Positions 1 through 36,491 of a stretch of DNA of 36,491 nucleotides are shown here, piece after piece. Under the pieces are notes generated by a model. That model searched no databases and was not told where the DNA came from. It saw only the letters and a program-made list of their open reading frames with translations. The stretch comes from Candidatus Saccharimonadota bacterium. GTDB taxonomy: Bacteria > Patescibacteriota > Saccharimonadia > Saccharimonadales > Saccharimonadaceae. The stretch is from contig JAFRJZ010000012.1 in assembly GCA_017431945.1 (NCBI GenBank), positions 1-36,491 of the forward strand. Reading direction: 5' to 3'. The position numbers were made by a program, and so were the translations under genes. Each line of letters opens with the position of its first letter. The first letter of the stretch is position 1.

Positions 1-132
1 AGAGATTTAACATTTAACTTAAAAGATCTAGAATTAATACTTAGAGAATGGGAAAATCGACACAATAATCCAGAATTATTTTATAATGAAGATAACTACT
101 TAAAAACGGCTTGTTCCGAATTCTTTAATTAA
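1..132 (+). CDS. C-terminal end of an unrecognised protein (partial)
   Basis: The first frame is open from base 1 to a TAA at 130-132 and encodes 43 residues ending LKTACSEFFN. The fragment is rich in Asn, Glu, Leu and aromatic residues and AT-rich at the DNA level, like the accessory genes of this window rather than its housekeeping genes. The start lies outside the window, so neither family nor length can be judged. It is followed at once by a promoter and a short terminator unit. I do not recognise it. Confidence 0.5.
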   Translation, partial: RDLTFNLKDLELILREWENRHNNPELFYNEDNYLKTACSEFFN

Positions 133-151
133 ACCTTATTTTACCAAAAAA

Positions 152-180
152 TTGCATTTTTCAACATTTTTTGCTATAAT
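152..180 (+). promoter_or_regulatory. Sigma70-type promoter of a short transcript
   Basis: TTGCAT (152-157) and TATAAT (175-180) are separated by 17 bp, with TGC directly before the -10 as in an extended -10 promoter. The predicted start is near 187, only about 55 nt before the terminator at 211-242, and no open frame lies between them. Confidence 0.6.
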
Positions 181-186
181 ACAGAT

Positions 187-242
187 ATATTCGGCACCTA
201 GCCGCACACACCTCAACCGAAAGGTTGAGGCAAATTTTTTTA
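187..242 (+). ncRNA. Candidate ~55 nt small RNA
   Basis: The stretch between a good promoter (152-180) and a terminator (211-242) contains a small CGGC/GCCG hairpin followed by the terminator hairpin and no coding frame. It could be an independent short RNA, or a read-through barrier that insulates the convergent toxin remnant and racemase-like gene. No known RNA family is recognised. Its existence as a stable RNA is inference. Confidence 0.35.
211..242 (+). terminator. Rho-independent terminator
   Basis: A perfect 8-bp stem CCTCAACC/GGTTGAGG with a GAAA tetraloop (211-230) is followed by CAAA and a run of seven T. Confidence 0.8.
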
Positions 243-243
243 C

Positions 244-461
244 TTAATCAAAACAATAGAGATTGTTGAATCCTTTACAAACAGCCCTAAAATCAGCTTT
301 TGAAACCTGTCCAATTGCATTACCATAAAGTCTAGAAACACTTATTACCCTAATTTTACTAGTGCCGCATAACTTATTTTTTCCTGAAATTCAAACGGCA
401 CATACCACGAACCTTCATGCGCCTGAGAAGTTAATGGTATTCCAAGAAAACCAAACCATTT
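244..461 (-). pseudogene. Frameshifted PemK/MazF-type toxin remnant
   Basis: Two minus-strand frames together read as the body of a PemK/MazF-like endoribonuclease. The first carries KWFGFLGIPLTSQ and then SWYVPFEF; the second carries IRVISVSRLYG, GQVSKADF and ends NNLYCFD at a TAA (244-246). GIPLTSQ and IRVIS..RL..GQV...DF are the hallmark strands of this family. The frames are joined by a 1-nt shift in an A run (T4 at 354-357 on the plus strand). The N-terminus is missing: the frame opens directly after the stop codon of the racemase-like gene, in the same frame. This looks like a decayed toxin-antitoxin toxin with no antitoxin beside it. Sequencing error or phase variation at the A run remains possible, but the missing N-terminus argues for decay. 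Confidence 0.7.
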
Positions 462-1130
462 TTACTCCTTCAACCCCAGCGCCTCATTAATATCTTCCCT
501 CAGCTTTTTCTTAAAATCTATTATCCATACCTGACGCCCAAACACTTTCAACAAATCTTCCTCAATCTTAGTAAAATAAGTGTTCATTATCACTATTGTA
601 TCCACTTTGCTTTCGCTATATTTCGTCAATTCATCCTTCAACTCCAAATTCTCCCCCGCCAAAGTCCCGTCACTCACCAATTCCCGCCAATGTGCACACC
701 TCGGCTCCATCACATTATAATCTCTAAAATTCACTTTTAACCGCCGATACTGCCAAGTCCGCTTAAACTTATCATCTGCCAGTATCATCACATTACTCAT
801 CATCGCCCTTGATAGCTCTCCCAAATCACATTTCACCGCCACAAATATTTGATCTGGATATCTACTCCTCAGCCATTCCACCGTCTGCGACACCAAAAAT
901 CCACCTAGCACTATCAATTCCGCCTTAAAAATATACGGCATTAGTTCATTTTCAACCGCCATACATATCCCGTATCTAGTGTGTCTCGCCTCAATTATCC
1001 TGCTTCCGCGTACCCGCTTAACGTCCAGTATTGGCAGTTCGTTTTTCAAATATTCCACCACTTCTTCACCGCCCCGCCCACCATCAAACACAATAACTCT
1101 CGGCATAACAAAATCCTCATTTTTCGCCAT
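462..1130 (-). CDS. Glutamate/aspartate racemase-like protein lacking both catalytic Cys
   Basis: This 222-residue protein has the overall pattern of MurI-type racemases. It shows VIVFDGGRGG near residue 13 (MurI usually has FDSGVGG), a strand-turn LIVLGGFLVSQTVEWL near residue 73 where MurI has the first catalytic Cys (ACNTAS), and VDTIVIMNTYFTKIEEDL near residue 180 where MurI has the second (GCTHYP). Both catalytic cysteines are absent, as is the Ser after the first Asp, so racemization is unlikely. It may bind a ligand or have another role. An alternative start at 1106 (MPRVIVFD), preceded by GAGG at 8 nt, fits the family start better than 1130. It is divergent from relA and lies directly upstream of a toxin remnant. 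Family assignment is moderate; absence of the cysteines is read directly. Confidence 0.6.
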   Translation of the reverse strand: MAKNEDFVMPRVIVFDGGRGGEEVVEYLKNELPILDVKRVRGSRIIEARHTRYGICMAVENELMPYIFKAELIVLGGFLVSQTVEWLRSRYPDQIFVAVKCDLGELSRAMMSNVMILADDKFKRTWQYRRLKVNFRDYNVMEPRCAHWRELVSDGTLAGENLELKDELTKYSESKVDTIVIMNTYFTKIEEDLLKVFGRQVWIIDFKKKLREDINEALGLKE

Positions 1131-1172
1131 TTTAGCACTCTTTTTTTACCTCAAAATCTCCTATTCTAATTT

Positions 1173-1214
1173 ATGAAACATTTCATTTCATAACTTAGAA
1201 AAATATGAGATAAT
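1173..1214 (+). promoter_or_regulatory. relA promoter with overlapping palindrome
   Basis: TTTCAT (1186-1191) and GATAAT (1209-1214) are 17 bp apart, and the -10 ends 6 nt before the relA ATG, predicting a leaderless mRNA. A palindromic ATGAAA-CA-TTTCAT (1173-1186) followed by another TTTCAT overlaps the -35 and could be an operator for the divergent pair. The operator role is inference. Confidence 0.45.
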
Positions 1215-1220
1215 AAACTT

Positions 1221-2744
1221 ATGACTACGGAGAAAAAATCACCAGCCAAAGCTACAAAACCAGCCAAGACTACTAAACCCAAGACAAAGGCCAAAACTAA
1301 GCCAGAAACTACTATATCTCCCAAAATCCAAAAAGCCACCGATATTGCCACCAAGGCTCATACCGGACAGACCCGACGCAATGGCGAACCATACATTTCT
1401 CATCCTCTCGCCGTTGCTAAAATTCTCACCGAGTGGGGCATGGATGAAGACACCATCGTCGCTGGCATTCTCCACGACACCGTCGAGGATACCGACCTTA
1501 CTCTAGATAACATCAAGCAAGAATTTGGCGAATCCGTCGCCTTTCTCGTCGACGGCGTCACCAAAGTCAGCCAAGCCCGTTCCGGCATGCGTGACCTCGA
1601 CACTTACCTTCCCGAAACTCGAGACAACTTCCTTCGCCTCCTCATTGCCCTCGGCTCCGACATTCGCGTTCTCATCATCAAACTCGCCGACCGCCTCCAC
1701 AACATTCGCACTCTCTCCGCCCTTCCGCCCGACAAACGCAAAAAAATCGCTACCGAAACTCTTGAGGTCTTCGCTCCCCTTGCCGATCGTCTCAACATGG
1801 GTAAACTTCGCGTTGAACTTGCCGACCGCGCTTTTGAGTATGCCGACCCTAAGCGTTATCAAGAACTCAAAACTCTCATCGAAACCCGCAACAAATCTGC
1901 CGCCAAAACCATCAAAAAAATCGAAAACGAAACCAGCGAACTTTTAAAAAAGGAAAAAATCAACTTTGAGCTCTCTGGCCGCGCCAAATCTATCTATTCT
2001 CTCCACAAAAAACTCGCCAAATACGACCAAAATATCGACGCTATTTACGACCTGCTCGCTCTTCGCTTCATCGTCGACGACATTACCACTTGTTATCTCA
2101 CGCTCGGTCTTATCCACTCCCTCTACACACCGCTTGATGGCCGTATCAAAGATTACATCGCTATGCCCAAGCAAAATGGTTATCAATCCATCCATACCAC
2201 CGTCATCACCCCAGAAAAAAACATCATCGAATTTCAAATCCGCACTCACGAAATGCACGAATACGCCGAACGTGGTCTCGCCGCTAGTTTTTATTACAAC
2301 GAACAAAAACTCACCGAAAATTACCGCTCTGGCAAAATTCAGCATCTCCCCACTAATCTCCTCTGGATTAACGAACTTCAAACCACCGCCGCCAAACTCC
2401 GCTCCGGCCAAAAAGTTGACATCAACAAACTCAAACTTGATCTCTTCTCCGACCAAATCTTTGTTTACACCCCAAAGGGCGACATTATTGCCTTGCCTAA
2501 AGGCTCCATGCCCCTAGATTTTGCCTATCAACTTCATTCCGAAGTCGGCGGCCATGTCGTTGGTGCCAAAATTAATGGCAAAATGAGTAATCTCAAAACT
2601 AAATTAAAACAAGGTGATGTCGTCGAAATTCTCACCAGCAAAAACCAAACTCCTAAGGACTCGTGGTTTGACAAGCTCTTTACTCGCCACGCCCGCCAAA
2701 AACTCCGCCAACAATTAAATAAACTTACGAATCAAGGCTCTTAA
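1221..2744 (+). CDS. relA: RelA/SpoT (p)ppGpp synthetase/hydrolase
   Basis: This 507-residue protein makes and degrades the alarmone (p)ppGpp. A Lys/Thr/Pro-rich tail (residues 1-35) precedes an HD hydrolase domain containing HDTVEDT (near residue 84) and KLADRLHNIRTL. The synthetase domain carries DLLALRFIV, GRIKDYIAMPKQNGYQS and EFQIRT..MH.YAE.GLAA. A TGS domain starts at DQIFVYTPKG (near residue 411). The chain ends after the TGS domain: the helical, zinc-finger and ACT regulatory domains of ~700-residue RelA/SpoT proteins are absent, so ribosome-coupled control is probably different. Both active sites look intact. Start: ATG at 1221, 6 nt after a -10 hexamer. The 3' end overlaps the convergent parB by 30 bp. 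Confidence 0.93.
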   Translation: MTTEKKSPAKATKPAKTTKPKTKAKTKPETTISPKIQKATDIATKAHTGQTRRNGEPYISHPLAVAKILTEWGMDEDTIVAGILHDTVEDTDLTLDNIKQEFGESVAFLVDGVTKVSQARSGMRDLDTYLPETRDNFLRLLIALGSDIRVLIIKLADRLHNIRTLSALPPDKRKKIATETLEVFAPLADRLNMGKLRVELADRAFEYADPKRYQELKTLIETRNKSAAKTIKKIENETSELLKKEKINFELSGRAKSIYSLHKKLAKYDQNIDAIYDLLALRFIVDDITTCYLTLGLIHSLYTPLDGRIKDYIAMPKQNGYQSIHTTVITPEKNIIEFQIRTHEMHEYAERGLAASFYYNEQKLTENYRSGKIQHLPTNLLWINELQTTAAKLRSGQKVDINKLKLDLFSDQIFVYTPKGDIIALPKGSMPLDFAYQLHSEVGGHVVGAKINGKMSNLKTKLKQGDVVEILTSKNQTPKDSWFDKLFTRHARQKLRQQLNKLTNQGS

Positions 2745-3563
2745 TTCTTTTTCGTCTTTGCAGGCAAAGTTCAGGCTTCTACCTCGCACTCTGACTTCCA
2801 CCCCATATTTTTCACTTAATTTATTTTCATCTTTCAAATATTCTCGTACTTTTACCGCCTTAGCCGAGCTCTTAGCCTTATTTTCCGCCATATAACGCTC
2901 AACTTTACGCGTCGACCAACCTTCATCCACAATTTTTGGCAAAATCTTCTCTACTAGCTCAGGATCAGCCTTTACCAGCGGCCTCAATACCCCCTCAGTT
3001 AATTTATGCTCCACCGCCGCCTTTTTCACCTTATCAGACAAATTCAACAGTCTCAGCGTATTTACAATACTATTTTCTTTCTTCCCTACTCGCTTAGCGA
3101 TTTCCGCCGTCGTTAAATTAAATTGCGCCTTTAATTTCGCATACGCTGTTGCTAATTCAATCGCGTTCAAATCTTCACGCTGCGCATTCTCAATAATCGA
3201 AAGCTCTAGACGATTCTGTGCGTCAATCGTCCTGATAATCGCCGGAATTGTCTTTAACCCCGCCAATTTAGACGCCCGATAGCGCCTCTCGCCAGCTACA
3301 ATCTTGTACTTATCCTCTTCGCGCGTCACTACTATCGGTTGCAGCACGCCATTTTCCTTCACCGAATCCGCCAAAGCCTCTAAGCTCTCGGTGTCAAAAT
3401 CCTTCCTTGGTTGTTCCCTGTCTGGTACTATTTCGTCAAGCGATAGTTCTTTCAGGCTACTGATTTTCTCATCTTCCTCGGCCGTAGGATCAAATTCTTC
3501 ATCCGTCAAATCTGTTGGAATTAAATCCTCAAATCCTCGCCCCAAACCTCTTGCTTTAACCAT
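2715..3563 (-). CDS. parB: ParB/Spo0J chromosome segregation protein
   Basis: This 282-residue centromere-binding protein works with ParA in chromosome segregation. The ParB/sulfiredoxin-like N-domain includes LSLDEIVPDREQPRKDF (residues 40-56), LADSVKENGVLQPIVV and the nucleotide-binding motif GERRYRASKL (91-100). The central DNA-binding domain has ENAQREDLNAIELATAY and a helix-turn-helix around TTAEIAKRVGKKENSIVNTL (151-170). The C-terminal ~50 residues form the dimerization end. Its ATG overlaps the last 8 nt of parA, with GGAGGG upstream, so the two are translationally coupled. I found no obvious parS 16-mer in the window. The gene converges on relA, overlapping by 30 bp. Confidence 0.95.
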   Translation of the reverse strand: MVKARGLGRGFEDLIPTDLTDEEFDPTAEEDEKISSLKELSLDEIVPDREQPRKDFDTESLEALADSVKENGVLQPIVVTREEDKYKIVAGERRYRASKLAGLKTIPAIIRTIDAQNRLELSIIENAQREDLNAIELATAYAKLKAQFNLTTAEIAKRVGKKENSIVNTLRLLNLSDKVKKAAVEHKLTEGVLRPLVKADPELVEKILPKIVDEGWSTRKVERYMAENKAKSSAKAVKVREYLKDENKLSEKYGVEVRVRGRSLNFACKDEKELRALIRKFI

Positions 3564-4323
3564 TTATTCTGCCCTCCAATTCTTTTGCTAAATCTTTGTA
3601 AGCCTTCGCACCCCGACTAAACTTATCATAAGCCCCCACCGGCACGCCATGACTCGGCGCCTCCGCTACCCGCACATTGCGCGGAATCTTTGTCTCAAAC
3701 ACCGCATCTTTAAAGTATTTCTTAATTTCATCCAACACCTGCGCCGACAGCGAGGTACGCTTGTCATACATCGTCGCTACCACACCGATTAATTTCAAAT
3801 GCGGATTCATCGCCTTCTTTACTAATTTCATACTTTCTAGTAGTTGTACTACCCCTTCTAGCGCATAAAACTCTGTCTGTACCGGTAATAACAGATAGTT
3901 TGCCGACACCATCGCATTTACCGTCAAAAACGACAGACTCGGTGGCGAATCAATAATTACATAGTCATAATTTTTACTCACTTCCCTAATGCCATCTCTA
4001 AGATAAGTAAATTTTTTATCCATCTTGGCAATCTCTACCTCGGCATTTGCTAATTGTGGCGTAGTCGGTGCTAAGTCCAAATTCTTAAAATTCGTCTTCA
4101 TAATCACCTTGGCTAATTTCACCACTCCTAGCATCACCTCAGTCATACTTTCCTGTAAATCAGCCTTATTTACCCCCAAGCCACTCGTGGCATTCCCCTG
4201 CGGATCCAAATCTATCAAAAGTACGCGTTTTTTTGACTTTGCCAGATAATACGCCAAATTAATTGCCGTAGTAGTCTTCCCGACACCTCCCTTTTGATTC
4301 GTTATACAAATCACATTAGCCAT
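3556..4323 (-). CDS. parA: ParA/Soj chromosome partitioning ATPase
   Basis: This 255-residue deviant Walker-A ATPase partners ParB. It starts MANVICITNQKGGVGKTT with the signature Lys (K11) and the catalytic-site Lys (K16), followed by LLIDLDPQGNATSGLG and DYVIIDSPPSLSFLTVNA. These mark the chromosomal Soj/ParA class without an N-terminal helix-turn-helix. I prefer the ATG at 4323 over 4329: an extended -10 (TGATATAAT, hexamer 4330-4335) ends exactly 6 nt before it, so the mRNA would begin at this ATG. The gene is followed by parB with an 8-nt overlap. Upstream lies a long palindromic element separating it from rplU. Confidence 0.95.
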   Translation of the reverse strand: MANVICITNQKGGVGKTTTAINLAYYLAKSKKRVLLIDLDPQGNATSGLGVNKADLQESMTEVMLGVVKLAKVIMKTNFKNLDLAPTTPQLANAEVEIAKMDKKFTYLRDGIREVSKNYDYVIIDSPPSLSFLTVNAMVSANYLLLPVQTEFYALEGVVQLLESMKLVKKAMNPHLKLIGVVATMYDKRTSLSAQVLDEIKKYFKDAVFETKIPRNVRVAEAPSHGVPVGAYDKFSRGAKAYKDLAKELEGRING

Positions 4324-4329
4324 AATCAT

Positions 4330-4335
4330 ATTATA
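4330..4335 (-). promoter_or_regulatory. Extended -10 of the parAB operon
   Basis: TATAAT preceded by TGA lies 6 nt upstream of the preferred parA ATG. No convincing -35 is seen, as expected for an extended -10 promoter. Confidence 0.5.
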
Positions 4336-4353
4336 TCATGAAACTTGTTTAAA

Positions 4354-4469
4354 AATAAAATAAATACTTTCTTGGGGTATTTCGGAGCGCGGCAGCGCGA
4401 GATATAGCGCCAGCCGCCCGTGGCGACGGGCCGGCTGGACGCGACCTCAAGAAAGTTATTTATTTTATT
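4354..4469 (-). repeat. Nested palindromic element (E3) between rplU and parA
   Basis: Outer arms of 21-22 nt (4354-4374 and 4448-4469; AT-rich, with CTTTCTTG/CAAGAAAG at the inner end) are inverted copies with one extra base in one arm. They enclose a GC-rich core (4375-4447) holding a second hairpin, CCAGCCG-CCCGT / ACGGG-CCGGCTGG, and a GCGC-rich segment. The right arm covers the last codons and stop of rplU. As RNA it could end or process the rplU transcript. Its GC-rich core is unlike the AT-rich surroundings and recalls the cores of the elements in ileS. Family membership is inference. Confidence 0.7.
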
Positions 4470-4768
4470 GATATGATTTCAATAAGTGAATATTTTTGTC
4501 GGTGACCAGTCTCGGTGTGCTCACGCTTCTTTGGCTTATAGTGAATTACTCTAATTTTTTTGCCCGAAACTTTCTCTTCTACTACTTTAGCCTTGACTTC
4601 GACACCCTTCACCGTAGGTGTACCTACGGTAGTTTTGTCACCGTCAATTACCAGTAAAGCGTCCAGTTTGAGCTCTTTAGTGCCTGTCGGGAGGAGGTCC
4701 ACCTGCAGGGTCTCTTTTTCGCCAACGAGATATTGCTTCCCGCCAACGACAACAACTGCTTTTTTCAT
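4460..4768 (-). CDS. rplU: 50S ribosomal protein bL21
   Basis: This 102-residue protein matches bL21: a start like MKKAVVVVGGKQYLVGEKE, VDLLPTG, a central VIDGDKTTVGTPTVKGVEVKAKVVEE, and the 23S-binding end HYKPKKREHTETGHRQKYSLIEI. Length is normal. GGAAAAGCG precedes the ATG, and a promoter (TTGCGA-17-TATAAT) lies at 4798-4826. The usual partner rpmA (bL27) is not adjacent, which is unusual because the two are normally one operon. The stop codon lies inside the arm of palindromic element E3. Confidence 0.95.
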   Translation of the reverse strand: MKKAVVVVGGKQYLVGEKETLQVDLLPTGTKELKLDALLVIDGDKTTVGTPTVKGVEVKAKVVEEKVSGKKIRVIHYKPKKREHTETGHRQKYSLIEIISIK

Positions 4769-4797
4769 CGCTTTTCCTTTTAGTTAATAATAGAGGT

Positions 4798-4826
4798 ATT
4801 ATATCACTATTTGCGTTTTTTCGCAA
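4798..4826 (-). promoter_or_regulatory. rplU promoter
   Basis: TTGCGA (4821-4826) and TATAAT (4798-4803) are 17 bp apart on the minus strand. The promoter overlaps the stop codon of the upstream surface-protein gene (4807-4809). Confidence 0.65.
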
Positions 4827-5691
4827 CAGGTTTCTTTTTGGTTACTTTTCGCTTTGTATTTTTTACCGCATTGTGTGTCTTATACCAGTAGAATCCACCA
4901 CCAATAATCGCTGCTACTATCACCGACGCGATAATAATCTCCGCTGGTCCCGTTTCTGGCATCTCGCTCGGCGTTGATGTTGTCACTACCTCCTCGGTAT
5001 CCGGTGGCGCCGGCTCACCTTCGCCAGTCGCATCCAGGGTATACACTACCATCCCAGAATACTCAGCGCACCCCGGTATTACCCCATTTAATTTATCTAT
5101 ACCAATAAAAGTTCCTTTGTCAGTAAATAGACTAGTCGCCAATCCAGCCCCATTTGTTGGCCAATTATCATTCAAAACTTTCGCCGATGCTAAATGATAG
5201 TGCAAATATACATTCTCATCCGAAGTTAAGTAGGCTTCATCCCATACTTTTTCTGGGTTAGTGTTGCTCGCAGTGATTTTACCATCTACTTCACCCCCCT
5301 CGCCCGGTTTCACCACCGGCGAAAACCAAGATGACACTCTTACGCTTCGTGCCACCCCTGAATAATCATGTGTCTCATCATTAAAGGTCGCCGAGGCATT
5401 ATTGTGATAAAAAATCCAAACTTCATACGATTTACCAGGTTCTACTTTCAAATTATTCACATAAGTATTTTTATGACCGTCAGTAGAAATCTCGGCAATT
5501 CGCACAAAATCGCGCTCATCCCCTACTCCGGCATTATCAGTGATTGAGTTAAATACTGGATAAGTAGCCGGTTCGTTATTAGTAAACAGTTTACGTTCCG
5601 GCCCCCACGCCATCGCTGAGCTCGCCGGCAATGCTATCACCGCCAAAGTTGATATTGCTATACCACCCGCAATTTTATATTTTTTATTCAT
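4807..5691 (-). CDS. Secreted surface protein with sortase-type MPETG anchor
   Basis: This 294-residue protein begins with a signal peptide (MNKKYKIAGG, then a hydrophobic stretch to SSAMA, cleavage probably before WGPER). The ~210-residue extracellular part is rich in aromatic and acidic residues (WGPERKLFTNNEPATYPVF, ITDNAGVGDERDFV) and resembles a beta-rich domain; I name no family. A Thr/Pro linker leads to MPETG, a hydrophobic segment of about 20 residues, and a Lys/Arg-rich tail: the LPXTG-type sorting signal layout. It is probably wall- or membrane-anchored. Start: ATG at 5691 has GGAGG upstream and is followed directly by the signal peptide; longer versions of the frame only read through the gene before it. 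It overlaps the 1277-residue gene by 8 nt, so the two are coupled. No sortase gene is in the window. Confidence 0.8.
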   Translation of the reverse strand: MNKKYKIAGGIAISTLAVIALPASSAMAWGPERKLFTNNEPATYPVFNSITDNAGVGDERDFVRIAEISTDGHKNTYVNNLKVEPGKSYEVWIFYHNNASATFNDETHDYSGVARSVRVSSWFSPVVKPGEGGEVDGKITASNTNPEKVWDEAYLTSDENVYLHYHLASAKVLNDNWPTNGAGLATSLFTDKGTFIGIDKLNGVIPGCAEYSGMVVYTLDATGEGEPAPPDTEEVVTTSTPSEMPETGPAEIIIASVIVAAIIGGGFYWYKTHNAVKNTKRKVTKKKPVAKKRK

Positions 5692-8600
5692 TTTCGCCTC
5701 CTTCATCATGCGAATCATTATTACCACCGGAGTCACCACCGCCTCCGCCACCGCCAGAGTCATGAGAGCCACCACCTCCGCCGCCGCCAGAACCACGAGA
5801 AACACCAGAGTCGCCACCTCCACCGCCACTGCTAGGCTTGCTACCACTATTTCTGCTACCAGAATCATTACTAGACTTGTTGGAATCATTCCCAGAATTA
5901 TTGTCACTATTATTGTCGTTACCAGAATCGCTATCAGTAGAAGGCTTCTTTGTACCAACAGTATTCCTCACATCGTCATCCGTTGGGTCATCCTTTATTT
6001 CGCCACTATCGGTATCACCTTGCTTATTTCTATCTTCCTCGCTACCGGTCGGTCCGTTAGCCTCCGAAGCATTGCCATCTCCATGATCTTTTTCTGGTGT
6101 CACATCTTTATTCGGTTCTACATTTGGATCTACTTTGCCTTGCTGACCTTCATTTTGTGCTACCCTTCTCTCAGTATCAGGATCCTTTGCTTCAGGTTTT
6201 TCTGGTTCTTCTGGAGGATTCTCAGGCTCCTCAGGATTCTCAGGCTCCTCAGGATTCTCGGGTTCCTCGGGATTCTCGGGTTCCTCAGGATTCTCGGGTG
6301 GGTTCGGTCCAGGCGTCGGTGTATTTCCTCCAGTTCCAGGACGATGATGGTGATTACCACCGCCAGTACTGCCAGTAACTGTCTCCCCCACCGTCACATC
6401 ATCAGGTTCTGGTACCCAGACTATCTGACCACCACAATCTAGGCGTACTACAAATTCACCCGCTTGACCCTCTGGCACATTGTAAATTTCACGCAAATTA
6501 CCCGAAATATCATTGCCAGCTTCATCATACATTAAAATATTATTACCATTAACGTCTAGCAGTCTCAAGCCATGTCCAGACACGCCATTAATCGGTGTAG
6601 TCTGCAACACTGTCTTATCACCACCATTTGGATATTCATAAATTGATCTCGTATAAGGTGTCTCGGCAAAGTTCACCGATTCAATCTCACCTTCATCCAT
6701 TCTCGCCAAAATCTCATCCTGTGTGATATTCATGCTCGCTACATAATCTTCCGAATTCGCATCTGCTATATTATTTGCTAAACTATTTAATTCGCTTACA
6801 CTATCTACATCGCTACCGCCTTCTACATTAAGTGCTGTTTGCCACAGCGAAGTTTGCTCCGGCGATGTCGCAATACCACTCATCAACCCCTCAAACATCT
6901 CCGCTTCCGATTTATTACCGTTATATAGCGACGGACCCAAATTATTAGAGCTCAACTTACCAGGCAAATTATATACATCAATATTCTTGTCATAGGTCGT
7001 CCCCTCCTCTAGTACACGATTGCTTATTTCTTCACCATCCACTACGGCCGATTCACCTGGTACGATACCACCACCAGCTAATTGCTCTGGGTCAATCTCA
7101 CCGCCTGGCGTCGAAATCTTTGTCGTTTCTCCACTTTCAACATCTGTTATATTATATGTGTGAGCTTCCACTATCTCTGGCATATTAATTGAATTCACGC
7201 CGTCCCCCTCAATCGTAGTATACACTGTCATATTGCCATTACCGTCGTCACTCAACACTTCACCAAACCGTCCATCAAAACTCGTCACACCCCGACCGTC
7301 AGTTGAAAACATGCTAGCTTCTGGTTCATCTACTGGAATTCGAATTTGCCCATCTTCAATATCGGCAGTAAACACATCCATCTGGTGGTCTTCGTTTGCC
7401 GACATCGCAAACTCCATCCCGTCTACATCTCTACCACTCTTCGAGAACACATCCATCACATATTCATCGCCCTCAATGCGCGGATTACCGACCGATATAT
7501 CACCACCATCCCAACGCCTACTATTGATATGAGTAATCCTGTCCGGATTATCATCAATAAATTCACTCACACCTTGTGATTCAGCGGTAGTGGTAACTAG
7601 TTTATCAATATCATCGCCATCTTCTGATACCTCAATATTTATATCAGTACGTTCATTCAATTTTTCAAATACTTCAGACTTCAAATCACCTTCACTATTC
7701 CAATACTTAGCTCTATTGCTCGGATCCTCCAGCTCATTTTCAATAGCTTCAGCTGGTGATTTTTCAAAACCTTCAAACGGTGGCGGCGCTACATCGTCTG
7801 CCGTATCTTCTTCTCCATCAGCATTATCAAACATATTTCCAATAGATTCCTTGGCATTATCAACAGTATCATGAATTTCACCGGCAGCATCATGAAGCGC
7901 GTCTGTTACTCCCCCCACTTCTTCTATAACACCAACACCAGCACCAGCTGCACCACCAATCACCGCCCCCATTTTAGCACCTTCAATTATTGCTTCTCTG
8001 TGACGCTTTTTATCTTTATCTTCCTGTTTTTTAATATCTTTATTTAACTCATCCCTTGCCTCTTTTATATAACTATTTTCTTCGCTATCTTTATCACCAT
8101 ATAGCATATTCCAATCTTTTTGTTCCAGCATCCTTTCTAGGTTAGCAACACTTCTCCTCAACTTTCGCTTTTGTATTTCCCGCTTCACTTCGTCTTCACC
8201 TCCAAACAAATCTATGCCCTTAATTTCTTCCAACTCAAATCTTGCTTTGATATCGGCCAAAGTCTTCAGCTCCGATTCATTCAAGCTTTTACTTTTTCTT
8301 TTTGATAATTTATCAGCAAAATCATATAATTCTTTTGTTGTATCTTCTATATTAAGCATTTTGTATTCTGTCGCCTTTTCACCACCAAGTGCACTTCTCT
8401 TCTTTTCTGCTATAATCGCACGCTCAGCTTTCTTTTTAGCATTTTTTCCTCCATAAACCGCACCTACAACAACACCAGCCACGACACCTATACCAGTCGC
8501 CGTCAATGCAGCTTTTAAACCTCTTCTAGTCGCAACGCCACCAATCACCATGCCAACTCCCACCGCTGTACCAAGAGCGCCAGCACCCATACCAGCCAAC

Positions 8601-9517
8601 TTCATCACTTCTTTTGTAGTGATAGATAAACTTTCTTTTTGCGCTAAGCCAGCCTCCACTTGACCAGTGCTAAAATGTACATGATCTTCAAAGAATCTTT
8701 CTACCTCTTCTATGCTGTAATCGTGTTTGGCTTTTGCCCTTTCATCATAAAGCTGTTCCGCTACCCTCTTTGCTTCTACAATATAATTATTACCCCCTCC
8801 AACCTTACCTTCTATTTCTTTCTCAAAACCTGCTAAAATCTTTTTTAGTTGCCTATCACGATTTTTGCCTTTTTGTGGTAAGTTTTTTAAATCTATAATA
8901 TCTTTCGCTACTTTGTCTATCAAAGCTTGTTTTACTATATCGCGTTCTTTACCCAACTTTCCTTCTTCATTCTCATCCAATTCCCTTATACTTTCCTTAC
9001 CAGACAAGACCTGTATCTTCTCGTCTCTATTTCTGCTGATATCTTGATTATATCTGTGCTGTTCGGCAATCATATCTGCCATCTCTCTCTCCGCTTCTAA
9101 TCCATAATCACCCTCAAGTCCCGCATAGACGCCATTCTCTTCAATTCCTTTTAACTCTTTAGCAGCATGCTGAGCTAGCGCCACATCATATCCGACACCA
9201 AACTTTACTGTGTTTTTTGCAGTCTTAATCCAACCATCTTTTCCCATATGCCCAAAGGTATTTCTAACTGAATTTGTTAATGTTTTTAGTACCCTATTTA
9301 GCCCTTTCTCGTCACCCAAAACTCGGTGATTCTTAGCCCACTCTCTCTGCTCAGCTTCCAGTTTTTCTCTGGCTCTCTGCGCTGCAATATTTTTCTTACT
9401 CTCATCCGTAGCTTCTACGCCACCAGCAAAATACACATCTTTCAAAATCTTCCACTCGTTACTACTATCTTTATCGGTACTACTTTTGGGGTCTTTGTTC
9501 GCATTTTTGTCTGGCAT
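5684..9517 (-). CDS. Giant orphan protein with Gly-zipper membrane segments and Pro/Gly-rich tail
   Basis: This 1277-residue protein is not recognised as a family. Residues 1-300 are charged, helical and coiled-coil-like, with no signal peptide. Two Gly/Ala-rich hydrophobic stretches follow near 305-328 and 335-356 (GMGAGALGTAVGVGMVIGG; TGIGVVAGVVVGAVYGG), then another charged helical region and a third Gly-rich stretch near 509-540. Residues ~560-1060 are acidic and beta-like with many Asp/Asn turns. Then come ENPEEP hexapeptide repeats (near 1075-1100), an Asp/Asn/Ser-rich segment and a Gly/Ser-rich tail. The layout suggests a membrane-associated cell-surface or secretion-related fibre. AGGAGG precedes the ATG. 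Upstream the 120-residue gene ends 12 nt away; downstream it overlaps the sortase-type protein by 8 nt, so the three form an operon. Confidence 0.8.
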   Translation of the reverse strand: MPDKNANKDPKSSTDKDSSNEWKILKDVYFAGGVEATDESKKNIAAQRAREKLEAEQREWAKNHRVLGDEKGLNRVLKTLTNSVRNTFGHMGKDGWIKTAKNTVKFGVGYDVALAQHAAKELKGIEENGVYAGLEGDYGLEAEREMADMIAEQHRYNQDISRNRDEKIQVLSGKESIRELDENEEGKLGKERDIVKQALIDKVAKDIIDLKNLPQKGKNRDRQLKKILAGFEKEIEGKVGGGNNYIVEAKRVAEQLYDERAKAKHDYSIEEVERFFEDHVHFSTGQVEAGLAQKESLSITTKEVMKLAGMGAGALGTAVGVGMVIGGVATRRGLKAALTATGIGVVAGVVVGAVYGGKNAKKKAERAIIAEKKRSALGGEKATEYKMLNIEDTTKELYDFADKLSKRKSKSLNESELKTLADIKARFELEEIKGIDLFGGEDEVKREIQKRKLRRSVANLERMLEQKDWNMLYGDKDSEENSYIKEARDELNKDIKKQEDKDKKRHREAIIEGAKMGAVIGGAAGAGVGVIEEVGGVTDALHDAAGEIHDTVDNAKESIGNMFDNADGEEDTADDVAPPPFEGFEKSPAEAIENELEDPSNRAKYWNSEGDLKSEVFEKLNERTDINIEVSEDGDDIDKLVTTTAESQGVSEFIDDNPDRITHINSRRWDGGDISVGNPRIEGDEYVMDVFSKSGRDVDGMEFAMSANEDHQMDVFTADIEDGQIRIPVDEPEASMFSTDGRGVTSFDGRFGEVLSDDGNGNMTVYTTIEGDGVNSINMPEIVEAHTYNITDVESGETTKISTPGGEIDPEQLAGGGIVPGESAVVDGEEISNRVLEEGTTYDKNIDVYNLPGKLSSNNLGPSLYNGNKSEAEMFEGLMSGIATSPEQTSLWQTALNVEGGSDVDSVSELNSLANNIADANSEDYVASMNITQDEILARMDEGEIESVNFAETPYTRSIYEYPNGGDKTVLQTTPINGVSGHGLRLLDVNGNNILMYDEAGNDISGNLREIYNVPEGQAGEFVVRLDCGGQIVWVPEPDDVTVGETVTGSTGGGNHHHRPGTGGNTPTPGPNPPENPEEPENPEEPENPEEPENPEEPENPPEEPEKPEAKDPDTERRVAQNEGQQGKVDPNVEPNKDVTPEKDHGDGNASEANGPTGSEEDRNKQGDTDSGEIKDDPTDDDVRNTVGTKKPSTDSDSGNDNNSDNNSGNDSNKSSNDSGSRNSGSKPSSGGGGGDSGVSRGSGGGGGGGSHDSGGGGGGGDSGGNNDSHDEGGENE
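6216..6299 (-). repeat. 18-bp tandem repeat encoding ENPEEP
   Basis: At least four consecutive 18-bp units (6216-6287) and a partial fifth each encode the hexapeptide ENPEEP. Units differ by single synonymous T/G or A/G changes, so the copy number is likely to vary between strains. Confidence 0.85.
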
Positions 9518-9529
9518 TTTTCCTCCTAA

Positions 9530-9892
9530 CTACTCCGTCTTCACTTCTTCTGATTTTTGTTCATCAGGCTCTTCGCCTTTTAAATACTGCTCTTTAAATT
9601 CAATCAAGGTCTGCTCAATAATTGGCTCGGTATTAAGATTAGATTCTTCTATCAAAGCATTTACGCTCTCAAAACTAGCCGTATCATCATCCAGTGACAC
9701 ATCCAATTTATGGCGTTGTTCCGCCGGCAACTGCGCAATAATATTGCGATTAATATAATAAATCAACTTTTCTTTTAGTTCGCTCGCCATCCGTGCAAAA
9801 TCTTCTTCAGGTATATCACCCATACCCTTATCTATCAGCATCTGCTTAATAAACTGATCCATCAAAGCATCGTTTTCTTTATCTATATCCAT
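9530..9892 (-). CDS. Small acidic helical protein of unknown function
   Basis: This 120-residue soluble acidic protein is predicted mostly helical (MDIDKENDALMDQFIKQML, IPEEDFARMASELKEKLIYY, IIAQLPAEQRHKLD) with a Glu/Lys-rich end. It resembles short CPR proteins of unknown function that carry an LPEE/IPEE-type turn between helices, but I cannot assign a family with certainty. It starts at 9892 with GAAAGG upstream and ends 12 nt before the 1277-residue gene, so it is probably co-expressed with the envelope cluster, perhaps as an accessory or chaperone. That role is inference. Confidence 0.7.
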   Translation of the reverse strand: MDIDKENDALMDQFIKQMLIDKGMGDIPEEDFARMASELKEKLIYYINRNIIAQLPAEQRHKLDVSLDDDTASFESVNALIEESNLNTEPIIEQTLIEFKEQYLKGEEPDEQKSEEVKTE

Positions 9893-9991
9893 AGCGAACC
9901 TTTCGTTTTTTATATTAAATGACCTTGTATACTATTAGGTTACCACTTATGCTTAAAATCGTCAAGGCAAATCCCCCACTAGCACCCAATA

Positions 9992-12439
9992 TTACCAGCT
10001 ACCTCCACCACCCCCAGTGCTGTTCATAATATCATCTGTATAGGCATAGGTCATACCTTTCGCTTTCGTAGTATCTAGCGACCACTCACTACAACCTGGC
10101 CAATAACTCGTATAGCCATTACTGCACGATGCCTCGCACACCACCACATTACTACTCGTCACACCCATCACCACACCAGTGTGGTTATAGGTATCCGTGC
10201 TAAACACCGCATACGGCCTCGGTTCATTACCAGTTTTTAACCCCTTAGTTGCACCTAGGTGCTTTACCATCAAATTACCATTTACGGTATTTGCCCACTT
10301 CGGCCCAATTGATGTGTATTTATTCAAAAACCACTGCGAAAACGCCACACAGTTGTTTAGTGTACCACCCCCACAACCCGCATCCAACACATAGGCACTC
10401 TTAAACATATAGCTACCCGTCTTTTTCTTTGACGCCTCTTGGCGATAAGTTTCCATCCACGCCTTTGCTTCTGCCAAGGTCATCCCGCCTTCTTTTAGCC
10501 CAGTATCACTGTTAGTACTCTGGCATCTATCACAATTCTCCGCATTACTGCTCACCGCGGTACTCTCCGCCCCATCAGACGAAGAATTACCGCCACCAGA
10601 CACCGTATCTCCACCTACGCTTGATTTACCTTTTTCAATCACTACGCCGCTAGTTGAATTCTTCGCATTTTTTGCTCGCAAAATTATCATCACCGAGTCT
10701 AAACTATCTTCTATTCCTAAATACATCCCACCCTTCCAGTTGTGGTGTGCATCCACCCGGTATTTCTTGCCATTTTGATCTTCCACATATATCCATACAT
10801 GTCCACTTTTTAACACCACATCACCTGGTTTCAAGGCTGACTTTGAAGTCGTTCTAATCACATTCCATTTCTTGCTATCACCCTTGCTCGCCAAAGCAAA
10901 CTGTTCATCTAGACCCCTTGGAAAACTTTTATCCACACCTGAATAACGCACTACCGTCGCCGCCCCTACATCACACGAAGCTCCCGCATTAGTCTGTCTC
11001 GCCCAATCACGCTTCGGAAATACCTTATCAATAGCTATTTTAAATGCCTCGGTCGGTTTACCGCCATGATACAACTTCTTACTATCTTTTGTTCCTAATG
11101 GCCACGCCAAACACACCGCCGTACTATTTACGTCCATCGTATTTTGCTGGCAACTACTCGTCACACATTTTGGCGTCCCTTGCGTACGATAAATATGATA
11201 TTCCGCTCCGCTCTCAGCAAAGAAATCCGTATATCCCGCCCATCGTTCATCATTTGACGCCGACAGGATATAACCTTTACCGTCTCTCTGTCCATATATC
11301 TCAATATGTTTTCTCACGCCACCAACAATTTTTACCCTAATATCACCTGGCTGATAAGTCGCTTCCTTTGTCGCGTCCCCTTCCACTCGTGTGTAAATCT
11401 TTGGTGTTGCTATCATATAATCCTCTTGCGTTGCCACATTTCCCCAAGGAATATTATCATCCACTCCTGCCGCTCTCACTACTACCGCCACAAACCGATC
11501 ACAACTCTCTCCGTTTTTGTAACAATCGCCAGGGCATTTCACCGATTTTTGTGCCTTTAAGTACGCCTCGGTTGGCCCCTTTGCGCTCTCCTCCCTTGTC
11601 TGATCCGCCAGCTCCCACGCCTTATCATTAATATTAGAAGTCACGGTACTATCCGCCACTCCCACTGTCGACGAGCTTTCCCCATTACTGGTAAAAGTTT
11701 TACTACCATATTTATCATACATCTCCTGTGCCGTCGCTCGTCTTAGTGGTCTTTGTCCCGCTATATTAGCCGGAATCTCCACATGTTCCAAAAAGAAATC
11801 CGCGGCACTAGTCACCGTCCTCTGATTATAAATACCATGATAACTCGGCACCGTATCTAATTCTCTTTTCAAATATTGTAATTCCAATTGATAAAGCCGG
11901 TTCGCCGTTTTATGACCATATTTGTCAATAAAATCATCGCCCGACATGCTCCCAAGCGTCTCGTCCTCAAAATATTTTATCATTTCTGCATCTTGTGATT
12001 TCACATAGTTCAAAAGTTTTACTCGTCGCCCAAACGACCATTGAACCAACCCCATCCCCATTTGCGTACCACTATTCCAAATGTCGCCACTTTTGCCTCC
12101 TTCGCGTCGCACCGGTCCATAATTACCATCTTCATATTTAATATTTCCCATCACCCCCGCCGCCTGCTCCGCCGTCAAAAAACTCCTCAACCCTGACCAC
12201 ACTTTTTCTTCTGCCGTATTACCCGATATCGTAACTTCTCCGCTCAACGAATCACTACCGCCCGCATCCGAACAGGGCTCATAAAACACGATTTGATTTT
12301 GTGAAAAAATTGTCTCTTCTTCCTTGGTTAGCGGACTACTATTCTCTGCATACGCTTCACTACTTATAGTCAATCCCGTAGCAAAAACTAACGCCAATAC
12401 CAACCCAAAAATCCTATGTTTGCGTATCAGACTAAACAT
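9992..12439 (-). CDS. Secreted multi-domain peptidoglycan hydrolase (lysozyme-like plus three Cys/His peptidase-like domains)
   Basis: This 815-residue protein starts with a signal peptide (residues 1-31, SSEAYA). Residues ~75-240 match the phage-tail lysozyme family: LTAEQAAGVMGNIKYEDGNYG, MGMGLVQWSFGRR, then QLEYL-type helices and AADFFLEHVEIP. Three NlpC/P60- or CHAP-like segments follow, each pairing a Cys with a downstream His: SCDRFV (~311) with KHIEIYG (~378); SCDVGAATVV (~489) with GHVWIYV (~546); NNCVAFSQWF (~695) with NHTGVVMGV (~755). Linkers are Ser/Gly/Thr-rich and the end is GGGGGSW. It would cut both glycan and peptide bonds of peptidoglycan outside the cell, for self-remodelling or attack on a host wall. 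Whether all three Cys domains are active is unclear; the first two are the more degenerate. A terminator lies upstream at 12467-12499. Confidence 0.8.
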   Translation of the reverse strand: MFSLIRKHRIFGLVLALVFATGLTISSEAYAENSSPLTKEEETIFSQNQIVFYEPCSDAGGSDSLSGEVTISGNTAEEKVWSGLRSFLTAEQAAGVMGNIKYEDGNYGPVRREGGKSGDIWNSGTQMGMGLVQWSFGRRVKLLNYVKSQDAEMIKYFEDETLGSMSGDDFIDKYGHKTANRLYQLELQYLKRELDTVPSYHGIYNQRTVTSAADFFLEHVEIPANIAGQRPLRRATAQEMYDKYGSKTFTSNGESSSTVGVADSTVTSNINDKAWELADQTREESAKGPTEAYLKAQKSVKCPGDCYKNGESCDRFVAVVVRAAGVDDNIPWGNVATQEDYMIATPKIYTRVEGDATKEATYQPGDIRVKIVGGVRKHIEIYGQRDGKGYILSASNDERWAGYTDFFAESGAEYHIYRTQGTPKCVTSSCQQNTMDVNSTAVCLAWPLGTKDSKKLYHGGKPTEAFKIAIDKVFPKRDWARQTNAGASCDVGAATVVRYSGVDKSFPRGLDEQFALASKGDSKKWNVIRTTSKSALKPGDVVLKSGHVWIYVEDQNGKKYRVDAHHNWKGGMYLGIEDSLDSVMIILRAKNAKNSTSGVVIEKGKSSVGGDTVSGGGNSSSDGAESTAVSSNAENCDRCQSTNSDTGLKEGGMTLAEAKAWMETYRQEASKKKTGSYMFKSAYVLDAGCGGGTLNNCVAFSQWFLNKYTSIGPKWANTVNGNLMVKHLGATKGLKTGNEPRPYAVFSTDTYNHTGVVMGVTSSNVVVCEASCSNGYTSYWPGCSEWSLDTTKAKGMTYAYTDDIMNSTGGGGGSW

Positions 12440-12466
12440 TAACTTAATTATATCACACTTTTCCGT

Positions 12467-12499
12467 ACCAAAAAACCGAACTAAGTTCGGTTTTTTGGT
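12467..12499. terminator. Perfect bidirectional terminator hairpin
   Basis: Perfect 15-bp arms ACCAAAAAACCGAAC / GTTCGGTTTTTTGGT surround a 3-nt loop. The A/T runs at both ends make it work in either direction; on the minus strand it ends the 49-residue gene transcript. Confidence 0.85.
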
Positions 12500-12520
12500 G
12501 TTTAGCTTATAAATAACTCC

Positions 12521-12670
12521 TTAGGAATTCGCTTGTAACTTAGTCTTTACCGCCTCAATGCTTTCCCAGCGCAAAATTCGCTTTCTTGCATCTCCATTCA
12601 CTACCTCTGGCGATTTATATGTTTTCTCGTTCTTAAAGAACTCGTACTTCATATTGTCTGCGTCTGCCAT
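12521..12670 (-). CDS. Conserved-looking 49-residue protein
   Basis: A 50-codon frame starts at ATG 12670 with AAGGAAG 6 nt upstream and ends at TAA 12521-12523, reading MADADNMKYEFFKNEKTYKS, with RKRILRWESIEAVKTKL near the end. It has a near-consensus promoter (12739-12767), a ~65 nt leader and its own terminator (12467-12499), so it is a complete, probably highly expressed unit. The protein is charged, soluble and partly helical. I recognise no family. The aromatic/charged composition and the R-x-x-R-W motif suggest nucleic-acid or protein binding, which is only a guess. Confidence 0.75.
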   Translation of the reverse strand: MADADNMKYEFFKNEKTYKSPEVVNGDARKRILRWESIEAVKTKLQANS

Positions 12671-12738
12671 TTGCGTCTTCCTTGTTTATTTTGATATTTA
12701 TTTGTCAGATGTTTTATTTTATTATCTAACTATCTTCC

Positions 12739-12767
12739 ATTATAGCACACATCGCTAAATTTGTCAA
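12739..12767 (-). promoter_or_regulatory. Near-consensus promoter of the 49-residue protein
   Basis: TTGACA (12762-12767) and TATAAT (12739-12744) are 17 bp apart, with TGC next to the -10. It lies just downstream of the ileS stop. Confidence 0.85.
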
Positions 12768-12773
12768 TAGTGT

Positions 12774-15700
12774 TTATGCTTTCTCTAGAGAAATTGTTAT
12801 ATTCTCGCCGTTGATCTTAACGATTTCATCGTAAGCATAGTTCTCTTTTGTGAGTTCTACTGCCAAAGTTTCATTCATTAAAGTTTCTTGCCACTTCTTC
12901 GGCACCTCTGTCATTACCGCCAACTTTATCCTATCATCTACATTCAATCCTGCCTTTTTACGCGCCGATTGTACCTGGCGAATCAATTCCCTCACAAATC
13001 CTTCTTCTTTCAGCTCATTAGTCAAAGTTTTATCTAATTTAACCTCATTACCACTATTTACAACCTTCTTTACATTCACTTCATTCGCAATAATTTGTTC
13101 ATAAAACTCTGGCAATTTATCACCACCATAACTCAAAAGCGACAGTGGCTGACGTACTTTAATCTGTTCTTCAGTCTCAGATTTCTGCATCCTTAGCGCC
13201 AAACCTTCAGTAATAATCTCACGCGTACGCGCCATTTCTTTCAATACTTCCTCATCTATCTCGCCTGCTTCCGGCCAATCCAACAAATGCACCGAACCTT
13301 CATCGCCTGTCATTTTTTTATACAGCTCCTCTGCCAAAAATGGTACAAAGGGTGCTAAAATTTTGCTCAAATAAACTAACACATAATAAAGCGTCGCATA
13401 GGCATTCATTTTATCATCATCATCTTCCGATTTCCAAAAACGCCTACGGCTTCGCCTCACAAACCAATTTGAAAGATCATCCACAAACGGTAGCACACCC
13501 TCCAGCGCTCTCGGCAAATCATATGCTTCCATCCCTTCAGTAATCTCATTCCTCAACTGATGCACTCGCGACACAATCCAAATATCTAGTGGCGAAGAGC
13601 TTTCCAAAGAGTATTCTTCTCGGGGACGGCGTTCGCGCGGCCCGTCTTCACGGGCGCGCGCCGCCTCATTCTCGGCAGCAGCCTGCGAAACGCCCCTCGA
13701 AGAAACTCTTTTGGAAAGCTCCTCACTATCTATTTTGTCTACGCTTGCATATGTCGTAAAGAAATCGTATACATTCCAAATCATCGAGAGCTTCCTTGCC
13801 ACATCCGACACATCCTTATCCAGAAGCGCAAAATCTTCTCCCGACAATACCGGGCTAGATAACAACAAAAACCTCAACGAATCCGCCGAATATTTATCCA
13901 TCAATTCATTTGGATCAGTATAGTTCCCTAGCGATTTAGACATCTTACGGCCATCATTCCCTGCCAGCGTCCCTGTAGTAATCACATTCTTATAGGCATT
14001 CTTCTTGCCATGCTTCAGCTCACCAAACGCCCCCACATCCGCCAAAGCGGTATTCACGCAGTGCACATAATAAAACCACGCCCTTACCTGCCCCACATAT
14101 TCCACGATAAAGTCAGCTGGGTAATTCCGCTCAAATTTCTCCTTGTTTTCAAACGGATAATGCAGTTGTGCGAACGGCATTGAACCACTTTCAAACCAAC
14201 AATCTAACACTTTCTCAATTCGCGTAAAATGCTCGCCATCGATATCAAATTCAATATCATCTACCCAAGGTCTATGATAATCATCCAGTCGCACCCCAGA
14301 AAGTTCATATAATTCATCGTAAGAACCTACTACTTTTACTGAGCCATTGTCACCCTTCCATACCGGCATCGCCGTCGCCCAGAAGCGGTCACGCGATAAG
14401 TTCCAATCTGGCGCCTGCTCAATATTTTTAGCAAAGCGTCCATGCTTCAAATATTCTGGGAACCAATGAATATTCTCATTTTGCTCCAACATCAAAGTCT
14501 TTGAACCCACCACATCAAAGAACCAACTCGGGAACGCCCGATACATAATACGCTCTTTGCTACGCGGATTAAACGGATACTCATGTTTAATATATTCAAT
14601 CTTCCAAATCTTTCCTTCCGCTTCTAGTATCTTAGCAATAAACTTGTTACCATCCCACGCATTAATACCATGCTCGTCTGTATCACGTACACCTAGTTCA
14701 TGTAATTTTTCTGCCATCTCGGGTAAGTAATAGCCATTTTCATCCAGACAATCAACAAAATCTATCTCGTGCTCCAGGCTCAAAGCGTAATCATCTTCAC
14801 CATAAGCCGGCGCACAGTGTACTATACCTGTACCATCTTCACCCGACACAAAATCTGCCACTACCACTGTGTAAGTCTCGGGGCGTTTTACCGTACCTTT
14901 GTCACCACGCAAACCCAAATCAAATAATCCATCTGCCACCTCTATCAACGGCTCATATTCCAATCCCACCAAATTCTTACCATCCGTCACCCCCTCTGGC
15001 TTCAAATCTGGCAAAATCACCTCAGCACGCTCCACCGCCAAAATAAACTTCTCCCCCTCCACATCATAAATGCCGTATTTCATCTCTGGATTTACCGCAA
15101 GACACATATTCGCCGGCAGAGTCCACGGCGTCGTCGTCCAAGCTAAGAGGAAAATATTATCATACGAACTTTTTAAGGAGCGTTTTTCTCGGGGACGGCG
15201 TTCGCGCGGCCCGTCTTCACGGGCGCGCGCCGCCTCATTCTCGGCAGCAACCTGCGAAACGCCCCTCGAAAAAGCTCCTTCAAAAAGTTCTTCCGGTAAT
15301 TTCACTTTAAACTTGACATACGCCGACGGGTCCGTTACCTCCTTATAGGCATCATTGTCCATCGTCACCTCGGCCTTGCTCACCGGTGTCGCAAACTTCG
15401 TATCATACATCAACACCTTACGTCCCTCGTAAATCTTCCCCGCATCATACAAAGTCTTAAACGCCCACCACACGCTCTCCATAAAATCCTTATCCATCGT
15501 GCGATAAGCACCCTTGAAGTCAACCCAGCGCCCTACTCTATTAATCGTCCCCTCCCAAGTCGCTGAATTCGCCACCATTGACTCGCGTGCCTTCACAATA
15601 TAATCTTCCAAAGACCATTTAGTACCAATCTCGCGTCTATCAGTAATCCCTAGTTGCTTCTCTACAAAATTCTCTGCCGGCAAGCCATGGCAATCCCATC

Positions 15701-15950
15701 CCCAACGTCTCTCGCAATGATAGCCACACATCGTCCAAAACCTCGGTACCGCATCTTTTACAACCGAGCTTAGCAAAGTCCCATGGTGCGGATTCCCCGT
15801 AATAAACGGTGGTCCGTCATAAAATACATAACTCTTATCCACTGGCCTCTGTTTTACCGACTTCTCAAATATCTGGTTCTTGCACCACCATTCGCTGATG
15901 TCCTTTTCATATTCTATAGCTCTTCTACGACTTCCTGCTTGATATCTCAT
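12774..15950 (-). CDS. ileS: Isoleucyl-tRNA synthetase with two in-frame palindromic inserts
   Basis: This 1058-residue class I synthetase charges tRNA-Ile. PHHGTLL near residue 55 is the HIGH motif, WTTTPWTLP (~275) begins the editing domain, KMSKSLGN (~670) is the KMSKS loop, and a long anticodon-binding and C-terminal region follows. Start: ATG at 15950 overlaps the stop of the HD gene by 4 nt (ATGA) and has GGAGGAGGG upstream. Two nearly identical ~29-residue inserts occur near residues 227-255 (before the editing domain) and 750-778 (before the LDIWI anticodon-domain start). Both read SRGVSQ(V/A)AAENEAARARED and continue GPRERRPRE. They sit in loops between conserved blocks, so activity is probably kept. 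They come from a repeat element (15166-15290 and 13597-13721). A tRNA-Ile(GAT) is present at 28447. Confidence 0.97.
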   Translation of the reverse strand: MRYQAGSRRRAIEYEKDISEWWCKNQIFEKSVKQRPVDKSYVFYDGPPFITGNPHHGTLLSSVVKDAVPRFWTMCGYHCERRWGWDCHGLPAENFVEKQLGITDRREIGTKWSLEDYIVKARESMVANSATWEGTINRVGRWVDFKGAYRTMDKDFMESVWWAFKTLYDAGKIYEGRKVLMYDTKFATPVSKAEVTMDNDAYKEVTDPSAYVKFKVKLPEELFEGAFSRGVSQVAAENEAARAREDGPRERRPREKRSLKSSYDNIFLLAWTTTPWTLPANMCLAVNPEMKYGIYDVEGEKFILAVERAEVILPDLKPEGVTDGKNLVGLEYEPLIEVADGLFDLGLRGDKGTVKRPETYTVVVADFVSGEDGTGIVHCAPAYGEDDYALSLEHEIDFVDCLDENGYYLPEMAEKLHELGVRDTDEHGINAWDGNKFIAKILEAEGKIWKIEYIKHEYPFNPRSKERIMYRAFPSWFFDVVGSKTLMLEQNENIHWFPEYLKHGRFAKNIEQAPDWNLSRDRFWATAMPVWKGDNGSVKVVGSYDELYELSGVRLDDYHRPWVDDIEFDIDGEHFTRIEKVLDCWFESGSMPFAQLHYPFENKEKFERNYPADFIVEYVGQVRAWFYYVHCVNTALADVGAFGELKHGKKNAYKNVITTGTLAGNDGRKMSKSLGNYTDPNELMDKYSADSLRFLLLSSPVLSGEDFALLDKDVSDVARKLSMIWNVYDFFTTYASVDKIDSEELSKRVSSRGVSQAAAENEAARAREDGPRERRPREEYSLESSSPLDIWIVSRVHQLRNEITEGMEAYDLPRALEGVLPFVDDLSNWFVRRSRRRFWKSEDDDDKMNAYATLYYVLVYLSKILAPFVPFLAEELYKKMTGDEGSVHLLDWPEAGEIDEEVLKEMARTREIITEGLALRMQKSETEEQIKVRQPLSLLSYGGDKLPEFYEQIIANEVNVKKVVNSGNEVKLDKTLTNELKEEGFVRELIRQVQSARKKAGLNVDDRIKLAVMTEVPKKWQETLMNETLAVELTKENYAYDEIVKINGENITISLEKA
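13597..13721 (-). repeat. Palindromic element E2 inside ileS
   Basis: The element is 125 bp. Terminal inverted arms are at 13597-13612 and 13705-13721 (one extra base). The core at 13617-13701 differs from copy E1 at 1 of 85 positions. Inside is a strong hairpin GCGCGGCCCGT / ACGGGCGCGCGC with a CTTC loop. It is translated in frame. The arms differ from those of E1 only by transitions that are matched in both arms, so pairing is preserved. Confidence 0.9.
15166..15290 (-). repeat. Palindromic element E1 inside ileS
   Basis: The element is 125 bp, the same length and orientation as E2. Terminal inverted arms are 15166-15181 and 15274-15290; the GC-rich core is 15186-15270. It is translated in frame as an Arg/Glu/Ala-rich insert just before the editing domain. 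The GC-rich core contrasts with the flanking ileS sequence. Confidence 0.9.
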
Positions 15951-16633
15951 TTTTCACCCTCCTCCATTACATTAGTCGGTTCACGCATTATATTTTCGCT
16001 TAATTCCTTTTTAAATAATTCGTACACATTCTTGCCAATCTTATCATCAAAATATTTCTTTACTCGCCAAATTCCCGCAATTTGTGCCCTGACATCTGGA
16101 AAATCATATCTCAACATAATATCAACAAATCTATCATTAATCGTCACCACACCATAATTACGTGCCATACAATCCGCCAACTGTATCAATCTATCGTACT
16201 CATCAAAAGCCGCTTTACCACTTCTTAATTTTAATGCGAAATCCCGCAAAATCTTCTTATCATCTTCATCTTTAAGTTGATCAATATAAAAATTATCATC
16301 CGGATCCAAATAGGTATAGAACGAATGCGACAAGCATACTCGCGCCGCCGTATCAAATCCTCGTTTTTTCAAATATCTATAACCTTCTGTTATGTGGCGC
16401 AAACCCATTTGATAACCTTCATAACGCCCGATGTCATGCAAAAGCCCCAAAATATAAGCTTTCTCAGGCTCTAAATCACAATTTTTAGCAATCGTCTCCG
16501 CAATTCGCGCTGTCACTTCCGAATGCTCAGCCCAATTACCATCATTTTGCATTTTAGCCCAAGCTAGCATCTTTTCAGCTTCTTCTCTAGTTGGTATTTT
16601 CTCTTTTTTATCCACGTTTCCTCTTTTCAACAC
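15947..16633 (-). CDS. HD-domain phosphohydrolase
   Basis: This ~228-residue HD-superfamily protein has metal-binding residues H37 (NWAEHSEVTARIAETIA), H66-D67 (LGLLHDIGRYEG), H80 and a later Asp in RLIQLADCMARNYGV. Such small HD proteins are often nucleotide or phosphate-ester hydrolases; the substrate cannot be told. The promoter TTGAAA-17-TATAAT is at 16640-16668 and its -10 ends 6 nt before a GTG at 16633, so a leaderless GTG start is possible. The alternative GTG at 16615 has AGAGGA upstream. The gene overlaps ileS by 4 nt, so it is the leader gene of a two-gene operon. Confidence 0.85.
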   Translation of the reverse strand: MLKRGNVDKKEKIPTREEAEKMLAWAKMQNDGNWAEHSEVTARIAETIAKNCDLEPEKAYILGLLHDIGRYEGYQMGLRHITEGYRYLKKRGFDTAARVCLSHSFYTYLDPDDNFYIDQLKDEDDKKILRDFALKLRSGKAAFDEYDRLIQLADCMARNYGVVTINDRFVDIMLRYDFPDVRAQIAGIWRVKKYFDDKIGKNVYELFKKELSENIMREPTNVMEEGEK

Positions 16634-16639
16634 ACTAAA

Positions 16640-16668
16640 ATTATACCAAATTTACCTAATTTTTTCAA
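16640..16668 (-). promoter_or_regulatory. Promoter of the HD-ileS operon
   Basis: TTGAAA (16663-16668) and TATAAT (16640-16645) are 17 bp apart. The predicted start is at or next to the GTG at 16633. Confidence 0.75.
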
Positions 16669-16676
16669 AGATAAGC

Positions 16677-16943
16677 TTAGTTTTCTCTCGCGTAATACGC
16701 CACTTGATCCATCAATGGTAACGGCAAGCCTCGCCACACCTCTAACTCTCGTCCATCATCATCTACTGCTAGCATCGTCGGGTATTCCACTATATCATGC
16801 GCTCTCGCAAATGCTTCCCCCTCCACTGTATCCGGATCCAGCGACTCAATTTCTCCCAAATCCCGCTTATCAAACTCGGTCAACCAATCACTTACCTCTC
16901 TGGCATAATCCGTATTATCGCGCCACACGCACACTACTTTCAT
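16677..16943 (-). CDS. Thioredoxin-fold small protein without CXXC
   Basis: This 88-residue protein begins MKVVCVWRDNTDYAREVSDWL, continues with EIESLDPDTVEGEAFARAHDI and carries VEYPTMLAVDDDGRELEVWRG, the cis-Pro and last strands of a thioredoxin/glutaredoxin fold. At the usual active-site position there is WRDNTDY instead of CXXC, so it is not a standard disulfide reductase. It overlaps the nrdR stop by 4 nt (ATGA) and is therefore coupled to the ftsZ-nrdR operon. A redox-sensing or binding role near ribonucleotide-reductase control is inference. Confidence 0.75.
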   Translation of the reverse strand: MKVVCVWRDNTDYAREVSDWLTEFDKRDLGEIESLDPDTVEGEAFARAHDIVEYPTMLAVDDDGRELEVWRGLPLPLMDQVAYYAREN

Positions 16944-17401
16944 TTTTTACCTTTCTTTTTCTGTTCAATTAAAATCTGCTCAAAATCATCCAAAGTTTTA
17001 AACTCGTGAAACACACTCGCAAATCTCACATACGCCACTTGATTCATCTCAGCTAGCACATCCAATATCGCCTCACCAATCTGTTGCGAGGTCACCTCAT
17101 CCGTCCCTAATCCATATACTAAGTCAGTCGTCTTATCTACTACTTCTTCCACCTCCAAATCCGAATTAAAGAATTTACCCACGCTTCTGCGCACCGCCGT
17201 TAGTAGTTTATCCCTATCAAAAATCTCCCGATTGCCATTACGCTTCAATACCGTCAGGCTTGGCAATTCCACTCGTTCATAAGTGGTAAAACGGTATTTG
17301 CCATCCGAAGAAATCCGGCGACGACGAATCATCGTGCCATCCAAAGTCTCTCGGCTTTCCAGCACCTTGCTGTCGCCAATTCTAAACTTTGGATTTACCA
17401 T
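16940..17401 (-). CDS. nrdR: NrdR-like repressor lacking the zinc-ribbon cysteines
   Basis: NrdR represses ribonucleotide reductase genes in response to ATP/dATP. This 153-residue protein keeps the family's order: KVLESRETLDGTMIRRRR and YRFTTYERVE (normally part of the zinc ribbon), then the ATP-cone from LTVLKRNGNREIFDRDKLLTAVRRS to VAYVRFASVFHEF. The four Cys that bind zinc in ordinary NrdR (two near the start, two before RFTTYE) are replaced: the start reads MVNPKFRIGDSKV and the second pair position reads ISSDGKY. DNA binding must therefore be zinc-free or lost. Length is normal. It starts 2 nt after the ftsZ stop and overlaps the thioredoxin-fold gene by 4 nt. Confidence 0.88.
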   Translation of the reverse strand: MVNPKFRIGDSKVLESRETLDGTMIRRRRISSDGKYRFTTYERVELPSLTVLKRNGNREIFDRDKLLTAVRRSVGKFFNSDLEVEEVVDKTTDLVYGLGTDEVTSQQIGEAILDVLAEMNQVAYVRFASVFHEFKTLDDFEQILIEQKKKGKK

Positions 17402-17403
17402 CT

Positions 17404-18630
17404 TTAAGCCTTCTTCTTACGGGCGCGCAATTTCTCACGCAATGATGGCGGTACGTCTAAATCTTCTTCTTCCTGTTCGGGCTTCTCTGCTGGCGCGTCA
17501 GTCTTTATCGCATCCCACATATTACCCTTATTTTCACTGGTAAAGCTCTGTGATGCTTGTTTTTGCTCATCTGATACCTCAGTCTCTGCTGGTTTGTCTG
17601 CCACTGAACCTTCTTCCTTTGAAGCCGCCATCAAACGATCTGCCGCCTCTTCCTGAGCGCGCTCAGCGTCTAGCTTACGGTAATATTCTGAGTCAAAACC
17701 TGTCGCTACCACTGTAATCACTACTTCATCTTCAAGCTCTGGGCGTATCGCTGCGCCAAAGATAATATTTGCATCTGGAGACACCGCACCAGTAATCACT
17801 TCCGCAGCTTCTTGGATTTCGCTCATTGACATATCATAGCCACCGGCCACCGAGAAGAGTACACCTCTCGCACCTTCAATTTTCACCTCAATCAACGGTG
17901 ATTCAATTGCCTGCTGAGCTGCTAGAGCAGCGCGATTTTCGCCCGAAGCTCTACCAATACCCATCAAAGCCGAACCGGCATTCTTCATAATTGCCTTTAC
18001 ATCGGCAAAGTCTAGGTTAATCAAAGCGTGTTCAGTAATCAATTCTGAGATCCCTTGCACGCCTTGCCTCAACACATCATCCGCAATTTTGAAGGTTTCA
18101 AGCAGCGGCGTCCTTGGGTCAATCGTCTGCAACAATCTATCGTTAGGAATCGTAATCAATGCATCCACCTGATGCGATAATTTATCAATCGCCACATCAG
18201 CATTATTGCGACGCTTCATCCCTTCAAAGGTAAATGGCTTAGTCGCTACACCGACTGTCAAGATATCGCGATTGCGCGCTTCTTCGGCCACAATCGGCCC
18301 TGCGCCCGAACCAGTACCACCACCCGCACCAAGCGTGATAAAAATCATATCCGCACCATCAAGCGATTTGCCAATTTCTTCACGGCTCTCCTCGGCAGCC
18401 TCACGACCCTTCTCTGGGTCACCACCTGCACCTAGGCCTTTACCAATATGCACCTTAGTATCCGCAGTTGAATGATGCAACGCTTGCGCATCTGTATTCA
18501 CTGCTACAAATTCCACTCCGTTTAGGCCGACTTCCTTCATACGGTCAATTGCTGAACCGCCGGCGCCACCAACACCCACAACTTTGATGCTAGCTGTGCT
18601 CTCTATCTCTGTAGGTTTTACTTCTGGCAT
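17404..18630 (-). CDS. ftsZ: Cell division protein FtsZ
   Basis: This 408-residue tubulin homologue forms the division ring. The N-terminal GTPase domain shows VGVGGAGGSAIDRM, FVAVNTDAQAL and the tubulin signature GAGGGTGSGAGP (near residues 101-112); the T7 loop includes LINLDFADVKAIM, and the C-domain has GGYDMSMSEIQEAAEVI and ATGFDSE. A ~70-residue acidic linker leads to a conserved-type tail DVPPSLREKLRARKKKA, which should bind FtsA. The ATG at 18630 has GTGAGG upstream; an extended -10 (TGTTATACT, hexamer 18666-18671) gives it its own promoter after ftsA. It heads ftsZ-nrdR-thioredoxin-fold gene. Confidence 0.98.
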   Translation of the reverse strand: MPEVKPTEIESTASIKVVGVGGAGGSAIDRMKEVGLNGVEFVAVNTDAQALHHSTADTKVHIGKGLGAGGDPEKGREAAEESREEIGKSLDGADMIFITLGAGGGTGSGAGPIVAEEARNRDILTVGVATKPFTFEGMKRRNNADVAIDKLSHQVDALITIPNDRLLQTIDPRTPLLETFKIADDVLRQGVQGISELITEHALINLDFADVKAIMKNAGSALMGIGRASGENRAALAAQQAIESPLIEVKIEGARGVLFSVAGGYDMSMSEIQEAAEVITGAVSPDANIIFGAAIRPELEDEVVITVVATGFDSEYYRKLDAERAQEEAADRLMAASKEEGSVADKPAETEVSDEQKQASQSFTSENKGNMWDAIKTDAPAEKPEQEEEDLDVPPSLREKLRARKKKA

Positions 18631-18702
18631 ATTTTTTCCTCACTTATTACTTTATCTCTTCTTTAAGTATAACACAAATTTCTTAAAATCACCCGAAAAA
18701 GA

Positions 18703-19929
18703 TTACTTTTTACCAAAAATCTTCGCTAATAGCCCCTTGCCATTAGATTTTAACTTTGGCTTCAAGCTCTTTTTGCCCGCCGGCTCCTTTCCGGCGTTGT
18801 CTACCGCTAGTAACGCCAGACCCACCGCCGCTGCATATTCTGGCTTACTCACCGCGTCTACCACGCCACCGACAATTCCCTTCGGTATACCCACCTTCAC
18901 CGAACAACCCATATCTAGCTTCACAAACTTATCCAAATCTTTCATCTTAGTACCACCCCCCGTCAACACAATTCCTTCCGGTAGGCGTTTTTCATAATGT
19001 GCCGCCTTTATCTCCTTTTGCACATGCTCAAAAATCTCATTCAGGCGCACTTGCACTACCTCATCTATCTGTTGGCGCTCAAACTCCACTACATCACTAT
19101 CAACTTTCATTGATACCGGCTTTTCTTTACTACCTAGTAGCCCCGTCACATACTTGCGCTTCAAATCCTCCGCCGTCTTAGTATCAATGCCCAGCATAAT
19201 CGCCAAATCATTGGTAATATTATTTGAGCCAGCCGGAATCACACTCACATATTGCAAATCACCTTCCTCAAAAATCGCTAACGAGGTTGTCGCCGCACCA
19301 AAATCTACTACCGCTACACCATTTTCCATCTGGTGCTCACTCAGCACCGCTCGCGCTGCCGCTACCACGCTTGGCACTAGTCGCTCAGCATAGACATTAG
19401 CGCTCTCAGTCGCCTTTTTCAAATTATCACAATTCGGTGTCAATGCCGAAATCACATTTGCTCGCATCTCTAAGCGCGACCCCGTCATGCCAATTGGGTC
19501 TTTTACACCTCCTTGACCATCCAGAGCAAATTCTAATGGCACCACATCTAGTACATCGCGGTTTGCCGGAATCCTCCCCGACACCGCTACATCCTCTACA
19601 CGCGCCAAATCTTCTCCATCAATTTCGTGGTCAACCGCTCCCACTGCTATCATCCCCTCGGCCTGCGTTGACAAAATATGCTTACCATTAATCGAAACAT
19701 AAGCCGAATTTACCTCATAGCCACTCATGCGTTCCGCTTCACCCAGCATTCGATCAATCGCTTGCCCAGGACCCGACAAATTAGATACTAACCCCTTGCG
19801 CATCCCAGCATTTTTAGCTTCAGCATAGCCAACTACGGTCTTTACCCCCTCCTTATTTACCGACAATATCACTGCTCGCACATTATCTGTGCCTACATCT
19901 AGCCCTACGGCATAACGCATTTCATCCAT
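18703..19929 (-). CDS. ftsA: Cell division protein FtsA
   Basis: This 408-residue actin-like ATPase tethers FtsZ to the membrane. It has MRYAVGLDVGTDNVRAVI (phosphate 1), the SHS2/1C subdomain near YVSINGKHILSTQAEGMIAV, VAVVDFGAATTSLAIFEEGDL (phosphate 2), GIVLTGGGTKMKDLD (adenosine motif), and a Lys-rich amphipathic end (KGLLAKIFGKK) typical of the membrane anchor. Start: ATG at 19929 (MDEMRYAV) lies 6 nt after a TATAAT, so leaderless; a second ATG three codons on would also be possible. The promoter overlaps the end of map. ftsA precedes ftsZ in the normal order. Confidence 0.97.
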   Translation of the reverse strand: MDEMRYAVGLDVGTDNVRAVILSVNKEGVKTVVGYAEAKNAGMRKGLVSNLSGPGQAIDRMLGEAERMSGYEVNSAYVSINGKHILSTQAEGMIAVGAVDHEIDGEDLARVEDVAVSGRIPANRDVLDVVPLEFALDGQGGVKDPIGMTGSRLEMRANVISALTPNCDNLKKATESANVYAERLVPSVVAAARAVLSEHQMENGVAVVDFGAATTSLAIFEEGDLQYVSVIPAGSNNITNDLAIMLGIDTKTAEDLKRKYVTGLLGSKEKPVSMKVDSDVVEFERQQIDEVVQVRLNEIFEHVQKEIKAAHYEKRLPEGIVLTGGGTKMKDLDKFVKLDMGCSVKVGIPKGIVGGVVDAVSKPEYAAAVGLALLAVDNAGKEPAGKKSLKPKLKSNGKGLLAKIFGKK

Positions 19930-19935
19930 AAGCGT

Positions 19936-19965
19936 ATTATACCACAGTTATTTCGCTAATGTCAA
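19936..19965 (-). promoter_or_regulatory. ftsA promoter
   Basis: TTGACA (19960-19965) and TATAAT (19936-19941) are separated by 18 bp. The -10 ends 6 nt before the ftsA ATG. Confidence 0.8.
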
Positions 19966-20694
19966 AACTTCATAGCCATCTTCAAGCACTAATATCGTAT
20001 GTTCAAAATGGCAGCCAATGGAGCCATCATTTAATACCGCTGTCCAACCATCTTCCTTGCTTACATGATTTTTCGCCTTACCTAGTGAACTCATCGGCTC
20101 AATGCAGATCGTATCCCCCGCTTTCAACTTATATCCATGCCCTTTACGGCCAAAATTCGGCACCATTGGTTCTTCATGCATCGTTTTGCCAATCCCATGC
20201 CCTACATAATTCATCACCACCCCTAACTTCCCCGCTTTCAAAGTTTTCTCTACCGCATAGCCAATATCACCAATATGCGCCCCCGCCTTCACCTGTTCAA
20301 TCCCCTCCCACATTGACGCTTCCGTCACTACTAGTAAATTTTTTACTGCCTTTGTGCTCTTATCTCCTACTATCATCGTAAACGCCGAATCAGTAAAATA
20401 CCCATTATAGAAAATATCTAAATCAAACGAAACCTTATCACCTTCTTCTAATATATAATCACTCGGCACACCATGTACTAGTTCATCATTGGTAGATATA
20501 CAAATCGCTCCCGGAAATTTATCACCCAGCATATCATAAGCCACCTTCGCGCCCCGTTTTACAATTTCTTTGCGCACCCAAGCGTCAATTTCCTTTTCGC
20601 TCATCCCCGGCTTCACATAAGACTTCAAATCTTTCAGCAGCTTTCCCAAAATCTGCCCACCCTCACGCATTGCACTAATTTTTTTCTGGTCCAT
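19948..20694 (-). CDS. map: Methionine aminopeptidase type I
   Basis: This 248-residue enzyme removes N-terminal Met from new proteins. The pita-bread metal ligands are visible: the Asp pair in SFDLDIFYNGYFTDSAF, His in YVGHGIGKTMHEEP, Glu in TICIEPM and Glu in FEHTILV. The N-terminus (ISAMREGGQILGKLLK) is that of the short bacterial class without an SH3 or zinc extension. Its ATG overlaps the adk stop by one base (TAATG), the same adk-map order as in ribosomal operons of other bacteria, here detached from secY and infA. Confidence 0.97.
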   Translation of the reverse strand: MDQKKISAMREGGQILGKLLKDLKSYVKPGMSEKEIDAWVRKEIVKRGAKVAYDMLGDKFPGAICISTNDELVHGVPSDYILEEGDKVSFDLDIFYNGYFTDSAFTMIVGDKSTKAVKNLLVVTEASMWEGIEQVKAGAHIGDIGYAVEKTLKAGKLGVVMNYVGHGIGKTMHEEPMVPNFGRKGHGYKLKAGDTICIEPMSSLGKAKNHVSKEDGWTAVLNDGSIGCHFEHTILVLEDGYEVLTLAK

Positions 20695-21215
20695 TAGCTC
20701 TCTACCTCGCTCGCCACTCGCTCGGCTACTTCTTCAATCGTGCCTACGCCATCAACTCGACTTACTGGCACATTTTTTGACTCTAACAGAGATAAAATTG
20801 AACAAATATTTTGTTCAACTATCAAAAATCGCTTCTCCACCGCTTCGGGCGTATCATCCGCTCGCCCACGCAAATTAATTCTTTTGACCAATTCCGCGCG
20901 TGGCACTTCCAAATAAATCGCTTTTTTAATCTCACCTTTTAATTTTTTGACCAATTTCTCCGCCTGATAAATATCGCGCGGAAATCCGTCTAGTATTACA
21001 TCCTTCCCTTCCGCCTTGGCCTTCTCCACCTCTTTCAGCATCAGGTCAATCACCGTATCGTCATCTACTAGTTCACCCTTTGTCATCTGTTTTTCAAACC
21101 CTCCATGTTCTCTCAGTACTTGCCCCGCCGACAGCCACACCATATTATCTCGTTCCGCCAAAATCTGCCCCTGCGTACTTTTTCCTGAACCAGCCAAACC
21201 AAATAATAATATCAT
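20694..21215 (-). CDS. adk: Adenylate kinase, short-lid form
   Basis: This 173-residue kinase interconverts ATP + AMP and 2 ADP. It has the P-loop GLAGSGKSTQG (residues 6-16), the AMP-binding helix LSAGQVLREHG, ILDGFPRDIYQAE and the lid start NLRGRADDTPEAVEKRF. The lid is minimal: no zinc-binding Cys and shorter than the ~215-residue common form. The TATAAT at 21225-21230 lies 9 nt before the ATG, with GGAGAT in between, so the leader is very short. It is followed by map with a 1-nt overlap. Confidence 0.95.
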   Translation of the reverse strand: MILLFGLAGSGKSTQGQILAERDNMVWLSAGQVLREHGGFEKQMTKGELVDDDTVIDLMLKEVEKAKAEGKDVILDGFPRDIYQAEKLVKKLKGEIKKAIYLEVPRAELVKRINLRGRADDTPEAVEKRFLIVEQNICSILSLLESKNVPVSRVDGVGTIEEVAERVASEVES

Positions 21216-21232
21216 CTTATCTCCATTATAAC

Positions 21233-21262
21233 AAAAATCTCGCTAGATTAAAGCGAGATTTT
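21233..21262 (-). terminator. Terminator of rpsU
   Basis: An AAAATCTCGCT / AGCGAGATTTT hairpin with an 8-nt central stretch (21234-21262) lies just after the rpsU stop, with T-runs on both strands. The adk -10 (21225-21230) follows directly. Confidence 0.8.
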
Positions 21263-21271
21263 CTCAATTTC

Positions 21272-21490
21272 TTATTTCAATCCTAAGCGTATCTTTTCTA
21301 GCTTCTCGGCTTTGTGTTGTTCTCTCAGGATAGCCTTCTTGCGACGCTCGCGCTTTGAAATCGGCTTGCTGAATCGCATTTGCGACTTTGCCAACGGCAT
21401 CACGCCACTCTGTAAAACTTTACGATTAAAACGACGGATGATATTCTCATTCGCTTCGTTCTGGTCTTTTCTTGTAACTTTTATTGACAT
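21272..21490 (-). CDS. rpsU: 30S ribosomal protein bS21
   Basis: This 72-residue, strongly basic protein carries the bS21 pattern: IIRRFNRKVLQSGVMPLAK, then MRFSKPISKRERRKKAILRE and a Lys/Arg/Glu tail. bS21 sits near the anti-Shine-Dalgarno on the 30S platform. I choose ATG 21490 because a TTGAAA-17-TATAAT promoter lies at 21498-21526 and its -10 ends 7 nt before it; the upstream in-frame ATG at 21526 lies inside the promoter. The mRNA is therefore predicted leaderless, notable for a protein that affects mRNA selection. Confidence 0.85.
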   Translation of the reverse strand: MSIKVTRKDQNEANENIIRRFNRKVLQSGVMPLAKSQMRFSKPISKRERRKKAILREQHKAEKLEKIRLGLK

Positions 21491-21497
21491 ATCCCAA

Positions 21498-21526
21498 ATT
21501 ATATCAAAACTCCCCCGATTTTTCAA
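21498..21526 (-). promoter_or_regulatory. rpsU promoter
   Basis: TTGAAA (21521-21526) and TATAAT (21498-21503) are separated by 17 bp within the end of recJ. The -10 ends 7 nt before the bS21 ATG. Confidence 0.8.
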
Positions 21527-23117
21527 CCCCTATTTTTTCAATTACCCCTTCTACGCTCGTCAAGCCGTTCCATTCGTTTACCATCAGTCGCACCGTAAAA
21601 TCTCGCCTCATCCCTTCTCTCACTTTCAACCACTCCCTTGGCGCATGAAACGCAATCAACACCAACTGTTTTTTACCATCCGCAATTGTTAATTTCAAAT
21701 GTTGTTCATCTTGCCCTAATTTCTGCGCGTTTAACACCAGCGCATCCCTTATTAGCCACACTGGTTCCAAATTTCCCTCTCCAAACGGTTCCAACTTATC
21801 TAATTCCGCCATCAACTCCATATCCACCTCGCTCAGATCATCTATCTCAATATCCGCTTCCTTTTCCAAAAAACGCTCCTGGTCAACTAACCCCAAACTC
21901 TTATAATAATCATTAACCGCCTTTCTAAAATCATCTAGTTTAGCCTTCTCAATTTTCACTCCGCACGCCCCCGCGTGCCCACCGCCCCCGATAATTTCAT
22001 CCTTGCAAGCCTGCAACGCTTGCGCCAAATCAAACTCACCGAAACTCCTCCCCGACCCCTTATACACTCCATCCACCTCAGTCAACACAAAACTCGGGCG
22101 CTTCATATCCTCGGTCAAATTTCCCGCGATTATCCCCAGCACCCCCTCGTGCCAATTCCCCGCCACCACCATTACCGGCATTGGCACTGATTCGCTCTGT
22201 TTTATCTCCGCTAACGCCCGACTCTGTTCACTACGTCGTTTTATATTCAATTGTTCTAGTTCTTCTGCTAATTTCGCCGACTCCACTTTTGACTCAGTCA
22301 TCATCAATTCTAACGCCACCTCCGCCGATTTCATCCGCCCCCCAGCATTCAATCTTGGCCCCAGTATAAACCCCACCGCATAACTATTTATCTTCTTCGC
22401 CCCCGCTCGCTTGATAAGTTCTCTCAGCCCCACCCGCCGAGTTTTCTCTATCACCTTCATTCCCCAGTATACCAAGCATCTGTTCACACCTCTCAGTTTC
22501 ATATTGTCACAAATCGTCCCAATCGCCACCATATCTAGTAGCCACTTTTCCTGCCCTTGCGGTATCAGTCCCTTCTCCATCAATCGGTGTGCCAACATAA
22601 ACGCTACTCCCACCCCTGCCAGATCTCGCCATTCACTCTTTTTAGCTCGCTTCGGGTTCACCACCGCCACCGCCTCTGGTAACTCCTCTGGACACTCATG
22701 ATGATCGGTGATAATTGTATCTATTCCCGCCTCCGTTAATTTTGCCACAATTTCGCGGTTGCCACTCCCACAGTCCACTGTTATCACTAGTCCCACCTTA
22801 TCGCACACCGCCCGCTCTACTACCTTCTCGCTCATCCCATAACCATCTGCAAATCGGTTCGGGAGCATTATCTCCACCTCTTTTATTCCCACCAGTTTCA
22901 GTGTATCGTGCATCACTACACTCGCTGTCACTCCGTCCGCATCATAATCACCATATATTAATACCTTCTCACCCTTGCGCACCGCCTCCGTTATCCGCGC
23001 TACCGCCTGCTCCATATCTGGCAAACTCTCTCCGCTACTCAACTTGTCATAATCTGGCAACAAAAAATCCGCACTTATCCCCCGCTTTTCCATCAATTTC
23101 TCAAATAACTTGCTCAA
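21504..23117 (-). CDS. recJ: Single-stranded-DNA exonuclease RecJ
   Basis: This 537-residue DHH/DHHA1 phosphoesterase is a 5'-3' ssDNA exonuclease in recombination and mismatch repair. Motifs in order: LIYGDYDADGVTASVV (~54-69), GLVITVDCGSGN (~109-120), IITDHHECPEELP (DHH, ~134), NPKR and LAGVGVAFMLAHRL, then DHHA1 with SGRSFGEFDLAQAL and GGGGHAGACGVKI, and a C-terminal OB-like domain. The first codon is TTG (23117), 2 nt after the regulator stop, with only a weak ribosome site; an ATG eight codons in is the alternative. It is co-transcribed with the winged-helix gene. Confidence 0.95.
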   Translation of the reverse strand: MSKLFEKLMEKRGISADFLLPDYDKLSSGESLPDMEQAVARITEAVRKGEKVLIYGDYDADGVTASVVMHDTLKLVGIKEVEIMLPNRFADGYGMSEKVVERAVCDKVGLVITVDCGSGNREIVAKLTEAGIDTIITDHHECPEELPEAVAVVNPKRAKKSEWRDLAGVGVAFMLAHRLMEKGLIPQGQEKWLLDMVAIGTICDNMKLRGVNRCLVYWGMKVIEKTRRVGLRELIKRAGAKKINSYAVGFILGPRLNAGGRMKSAEVALELMMTESKVESAKLAEELEQLNIKRRSEQSRALAEIKQSESVPMPVMVVAGNWHEGVLGIIAGNLTEDMKRPSFVLTEVDGVYKGSGRSFGEFDLAQALQACKDEIIGGGGHAGACGVKIEKAKLDDFRKAVNDYYKSLGLVDQERFLEKEADIEIDDLSEVDMELMAELDKLEPFGEGNLEPVWLIRDALVLNAQKLGQDEQHLKLTIADGKKQLVLIAFHAPREWLKVREGMRRDFTVRLMVNEWNGLTSVEGVIEKIGVEKSGEF

Positions 23118-23119
23118 TT

Positions 23120-23407
23120 TTACCCAATCGTCTTGCTCGGTTTACTCTGTTGACTCTTAATCACAATACTCTGTAATTCCTTCAAAATTGGAAAATGTTT
23201 ATTAGTCTGATAAATCTTCGTATTTCCCTTCTTTGTCACAATCAAGAAATTACCCTTTTCTAGTTTCTGTAATTCTCGCTGGATATTCCCTGGGTCCTCT
23301 TTTATCAACTTTGACAGCCCCCGCACATGGGTCTTAAAATCTGGATATTTTGCAAACACCACAATTATCTTGCGTCTTACTCTTGATGTAATAAATATAT
23401 CCAGCAT
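23120..23407 (-). CDS. Winged-helix transcriptional regulator
   Basis: This 95-residue protein has one winged helix-turn-helix: LDIFITSRVRRKIIVVFAK, HVRGLSKLIKEDPGNIQREL (recognition helix) and the wing LEKGNFLIVTKKGNTKIYQTN, as in ArsR- or MarR-like regulators without a metal site. I choose ATG 23407 because AAGGAGG lies 4 nt upstream; an upstream in-frame start has no such site. An extended -10 (TGCTATAAT) precedes it. It is divergent from priA and followed by recJ after 2 nt, so it may control this repair/restart pair. That is inference. Confidence 0.8.
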   Translation of the reverse strand: MLDIFITSRVRRKIIVVFAKYPDFKTHVRGLSKLIKEDPGNIQRELQKLEKGNFLIVTKKGNTKIYQTNKHFPILKELQSIVIKSQQSKPSKTIG

Positions 23408-23487
23408 TTTCCTCCTTATCTCCCCCAATTATAGCATATTTTCGCCAAAAACTAGTATTTTTCACAACGGTTTGTTAAAATTAGACT

Positions 23488-25443
23488 ATGTTTTACGAGG
23501 TGATACCGCTCAAATTATTCCGTTCCGGAGCCGGCGTGCTCACCTATTCCTATGATACATCCCTCTCAATCGGCGCCATTGTCACTATTCCTCTTGGCCG
23601 TACCACCACTACTGGTATCGTCGTCAAAAAAGTCACCTCTGTTGATTTCCCTACCAAGCCCATTACCAAAGTTCTCTATGACACCCCTCTCCCTTCACAT
23701 CTTATTAAATCTCTCTTTTGGCTCTCTAATTATTACCTGGTGCCCCTACCTAACATCGCCAAACTTATCCTCCCTGTTGGCATCAATAAAACTCGTCGCA
23801 AGTCCCTCAAGCCCGCACCGAATTCGCCAAAATTACCTAAAGCCCCCAAAATCGCCCTCAACCCCGCGCAAAAAACGGCCCTACAAGGCCTTGAGAGCGC
23901 TTCTAGCCGCACTAAACTCCTCCATGGTATAACCGGAAGCGGTAAGACTAATATCTATCTCAAAATGGCCTCTACAGCCCTCTCAGAGGGTAATTCTGTC
24001 GTCCTTTTAGTGCCCGAAATCGCTCTCACCTCCCAGCTCGTCCAAATTTTTGAAACTACCTTCCCCGGCCGCACTATCATCATCCACTCCCGTCAGACTG
24101 AAGCCGAGCGCCACCAAGTTTGGGAGCAGTGTCTTCAAGCCACCACCCCTGTTGTCGTTATCGGGCCGCGCTCTGCCCTTTTCACCCCCCTCTCTAATCT
24201 CGGCCTCATTATTATCGACGAAGCCCACGATTCCTCCTATTTTCAAGAGAACACCCCCCGTTATTCTACTCTTCGTCTCGCTAGTTTCATGGCTAATCAC
24301 CTCAAAACCCCCTGTATTCTCGGTACCGCCACTCCGCTCGCCACCGATTATCACCTTGCCAAAGTGCATCACTCCCTTGTCACCCTCAACGAAAAAGCCA
24401 AACCCACCACTCCCCCCGACATCTCTGTTATTGACCTCAAATCACGCGCTAATTTCACCAAAAACCGCTATTTTAGCGATCAATTGCTCTCTCAAATCAA
24501 ACAAAACCTCGGCGAGCACCACCAAACCCTGATTTTTCACAACCGTCGTGGCTCCGCTCCTCTGACCATCTGTGAAAATTGCGGCTACGAGGCTCTCTGT
24601 CCCAATTGTTATCTCCCCCTCACTCTCCACGCTAATGATTACACTCTGCGTTGTCACATTTGCAACCATCACATTCCCGTCCCTGTTAACTGCCCTAATT
24701 GTCAGCATCCCGGGCTGATTCATAAGGGTTTTGGTACTAAATTACTAGAAAACGAGCTCCGCCGACTCTTCCCCGACGCCCGCATTGCTCGTTTTGATGC
24801 CGATAATACCAAAGCCACCTCTCTTGATGCCCTCTATGATGAGGTCAAGAGTGGCCGCATTGATATCATTGTTGGTACCCAAATCATCGCCAAAGGGCTT
24901 GATTTACCTCGTCTCGCTACCGTTGGGGTAGTTCAGGCCGACGCTGGCCTCTCTCTCCCCGATTACTCCGCTCCCGAACGCACCTTTCAGCTCCTCACCC
25001 AAGTCATCGGTCGCGTCGGCCGCGGCCACCTCGACCATACCTCTGTTATCATCCAAACTTTCCATCCCGACAGCCCCGTTATCACCGCCGCCATCCATGC
25101 CGATTATCCCAGTTTCGCGAGCTACACTCTAAGCATCCGCCGCCAACAGCATTTTCCTCCTTTCGCCTACCTCGCTCGCATCTCTGTTACTTATAAGACC
25201 GAGCGCACCACTCTCAGCAAAATTCGCGCCCTCTACCGCGAGCTATCCGCTATAAGCGCTGCTTCTAACGCCAAGTTCCTCATTTCACCCCCCACCCCTG
25301 CCTTTCACGAACGCACCGCCCGCGGCTACACCTGGCAGCTCACTCTCCGCACTCACTCTCGCACTCAGCTTCTCGCCCTCTTAAAACCCATCGCCGACCG
25401 CCCCAACACTACCATCACCCTTGACCCCCCATCTCTCCTCTAA
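23488..25443 (+). CDS. priA: Primosomal helicase PriA
   Basis: This 651-residue SF2 helicase restarts stalled replication forks. The N-terminal 3'-end-binding domain runs to ~105, followed by a basic linker. The helicase core has GITGSGKTNIYL (Walker A), VLLVPEIALTSQL, IIDEAHDSSYFQ (DEAH), ILGTATP and HNRRGSA. The zinc region shows paired Cys: CENC, CPNC, CHIC, CPNC. Then come GFGTKLLENELRRLFP, IIVGTQIIAKGLDLP, QVIGRVGRG and the C-terminal domain. The sequence is shorter than the ~730 residues of E. coli PriA but complete in motifs. A TAAAAT ends 6 nt before the ATG, so it may be leaderless. It converges with the next gene after 4 nt. Confidence 0.97.
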   Translation: MFYEVIPLKLFRSGAGVLTYSYDTSLSIGAIVTIPLGRTTTTGIVVKKVTSVDFPTKPITKVLYDTPLPSHLIKSLFWLSNYYLVPLPNIAKLILPVGINKTRRKSLKPAPNSPKLPKAPKIALNPAQKTALQGLESASSRTKLLHGITGSGKTNIYLKMASTALSEGNSVVLLVPEIALTSQLVQIFETTFPGRTIIIHSRQTEAERHQVWEQCLQATTPVVVIGPRSALFTPLSNLGLIIIDEAHDSSYFQENTPRYSTLRLASFMANHLKTPCILGTATPLATDYHLAKVHHSLVTLNEKAKPTTPPDISVIDLKSRANFTKNRYFSDQLLSQIKQNLGEHHQTLIFHNRRGSAPLTICENCGYEALCPNCYLPLTLHANDYTLRCHICNHHIPVPVNCPNCQHPGLIHKGFGTKLLENELRRLFPDARIARFDADNTKATSLDALYDEVKSGRIDIIVGTQIIAKGLDLPRLATVGVVQADAGLSLPDYSAPERTFQLLTQVIGRVGRGHLDHTSVIIQTFHPDSPVITAAIHADYPSFASYTLSIRRQQHFPPFAYLARISVTYKTERTTLSKIRALYRELSAISAASNAKFLISPPTPAFHERTARGYTWQLTLRTHSRTQLLALLKPIADRPNTTITLDPPSLL

Positions 25444-25447
25444 AAAT

Positions 25448-25930
25448 TTACCCCAAAATCCCTCTAAACACCCCCATTGACGCTAGTAGCATTATCAATC
25501 CCGCCGTCGTCACCCCCGCCGACACCACTATCACCGTCTTTTTAAAATCTAAGTCCAAAAAACTCGCTGCTAATGTCCCCGTCCACGCTCCCGTCCCTGG
25601 CATTGGAATCGCCACAAACATAAATAGCGCCAAATATATACCGTTCCCCGCCTTTTTCAGTATCTTTTGCCCCGCCTTTTCCCCCTTATTCAAACACCAC
25701 CGGCAAAACTTTTTCATCTGTTCCCATTTTTGCCGACTCCCCCATTCCAGGAATCGTCTCGCAAACAGATAGATAAACGGTACTGGCAAAATATTTCCCA
25801 GCACCGCTATCAAAAGTATCGCCCATTCCGGCAACCCCACATCTAACCCCACCGCTATCGGTATCGCCCCCCGAAGCTCCACCAGCGGCACCATCGCAAT
25901 CAAGAAAACCAACAAAATCTTACTTAGCAT
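25448..25930 (-). CDS. Small-multidrug-export-like membrane protein
   Basis: This 160-residue integral membrane protein has about four hydrophobic segments: LSKILLVFLIAMVPLVELRG, WAILLIAVLGNILPVPFIYL, GIYLALFMFVAIPMPGTG and VIVVSAGVTTAGLIMLL. ELRGAIPIA near the start and IPMPGTGAWTG near residue 115 are the re-entrant-type motifs of the COG2426/putative small multidrug export family, related to DedA proteins. The transported substrate is unknown. I choose ATG 25930 because TACAAT (25937-25942, with TG before it) ends 6 nt upstream; the frame upstream of it runs into the palindromic element and looks non-coding. Confidence 0.85.
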   Translation of the reverse strand: MLSKILLVFLIAMVPLVELRGAIPIAVGLDVGLPEWAILLIAVLGNILPVPFIYLFARRFLEWGSRQKWEQMKKFCRWCLNKGEKAGQKILKKAGNGIYLALFMFVAIPMPGTGAWTGTLAASFLDLDFKKTVIVVSAGVTTAGLIMLLASMGVFRGILG

Positions 25931-25996
25931 ACTATTATTGTAACATACTGAGAAAGCGAATAATGGGGTTTTGTGAATATTTATTGTCACTGCTAT

Positions 25997-26119
25997 GAAG
26001 AGCAAAACTAGTCTTTGCGAGGATTTTGTTAAGTCCAGATTTGAAATGAAAAAATGCCACCCCGTAGGGGAGCATTTTTTCATTTCAAGTCATCCGAGCA
26101 AAGACTAGTTTTACTCTTC
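25997..26119 (-). repeat. Long nested palindrome (E6) directly after rpsA
   Basis: Outer arms of 22 nt (25997-26018 and 26098-26119) match at 21 of 22 positions. Inside them a second, perfect 17-bp inverted repeat (26041-26057 and 26072-26088) encloses CCCC-GTA-GGGG. The inner hairpin with its T6/A6 runs is a terminator in both directions. The whole 123-bp unit starts 4 nt after the rpsA stop. Two concentric inverted repeats are more than a terminator needs, and the layout matches element E3 after rplU. Confidence 0.8.
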
Positions 26120-26123
26120 TCGC

Positions 26124-27188
26124 TTATGCTACTGATAGAGAGATTCTGCGCCCTTCTTTATCAATATCAATAATCTTGAATTTCTTGCGTTCGTTCAGGG
26201 TAAACACTTTCTCCGGGTCCACATCACTACCTTCGCCCAGCTCTGACACATGTACCAACGCCTCTACCGCTGGCGAAATCTGTACAAACGCCCCAAACGG
26301 CGTGATTCTAGTCACTGTGCCTTCAATCTCATCGCCCTTCTTCAAGTTCTCAACTTCGGCCAACCATGGGTCATCCGTCAGTTGCTTGATTGATAGCGAC
26401 AAGCGCTCCTTATCAATTGCGATAATCTTCGCTTCAACCGTCTCACCCACCTTCACTAGGTCAGCCGGATTATTTACGCGCTCCCAAGAAATCTCCGAGA
26501 TATGAATCAACCCCTCAATCCCGTCCACATTCACAAACACGCCAAAATCCACGATTCCGGTCACCACACCCTTGATAGTATCACCGACATGAAGCTCTGC
26601 AAATCTCTCTGCCAAGCTATCTTTAATCGCTTCTTTCTCTGAGAAAATCAGCTTATTTTCTCTCTTATTAGCGTCTAAGATGCGCACCTTAATCGACTGT
26701 CCGACTAACGAATTCAACCTCTGTAAAATCTCGTCCTTATCCGCCGAACCTACACGCGGATAATGCTCCGCCGACAGTTGCGACACCGGCAAGAACCCAC
26801 GAATGCCCTCGTATTCCGCCAGCAAACCACCCCTGTTGGCATCAAACGGCGTTACCTCTACGATTTCGCCCGCTTCTAGGCGCGATTGGATTTCATCCCA
26901 ACCTTTATCCTTCACCGCCTTGCGTAGCGACAGCAGCACCATCCCGTCCTTCATTTCGGAATCAATTACCGAGGCCGTCACTTCGTCACCCTCATTGAGG
27001 TTGCGCGCAAACGACGCTTCGCGACGCGGTACCAGGCCCACGCCTTGTGGCCCCAAATCTATCAGCACCTCATGCTTTTTGACTGTCATTACCTTGCCAG
27101 TCACCATATCCCCCACAGCCAAGCGTTTTATAGAGCTATCATCGGCTGCAATCAGCTCTTCCATAGTTACTTTTTTGGCATTTGCCAT
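26124..27188 (-). CDS. rpsA: 30S ribosomal protein bS1
   Basis: This 354-residue protein has four S1 RNA-binding repeats: GDMVTGKVMTVKKHEVLIDL, a second degenerate one around GEIVEVTPFDANRGGLLAEYEGIRGFLP, then GDTIKGVVTGIVDFGVFVNVDGIEGLIH and GDEIEGTVTRITPFGAFVQISPAVEALVH. Four repeats rather than six are usual for small-genome and Gram-positive bS1-like proteins. I choose ATG 27188 (MANAKKVTMEEL) because AAGGAAGG lies upstream; the longer frame runs into the leader hairpin. It has a promoter at 27272-27300 and a palindromic leader at 27206-27260, suggestive of autoregulation. Confidence 0.95.
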   Translation of the reverse strand: MANAKKVTMEELIAADDSSIKRLAVGDMVTGKVMTVKKHEVLIDLGPQGVGLVPRREASFARNLNEGDEVTASVIDSEMKDGMVLLSLRKAVKDKGWDEIQSRLEAGEIVEVTPFDANRGGLLAEYEGIRGFLPVSQLSAEHYPRVGSADKDEILQRLNSLVGQSIKVRILDANKRENKLIFSEKEAIKDSLAERFAELHVGDTIKGVVTGIVDFGVFVNVDGIEGLIHISEISWERVNNPADLVKVGETVEAKIIAIDKERLSLSIKQLTDDPWLAEVENLKKGDEIEGTVTRITPFGAFVQISPAVEALVHVSELGEGSDVDPEKVFTLNERKKFKIIDIDKEGRRISLSVA

Positions 27189-27205
27189 ATTATATTTTCC
27201 TTCCT

Positions 27206-27260
27206 TAGGCCTGTTCAGCAACCGCCAACTACACCCCTCAGCAGTTCTTGAACAGACCTA
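27206..27260 (-). promoter_or_regulatory. Leader hairpin of rpsA
   Basis: On the mRNA, TAGGTCTGTTCA pairs with TGAACAGGCCTA across a ~31 nt loop, ending directly before the AAGGAAGG ribosome site. bS1 is known to repress its own translation through leader structure in other bacteria, so this is a good candidate operator; that role here is inference. Confidence 0.6.
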
Positions 27261-27271
27261 AAACTACCCTC

Positions 27272-27300
27272 ATTTTACCAGACTTTACCATTTTTGTCTA
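27272..27300 (-). promoter_or_regulatory. rpsA promoter
   Basis: TAGACA (27295-27300) and TAAAAT (27272-27277) are 17 bp apart. This gives an rpsA leader of about 75 nt, an SD-type mRNA in contrast to many neighbours. Confidence 0.6.
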
Positions 27301-27327
27301 CTCTCTTTATATGATAAAATATAAAGC

Positions 27328-27735
27328 ATGGAAGATCCCGTTTCTGTACAAAAAATTTGTTCAGCCAAATACCCTGATATTCGTTTCAAGCTCGGCTCTC
27401 GTTTCTCCTATAAACATCCCAACACCGTCACCCTCGGGCCTCCTGAGCCTCACTATTCCCTGCTCGCCCTCCACGAACTCGGTCATGCTTTGTGCAAACA
27501 TCAAAATTTTAGTACTCACATTGAGCGTTTAAAAATCGAACGCGAAGCGTGGGATAAAGCCCGCGAACTCGCCGCCGAATTTAATATCAAATTCGACAAT
27601 GATTTCGCCGAGTCGCAACTTGATACTTACCGCGATTGGTTGCATGCTAAATCAAAGTGCAAAAAATGCGGCCTCACTCGTTATCAAACCAGTGACGGCC
27701 GCTATCATTGCCCCCATTGTGATTTAGTGGTTTAG
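27328..27735 (+). CDS. Small HELGH zinc metallopeptidase with C-terminal zinc ribbon
   Basis: This 135-residue protein has a zincin motif H49-E-L-G-H53 in LLALHELGHALCKH, a following Glu-rich helix (IERLKIEREAWDKARELA) likely to give the third ligand, and a C-terminal CKKC...CPHC zinc ribbon. The helix order resembles the ImmA/IrrE-type (M78) or SprT-like small peptidases. The substrate is unknown. A TAAAAT ends 7 nt before the ATG, so it is probably leaderless. Its 3' end overlaps the convergent KGG gene by 4 bp. No phage or toxin gene is adjacent, so an ImmA role is not indicated by context. Confidence 0.75.
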   Translation: MEDPVSVQKICSAKYPDIRFKLGSRFSYKHPNTVTLGPPEPHYSLLALHELGHALCKHQNFSTHIERLKIEREAWDKARELAAEFNIKFDNDFAESQLDTYRDWLHAKSKCKKCGLTRYQTSDGRYHCPHCDLVV

Positions 27736-27932
27736 GCCTTCTTCGCAGGGCCACGCTTTGAGATTCTACCACCCTTAGCACCAGCGATACGTGCCAATGC
27801 TGGGTTAGCGGCAAAACCACCAGTGTGACCAGCTTGACCACCCTTACGACCAATACGAGCGTAAAATTCTTTACCGTATTTGCTCTTATTGGTAGCAGCA
27901 GCCTTCAAGCCACCAGCTTTAGTTCCAGCCAT
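27732..27932 (-). CDS. KGG-repeat (stress-induced type) small protein
   Basis: This 66-residue basic, Gly/Ala-rich protein has KAGGLKAAATNKSKYGKEFY, IGRKGGQAGHTGGFA and IAGAKGGRISKRG: the KGG motif repeats of the stress-induced GsiB/Con-10-like family. Such proteins are small, hydrophilic and often abundant in stress or stationary phase. GAAAGAGAG precedes the ATG, and a TATAAT lies about 40 nt further up. The basic composition would also fit nucleic-acid binding. No transmembrane segment is seen. Confidence 0.8.
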   Translation of the reverse strand: MAGTKAGGLKAAATNKSKYGKEFYARIGRKGGQAGHTGGFAANPALARIAGAKGGRISKRGPAKKA

Positions 27933-28091
27933 TTGAAACTCTCTTTCTGCCCACCAAATTATTAATTATAACACCACCCTTTATAGAGTGTACAACTACA
28001 TTATATCATACCGCTTTCGTTTTGTCAACATGCTTTTTCTAAAAAATATGTCATAATATTTTCGCCAAAACCCGAACAATTTTCTTAAAAA

Positions 28092-28112
28092 TTATCCACA
28101 AAATGTGGAAAA
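28092..28112. promoter_or_regulatory. Inverted pair of DnaA-box-like sites
   Basis: TTATCCACA (28092-28100) on the plus strand and TTTTCCACA on the minus strand (28104-28112) face each other with 3 bp between. Both match known DnaA box forms. They end 6 bp before the -35 of the small-RNA promoter. No dnaA or dnaN is in the window, so an origin is not claimed. Confidence 0.5.
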
Positions 28113-28118
28113 AAGGTC

Positions 28119-28147
28119 TTGACATTATTCATTTTGTGATATATACT
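28119..28147 (+). promoter_or_regulatory. Near-consensus promoter of the small RNA
   Basis: TTGACA (28119-28124) and TATACT (28142-28147) are 17 bp apart. Confidence 0.85.
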
Positions 28148-28153
28148 GAGAGT

Positions 28154-28308
28154 GTATTGAACAAGTCTTACTGCGAGGTTGTTCAATCGGTTAATCTACA
28201 CGATTAACTCATTGGTGCGGAGTAGAGGTGCTCATCCCCTCTCTCCCAACTGCACCAATTAATGACCTTAAACATACGAAAAGCCACCCGGGATCCAGGT
28301 GGCTTTTT
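28154..28308 (+). ncRNA. Structured small RNA of about 155 nt, family unknown
   Basis: Between the promoter at 28119-28147 and a terminator at 28283-28308 lie four successive hairpins: ATTGAACAA/TTGTTCAAT (28156-28187, perfect 9 bp), GTTAATC/GATTAAC (28190-28208), ATTGGTGC/GCACCAAT (28211-28259, with an inner GGAG.AGAGG / CCTCT.TCC stem), and the terminator GCCACC/GGTGGC plus T5. No start codon with a ribosome site and no useful frame is present. It does not have the single long bulged helix of 6S RNA nor tRNA-like ends. Loop 3 (GTGCTCATC) and loop 1 are the likely contact regions. I do not recognise a family. Confidence 0.75.
28283..28308 (+). terminator. Terminator of the small RNA
   Basis: The stem GCCACC/GGTGGC with a CGGGATCCA loop is followed by five T. 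Confidence 0.85.
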
Positions 28309-28368
28309 GTCACCCCTTAATTCTTGTGGTTGATTTTTCCGCCAAAGTGCGCTAAAATAATAGTTACT

Positions 28369-28446
28369 GGGGATATAGCTCAGCTCTGTCCGAGGCGCTT
28401 GTCGCCGAGTAAATCATGACAGAGCGCGGCGCGAACCTAGTATTAT
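28369..28446 (+). repeat. Duplicated tRNA-Ile 5' end with palindromic insert (E4)
   Basis: The first 17 nt of tRNA-Ile (GGGGATATAGCTCAGCT) occur at 28369-28385 and again, in the intact tRNA, at 28447-28463. Between them is a GC-rich palindromic segment: GCTCTGTC/GACAGAGC (8 bp) around GGCG-CTTGT-CGCC. It then continues as GCGCGGCGCGAAC. It looks like an element inserted into the tRNA that left a 17-bp duplication and so a functional copy. Short blocks (CGAGG.CG.TT, GCGCGAAC) resemble the cores in ileS. Confidence 0.65.
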
Positions 28447-28523
28447 GGGGATATAGCTCAGCTGGTTAGAGCGCGTCACTGATAATGACGAGGTCTGTGG
28501 TTCAAGTCCACATATCCCCACCA
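28447..28523 (+). tRNA. tRNA-Ile (GAT)
   Basis: This 77-nt gene has acceptor arms GGGGATA/TATCCCC, D-arm GCTC..GAGC, anticodon stem CGTCA/TGACG with loop CTGATAA (anticodon GAT), TTCAAGT T-loop, and an encoded CCA. It lies directly after the palindromic element E4. tRNA-Ala(TGC) lies 716 bp downstream; in many bacteria this pair sits in the 16S-23S spacer, which is not the case here. Confidence 0.97.
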
Positions 28524-28843
28524 ATCTTACCCAGGTCGGCATTTCAAACCGCTTTTTTAGTAATAATTCCCCCTGTTAAGCATCTTGGAAACAGGGCATA
28601 TTTTGTGCCAAAAACGTACACTCTACCCCTATCAAAATATACGTTATCTAATCGCTTCTCTGTATTTTTCTTGCGAAACAATACTCTATGTATAGTTATG
28701 TAATATTTTCTCTACAACAATTATATCATACACGCCAATATTCTCCTCATCAATATTTTCTTTTGAATTGCCATACTTAATGGTATAATAACATTACCTA
28801 CACAGTATATACGATAATAGATAAAGGTAAGGGGCATTTAAAG
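28524..28843. other. AT-rich intergenic stretch
   Basis: Apart from a promoter for the next gene (TTTTGA 28761-28766, 17 bp, TATAAT 28784-28789) I see no supportable gene. A minus-strand open stretch near 28685-28789 has no start or ribosome site. Confidence 0.5.
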
Positions 28844-29152
28844 ATGAAAATTATAACAATATGTGGCAGCATGAAATTCATTAATGAAATGATGAATATA
28901 GGTGTGAAAATGGAGCTAGACGAAAACTGTATATTAATGCCTATATATAGTCCTTCAAAATCTCATAAAAATGACTTTACAGAAGAAGAAATAATAATTT
29001 TAGATAAAATGCATAGAGAAAAAATAAAACTATCAGATGCTATTTTGGTTGTAAATGTTAACGGTTATATAGGTAACAGTACCAAAAGTGAAATAGAGTT
29101 TGCCAAATCATTAAATAAAGAAATTATTTATTATACTGATTTGGTAAGATAA
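28844..29152 (+). CDS. Nucleoside 2-deoxyribosyltransferase-like protein
   Basis: This 102-residue protein has the Rossmann-like pattern of the small nucleoside-deoxyribosyltransferase-like group: MKIITICGSMKF at the start, the charged helix FTEEEIIILDKMHREKIKLSDAILVVNVNGYIG, then STKSEIEFAKSLNKEIIYY. The Glu in SEIEFA is at the position of the family's catalytic or ribose-binding Glu. Members salvage or hydrolyse nucleosides and nucleotides; the substrate is unknown. The gene is much richer in A/T than its housekeeping neighbours and lies between two tRNA genes, a common landing place for transferred DNA, so acquisition is likely. AAGG lies upstream of the ATG. Confidence 0.75.
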   Translation: MKIITICGSMKFINEMMNIGVKMELDENCILMPIYSPSKSHKNDFTEEEIIILDKMHREKIKLSDAILVVNVNGYIGNSTKSEIEFAKSLNKEIIYYTDLVR

Positions 29153-29238
29153 TTTCGCAGCATTCTCTTACTCTGCTTTAAAAAAAGTTCCTAATTTTAA
29201 ACCTTTATGATATAATAACTCATAGATAATCAGATTAT

Positions 29239-29315
29239 GGGGTAGTAGCTCAGCTGATTAGAGCGCCGCCTTTGCAAGGCGGAGGTCTGGGGTTTGAATC
29301 CCCACTACTCCACCA
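29239..29315 (+). tRNA. tRNA-Ala (TGC)
   Basis: This 77-nt gene has acceptor arms GGGGTAG/CTACTCC, including the G3-U70 wobble pair that identifies tRNA-Ala, anticodon stem CCGCC/GGCGG with loop TTTGCAA (anticodon TGC), T-loop TTTGAATC, and an encoded CCA. Confidence 0.97.
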
Positions 29316-29390
29316 TATCGAGGCTACTATAATTCTAATTTAGATATAATATTAAACCTCTCTGGAACACCTCGTTAATAAGGAGCAAAC

Positions 29391-30131
29391 GTGAAAAACA
29401 TTCTCGGAGAAGAAACCAACAAGTCTACCGAAGCCCTCAGAACCACCGACTCTTCTCTAGAAGAAACAAACTTTCCCTCTTTTTACGAACATCTGCAACA
29501 ACACAATATCGATGCCAACGATGATTTAGATTCAATCATTGATAATACTCCTGATATTAATCAACTTATTCCTAAATTACATCATTACGAAATTGTCAAA
29601 CGTCTCGATACTCTCATCGAGCGCAACGATCTTGACGTTAATCTACTAGTCTCCAATCTAGATCCTTCTGAAATTATCGAAAATTTGCAACCCCTCCTCG
29701 AACACAAAGCTGACGTCAATCTACTGGTTTCACGCTTAGAACCACTACCTTTTACCATCGTTAATAATCTTGATATTCTTATGGACGATTATAACGCTAA
29801 AATAAACTTCGACGAATTAATCCCCCGTTTAGGTCATAGCAACATTGACTACAAATTCGACACTCTTATTGCACACGGCGTTGATGCCAATCTACTGGCT
29901 TCGCACATGAAACCCAACGAAATCGCTGACCATCTCGACGCTCTCATTAAAAACGGCGCTGATATTGATATTGATAATCTCGTTGCTGATTTACATGCCG
30001 GCGACATCCTCAGCAACCTTGACGTTCTCATGCAGCACGGCGCTAATATCGACCATATTATTCCTCGTCTTGATCCTCATACTATCAAAAACAATCGCGC
30101 CCGCCTCCGTCGTTATAGCCCCAACATTTAG
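29391..30131 (+). CDS. Tandem helical-repeat protein (about 26-residue units)
   Basis: This 246-residue acidic protein starts at GTG 29391 with AAGGAG upstream. After a ~57-residue lead it has about seven tandem units of 26-31 residues with the pattern LvsrLdPxEIxxxLDxLixxgaDvN: for example LLVSNLDPSEIIENLQPLLE, LLASHMKPNEIADHLDALIK and IIPRLDPHTIKNN at the end. The layout of two short helices ending in GADVN recalls ankyrin repeats, but the spacing is shorter than the 33-residue ankyrin unit. No signal peptide or membrane segment is seen. A protein-binding scaffold is likely; partner unknown. It converges with the deacetylase gene, overlapping by 4 bp. Confidence 0.75.
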   Translation: MKNILGEETNKSTEALRTTDSSLEETNFPSFYEHLQQHNIDANDDLDSIIDNTPDINQLIPKLHHYEIVKRLDTLIERNDLDVNLLVSNLDPSEIIENLQPLLEHKADVNLLVSRLEPLPFTIVNNLDILMDDYNAKINFDELIPRLGHSNIDYKFDTLIAHGVDANLLASHMKPNEIADHLDALIKNGADIDIDNLVADLHAGDILSNLDVLMQHGANIDHIIPRLDPHTIKNNRARLRRYSPNI

Positions 30132-31024
30132 CGTGCGAATCCTCCATATACTTCCCCACTTTTTAACTTCACTTTCCGCGCTTTCGCCATCTCTGATACC
30201 GTCACAAACTCATAATCTTGCTTTTTCAAATTATCAATTATCCCCCCTATCGCATCCACCGTTGACGGGTAAATATCGTGCATTAATACAATTGAACCAT
30301 CGAACACCGCTTTTTCTACCTCCGCCTTCACTGCATCTGCGTTTTTACTCTTCCAGTCTTCAGTATCTACCGTCCAAGTTATTAGTGGCACTCCCAAAGC
30401 CCCTCGCACTGTATCATTTATTATCCCGTATGGCGGCCTGATAATTTTCGCATTATATCCCAATATACTTTTTATTGTCCTATTTGCATCGTTTGTGTCA
30501 CTCTTTATCGCCTCCGCCGATAGAGTAGTCAACACCTTGTGTCGCATCGTATGACTCCCCACCTCATGCCCCTCTCGCACTTCTCTTTTTACAATATCAG
30601 GATACTTCTCTGCTTGAATCCCCAGCACAAAAAACGTCGCATACACATTTTTCTCTTTCAAAATATCTAATAATCTCAATGTAGTGCCCTCATTTGGTCC
30701 ATCGTCAAAAGTCAATGATACCAACTTCTTACTCCCATCCAAAAAACGCTGTGGTAAATTTGGCACTTCCACTCGCGGATCTATTGCCACTGCTGAAATT
30801 TTGCGCGGATTTACCCCCGCATCCTCACGCCACCACCCCAGATTTACCCCCAGAAGCCAAATAATCACCAGCCCCATCACCCCAAACTTCATCCATCGCC
30901 AATTCTCCTTCCACCAATACCACCAATGACGCTCCCCTACGTCAATATAATCTGCCTTCCCTGACGTCTTCTCCAGCGCCCCCTTTGGCGTTTTTTTCGT
31001 ACTCTGTTTTACCTTGTTACCCAT
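30128..31024 (-). CDS. Membrane-anchored polysaccharide (peptidoglycan) deacetylase
   Basis: This ~298-residue protein has a basic cytoplasmic start, one membrane segment (MKFGVMGLVIIWLLGVNLGWW) and an extracellular NodB domain. Motifs: SLTFDDGPNEGTT (metal/catalytic Asp), GSHTMRH (metal His pair), IIRPPYG, TVDTEDW and IVLMHDIYPST. These are the five motifs of CE4 deacetylases, which remove acetyl groups from peptidoglycan GlcNAc or chitin-like glycans and confer lysozyme resistance. ATG 31024 is my choice (GGA upstream); a GTG at 31036 is the alternative. It overlaps the methyltransferase gene, so translation is coupled. Confidence 0.92.
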   Translation of the reverse strand: MGNKVKQSTKKTPKGALEKTSGKADYIDVGERHWWYWWKENWRWMKFGVMGLVIIWLLGVNLGWWREDAGVNPRKISAVAIDPRVEVPNLPQRFLDGSKKLVSLTFDDGPNEGTTLRLLDILKEKNVYATFFVLGIQAEKYPDIVKREVREGHEVGSHTMRHKVLTTLSAEAIKSDTNDANRTIKSILGYNAKIIRPPYGIINDTVRGALGVPLITWTVDTEDWKSKNADAVKAEVEKAVFDGSIVLMHDIYPSTVDAIGGIIDNLKKQDYEFVTVSEMAKARKVKLKSGEVYGGFAR

Positions 31025-31533
31025 TGCTTTATCCACTCATACATTGCTATTCCCGACGCCACCCCTACATTTACACTCCTAGTAGAACCAAAACTTTCAA
31101 TTTCTCTTACATCATCCACTTTGTCCAGTAATTCCCGAGAAATCCCCTCGCCCTCACTACCAAAAATCAACGTTGTTCGCTCCTTGAACTTCTTATCGCT
31201 CAAAGGTTTCACTTCTGATACATTATTTTCTATCGCCACTAGTTCCCTGTCCTGCTGGCTTGTCAAAAACTCTTCTATACTAGACCAATGCGCAATCTCC
31301 AGATATTTATCCGTACACATCGCCCCCCGCCGATTATATTTTTTCCGCCCAATGATATGCACCTTACTCACATTAAACGCATTCGCATTCCTTACCACCG
31401 TGCCTATATTAAAATCGTGCTCAACATTTTCAATCGCCACTTCCAGCGCATTTCGTTTTTTACTCAGTGCATCAAAAACTTGCTCATTGCTCATCCCCTT
31501 GTACTCATCTAGTAAATTCCTGGTATCTTCCAT
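31009..31533 (-). CDS. SPOUT-family (TrmH/SpoU) RNA 2'-O-methyltransferase
   Basis: This 174-residue protein has the three knot-forming motifs of the family: VEHDFNIGTVVRNANAFNV (motif 1 with the Arg/Asn pair), TLIFGSEGEGISRELLDKVD (motif 2) and SFGSTRSVNVGVASGIAMYEW (motif 3, SAM-binding knot). It lacks the N-terminal substrate-binding domain of RlmB and is as short as TrmL-type enzymes, so a tRNA target is plausible but unproven. ATG 31533 is chosen because TATAAT (31540-31545) ends 6 nt before it; it should be leaderless. It is followed by the overlapping deacetylase. Confidence 0.9.
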   Translation of the reverse strand: MEDTRNLLDEYKGMSNEQVFDALSKKRNALEVAIENVEHDFNIGTVVRNANAFNVSKVHIIGRKKYNRRGAMCTDKYLEIAHWSSIEEFLTSQQDRELVAIENNVSEVKPLSDKKFKERTTLIFGSEGEGISRELLDKVDDVREIESFGSTRSVNVGVASGIAMYEWIKQWVTR

Positions 31534-31625
31534 ACCCACATTATACCACCATATCTGTTAATACCAGAAAATTCGCCTTTTGTAGTCACTATGTTATAAT
31601 AAAAATATAATACAGGTTAACATAA

Positions 31626-33827
31626 ATGAAACATGAAAAAGTAACTAACAACTCAAGTGAAGCCCGAACACCTTCCCCCTGGGATAATTTAATTAATTTT
31701 TCTCAACCCAATGAAAAGCCTCCAATACCCAAAGTAAGCGAAATGAGCCATGAAGAAGTAGCTCGATTTGTGGCATCAATGGAACCAGTACCCCCACCCT
31801 CTTGGAACAATTCACACCAACCTAGAGAAAAACCTCTGTCATTCAACGAAAGAGCCGGTATTAAAATAAAAAGCGCTTCTGAATTAAAAAAACTCAGTCC
31901 AATTGAACAAGTTGAACAGCTTTCAATCATGGAAGAAGCTGCCTTTGCAGATGCTGGGTACGCCGTAGTTGCTGGTCAAGAACTTATTGAAGAAATCCTT
32001 CAAGACAATAGTTTACCACCAATAACCCATATTTTAGCTCAAAAAATCGAACCGATTATGCGGCAAGATTTTTCAGAAGCAGACAGGGGACCATACGCAT
32101 ACAATCCCGCAGAACAAGAGAAGTCTTTTGGTTATTCTAATATTGTAACGCCAGAGATGATACCGTATTCCTCCAGCGACATAAAAAACATGAGCGAAGA
32201 AGAAATGAAAACTGAACTAGCCTCGCTGGAAAAAGAATATCCCGAGGGTTCCTATCAAAGAACTCTAGATTTAGAGCTTGCATTAAATAAAATCTACTAT
32301 TCAAAAAATCAAGCTAAATTGCATCTGGAATTTCCCCATCTCCCCCAAGACAAAACACTAGTAAAAATCGCACCCGATACCGTAGCCACAGTTGAATTTG
32401 ACGAAAAATACGATCCTGATGAGTCTTGGTTTTCTTTTAGCCCTCGTATAGATTCAATTTCCGACAAAAAAGGACATACAACCGACGATAAATCTCTACC
32501 TATAAGCGATACTGATTTCTTTTATTTAAAAACAATCCACGAGGACAATTCAACAAAAGCTTTTTTCAACAAAATATTGAATGTTAGTCTTGACGAAATA
32601 TCGCTTTCATCACAAGTCCAACTCCTAAAATTCATGGCAAAAGCCAACAACACTCGTTTTGACACCTTGTGTAATACCATGCAAAAACTAGATAGTGATA
32701 ACCTTCGCAAAAAACTCCTAGAAAATTTCGTTGCCACCGACTTTGGCGAAGACTTTGGCGATTCCCTACTCACCATTGCTAGCTCTGAACGCTTAAACGA
32801 CAATGAAAAAGAACAGATTCTCAACGAAATCAGTAGTTGCCGTGAATCAGTCCAAAAAATCACCGAATTATATAGCGATATTGATAATGGCAAATTTGCA
32901 GAGGAATATACCAAAGCATCTAGTGAGCGTCTAACCGACGTAATCACAGTATTTGAACAGATTGCTACAAACGGGACAGCAGAAGCAGATTTAGACTGGG
33001 CAGGTCATCCAGAGTTTACTTTCGAATCGGCCATGGAAGCCCTAGAATACGAAACAAAATCACTAGATATTATCAGTGGTACTCTGGAAGATGTACAGAA
33101 CGGCAAAAATGGCGCCTTCGCCGAAATGGTGCTCCACCCCGATCCTTCTAGTCAAAGGCTTAATCGCACCGTATATAATTTTTATTCACCCAATCATGGT
33201 TATGTTTTGCTCTATACTAGACCCGAAGGGTCGCATTCTTTCGATCCCATGACCGAATATGGTAAGACTAGAAGCCGTTATAATGAAAACACAGCAAATG
33301 TTGGTGTGGAGGCTTCCATTAGTTTCGTGACAAATCCAATCGCCCCCTTCTCTCTGCCTAGCCCCTTTAAACCCGACCAAAAAGCTATTCGCGACCCGCA
33401 TTTTTACGACCCTTCTACCATGAATAAGGTTAGCGCTATTCGTCTAGATCGCGAAGGGCGCGCCCCTGGAGCTCCCGCCGACGACCCTAGTCGCGACCCC
33501 GTTAATCCCATCGGTACAGTATCAGTAGATCTCGCAGCCATTGGCGACCGTGCCGACACCCCCTCTGGCAAAATAGCTAGATTACTCAGCACCGGTAATA
33601 AACTTAGAAAGTCAAAGATTGCGGATGCAAATTTTTCGCTCAATCACAACACTAAGTGGTTTGATCAAGAACAATACGGTACAGCTAATGGATTCCGTCA
33701 AATAGTAGATTTTATAGATAAAATGGCTACCAATTGGTGTACAGAGCACCAACCTAGCAAAGAATCTAACAGCTTTACTGAGTTAATGCGACAACAAAAA
33801 CGCGCTGAAAGGCATCGAGTCGCCTAA
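31626..33827 (+). CDS. Large soluble orphan protein
   Basis: This 733-residue acidic protein has no signal peptide, no membrane segment and no family I recognise. Residues 1-75 are Pro/Ser-rich and disordered (SPWDNLINFSQPNEKPPIPK). Residues ~80-200 and ~300-480 are helical and charged (IKSASELKKLSPIEQVEQLS; LSSQVQLLKFMAKANNTRFD). Residues ~530-640 look beta-rich with YNFYSPNHGYVLLYTRPEG. The C-terminus is basic (RQQKRAERHRVA). Two TATAAT-like boxes (31595-31610) precede the ATG. It ends at a bidirectional terminator shared with the convergent 87-residue gene. An effector or regulatory scaffold is possible but cannot be shown. Confidence 0.75.
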   Translation: MKHEKVTNNSSEARTPSPWDNLINFSQPNEKPPIPKVSEMSHEEVARFVASMEPVPPPSWNNSHQPREKPLSFNERAGIKIKSASELKKLSPIEQVEQLSIMEEAAFADAGYAVVAGQELIEEILQDNSLPPITHILAQKIEPIMRQDFSEADRGPYAYNPAEQEKSFGYSNIVTPEMIPYSSSDIKNMSEEEMKTELASLEKEYPEGSYQRTLDLELALNKIYYSKNQAKLHLEFPHLPQDKTLVKIAPDTVATVEFDEKYDPDESWFSFSPRIDSISDKKGHTTDDKSLPISDTDFFYLKTIHEDNSTKAFFNKILNVSLDEISLSSQVQLLKFMAKANNTRFDTLCNTMQKLDSDNLRKKLLENFVATDFGEDFGDSLLTIASSERLNDNEKEQILNEISSCRESVQKITELYSDIDNGKFAEEYTKASSERLTDVITVFEQIATNGTAEADLDWAGHPEFTFESAMEALEYETKSLDIISGTLEDVQNGKNGAFAEMVLHPDPSSQRLNRTVYNFYSPNHGYVLLYTRPEGSHSFDPMTEYGKTRSRYNENTANVGVEASISFVTNPIAPFSLPSPFKPDQKAIRDPHFYDPSTMNKVSAIRLDREGRAPGAPADDPSRDPVNPIGTVSVDLAAIGDRADTPSGKIARLLSTGNKLRKSKIADANFSLNHNTKWFDQEQYGTANGFRQIVDFIDKMATNWCTEHQPSKESNSFTELMRQQKRAERHRVA

Positions 33828-33843
33828 ATTTTCTCATGAAAAA

Positions 33844-33870
33844 GCCCCCGAGATTACCTCGAGGGCATTT
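33844..33870. terminator. Bidirectional terminator between convergent genes
   Basis: Arms GCCCCCGAG (33844-33852) and CTCGAGGGC (33858-33866), with one mismatch and an ATTAC loop, are flanked by A5 on one side and ATTTT on the other. A further GC-rich block (33895-33957) with GCCCC/GGGGC pairing follows towards the 87-residue gene. Confidence 0.75.
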
Positions 33871-33958
33871 TGAGCATTGAGCAATAGCTAGAAGAGTCCC
33901 CAGCCAGCCCCAATGGAGGGGCAGGTGCGGGTGCCAGTCAGGCCAGCCCCCCCGAAGG

Positions 33959-34222
33959 CTAAACCCTACGTCGCCCCTTCAAGAATTTCAGCTCACCATT
34001 CCTGGCCTCAACCAGGTAGGCTTCCTGAAACCCAAACCCCCAAGACTTATTCATCCTTGAGAGTTCTTCGTACTTAGCTTCCGCCTCTCTTAGAGACGAA
34101 AAAGCTGATTCAGGAAACTCGCGCACGTTCGGCCAGTCCCCCTGATCAGCGCTATACCATACGGAGCCAACTAAATAAATTATCGGCCCCTTAACTTCCT
34201 TATTAACATTATATTTTGCCAT
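33959..34222 (-). CDS. Small orphan protein behind a long leader
   Basis: This 87-residue protein has an aromatic-rich N-half (IIYLVGSVWYSADQGDWPNV), a central helix (SSLREAEAKYEELSRM) and a basic end (LKFLKGRRRV). The AGGGAG ribosome site precedes ATG 34222. The pattern strand - helix - strand suggests a small alpha/beta domain; I recognise no family. It is expressed from a consensus promoter 320 nt upstream (34545-34573) through a long structured leader, so it may be controlled at the RNA level. A GC-rich palindromic stretch separates its stop from the shared terminator. Confidence 0.65.
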   Translation of the reverse strand: MAKYNVNKEVKGPIIYLVGSVWYSADQGDWPNVREFPESAFSSLREAEAKYEELSRMNKSWGFGFQEAYLVEARNGELKFLKGRRRV

Positions 34223-34538
34223 ACCATATCTCCCTTCTCATCTATGGCAATAACTTGTTAAGGTTCTGCTCTCTATTGGCTTTTGGCCTCACGAGCAGAG
34301 CTGGAGGAACAAGCTGGTCAAATGGCTTATTTCTCCGGCTCAGCCCGTGCATATCGAACTGAGTTATTTATCCCACCCTGGATGTGCCCACCCAAGAAAA
34401 TTCAGGATATTAATAAATGCATTTCTAATGTGCTTTAATACCGGCTATGGGAAGAAGTATGTTGCTACTTCCCTGCTCACCCACCTTGATATTAACTCTA
34501 CGCAATCTTGAATGCTTTATCACATTTCCTTGATTGTT
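34223..34538 (-). ncRNA. Candidate structured RNA or regulatory 5' leader (~316 nt)
   Basis: The RNA begins at a consensus promoter and shows several paired regions: GGGAAGTA/TACTTCTTCCC, GGTATTA with TTAATATC, CTCAG/CTGAG, and TCTGCTC/GAGCAGA around GGC-CAAAA-GCC. Its ends (GGCAA...AAGG and CCTT...TTGCC) can close the whole as a domain. No frame of note is inside. It may be a cis-regulatory leader for the 87-residue gene or a processed RNA. I checked by eye for RNase P, tmRNA, SRP and 6S hallmarks and did not find them. Confidence 0.45.
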
Positions 34539-34544
34539 GCCACT

Positions 34545-34573
34545 ATTATATCAAAATTCTTATGTTTTGTCAA
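34545..34573 (-). promoter_or_regulatory. Consensus promoter of the long-leader transcript
   Basis: TTGACA (34568-34573) and TATAAT (34545-34550) are exactly 17 bp apart: a perfect consensus promoter. Confidence 0.85.
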
Positions 34574-34634
34574 TAATACTATATCAAATAACTACTTAAC
34601 AGGGAAAAAATGGATAAAATTTGTCGAAATGGGG

Positions 34635-34663
34635 TTGACAAACATCGATTTTTCTGCTACAAT
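34635..34663 (+). promoter_or_regulatory. Promoter of the TrmB-like regulator
   Basis: TTGACA (34635-34640) and TACAAT (34658-34663) are 17 bp apart. The -10 ends 6 nt before ATG 34670, so the mRNA should be leaderless. Confidence 0.8.
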
Positions 34664-34669
34664 AGAGGT

Positions 34670-35455
34670 ATGGATATCGAATCATTATTGACTCAAACTG
34701 GGCTCTCCGAAGTTCAGGCTAAAATATACCTCTATTTAATCAAGCATGGGCAAAGCACTCCGACAGAGATTGCCACAGGGATAGACGAAAACCGCACCAC
34801 TGTTTATTCCGCCGCCGAAAAACTCGAAAAACTCGGCATTATCACCCAGAAAGACAGGGGTAAAATCTCAGCCTACATTCCCAATCACCCATCGGCACTA
34901 GAAAGCATCGCCGAAAAACGCCTCCGTAAAGTCGCCAGGCAAGCCAAAAACCTTGAGAGTAACCTTCCTTCCTTGATAAACTACTACAATGAACATCAAA
35001 GCACCCCAGGAGCAACCACTTTTTACGGACAAGAAGGGATTGAGCTAATCCGCGAAAAAGCTCTCGCCGCCAAACAAACTTATTACTTTATTCGCAGTCG
35101 TTATGACGAGACTGCAGACAAAGACAGTCTTGAACGCTTCAAAAAAGCCCGAGTAAACGCCAAAATCGAATCTGAAGACATCACTCCATCTGAATTCACC
35201 ACAAACACTAATAAAGATGCTCAAAAATGGCTACTCGAGCGTACACTTTTACCTCCTAGCGAATACGATTCCCCCATAGAAATTGATATATTCGGCGATA
35301 ACGTCGCTTTTGTTAATTACGCCAAAAATGGTATGTCTACCCTTATCGAATCACCAGAGATTGCCGATGCGATGAGGCAAGTTTTTCTCTTCGCCAAAAA
35401 ATACATCCGCAAAGCCACTAATCAGTCTAACCTTGACCAAAAGGACAAAAATTAA
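34670..35455 (+). CDS. TrmB-like transcriptional regulator
   Basis: This 261-residue protein has an N-terminal winged helix (MDIESLLTQTGLSEVQAKIY, TPTEIATGIDENRTTVYSAA, LGIITQKDRGKISAYIP), a coiled linker (KRLRKVARQAKNLESNL) and a C-terminal sensor-like domain (ATTFYGQEGIELIREKAL to YAKNGMSTLIESPEIADAM). This is the TrmB family layout, sugar-responsive regulators best known from archaea and present in CPR. The start at 34670 is fixed by the promoter; the in-frame upstream ATG at 34610 lies before the -35. It may regulate the divergent long-leader gene; that is inference. The inducer is unknown. Confidence 0.85.
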   Translation: MDIESLLTQTGLSEVQAKIYLYLIKHGQSTPTEIATGIDENRTTVYSAAEKLEKLGIITQKDRGKISAYIPNHPSALESIAEKRLRKVARQAKNLESNLPSLINYYNEHQSTPGATTFYGQEGIELIREKALAAKQTYYFIRSRYDETADKDSLERFKKARVNAKIESEDITPSEFTTNTNKDAQKWLLERTLLPPSEYDSPIEIDIFGDNVAFVNYAKNGMSTLIESPEIADAMRQVFLFAKKYIRKATNQSNLDQKDKN

Positions 35456-35465
35456 CCCCTAACCT

Positions 35466-36035
35466 CTAATCATCTAGGTAATTTTCTAGGGTATTACGAT
35501 CTTCTACCACCGCATCATCTTTCTTCATATACAACCCATATTTTCCATCAATTTCAAACTGTTCATCTTCACCAAACGCTCTAAACCCTTTTACTGGATT
35601 TCCTTCGTCATCTAAACCCAAAGCTTCCGGAGTATACATAGGATGACTGTCTTCACTACTAGAAAGCGTAATATGTGGTTTTTCAATTTTATCTATAGCT
35701 GTCTGAATTTCTGGATCTTCTGCTACCACTTTTACTAGTAACCCCTCATTCTTGCCATTATTGCCATAACCTATCGCAAAAATTCTTACGCCGCTACCAA
35801 GAGAATCTAAATGTAATTGAGTCTCATTTGGCTGAAAATTAGTTGTTACATGAGGTTTTTCAACGGTATTTTTTAGTTTTGCGCCAGTTTTATCATATAG
35901 CTCTTCTCTATTAACAAAAACTCCAGCATAGAACACTTTATCTTTTATTTTCTCCGCAAACTCTCGTTCTGCAACCAAAGCCTCAAAGGGGCTCGGGGAT
36001 TGCCAGTTTTCTGATATCGTTTCTTTCTTTTTCAT
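35466..36035 (-). CDS. 2H phosphoesterase-like protein
   Basis: This 189-residue protein has two H-x-T motifs, H62-V-T64 (EKPHVTTNF) and H121-I-T123 (EKPHITLSSSED), each preceded by Glu-Lys-Pro and 59 residues apart. FYAGVFV before the first and GLLVKVV before the second are strands of the pseudo-symmetric 2H fold, whose members act on cyclic phosphates or 2'-5' RNA bonds (LigT, tRNA-ligase cyclic phosphodiesterase). An RNA-repair or cyclic-nucleotide role is likely but unproven. It starts at 36035 with AAGGAG upstream and a TATAAT (ATTATA at about 36052-36057 on the plus strand) shortly before. It converges with the TrmB-like gene after 10 nt. Confidence 0.75.
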   Translation of the reverse strand: MKKKETISENWQSPSPFEALVAEREFAEKIKDKVFYAGVFVNREELYDKTGAKLKNTVEKPHVTTNFQPNETQLHLDSLGSGVRIFAIGYGNNGKNEGLLVKVVAEDPEIQTAIDKIEKPHITLSSSEDSHPMYTPEALGLDDEGNPVKGFRAFGEDEQFEIDGKYGLYMKKDDAVVEDRNTLENYLDD

Positions 36036-36066
36036 ACAGACTCCTTAGCCCCATTATACCACAACA

Positions 36067-36099
36067 AAAATCCACCCCTGTAAAGGAGTGGATTTTTTA
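36067..36099 (-). terminator. Terminator downstream of 16S rRNA
   Basis: The stem AAATCCACCCC/GGAGTGGATTT (one mismatch) has T-runs on both sides. On the minus strand it lies about 240 nt after the 16S 3' end and just before the 2H-gene promoter, so it should end the 16S transcript. Confidence 0.7.
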
Positions 36100-36206
36100 A
36101 CAGCTTAGTTGTGCAATTCTTCATCTGGTTCTAAAAGCTTTTATCGCATCTGTAAAATACAGCAAAGTTATATCTTAAGCTTAAGAGATACAACTACGTC
36201 CGACCT
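36100..36206. other. 16S trailer without recognisable gene
   Basis: This stretch is AT-rich and holds a perfect 12-bp palindrome CTTAAGCTTAAG near 36176-36187; no tRNA or 23S sequence is seen. Confidence 0.5.
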
Positions 36207-36321
36207 AGCTTTGTTTCTAGATAAAATCGCTCTAGATTGGTATTTTCTCGCTTCGAAGCGGGCCTAACGGCCAGCGAGAAGCGAAAAATGCCTAGATAGA
36301 CAATTTTGGCAGAAACAAGCT
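36207..36321 (-). repeat. Long imperfect palindrome (E5) next to 16S rRNA
   Basis: Outer arms AGCTTTGTTTCT / AGAAACAAGCT (36207-36218 and 36311-36321) and inner arms TTTTCTCGCT / AGCGAGAA, with a GGCC-TAAC-GGCC tip, give a 115-bp imperfect hairpin starting 15 nt from the 16S 3' end. It could be an rRNA processing stem or a member of the GC-rich palindrome family. Confidence 0.6.
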
Positions 36322-36335
36322 CTATCCTTCTCAAG

Positions 36336-36491
<156 letters not shown>

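Follow-up and report, generated by a model that had tools for sequence, protein, structure and literature searches.

A conserved SMALL–GIANT–MPETG envelope module in the ileS–rplU slot of Saccharibacteria, joined in one lineage by a hydrolase of T4SS kinship

Saccharibacteria are tiny bacteria which, where they have been cultured, live on other bacteria. To our knowledge, little has been described of how Patescibacteria recognise other bacteria and hold on to them, and we know of no host identified so far for gut Saccharibacteria. The main text of a Tn-seq study of Southlakia epibionticum reports that the T4SS, T4P and several glycan-binding envelope proteins or putative adhesins are essential (PMC10633639). 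VirB1-like hydrolases with CHAP domains and the T4SS of Patescibacteria are described in a recent T4SS review (PMC12857230). Here we analysed a locus within a window of 36,491 nt, the term being used for the whole stretch of DNA under study. This window corresponds to contig C25 in a genome of 728 kb, whose nearest named relatives come from ruminant guts and are likewise Saccharibacteria.

A preliminary description of the window had read four minus-strand ORFs as one envelope operon, an apparatus for attaching to and opening a host cell wall. All four ORFs were recovered and all their coordinates reproduced (Table 1), including the overlap of exactly 8 nt between GIANT and MPETG (5684-5691). 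From the ileS side, the gene order is HYD815, SMALL, GIANT, MPETG and then rplU. The spacing is 335 nt between ileS and HYD815, 99 nt between HYD815 and SMALL, 12 nt between SMALL and GIANT and 38 nt between MPETG and rplU. With rplU only 38 nt past MPETG, the block is not closed. A strong AGGAGG site precedes the MPETG start. A second, weaker sigma-70-like site, a pattern match only, lies directly before rplU. A search for known RNA families in and near the block found none.

Table 1. Coordinates of the genes and features of the locus in the window
Feature	Position	Strand	Basis
HYD815, secreted peptidoglycan hydrolase, 815 aa	9992-12439	-	ORF and Pfam
HYD815 domain plan: lysozyme-like, two NlpC/P60-like, CHAP	9992-12439	-	Pfam and motifs
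SMALL, 120-aa acidic DUF5663-like cytoplasmic protein	9530-9892	-	Pfam match below cut-off, profile relatives
GIANT, 1277-aa membrane protein, B type	5684-9517	-	ORF, same-genus relatives, iterated profiles
GIANT Gly-rich hydrophobic hairpin, residues 307-358	8444-8599	-	Hydropathy
GIANT third, weaker Gly-rich hydrophobic stretch, residues ~514-533	7919-7978	-	Sequence and alignment, below hydropathy threshold
GIANT most constrained part, residues 861-1045, up to invariant Cys1028 (CGGQ motif)	6383-6937	-	dN, invariant residues
GIANT Pro/Glu repeat stalk and Gly-rich tail	5684-6304	-	Sequence
MPETG, 294-aa sortase-type surface protein, ATG at 5691	4807-5691	-	Sequence
MPETG beta-sandwich domain, the part common to Lachnospiraceae genes	5014-5613	-	AlphaFold2, DNA identity
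MPETG sorting signal: MPETGP, hydrophobic helix, start of basic tail	4876-4962	-	Motif in relatives, sortases
Perfect sigma-70-like promoter (TTGACA-17-TATAAT, extended -10) between ileS and HYD815	12739-12767	-	Consensus match only

The recurring gene order in the relatives is ftsA-ftsZ-...-ileS-SMALL-GIANT-MPETG-rplU-parA-parB-relA. Conservation of the slot between ileS and rplU was assessed in the 39 named Saccharibacteria contigs in which both border genes are in view. The GIANT position is filled by a protein of at least 400 aa in all 39, and MPETG is present in 38. SMALL is recognisable by profile in 28 of the 39 contigs, and SMALL, a long protein and MPETG occur together in 27. A hydrolase, in contrast, is found in the slot of one two-border contig. 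Across about 20 same-genus loci and the 39 two-border named loci, the slot hydrolase is confined to the window species and L093, a locus from sheep ileum that is the closest relative found and has the same gene order. This shows that SMALL–GIANT–MPETG is a conserved envelope module at a fixed ileS–rplU slot across Saccharibacteria. The expectation of an undescribed multi-gene envelope module kept together in relatives therefore holds for these three genes and fails for the hydrolase. The four genes are not one ancestral unit; the locus is a composite of the module and a hydrolase that moved in.

Two domains of HYD815 were confirmed by Pfam: Phage_lysozyme2 at residues 88-244 (3.5e-15) and CHAP at residues 694-769 (2.1e-6). 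The two middle Cys/His domains of the plan proposed earlier are assigned from motifs, a Pfam NlpC/P60 match being obtained only in the genome's own paralogue on C6, which shares 46% identity with HYD815. A PDB search with the middle domains gave no relative, its single match being spurious. Elsewhere in the genus, the hydrolase family occurs in a cassette with a PEGA-like protein and a membrane protein of 240-263 aa. In the locus L080 (genome G010) the hydrolase homologue stands together with PrgI, a TraC-like protein and a VirB4-like protein with a TraG P-loop, and similar blocks are present in L068, L069, L071, L072, L075 and L079, with a weak TrbL/VirB6 match in addition in L069. In L055 (G011) a hydrolase cassette lies near the slot, between rplU and parA; in L093 the hydrolase is still followed by a 189-aa protein related to the membrane partner in the cassette. 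HYD815 itself sits outside any T4SS locus, between ileS and SMALL. Its traits are VirB1-like: it is secreted, it combines a lysozyme/transglycosylase-like domain with a CHAP or NlpC domain, and members of its family lie in T4SS loci. Because the family belongs to T4SS loci and the slot copy occurs only in the window species and L093, HYD815 is best read as a moved, duplicated copy of the VirB1-like hydrolase of the Saccharibacteria T4SS family and not as a member of the envelope operon. The synteny and the relatedness are read directly from the loci; from them we infer the move, in which HYD815 would have entered the gap behind ileS before the window species and L093 split from their common ancestor.

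SMALL matches Pfam DUF5663 with an E value of 0.001 and 20 bits, below the gathering cut-off of 23.7. Eight of 15 SMALL relatives match the same family at E < 0.1 (best 4.1e-7), and the member in L184 passes the cut-off with 35.4 bits. When a profile built from 15 SMALL proteins was run on 287 genomes sampled across Patescibacteria, 54 gave a match. Fourteen SMALL loci were inspected, of which 12 lie outside the family of the window. In every one, a giant neighbour of 870-2103 aa lies at most three genes from SMALL; none of the 171 other genes of these loci reaches 870 aa. Our literature search found no paper that mentions DUF5663.

GIANT has no Pfam or NCBIfam match, and an initial single-sequence search with it gave almost no matches. 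Its sister in L093 was missed by default BLAST because of the biased composition; uncorrected alignment gives 54% identity. The preliminary description had taken the protein for an orphan. Iterated profiles overturn this and tie it to a giant family found across Patescibacteria, so GIANT is not specific to one species. We searched 2298 proteins with a profile of six SMALL-adjacent giants. The first round returned SMALL-adjacent giants and one Nanosyncoccus GIANT and nothing else; in two further rounds the remaining same-genus B-type proteins were picked up, and after them the window GIANT (1.2e-22). The last round also drew some A-type slot proteins (1e-13 to 1e-7), and as these scores carry composition bias, the links between giants may partly reflect it. 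By their profiles, SMALL and GIANT are a Patescibacteria-wide pair.

Two types of slot protein can be told apart: the A types are short and have one strong hydrophobic helix, whereas the B types are long and have a Gly-rich hairpin. Iterated profile searches join 92 of 100 slot proteins in one component; the other matches of these searches are few, mostly contig-truncated slot proteins or SMALL-adjacent giants. A distal domain common to both types is only suggested: a B-type distal profile finds few A-type proteins (best 8.5e-8), and 3 of 13 A-type distal domains were recognised in a leave-one-out test. In GIANT, hydropathy scores two adjacent Gly-rich hydrophobic stretches alone; the protein also has Pro/Glu repeats, a Gly-rich tail and a net charge of about -114. 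The A-type proteins look N-in/C-out. For GIANT, hydropathy and composition suggest an outward distal part, and an outward C-terminus in B types would need the weak third stretch to act as a membrane helix. Some giants of other Patescibacteria bear a glycosyltransferase-2-like (GT2-like) domain distally, which passes the cut-off in L188 only. GT2-type enzymes are normally cytoplasmic, and this cautions against assuming an outward C-terminus in all giants. An AlphaFold2 model of GIANT built from seven sequences reached a pLDDT of 48.5, too poor to interpret.

Between the window and L093, identity is 88% for MPETG, 73% for SMALL, 69% for the hydrolase and 59% for GIANT, and about 94% for rplU, parB and relA. 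The dN of GIANT is 0.33, against 0.02-0.04 in the flanking genes. Within GIANT, constraint is strongest over residues 861-1045 (dN 0.086), whereas divergence is fastest in the N-terminal part and the tail. C1028 and Q1031 are invariant. Positive selection was considered and rejected: dS is saturated, dN/dS nowhere exceeds 1, and the pattern is one of purifying selection with no arms race.

MPETG carries an N-terminal signal, the MPETGP motif, a hydrophobic helix and a KR-rich basic tail. An LP/IP/MPxTGP motif is present in 62 of 73 relatives (LPxTGP in 55 of the 73), and a few have IVxTG in place of LPxTG. The genome encodes two sortases (PF04203, over the cut-off). Judged by these features, MPETG is a sortase-type surface protein, as the preliminary description had it. 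The family was detected in 173 of 198 Saccharimonadales genomes with a profile that includes the DUF11-type repeats of long members, to which some of the weak matches may be due. Outside the Saccharibacteria class, the domain profile gives only weak matches, in some 14 of the genomes drawn across the phylum. AlphaFold2 predicts the 200-aa domain as a beta-sandwich (pLDDT ~97), followed by a linker and one helix. Foldseek gave no match to the domain at E < 1e-3, a result that does not make the fold new, and a sequence comparison with solved structures gave nothing credible. The top matches of VIA-align 2, all weak, were a Streptococcus sanguinis protein, a Clostridium perfringens pilin, CNA and Cnm (Z 5.3, 4.6, 3.9 and 3.8). 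The modelled fold agrees with an adhesin-like domain without proving one.

The MPETG domain was also found on five contigs that are labelled as, or look like, Lachnospiraceae/Eubacteriaceae. Lachnospiraceae bacterium 3-1 shares 590 nt at 88.6% DNA identity with the Saccharibacterium locus L107, and a Eubacteriaceae MAG shares 570 nt at 97.5% with L117. Both matches are limited to the globular domain, and the two sides have different signal peptides, linkers and anchors. The domain is rare in the carriers' family, being present in only 4 of the 298 other genomes, some of them with distant versions. In the tree, the five Firmicute copies are nested among Saccharibacteria at different places, two of the placements being strongly supported (L155 with L107, support 99/100; L125/L129 with L102, 100/98), while L127 groups with L109 at 100/75. 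The group statistic is nevertheless compatible with a single origin, and bootstrap values were still shifting. Contamination as the sole cause was considered. The carrier genomes measure 2.3-5.7 Mb and the shared stretch stops inside the genes, which speaks against it, but of the five original carriers four are assemblies from metagenomes. A tyrosine recombinase lies near the MPETG-like gene in two carriers. Distant relatives of the domain (~30% identity) are present on a Streptomyces and a Cryobacterium plasmid. A search for the domain in phages found none. Since presence is wide and syntenic in Saccharibacteria and patchy in Lachnospiraceae, the distribution favours transfer from the former to the latter. 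Repeated transfer of the globular domain into gut Lachnospiraceae would point to contact between the two groups; our literature search found no paper on gene transfer between them. The preliminary description had named occurrence in free-living lineages as evidence against its view. Such occurrence was found for the MPETG domain alone (some Lachnospiraceae and the two actinobacterial plasmids), and a search of the five carrier genomes for SMALL, run without a positive control, found none.

We propose that SMALL, GIANT and MPETG form a module for surface display, in which the MPETG domain makes contact with other bacteria, and give this reading a probability of about 0.5. Four of its elements we infer: the binding of SMALL to GIANT, the outward reach of GIANT, the sorting of MPETG to the wall and its contact with bacteria. 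GIANT would lie in the cytoplasmic membrane with its large helical N-terminal part inside. SMALL, produced just ahead of it, would bind this inner part and aid folding or insertion, and the distal domain and Pro-rich stalk of GIANT would face outward. MPETG would be exported via its signal peptide, cut by sortase at the MPETG motif and displayed on the wall close to GIANT, where its beta-sandwich domain could touch molecules of neighbouring bacteria. Repeated capture of this domain alone by Lachnospiraceae fits such a contact role.

The main rival reading, which we find rather doubtful, is that SMALL and GIANT constitute a structural scaffold in the Patescibacteria envelope, linked to division, and that MPETG is a protein of the wall layer, the three serving the cell's own envelope and not host contact. 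The phylum-wide spread of the pair, the adjoining ftsA/ftsZ, parA and parB genes at the Saccharibacteria slot, the location of the pair between ftsA and ftsZ in L185 (G233), the GT2-like domain of some giants and the purifying selection throughout all agree with a scaffold. However, most of the fetched pairs outside Saccharibacteria have other neighbours, and the fast divergence of GIANT together with the sharing of the MPETG domain with Lachnospiraceae would be unusual for one. An accessory role of the three genes in the Saccharibacteria T4SS appears improbable. In 12 of 14 fetched loci the pair is not beside recognised T4SS genes, and the T4SS loci of the genus lie elsewhere, in fetched stretches that contain no SMALL or MPETG gene. 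Such a role would nevertheless suit L190 (G389), where SMALL and GIANT are embedded in a T4SS locus alongside PrgI-like, VirB4-like and TrbC/VirB2 pilin genes, as well as the T4SS pilin genes near the pair in L191 and the T4SS-type hydrolase that moved beside the module in the window.

The original view, that all four genes act as one apparatus attaching to and opening the host wall, we now hold to be very improbable. The genes share a strand, short gaps and a perfect promoter-like site before the hydrolase, and L093 keeps the order; yet the other same-genus and two-border loci lack the hydrolase in the slot, and its family belongs with T4SS genes. What survives of that view is the three-gene envelope module. 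Because the hydrolase relatives belong to the T4SS locus, any role in opening a host wall would be tied to the T4SS and does not carry over to SMALL, GIANT and MPETG.

The surface-display reading can be carried further. Lachnospiraceae may use the captured domain to occupy the same partner, as a decoy or for exclusion, or for adhesion of their own. A phylum-wide SMALL–GIANT envelope complex would then have gained MPETG, as a sortase-anchored contact protein, in Saccharibacteria. Gut Lachnospiraceae would repeatedly have captured the contact domain alone and would present it, under signals and anchors of their own, as a decoy or exclusion factor against such epibionts. We regard this scenario as unlikely; if it is true, gut Saccharibacteria have hosts or targets among the Lachnospiraceae. 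The sharing of the MPETG domain is in any case a concrete, testable pointer to possible partners, and the three-gene module, at one locus across Saccharibacteria and built on a phylum-wide pair, is a clear target for knock-out and labelling.

Among known systems, Southlakia epibionticum offers the parallel of a Saccharibacterium in which, according to the main text of that study, a T4SS and putative adhesins are essential; the SMALL–GIANT–MPETG module is not named in that main text (PMC10633639). SMALL resembles Pfam DUF5663 (PF18908), a family of no assigned function, in that relatives pass its cut-off while the window protein stays below it; we found no paper describing the constant giant neighbour. 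HYD815 shares a lysozyme-like and a CHAP domain, and relatives in PrgI/VirB4 loci, with the VirB1-like hydrolases of Gram-positive T4SS (PrgK, TraG of pIP501 and Orf14 of Tn916; PMC12857230). Unlike these, it has two extra Cys/His domains and stands outside any T4SS locus. MPETG has the signal peptide, LPXTG-like motif, hydrophobic helix, basic tail and predicted beta-sandwich domain of the sortase-anchored LPXTG adhesins of Gram-positive bacteria (CNA, Cnm, pilins). It differs from them in that it has no sequence kinship to solved relatives and a weak fold match (Z at most 5.3), and in that its basic tail is longer and the protein is coupled to a giant membrane protein.

The globular domain of the sortase-type surface protein MPETG is common to genes of Saccharibacteria and of Lachnospiraceae/Eubacteriaceae at the DNA level. 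The sequence of Lachnospiraceae bacterium 3-1 (L155) shares 88.6% DNA identity with that of the Saccharibacteria contig L107, and the Eubacteriaceae MAG sequence (L148) shares 97.5% with that of L117, also from Saccharibacteria. In both pairs, the identity covers this domain only. A Merdimonas MAG encodes a 531-aa protein that has a membrane helix and carries the MPETG domain as its C-terminus; its N-terminal part is unrelated and has no Pfam match.

A stretch of 40-52 nt, which resembles the 3′ end of a FISUMP-type gene, occurs in several copies in each of L155 and L107. It may serve as a target for homing or recombination.

The genome from which the window comes carries a divergent second module on contig C1, which encodes, in order, a 420-aa protein like the membrane protein GIANT, a 439-aa paralogue of MPETG containing a DUF11-type repeat, and two proteins, of 263 and 910 aa, whose relatives adjoin the wall hydrolases and lie in type IV secretion loci. 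In one species (G003), two tandem pairs of GIANT and the acidic protein SMALL, one of the short A type and one of the long B type, flank MPETG on opposite sides.

The window ends at the contig edge within a 16S rRNA gene, 7 kb from tRNA-Ile and tRNA-Ala genes; no 23S match was found within it. In a different Patescibacteria lineage (G233), SMALL and GIANT are flanked by ftsA and ftsZ. In other lineages, the distal part of the giants includes a glycosyltransferase-2-like domain, which among L188, L184 and L186 exceeds the Pfam cut-off in L188 only.

Coordinates of the described features
Feature	Locus	Position
MPETG domain	L155	10079-10668
MPETG domain	L107	10076-10665
MPETG domain	L148	9693-10262
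MPETG domain	L117	10046-10615
531-aa protein	L127	659-2254
Short stretch	L155	1146-1197, 2704-2744, 14374-14429
Short stretch	L107	5494-5545, 11046-11086
Second module	L046	9335-12238
Tandem pairs	L052	7446-15230
SMALL and GIANT, ftsA/ftsZ	L185	5841-15453
Giant, glycosyltransferase-2-like	L188	8840-12574
Giant, glycosyltransferase-2-like	L184	3610-9033
Giant, glycosyltransferase-2-like	L186	10738-15414
16S rRNA gene 3′ end	window	36336-36491
tRNA-Ile, tRNA-Ala	window	28447-29315

Follow-up and report, generated by a model that had tools for sequence, protein, structure and literature searches.

What kind of RNA is encoded just upstream of the tRNA-Ile gene in the 36,491-nucleotide stretch of Saccharibacteria DNA analysed here (the window)? 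The initial annotation described a near-consensus promoter, three stem-loops and a terminator that together delimit an RNA without a coding frame, and all of these elements are borne out. The promoter agrees with the consensus at 11 of 12 positions, and its -35 element, spacer and -10 element are kept in relatives. The 155 nucleotides at 28154-28308, henceforth RNA1, have a predicted fold of -56.6 kcal/mol compared with -34.0 +/- 3.6 kcal/mol for 200 shuffled sequences (z -6.2; none of the 200 as good), and this fold puts the stem-loops and the terminator where they had been proposed. No open reading frame of 100 amino acids overlaps this stretch, and the frames of 20-34 amino acids found there are not kept in relatives when the alignments are read by eye. 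RNA1 is present as a single copy in its own 728-kb genome. Because it has a promoter and a terminator of its own and no conserved reading frame (judged by eye), RNA1 forms a standalone unit of the kind expected for a trans-encoded small RNA, whose start and end we infer to be 28154 and 28308. The features of the locus are as follows.

27732-27932, minus strand: KGG gene (PF10685), divergent from RNA1 and its syntenic anchor, with an RNA upstream in 28 of 30 fully read KGG loci
28092-28100 and 28104-28112, no strand assigned: DnaA-box-like pair TTATCCACA and TGTGGAAAA, seen in the sequence 5' of the promoter
28119-28147, plus strand: RNA1 promoter TTGACA-17-TATACT, recognized by consensus match and conservation
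28154-28308, plus strand: small RNA RNA1, recognized by its fold (z -6.2) and a family-model match (G000:C25:28140-28196, E 2.6e-5)
28156-28187, plus strand: hairpin 1, the conserved core, with a covarying stem
28170-28178, plus strand: invariant loop ACTGCGAGG of hairpin 1, the exact complement of CCTCGCAGT, the terminator loop of RNA2 (see below) in the same genome
28189-28209, plus strand: hairpin 2, a lineage-specific insertion recognized by its fold, in its own genome and G088 only among 174
28211-28259, plus strand: hairpin 3, a lineage-specific insertion with a C/U-rich loop, in the same two genomes only among 174
28262-28269, plus strand: single-stranded tail motif ATGACCTT, which reads ATGTATGACCT in most aligned loci of the genus
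28279-28307, plus strand: intrinsic terminator, a stem followed by a T run

The proposal that RNA1 belongs to no recognized family, and in particular is not 6S, tmRNA, SRP or RNase P RNA, also stands, given that neither RNA1 nor the corresponding RNAs of five relatives reach the gathering threshold of any Rfam 15 family, these four included. The best weak match is RcsR1 (RF02552), which is likewise built from stem-loops followed by a terminator and matches in part. Unlike a true member, RNA1 scores 20.5 bits (E 0.07) where the threshold is 60, and the matched hairpin is largely the lineage-specific one.

RNA1 is instead a member of an uncatalogued RNA family of Saccharibacteria, as judged from sequence conservation within the genus of Candidatus Nanosyncoccus alces. 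Our set for this genus comprises 174 genomes, and its named relatives, Cand. Nanosyncoccus alces among them, are Candidatus Saccharibacteria from gut and rumen. A plain DNA search with RNA1 gave almost no matches in these relatives. The same place, 5' of and divergent from the small KGG gene, holds a shorter RNA in the 28 loci noted above, consisting of a promoter, a hairpin with the invariant loop ACUGCGAGG, the single strand AUGUAUGACCU and a terminator. Model R1 detects RNA1 in 70 of 99 genus genomes and model R2 in 135 of 174 (96 of 110 among those of good quality), and in the loci read its orientation is mostly divergent from the KGG gene. The core conserved across the family comprises hairpin 1, a short unpaired strand and the terminator, and the invariant loop across the genus reads ACUGCGAG(G/A). 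Hairpins 2 and 3 are inserted between hairpin 1 and the tail in 2 of the 174 genomes, and comparison of these two by eye shows a single compensatory change in hairpin 3, T-A to C-G. The four-hairpin architecture originally ascribed to RNA1 thus holds for its own species and one close relative, but not for the family, which has one loop-conserved hairpin and a terminator. Similarly, the tRNA-Ile gene does lie downstream (28447-28523), but it is an incidental neighbour, and the KGG gene is the stable one.

Compensatory change in the stems had been named as one of the observations on which the small-RNA reading would stand or fall, and stem 1 provides it. Among 27 sequences, 6 of 10 pairs are changed on both sides and 99.2% of cells pair, with a covariation score that none of 500 shuffles reaches. 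A more diverse set of 55 sequences has two-sided changes at 8 of 10 pairs and 92.4% pairing, which falls to 48-50% when the partners are shifted by one column. Alignment A3 leaves out one wrong row (L024) and six loci that the script did not match.

The family extends beyond the genus. In other genera of the family, 27 of 44 loci have a hairpin of at least six pairs with a UGCGAG loop upstream of KGG on the divergent strand, compared with 0 of 44 on the opposite strand, and this hairpin is often the terminator itself. A letter-order control, in which 120 arrangements of UGCGAG were scored, gave an average of 0.48 of 44 loci with a next best of 3. L130, whose hairpin has fewer than six contiguous pairs, is scored as a miss among the 44, and five further loci carry a UGCGAG hairpin by eye (G235, G205, G193, G300 and G132). 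The second KGG copies of G358 and G177 are without one (by eye), and in other families of the order it is found at 0 of 24 loci. RNA1 of other genera has further recurring single strands, GGCACCUGUUUGGA and UCCACCAC (by eye), and in some cases, such as L147, one RNA bears two copies of the conserved loop. Two genus genomes depart from the usual arrangement in a manner that we regard as suggestive. The KGG leader of G012 (L028:1427) itself contains the RNA1-like sequences ACUGCGAG and AAACUGCGAGG, and in G020 (L103:980) an RNA1 hairpin bearing ACUGCGAG directly precedes the Shine-Dalgarno sequence of a gene that by eye resembles MazG. Separately, L353 (G221) has a second UGCGAG hairpin antisense to the KGG leader beside the one in the RNA1 terminator, and CCGAACA is repeated between the KGG and RNA1 promoters at many loci of the genus.

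Could such a hairpin simply be a leader or attenuator of the downstream gene, or an ordinary terminator without further function? The G020 hairpin abutting a Shine-Dalgarno sequence and the presence of the loop within the terminator in many genera would fit, but we consider this exceedingly improbable. Downstream genes differ among genomes (by eye), and we rejected a riboswitch or other cis leader because the loci read share no conserved downstream gene. The loop is also not a generic terminator loop, given that few CTGCGAG hairpins exist in 690 kb and that its complement is found in just two terminator-like hairpins of its own genome (detailed below). Finally, both the stem and the loop of RNA1 are under selection.

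Three other identities were discarded. A PyrR-binding hairpin is rejected because the RNA1 alignments differ on the 5' side from the full consensus, which includes ARUC there, and because Rfam gives no match. The idea that RNA1 is antisense to 5S rRNA came from other families of the order, in which KGG follows a 5S gene containing CCUCGCAG; six 5S sequences of the genus are without this word (the own-genome version reads CCCAGUAGCG). Pairing with the KGG mRNA was also set aside, with -24.3 kcal/mol for matched loci versus -24.0 kcal/mol for mismatched ones. Two matches in other families of the order were dismissed as well: that in G128 looks by eye like a T-box leader before thrS, and that in G164 overlaps or adjoins reading frames. 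A KGG gene immediately after 5S is seen in several other families of the order.

A partner for the invariant loop emerged from weak extra R2 matches in nine genomes. These are hairpins whose loop, on the strand with the T run, reads the complement CCUCGCAG. In seven of the nine genomes, as in the own genome, the hairpin belongs to a single conserved locus situated near tmRNA. The RNA at this locus, RNA2, is a second uncatalogued small RNA by its sequence conservation, often lies beside tmRNA and matches no Rfam family. The own-genome copy is outside the window, on a different contig from RNA1 (G000:C14, L161:10869-10983, minus strand). The promoter, which in the own genome reads TTGACA-17-TATTAT, is followed by an AU-rich hairpin; then come UAGCCAAAAUAACUCCACACUCUAC, a near-invariant single strand that contains ACUCC, and the terminator, whose loop is UUUUCCUCGCAGUUA.

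To search for RNA2 we used model R3, built from its 5' part only. R3 detects RNA2 in 33 of 37 chosen genus genomes and in 39 of 40 genomes from other genera of the family (27 of 28 genera). The terminator loop contains CUCGCA in all 33 of the former and 38 of the latter 39, which makes 71 of the 72 genomes that gave a main R3 match; the sole exception is G177 with the loop CUCCGCAG. Because the terminator was excluded from the model, RNA2 provides evidence that is independent of the loop. The terminator stem covaries: of its 11 pairs, 8 show two-sided changes among the 15 sequences, out of the 49 terminators of alignment A5, that have one loop geometry. The remaining two R2 extra matches (G375 and G396) and a similar one in G034 are terminator-like hairpins with the same loop as RNA2, those of G375 (by eye) and G034 being located after tsf.

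The two loops match closely. In the own genome they could form a duplex of 9 bp at -16.6 kcal/mol. In the 65 genomes for which both loops are available, the uninterrupted Watson-Crick complement averages 7.95 (5 in 1 genome, 6 in 5, 7 in 21, 8 in 18, 9 in 9 and 10 in 11) and reaches at least 7 in 59; these counts include G090, whose RNA1 loop was picked inside the KGG gene, and with its correct value of 8 the number reaching 7 bp would be 60. Shuffled RNA1 loops average 3.4, with 7 reached in 0.5% of draws. Among 181 terminator-like loops of the own genome, two are complementary to the RNA1 loop over at least 8 nt (shuffle mean 0.010; 0 of 300 shuffles reach 2), namely that of RNA2 and one beside a gene that by eye resembles a small heat-shock protein gene.

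Exchanging partners among genomes, in permutations that ignore genome relatedness, lowers the complement to 7.54 +/- 0.09, and none of 20,000 permutations attains the observed value. RNA1 loops of other genera were chosen by their UGCGAG content. This choice partly fixes the six core positions, and the complementarity test rests on RNA2 and the flanking positions. Within the other genera these flanking positions exceed permutation (P 5e-5, relatedness ignored). Position 3x11 of the register, beside the core, is occupied by AU in 26 genomes, UG in 16, CG in 5, UA in 4 and GU in 2, and is thus paired in 53 of 65. At the core edge, C-G is replaced by U-A in G311 (AUUGCGAGA/UCUCGCAAU) and by G-U in G292 (GUGCGAGAG/CUCUCGCAU). 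Conserved, complementary and accessible hairpin loops, as expected of a kissing interaction, are therefore present (59 of 65 genomes; RNA2 loop in 71 of 72), and the loops covary across genera but not within the own genus, where we found invariance only. Several genomes deviate. The loops of G086 (RNA1 CUACGAGG) and G353 (CUGCGAU) are uncompensated, and the complement is only 6 bp in G227, G201 and G305. In addition, G267 has a clear RNA1 and no R3 match, and the RNA2 loop is kept in 5 of 7 tested genus genomes without a detected RNA1 (G033, G026, G012, G114 and G237), which suggests either that RNA2 does other work too or that RNA1 genes were missed.

From these patterns we consider it highly likely that RNA1 and RNA2 kiss. 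The invariant RNA1 loop might alternatively be a protein-binding site, such as a CsrB-like decoy or a PyrR-like hexaloop (CNGNGA, a consensus that the loop resembles), with its complementarity to RNA2 incidental. An invariant loop on a covarying stem, sometimes present twice per RNA, is what such a site might look like. However, this explanation would leave to coincidence both the exact complementarity of conserved loops in two unlinked genes and the compensatory changes in them, and Rfam gives no match to a protein-binding RNA; we regard it as very unlikely.

In the mechanism that we propose, RNA1 would be a regulatory small RNA encoded in trans, and the loop of its 5' hairpin (ACUGCGAGG) would kiss that of the RNA2 terminator (CCUCGCAGU) in a duplex of about 9 bp. 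RNA2, through a single strand whose ACUCC could cover Shine-Dalgarno sequences, would be the likelier regulator of mRNAs, and RNA1 would be its sponge. If the two do pair, RNA1 probably acts as the antagonist, because RNA2 is more widespread and has the invariant ACUCC strand. Taken as a whole, a kissing-loop pair in which RNA1 antagonizes RNA2 is the reading that we favour, with some reserve. The same pairing evidence applies equally to reversed or joint roles, in which RNA2 regulates RNA1 or a stable heterodimer is the active species. RNA1 has conserved tails of its own that could be seeds (within the genus AUGUAUGACCU, in other genera GGCACCUGUUUGGA and UCCACCAC), and the exceptional G020 hairpin and the AAACUGCGAGG in the G012 KGG leader replace RNA1, which would fit an action of RNA2 on RNA1-like sites. 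However, RNA2 is the commoner RNA and its long invariant strand looks like an effector, so we judge such roles unlikely.

Candidate mRNA targets were sought in translation-initiation regions. The complement GGAGTTAT of the RNA2 strand appears there 7 times versus 0.47 expected in the own genome and 5 times versus 0.36 in G033, although Shine-Dalgarno-like words are enriched in such regions anyway. The RNA1 loop gave one eight-base match in own-genome initiation regions, to the stem-side edge GGTTGTTC, and none to the invariant loop. A different picture, in which RNA1 is an independent trans-acting small RNA that represses mRNAs through its tail AUGACCUU while the loop serves a protein, draws on the tail complement AAGGTCAT, found in 6 own-genome initiation regions versus 1.0 expected (P 7e-4), several of them preceding proteins that by eye look secreted or membrane-bound. 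This excess shrinks to 1 versus 0.34 in a second RNA1-bearing genome, and the word appears 3 times versus 0.86 in G033, in which RNA1 is undetected. Furthermore, the tail is limited to part of the genus, and a protein partner would leave the complementary RNA2 loop unexplained. We therefore hold this alternative to be decidedly improbable.

The two genes also share an upstream element. The DnaA-box-like word TGTGGAAAA/TTTTCCACA precedes RNA1 at 43 of 58 loci and RNA2 at 32 of 45, compared with a chance expectation of 0.004 per 105 nt from its own-genome frequency, so that common control of RNA1 and RNA2 is plausible. One can speculate, with little confidence, that these parts constitute a two-RNA circuit throughout this family of Saccharibacteria. 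Near-consensus promoters and DnaA-box-like elements would let replication or growth state set the ratio of RNA1 to RNA2 and, through the kissing loop, the translation of mRNAs whose Shine-Dalgarno sequence pairs with the ACUCC of RNA2.

In RNAI-RNAII, CopA-CopT, OxyS-fhlA and similar kissing-loop antisense pairs, the interaction starts from a loop-loop contact of about 7-10 bp, and the proposed RNA1-RNA2 contact would be of this size. Those systems are overlapping antisense genes or small RNA-mRNA pairs, whereas RNA1 and RNA2 would be two trans-encoded small RNAs in loop-loop contact, of which they would provide RNA biology with a conserved case. As co-conserved RNAs with complementary loops, they would also give a starting point for studying how these reduced, host-dependent bacteria control gene expression after transcription. 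Functional parallels are a bacterial trans-acting small RNA with a cis-encoded antagonist (PMC8687705) and an RNA sponge of Caulobacter (PMC12559287), in which a regulatory RNA is likewise reported to pair with another small RNA that it would control. Unlike those examples, RNA1 and RNA2 are unlinked, would meet loop to loop and are conserved across one Saccharibacteria family, with the antagonism being our proposal. Our searches of the open-licence literature turned up no description of a small regulatory RNA from Saccharibacteria or Patescibacteria, which is weak evidence of absence, and the available part of a 2024 perspective mentions riboswitches as tools only (PMC11665869).

Several minor observations concern the surroundings of these genes. 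mRNA 3' terminator-like hairpins with the RNA2 loop CCUCGCAGUU are present at L094:780 and L368:990, both after tsf, and at L370:920. Two near-identical elements of about 90 bases flank the own-genome RNA2 (L161, about 10700-10820 and 11080-11180), and their internal inverted repeats (ATTTGAAAC..GTTTCAAGTCC) give them a MITE-like appearance. The tmRNA genes in L362, L363, L366 and L161 were missed by ARAGORN and score 86-98 bits with Rfam RF00023. Downstream of RNA1, the first 20 or so bases of tRNA-Ile (ggggatatagctcagct) occur twice, at 28369-28390 and 28446-28467 of the window; the upstream copy runs on into unrelated, GC-rich sequence and resembles a truncated tRNA duplicate. The rRNA genes look split, with the end of 16S at 36336-36491 of the window and 5S on another contig (G000:C12:334-441), and RNase P RNA and tmRNA are located on a third contig (L161:17133-17471 and 11220-11581, respectively).
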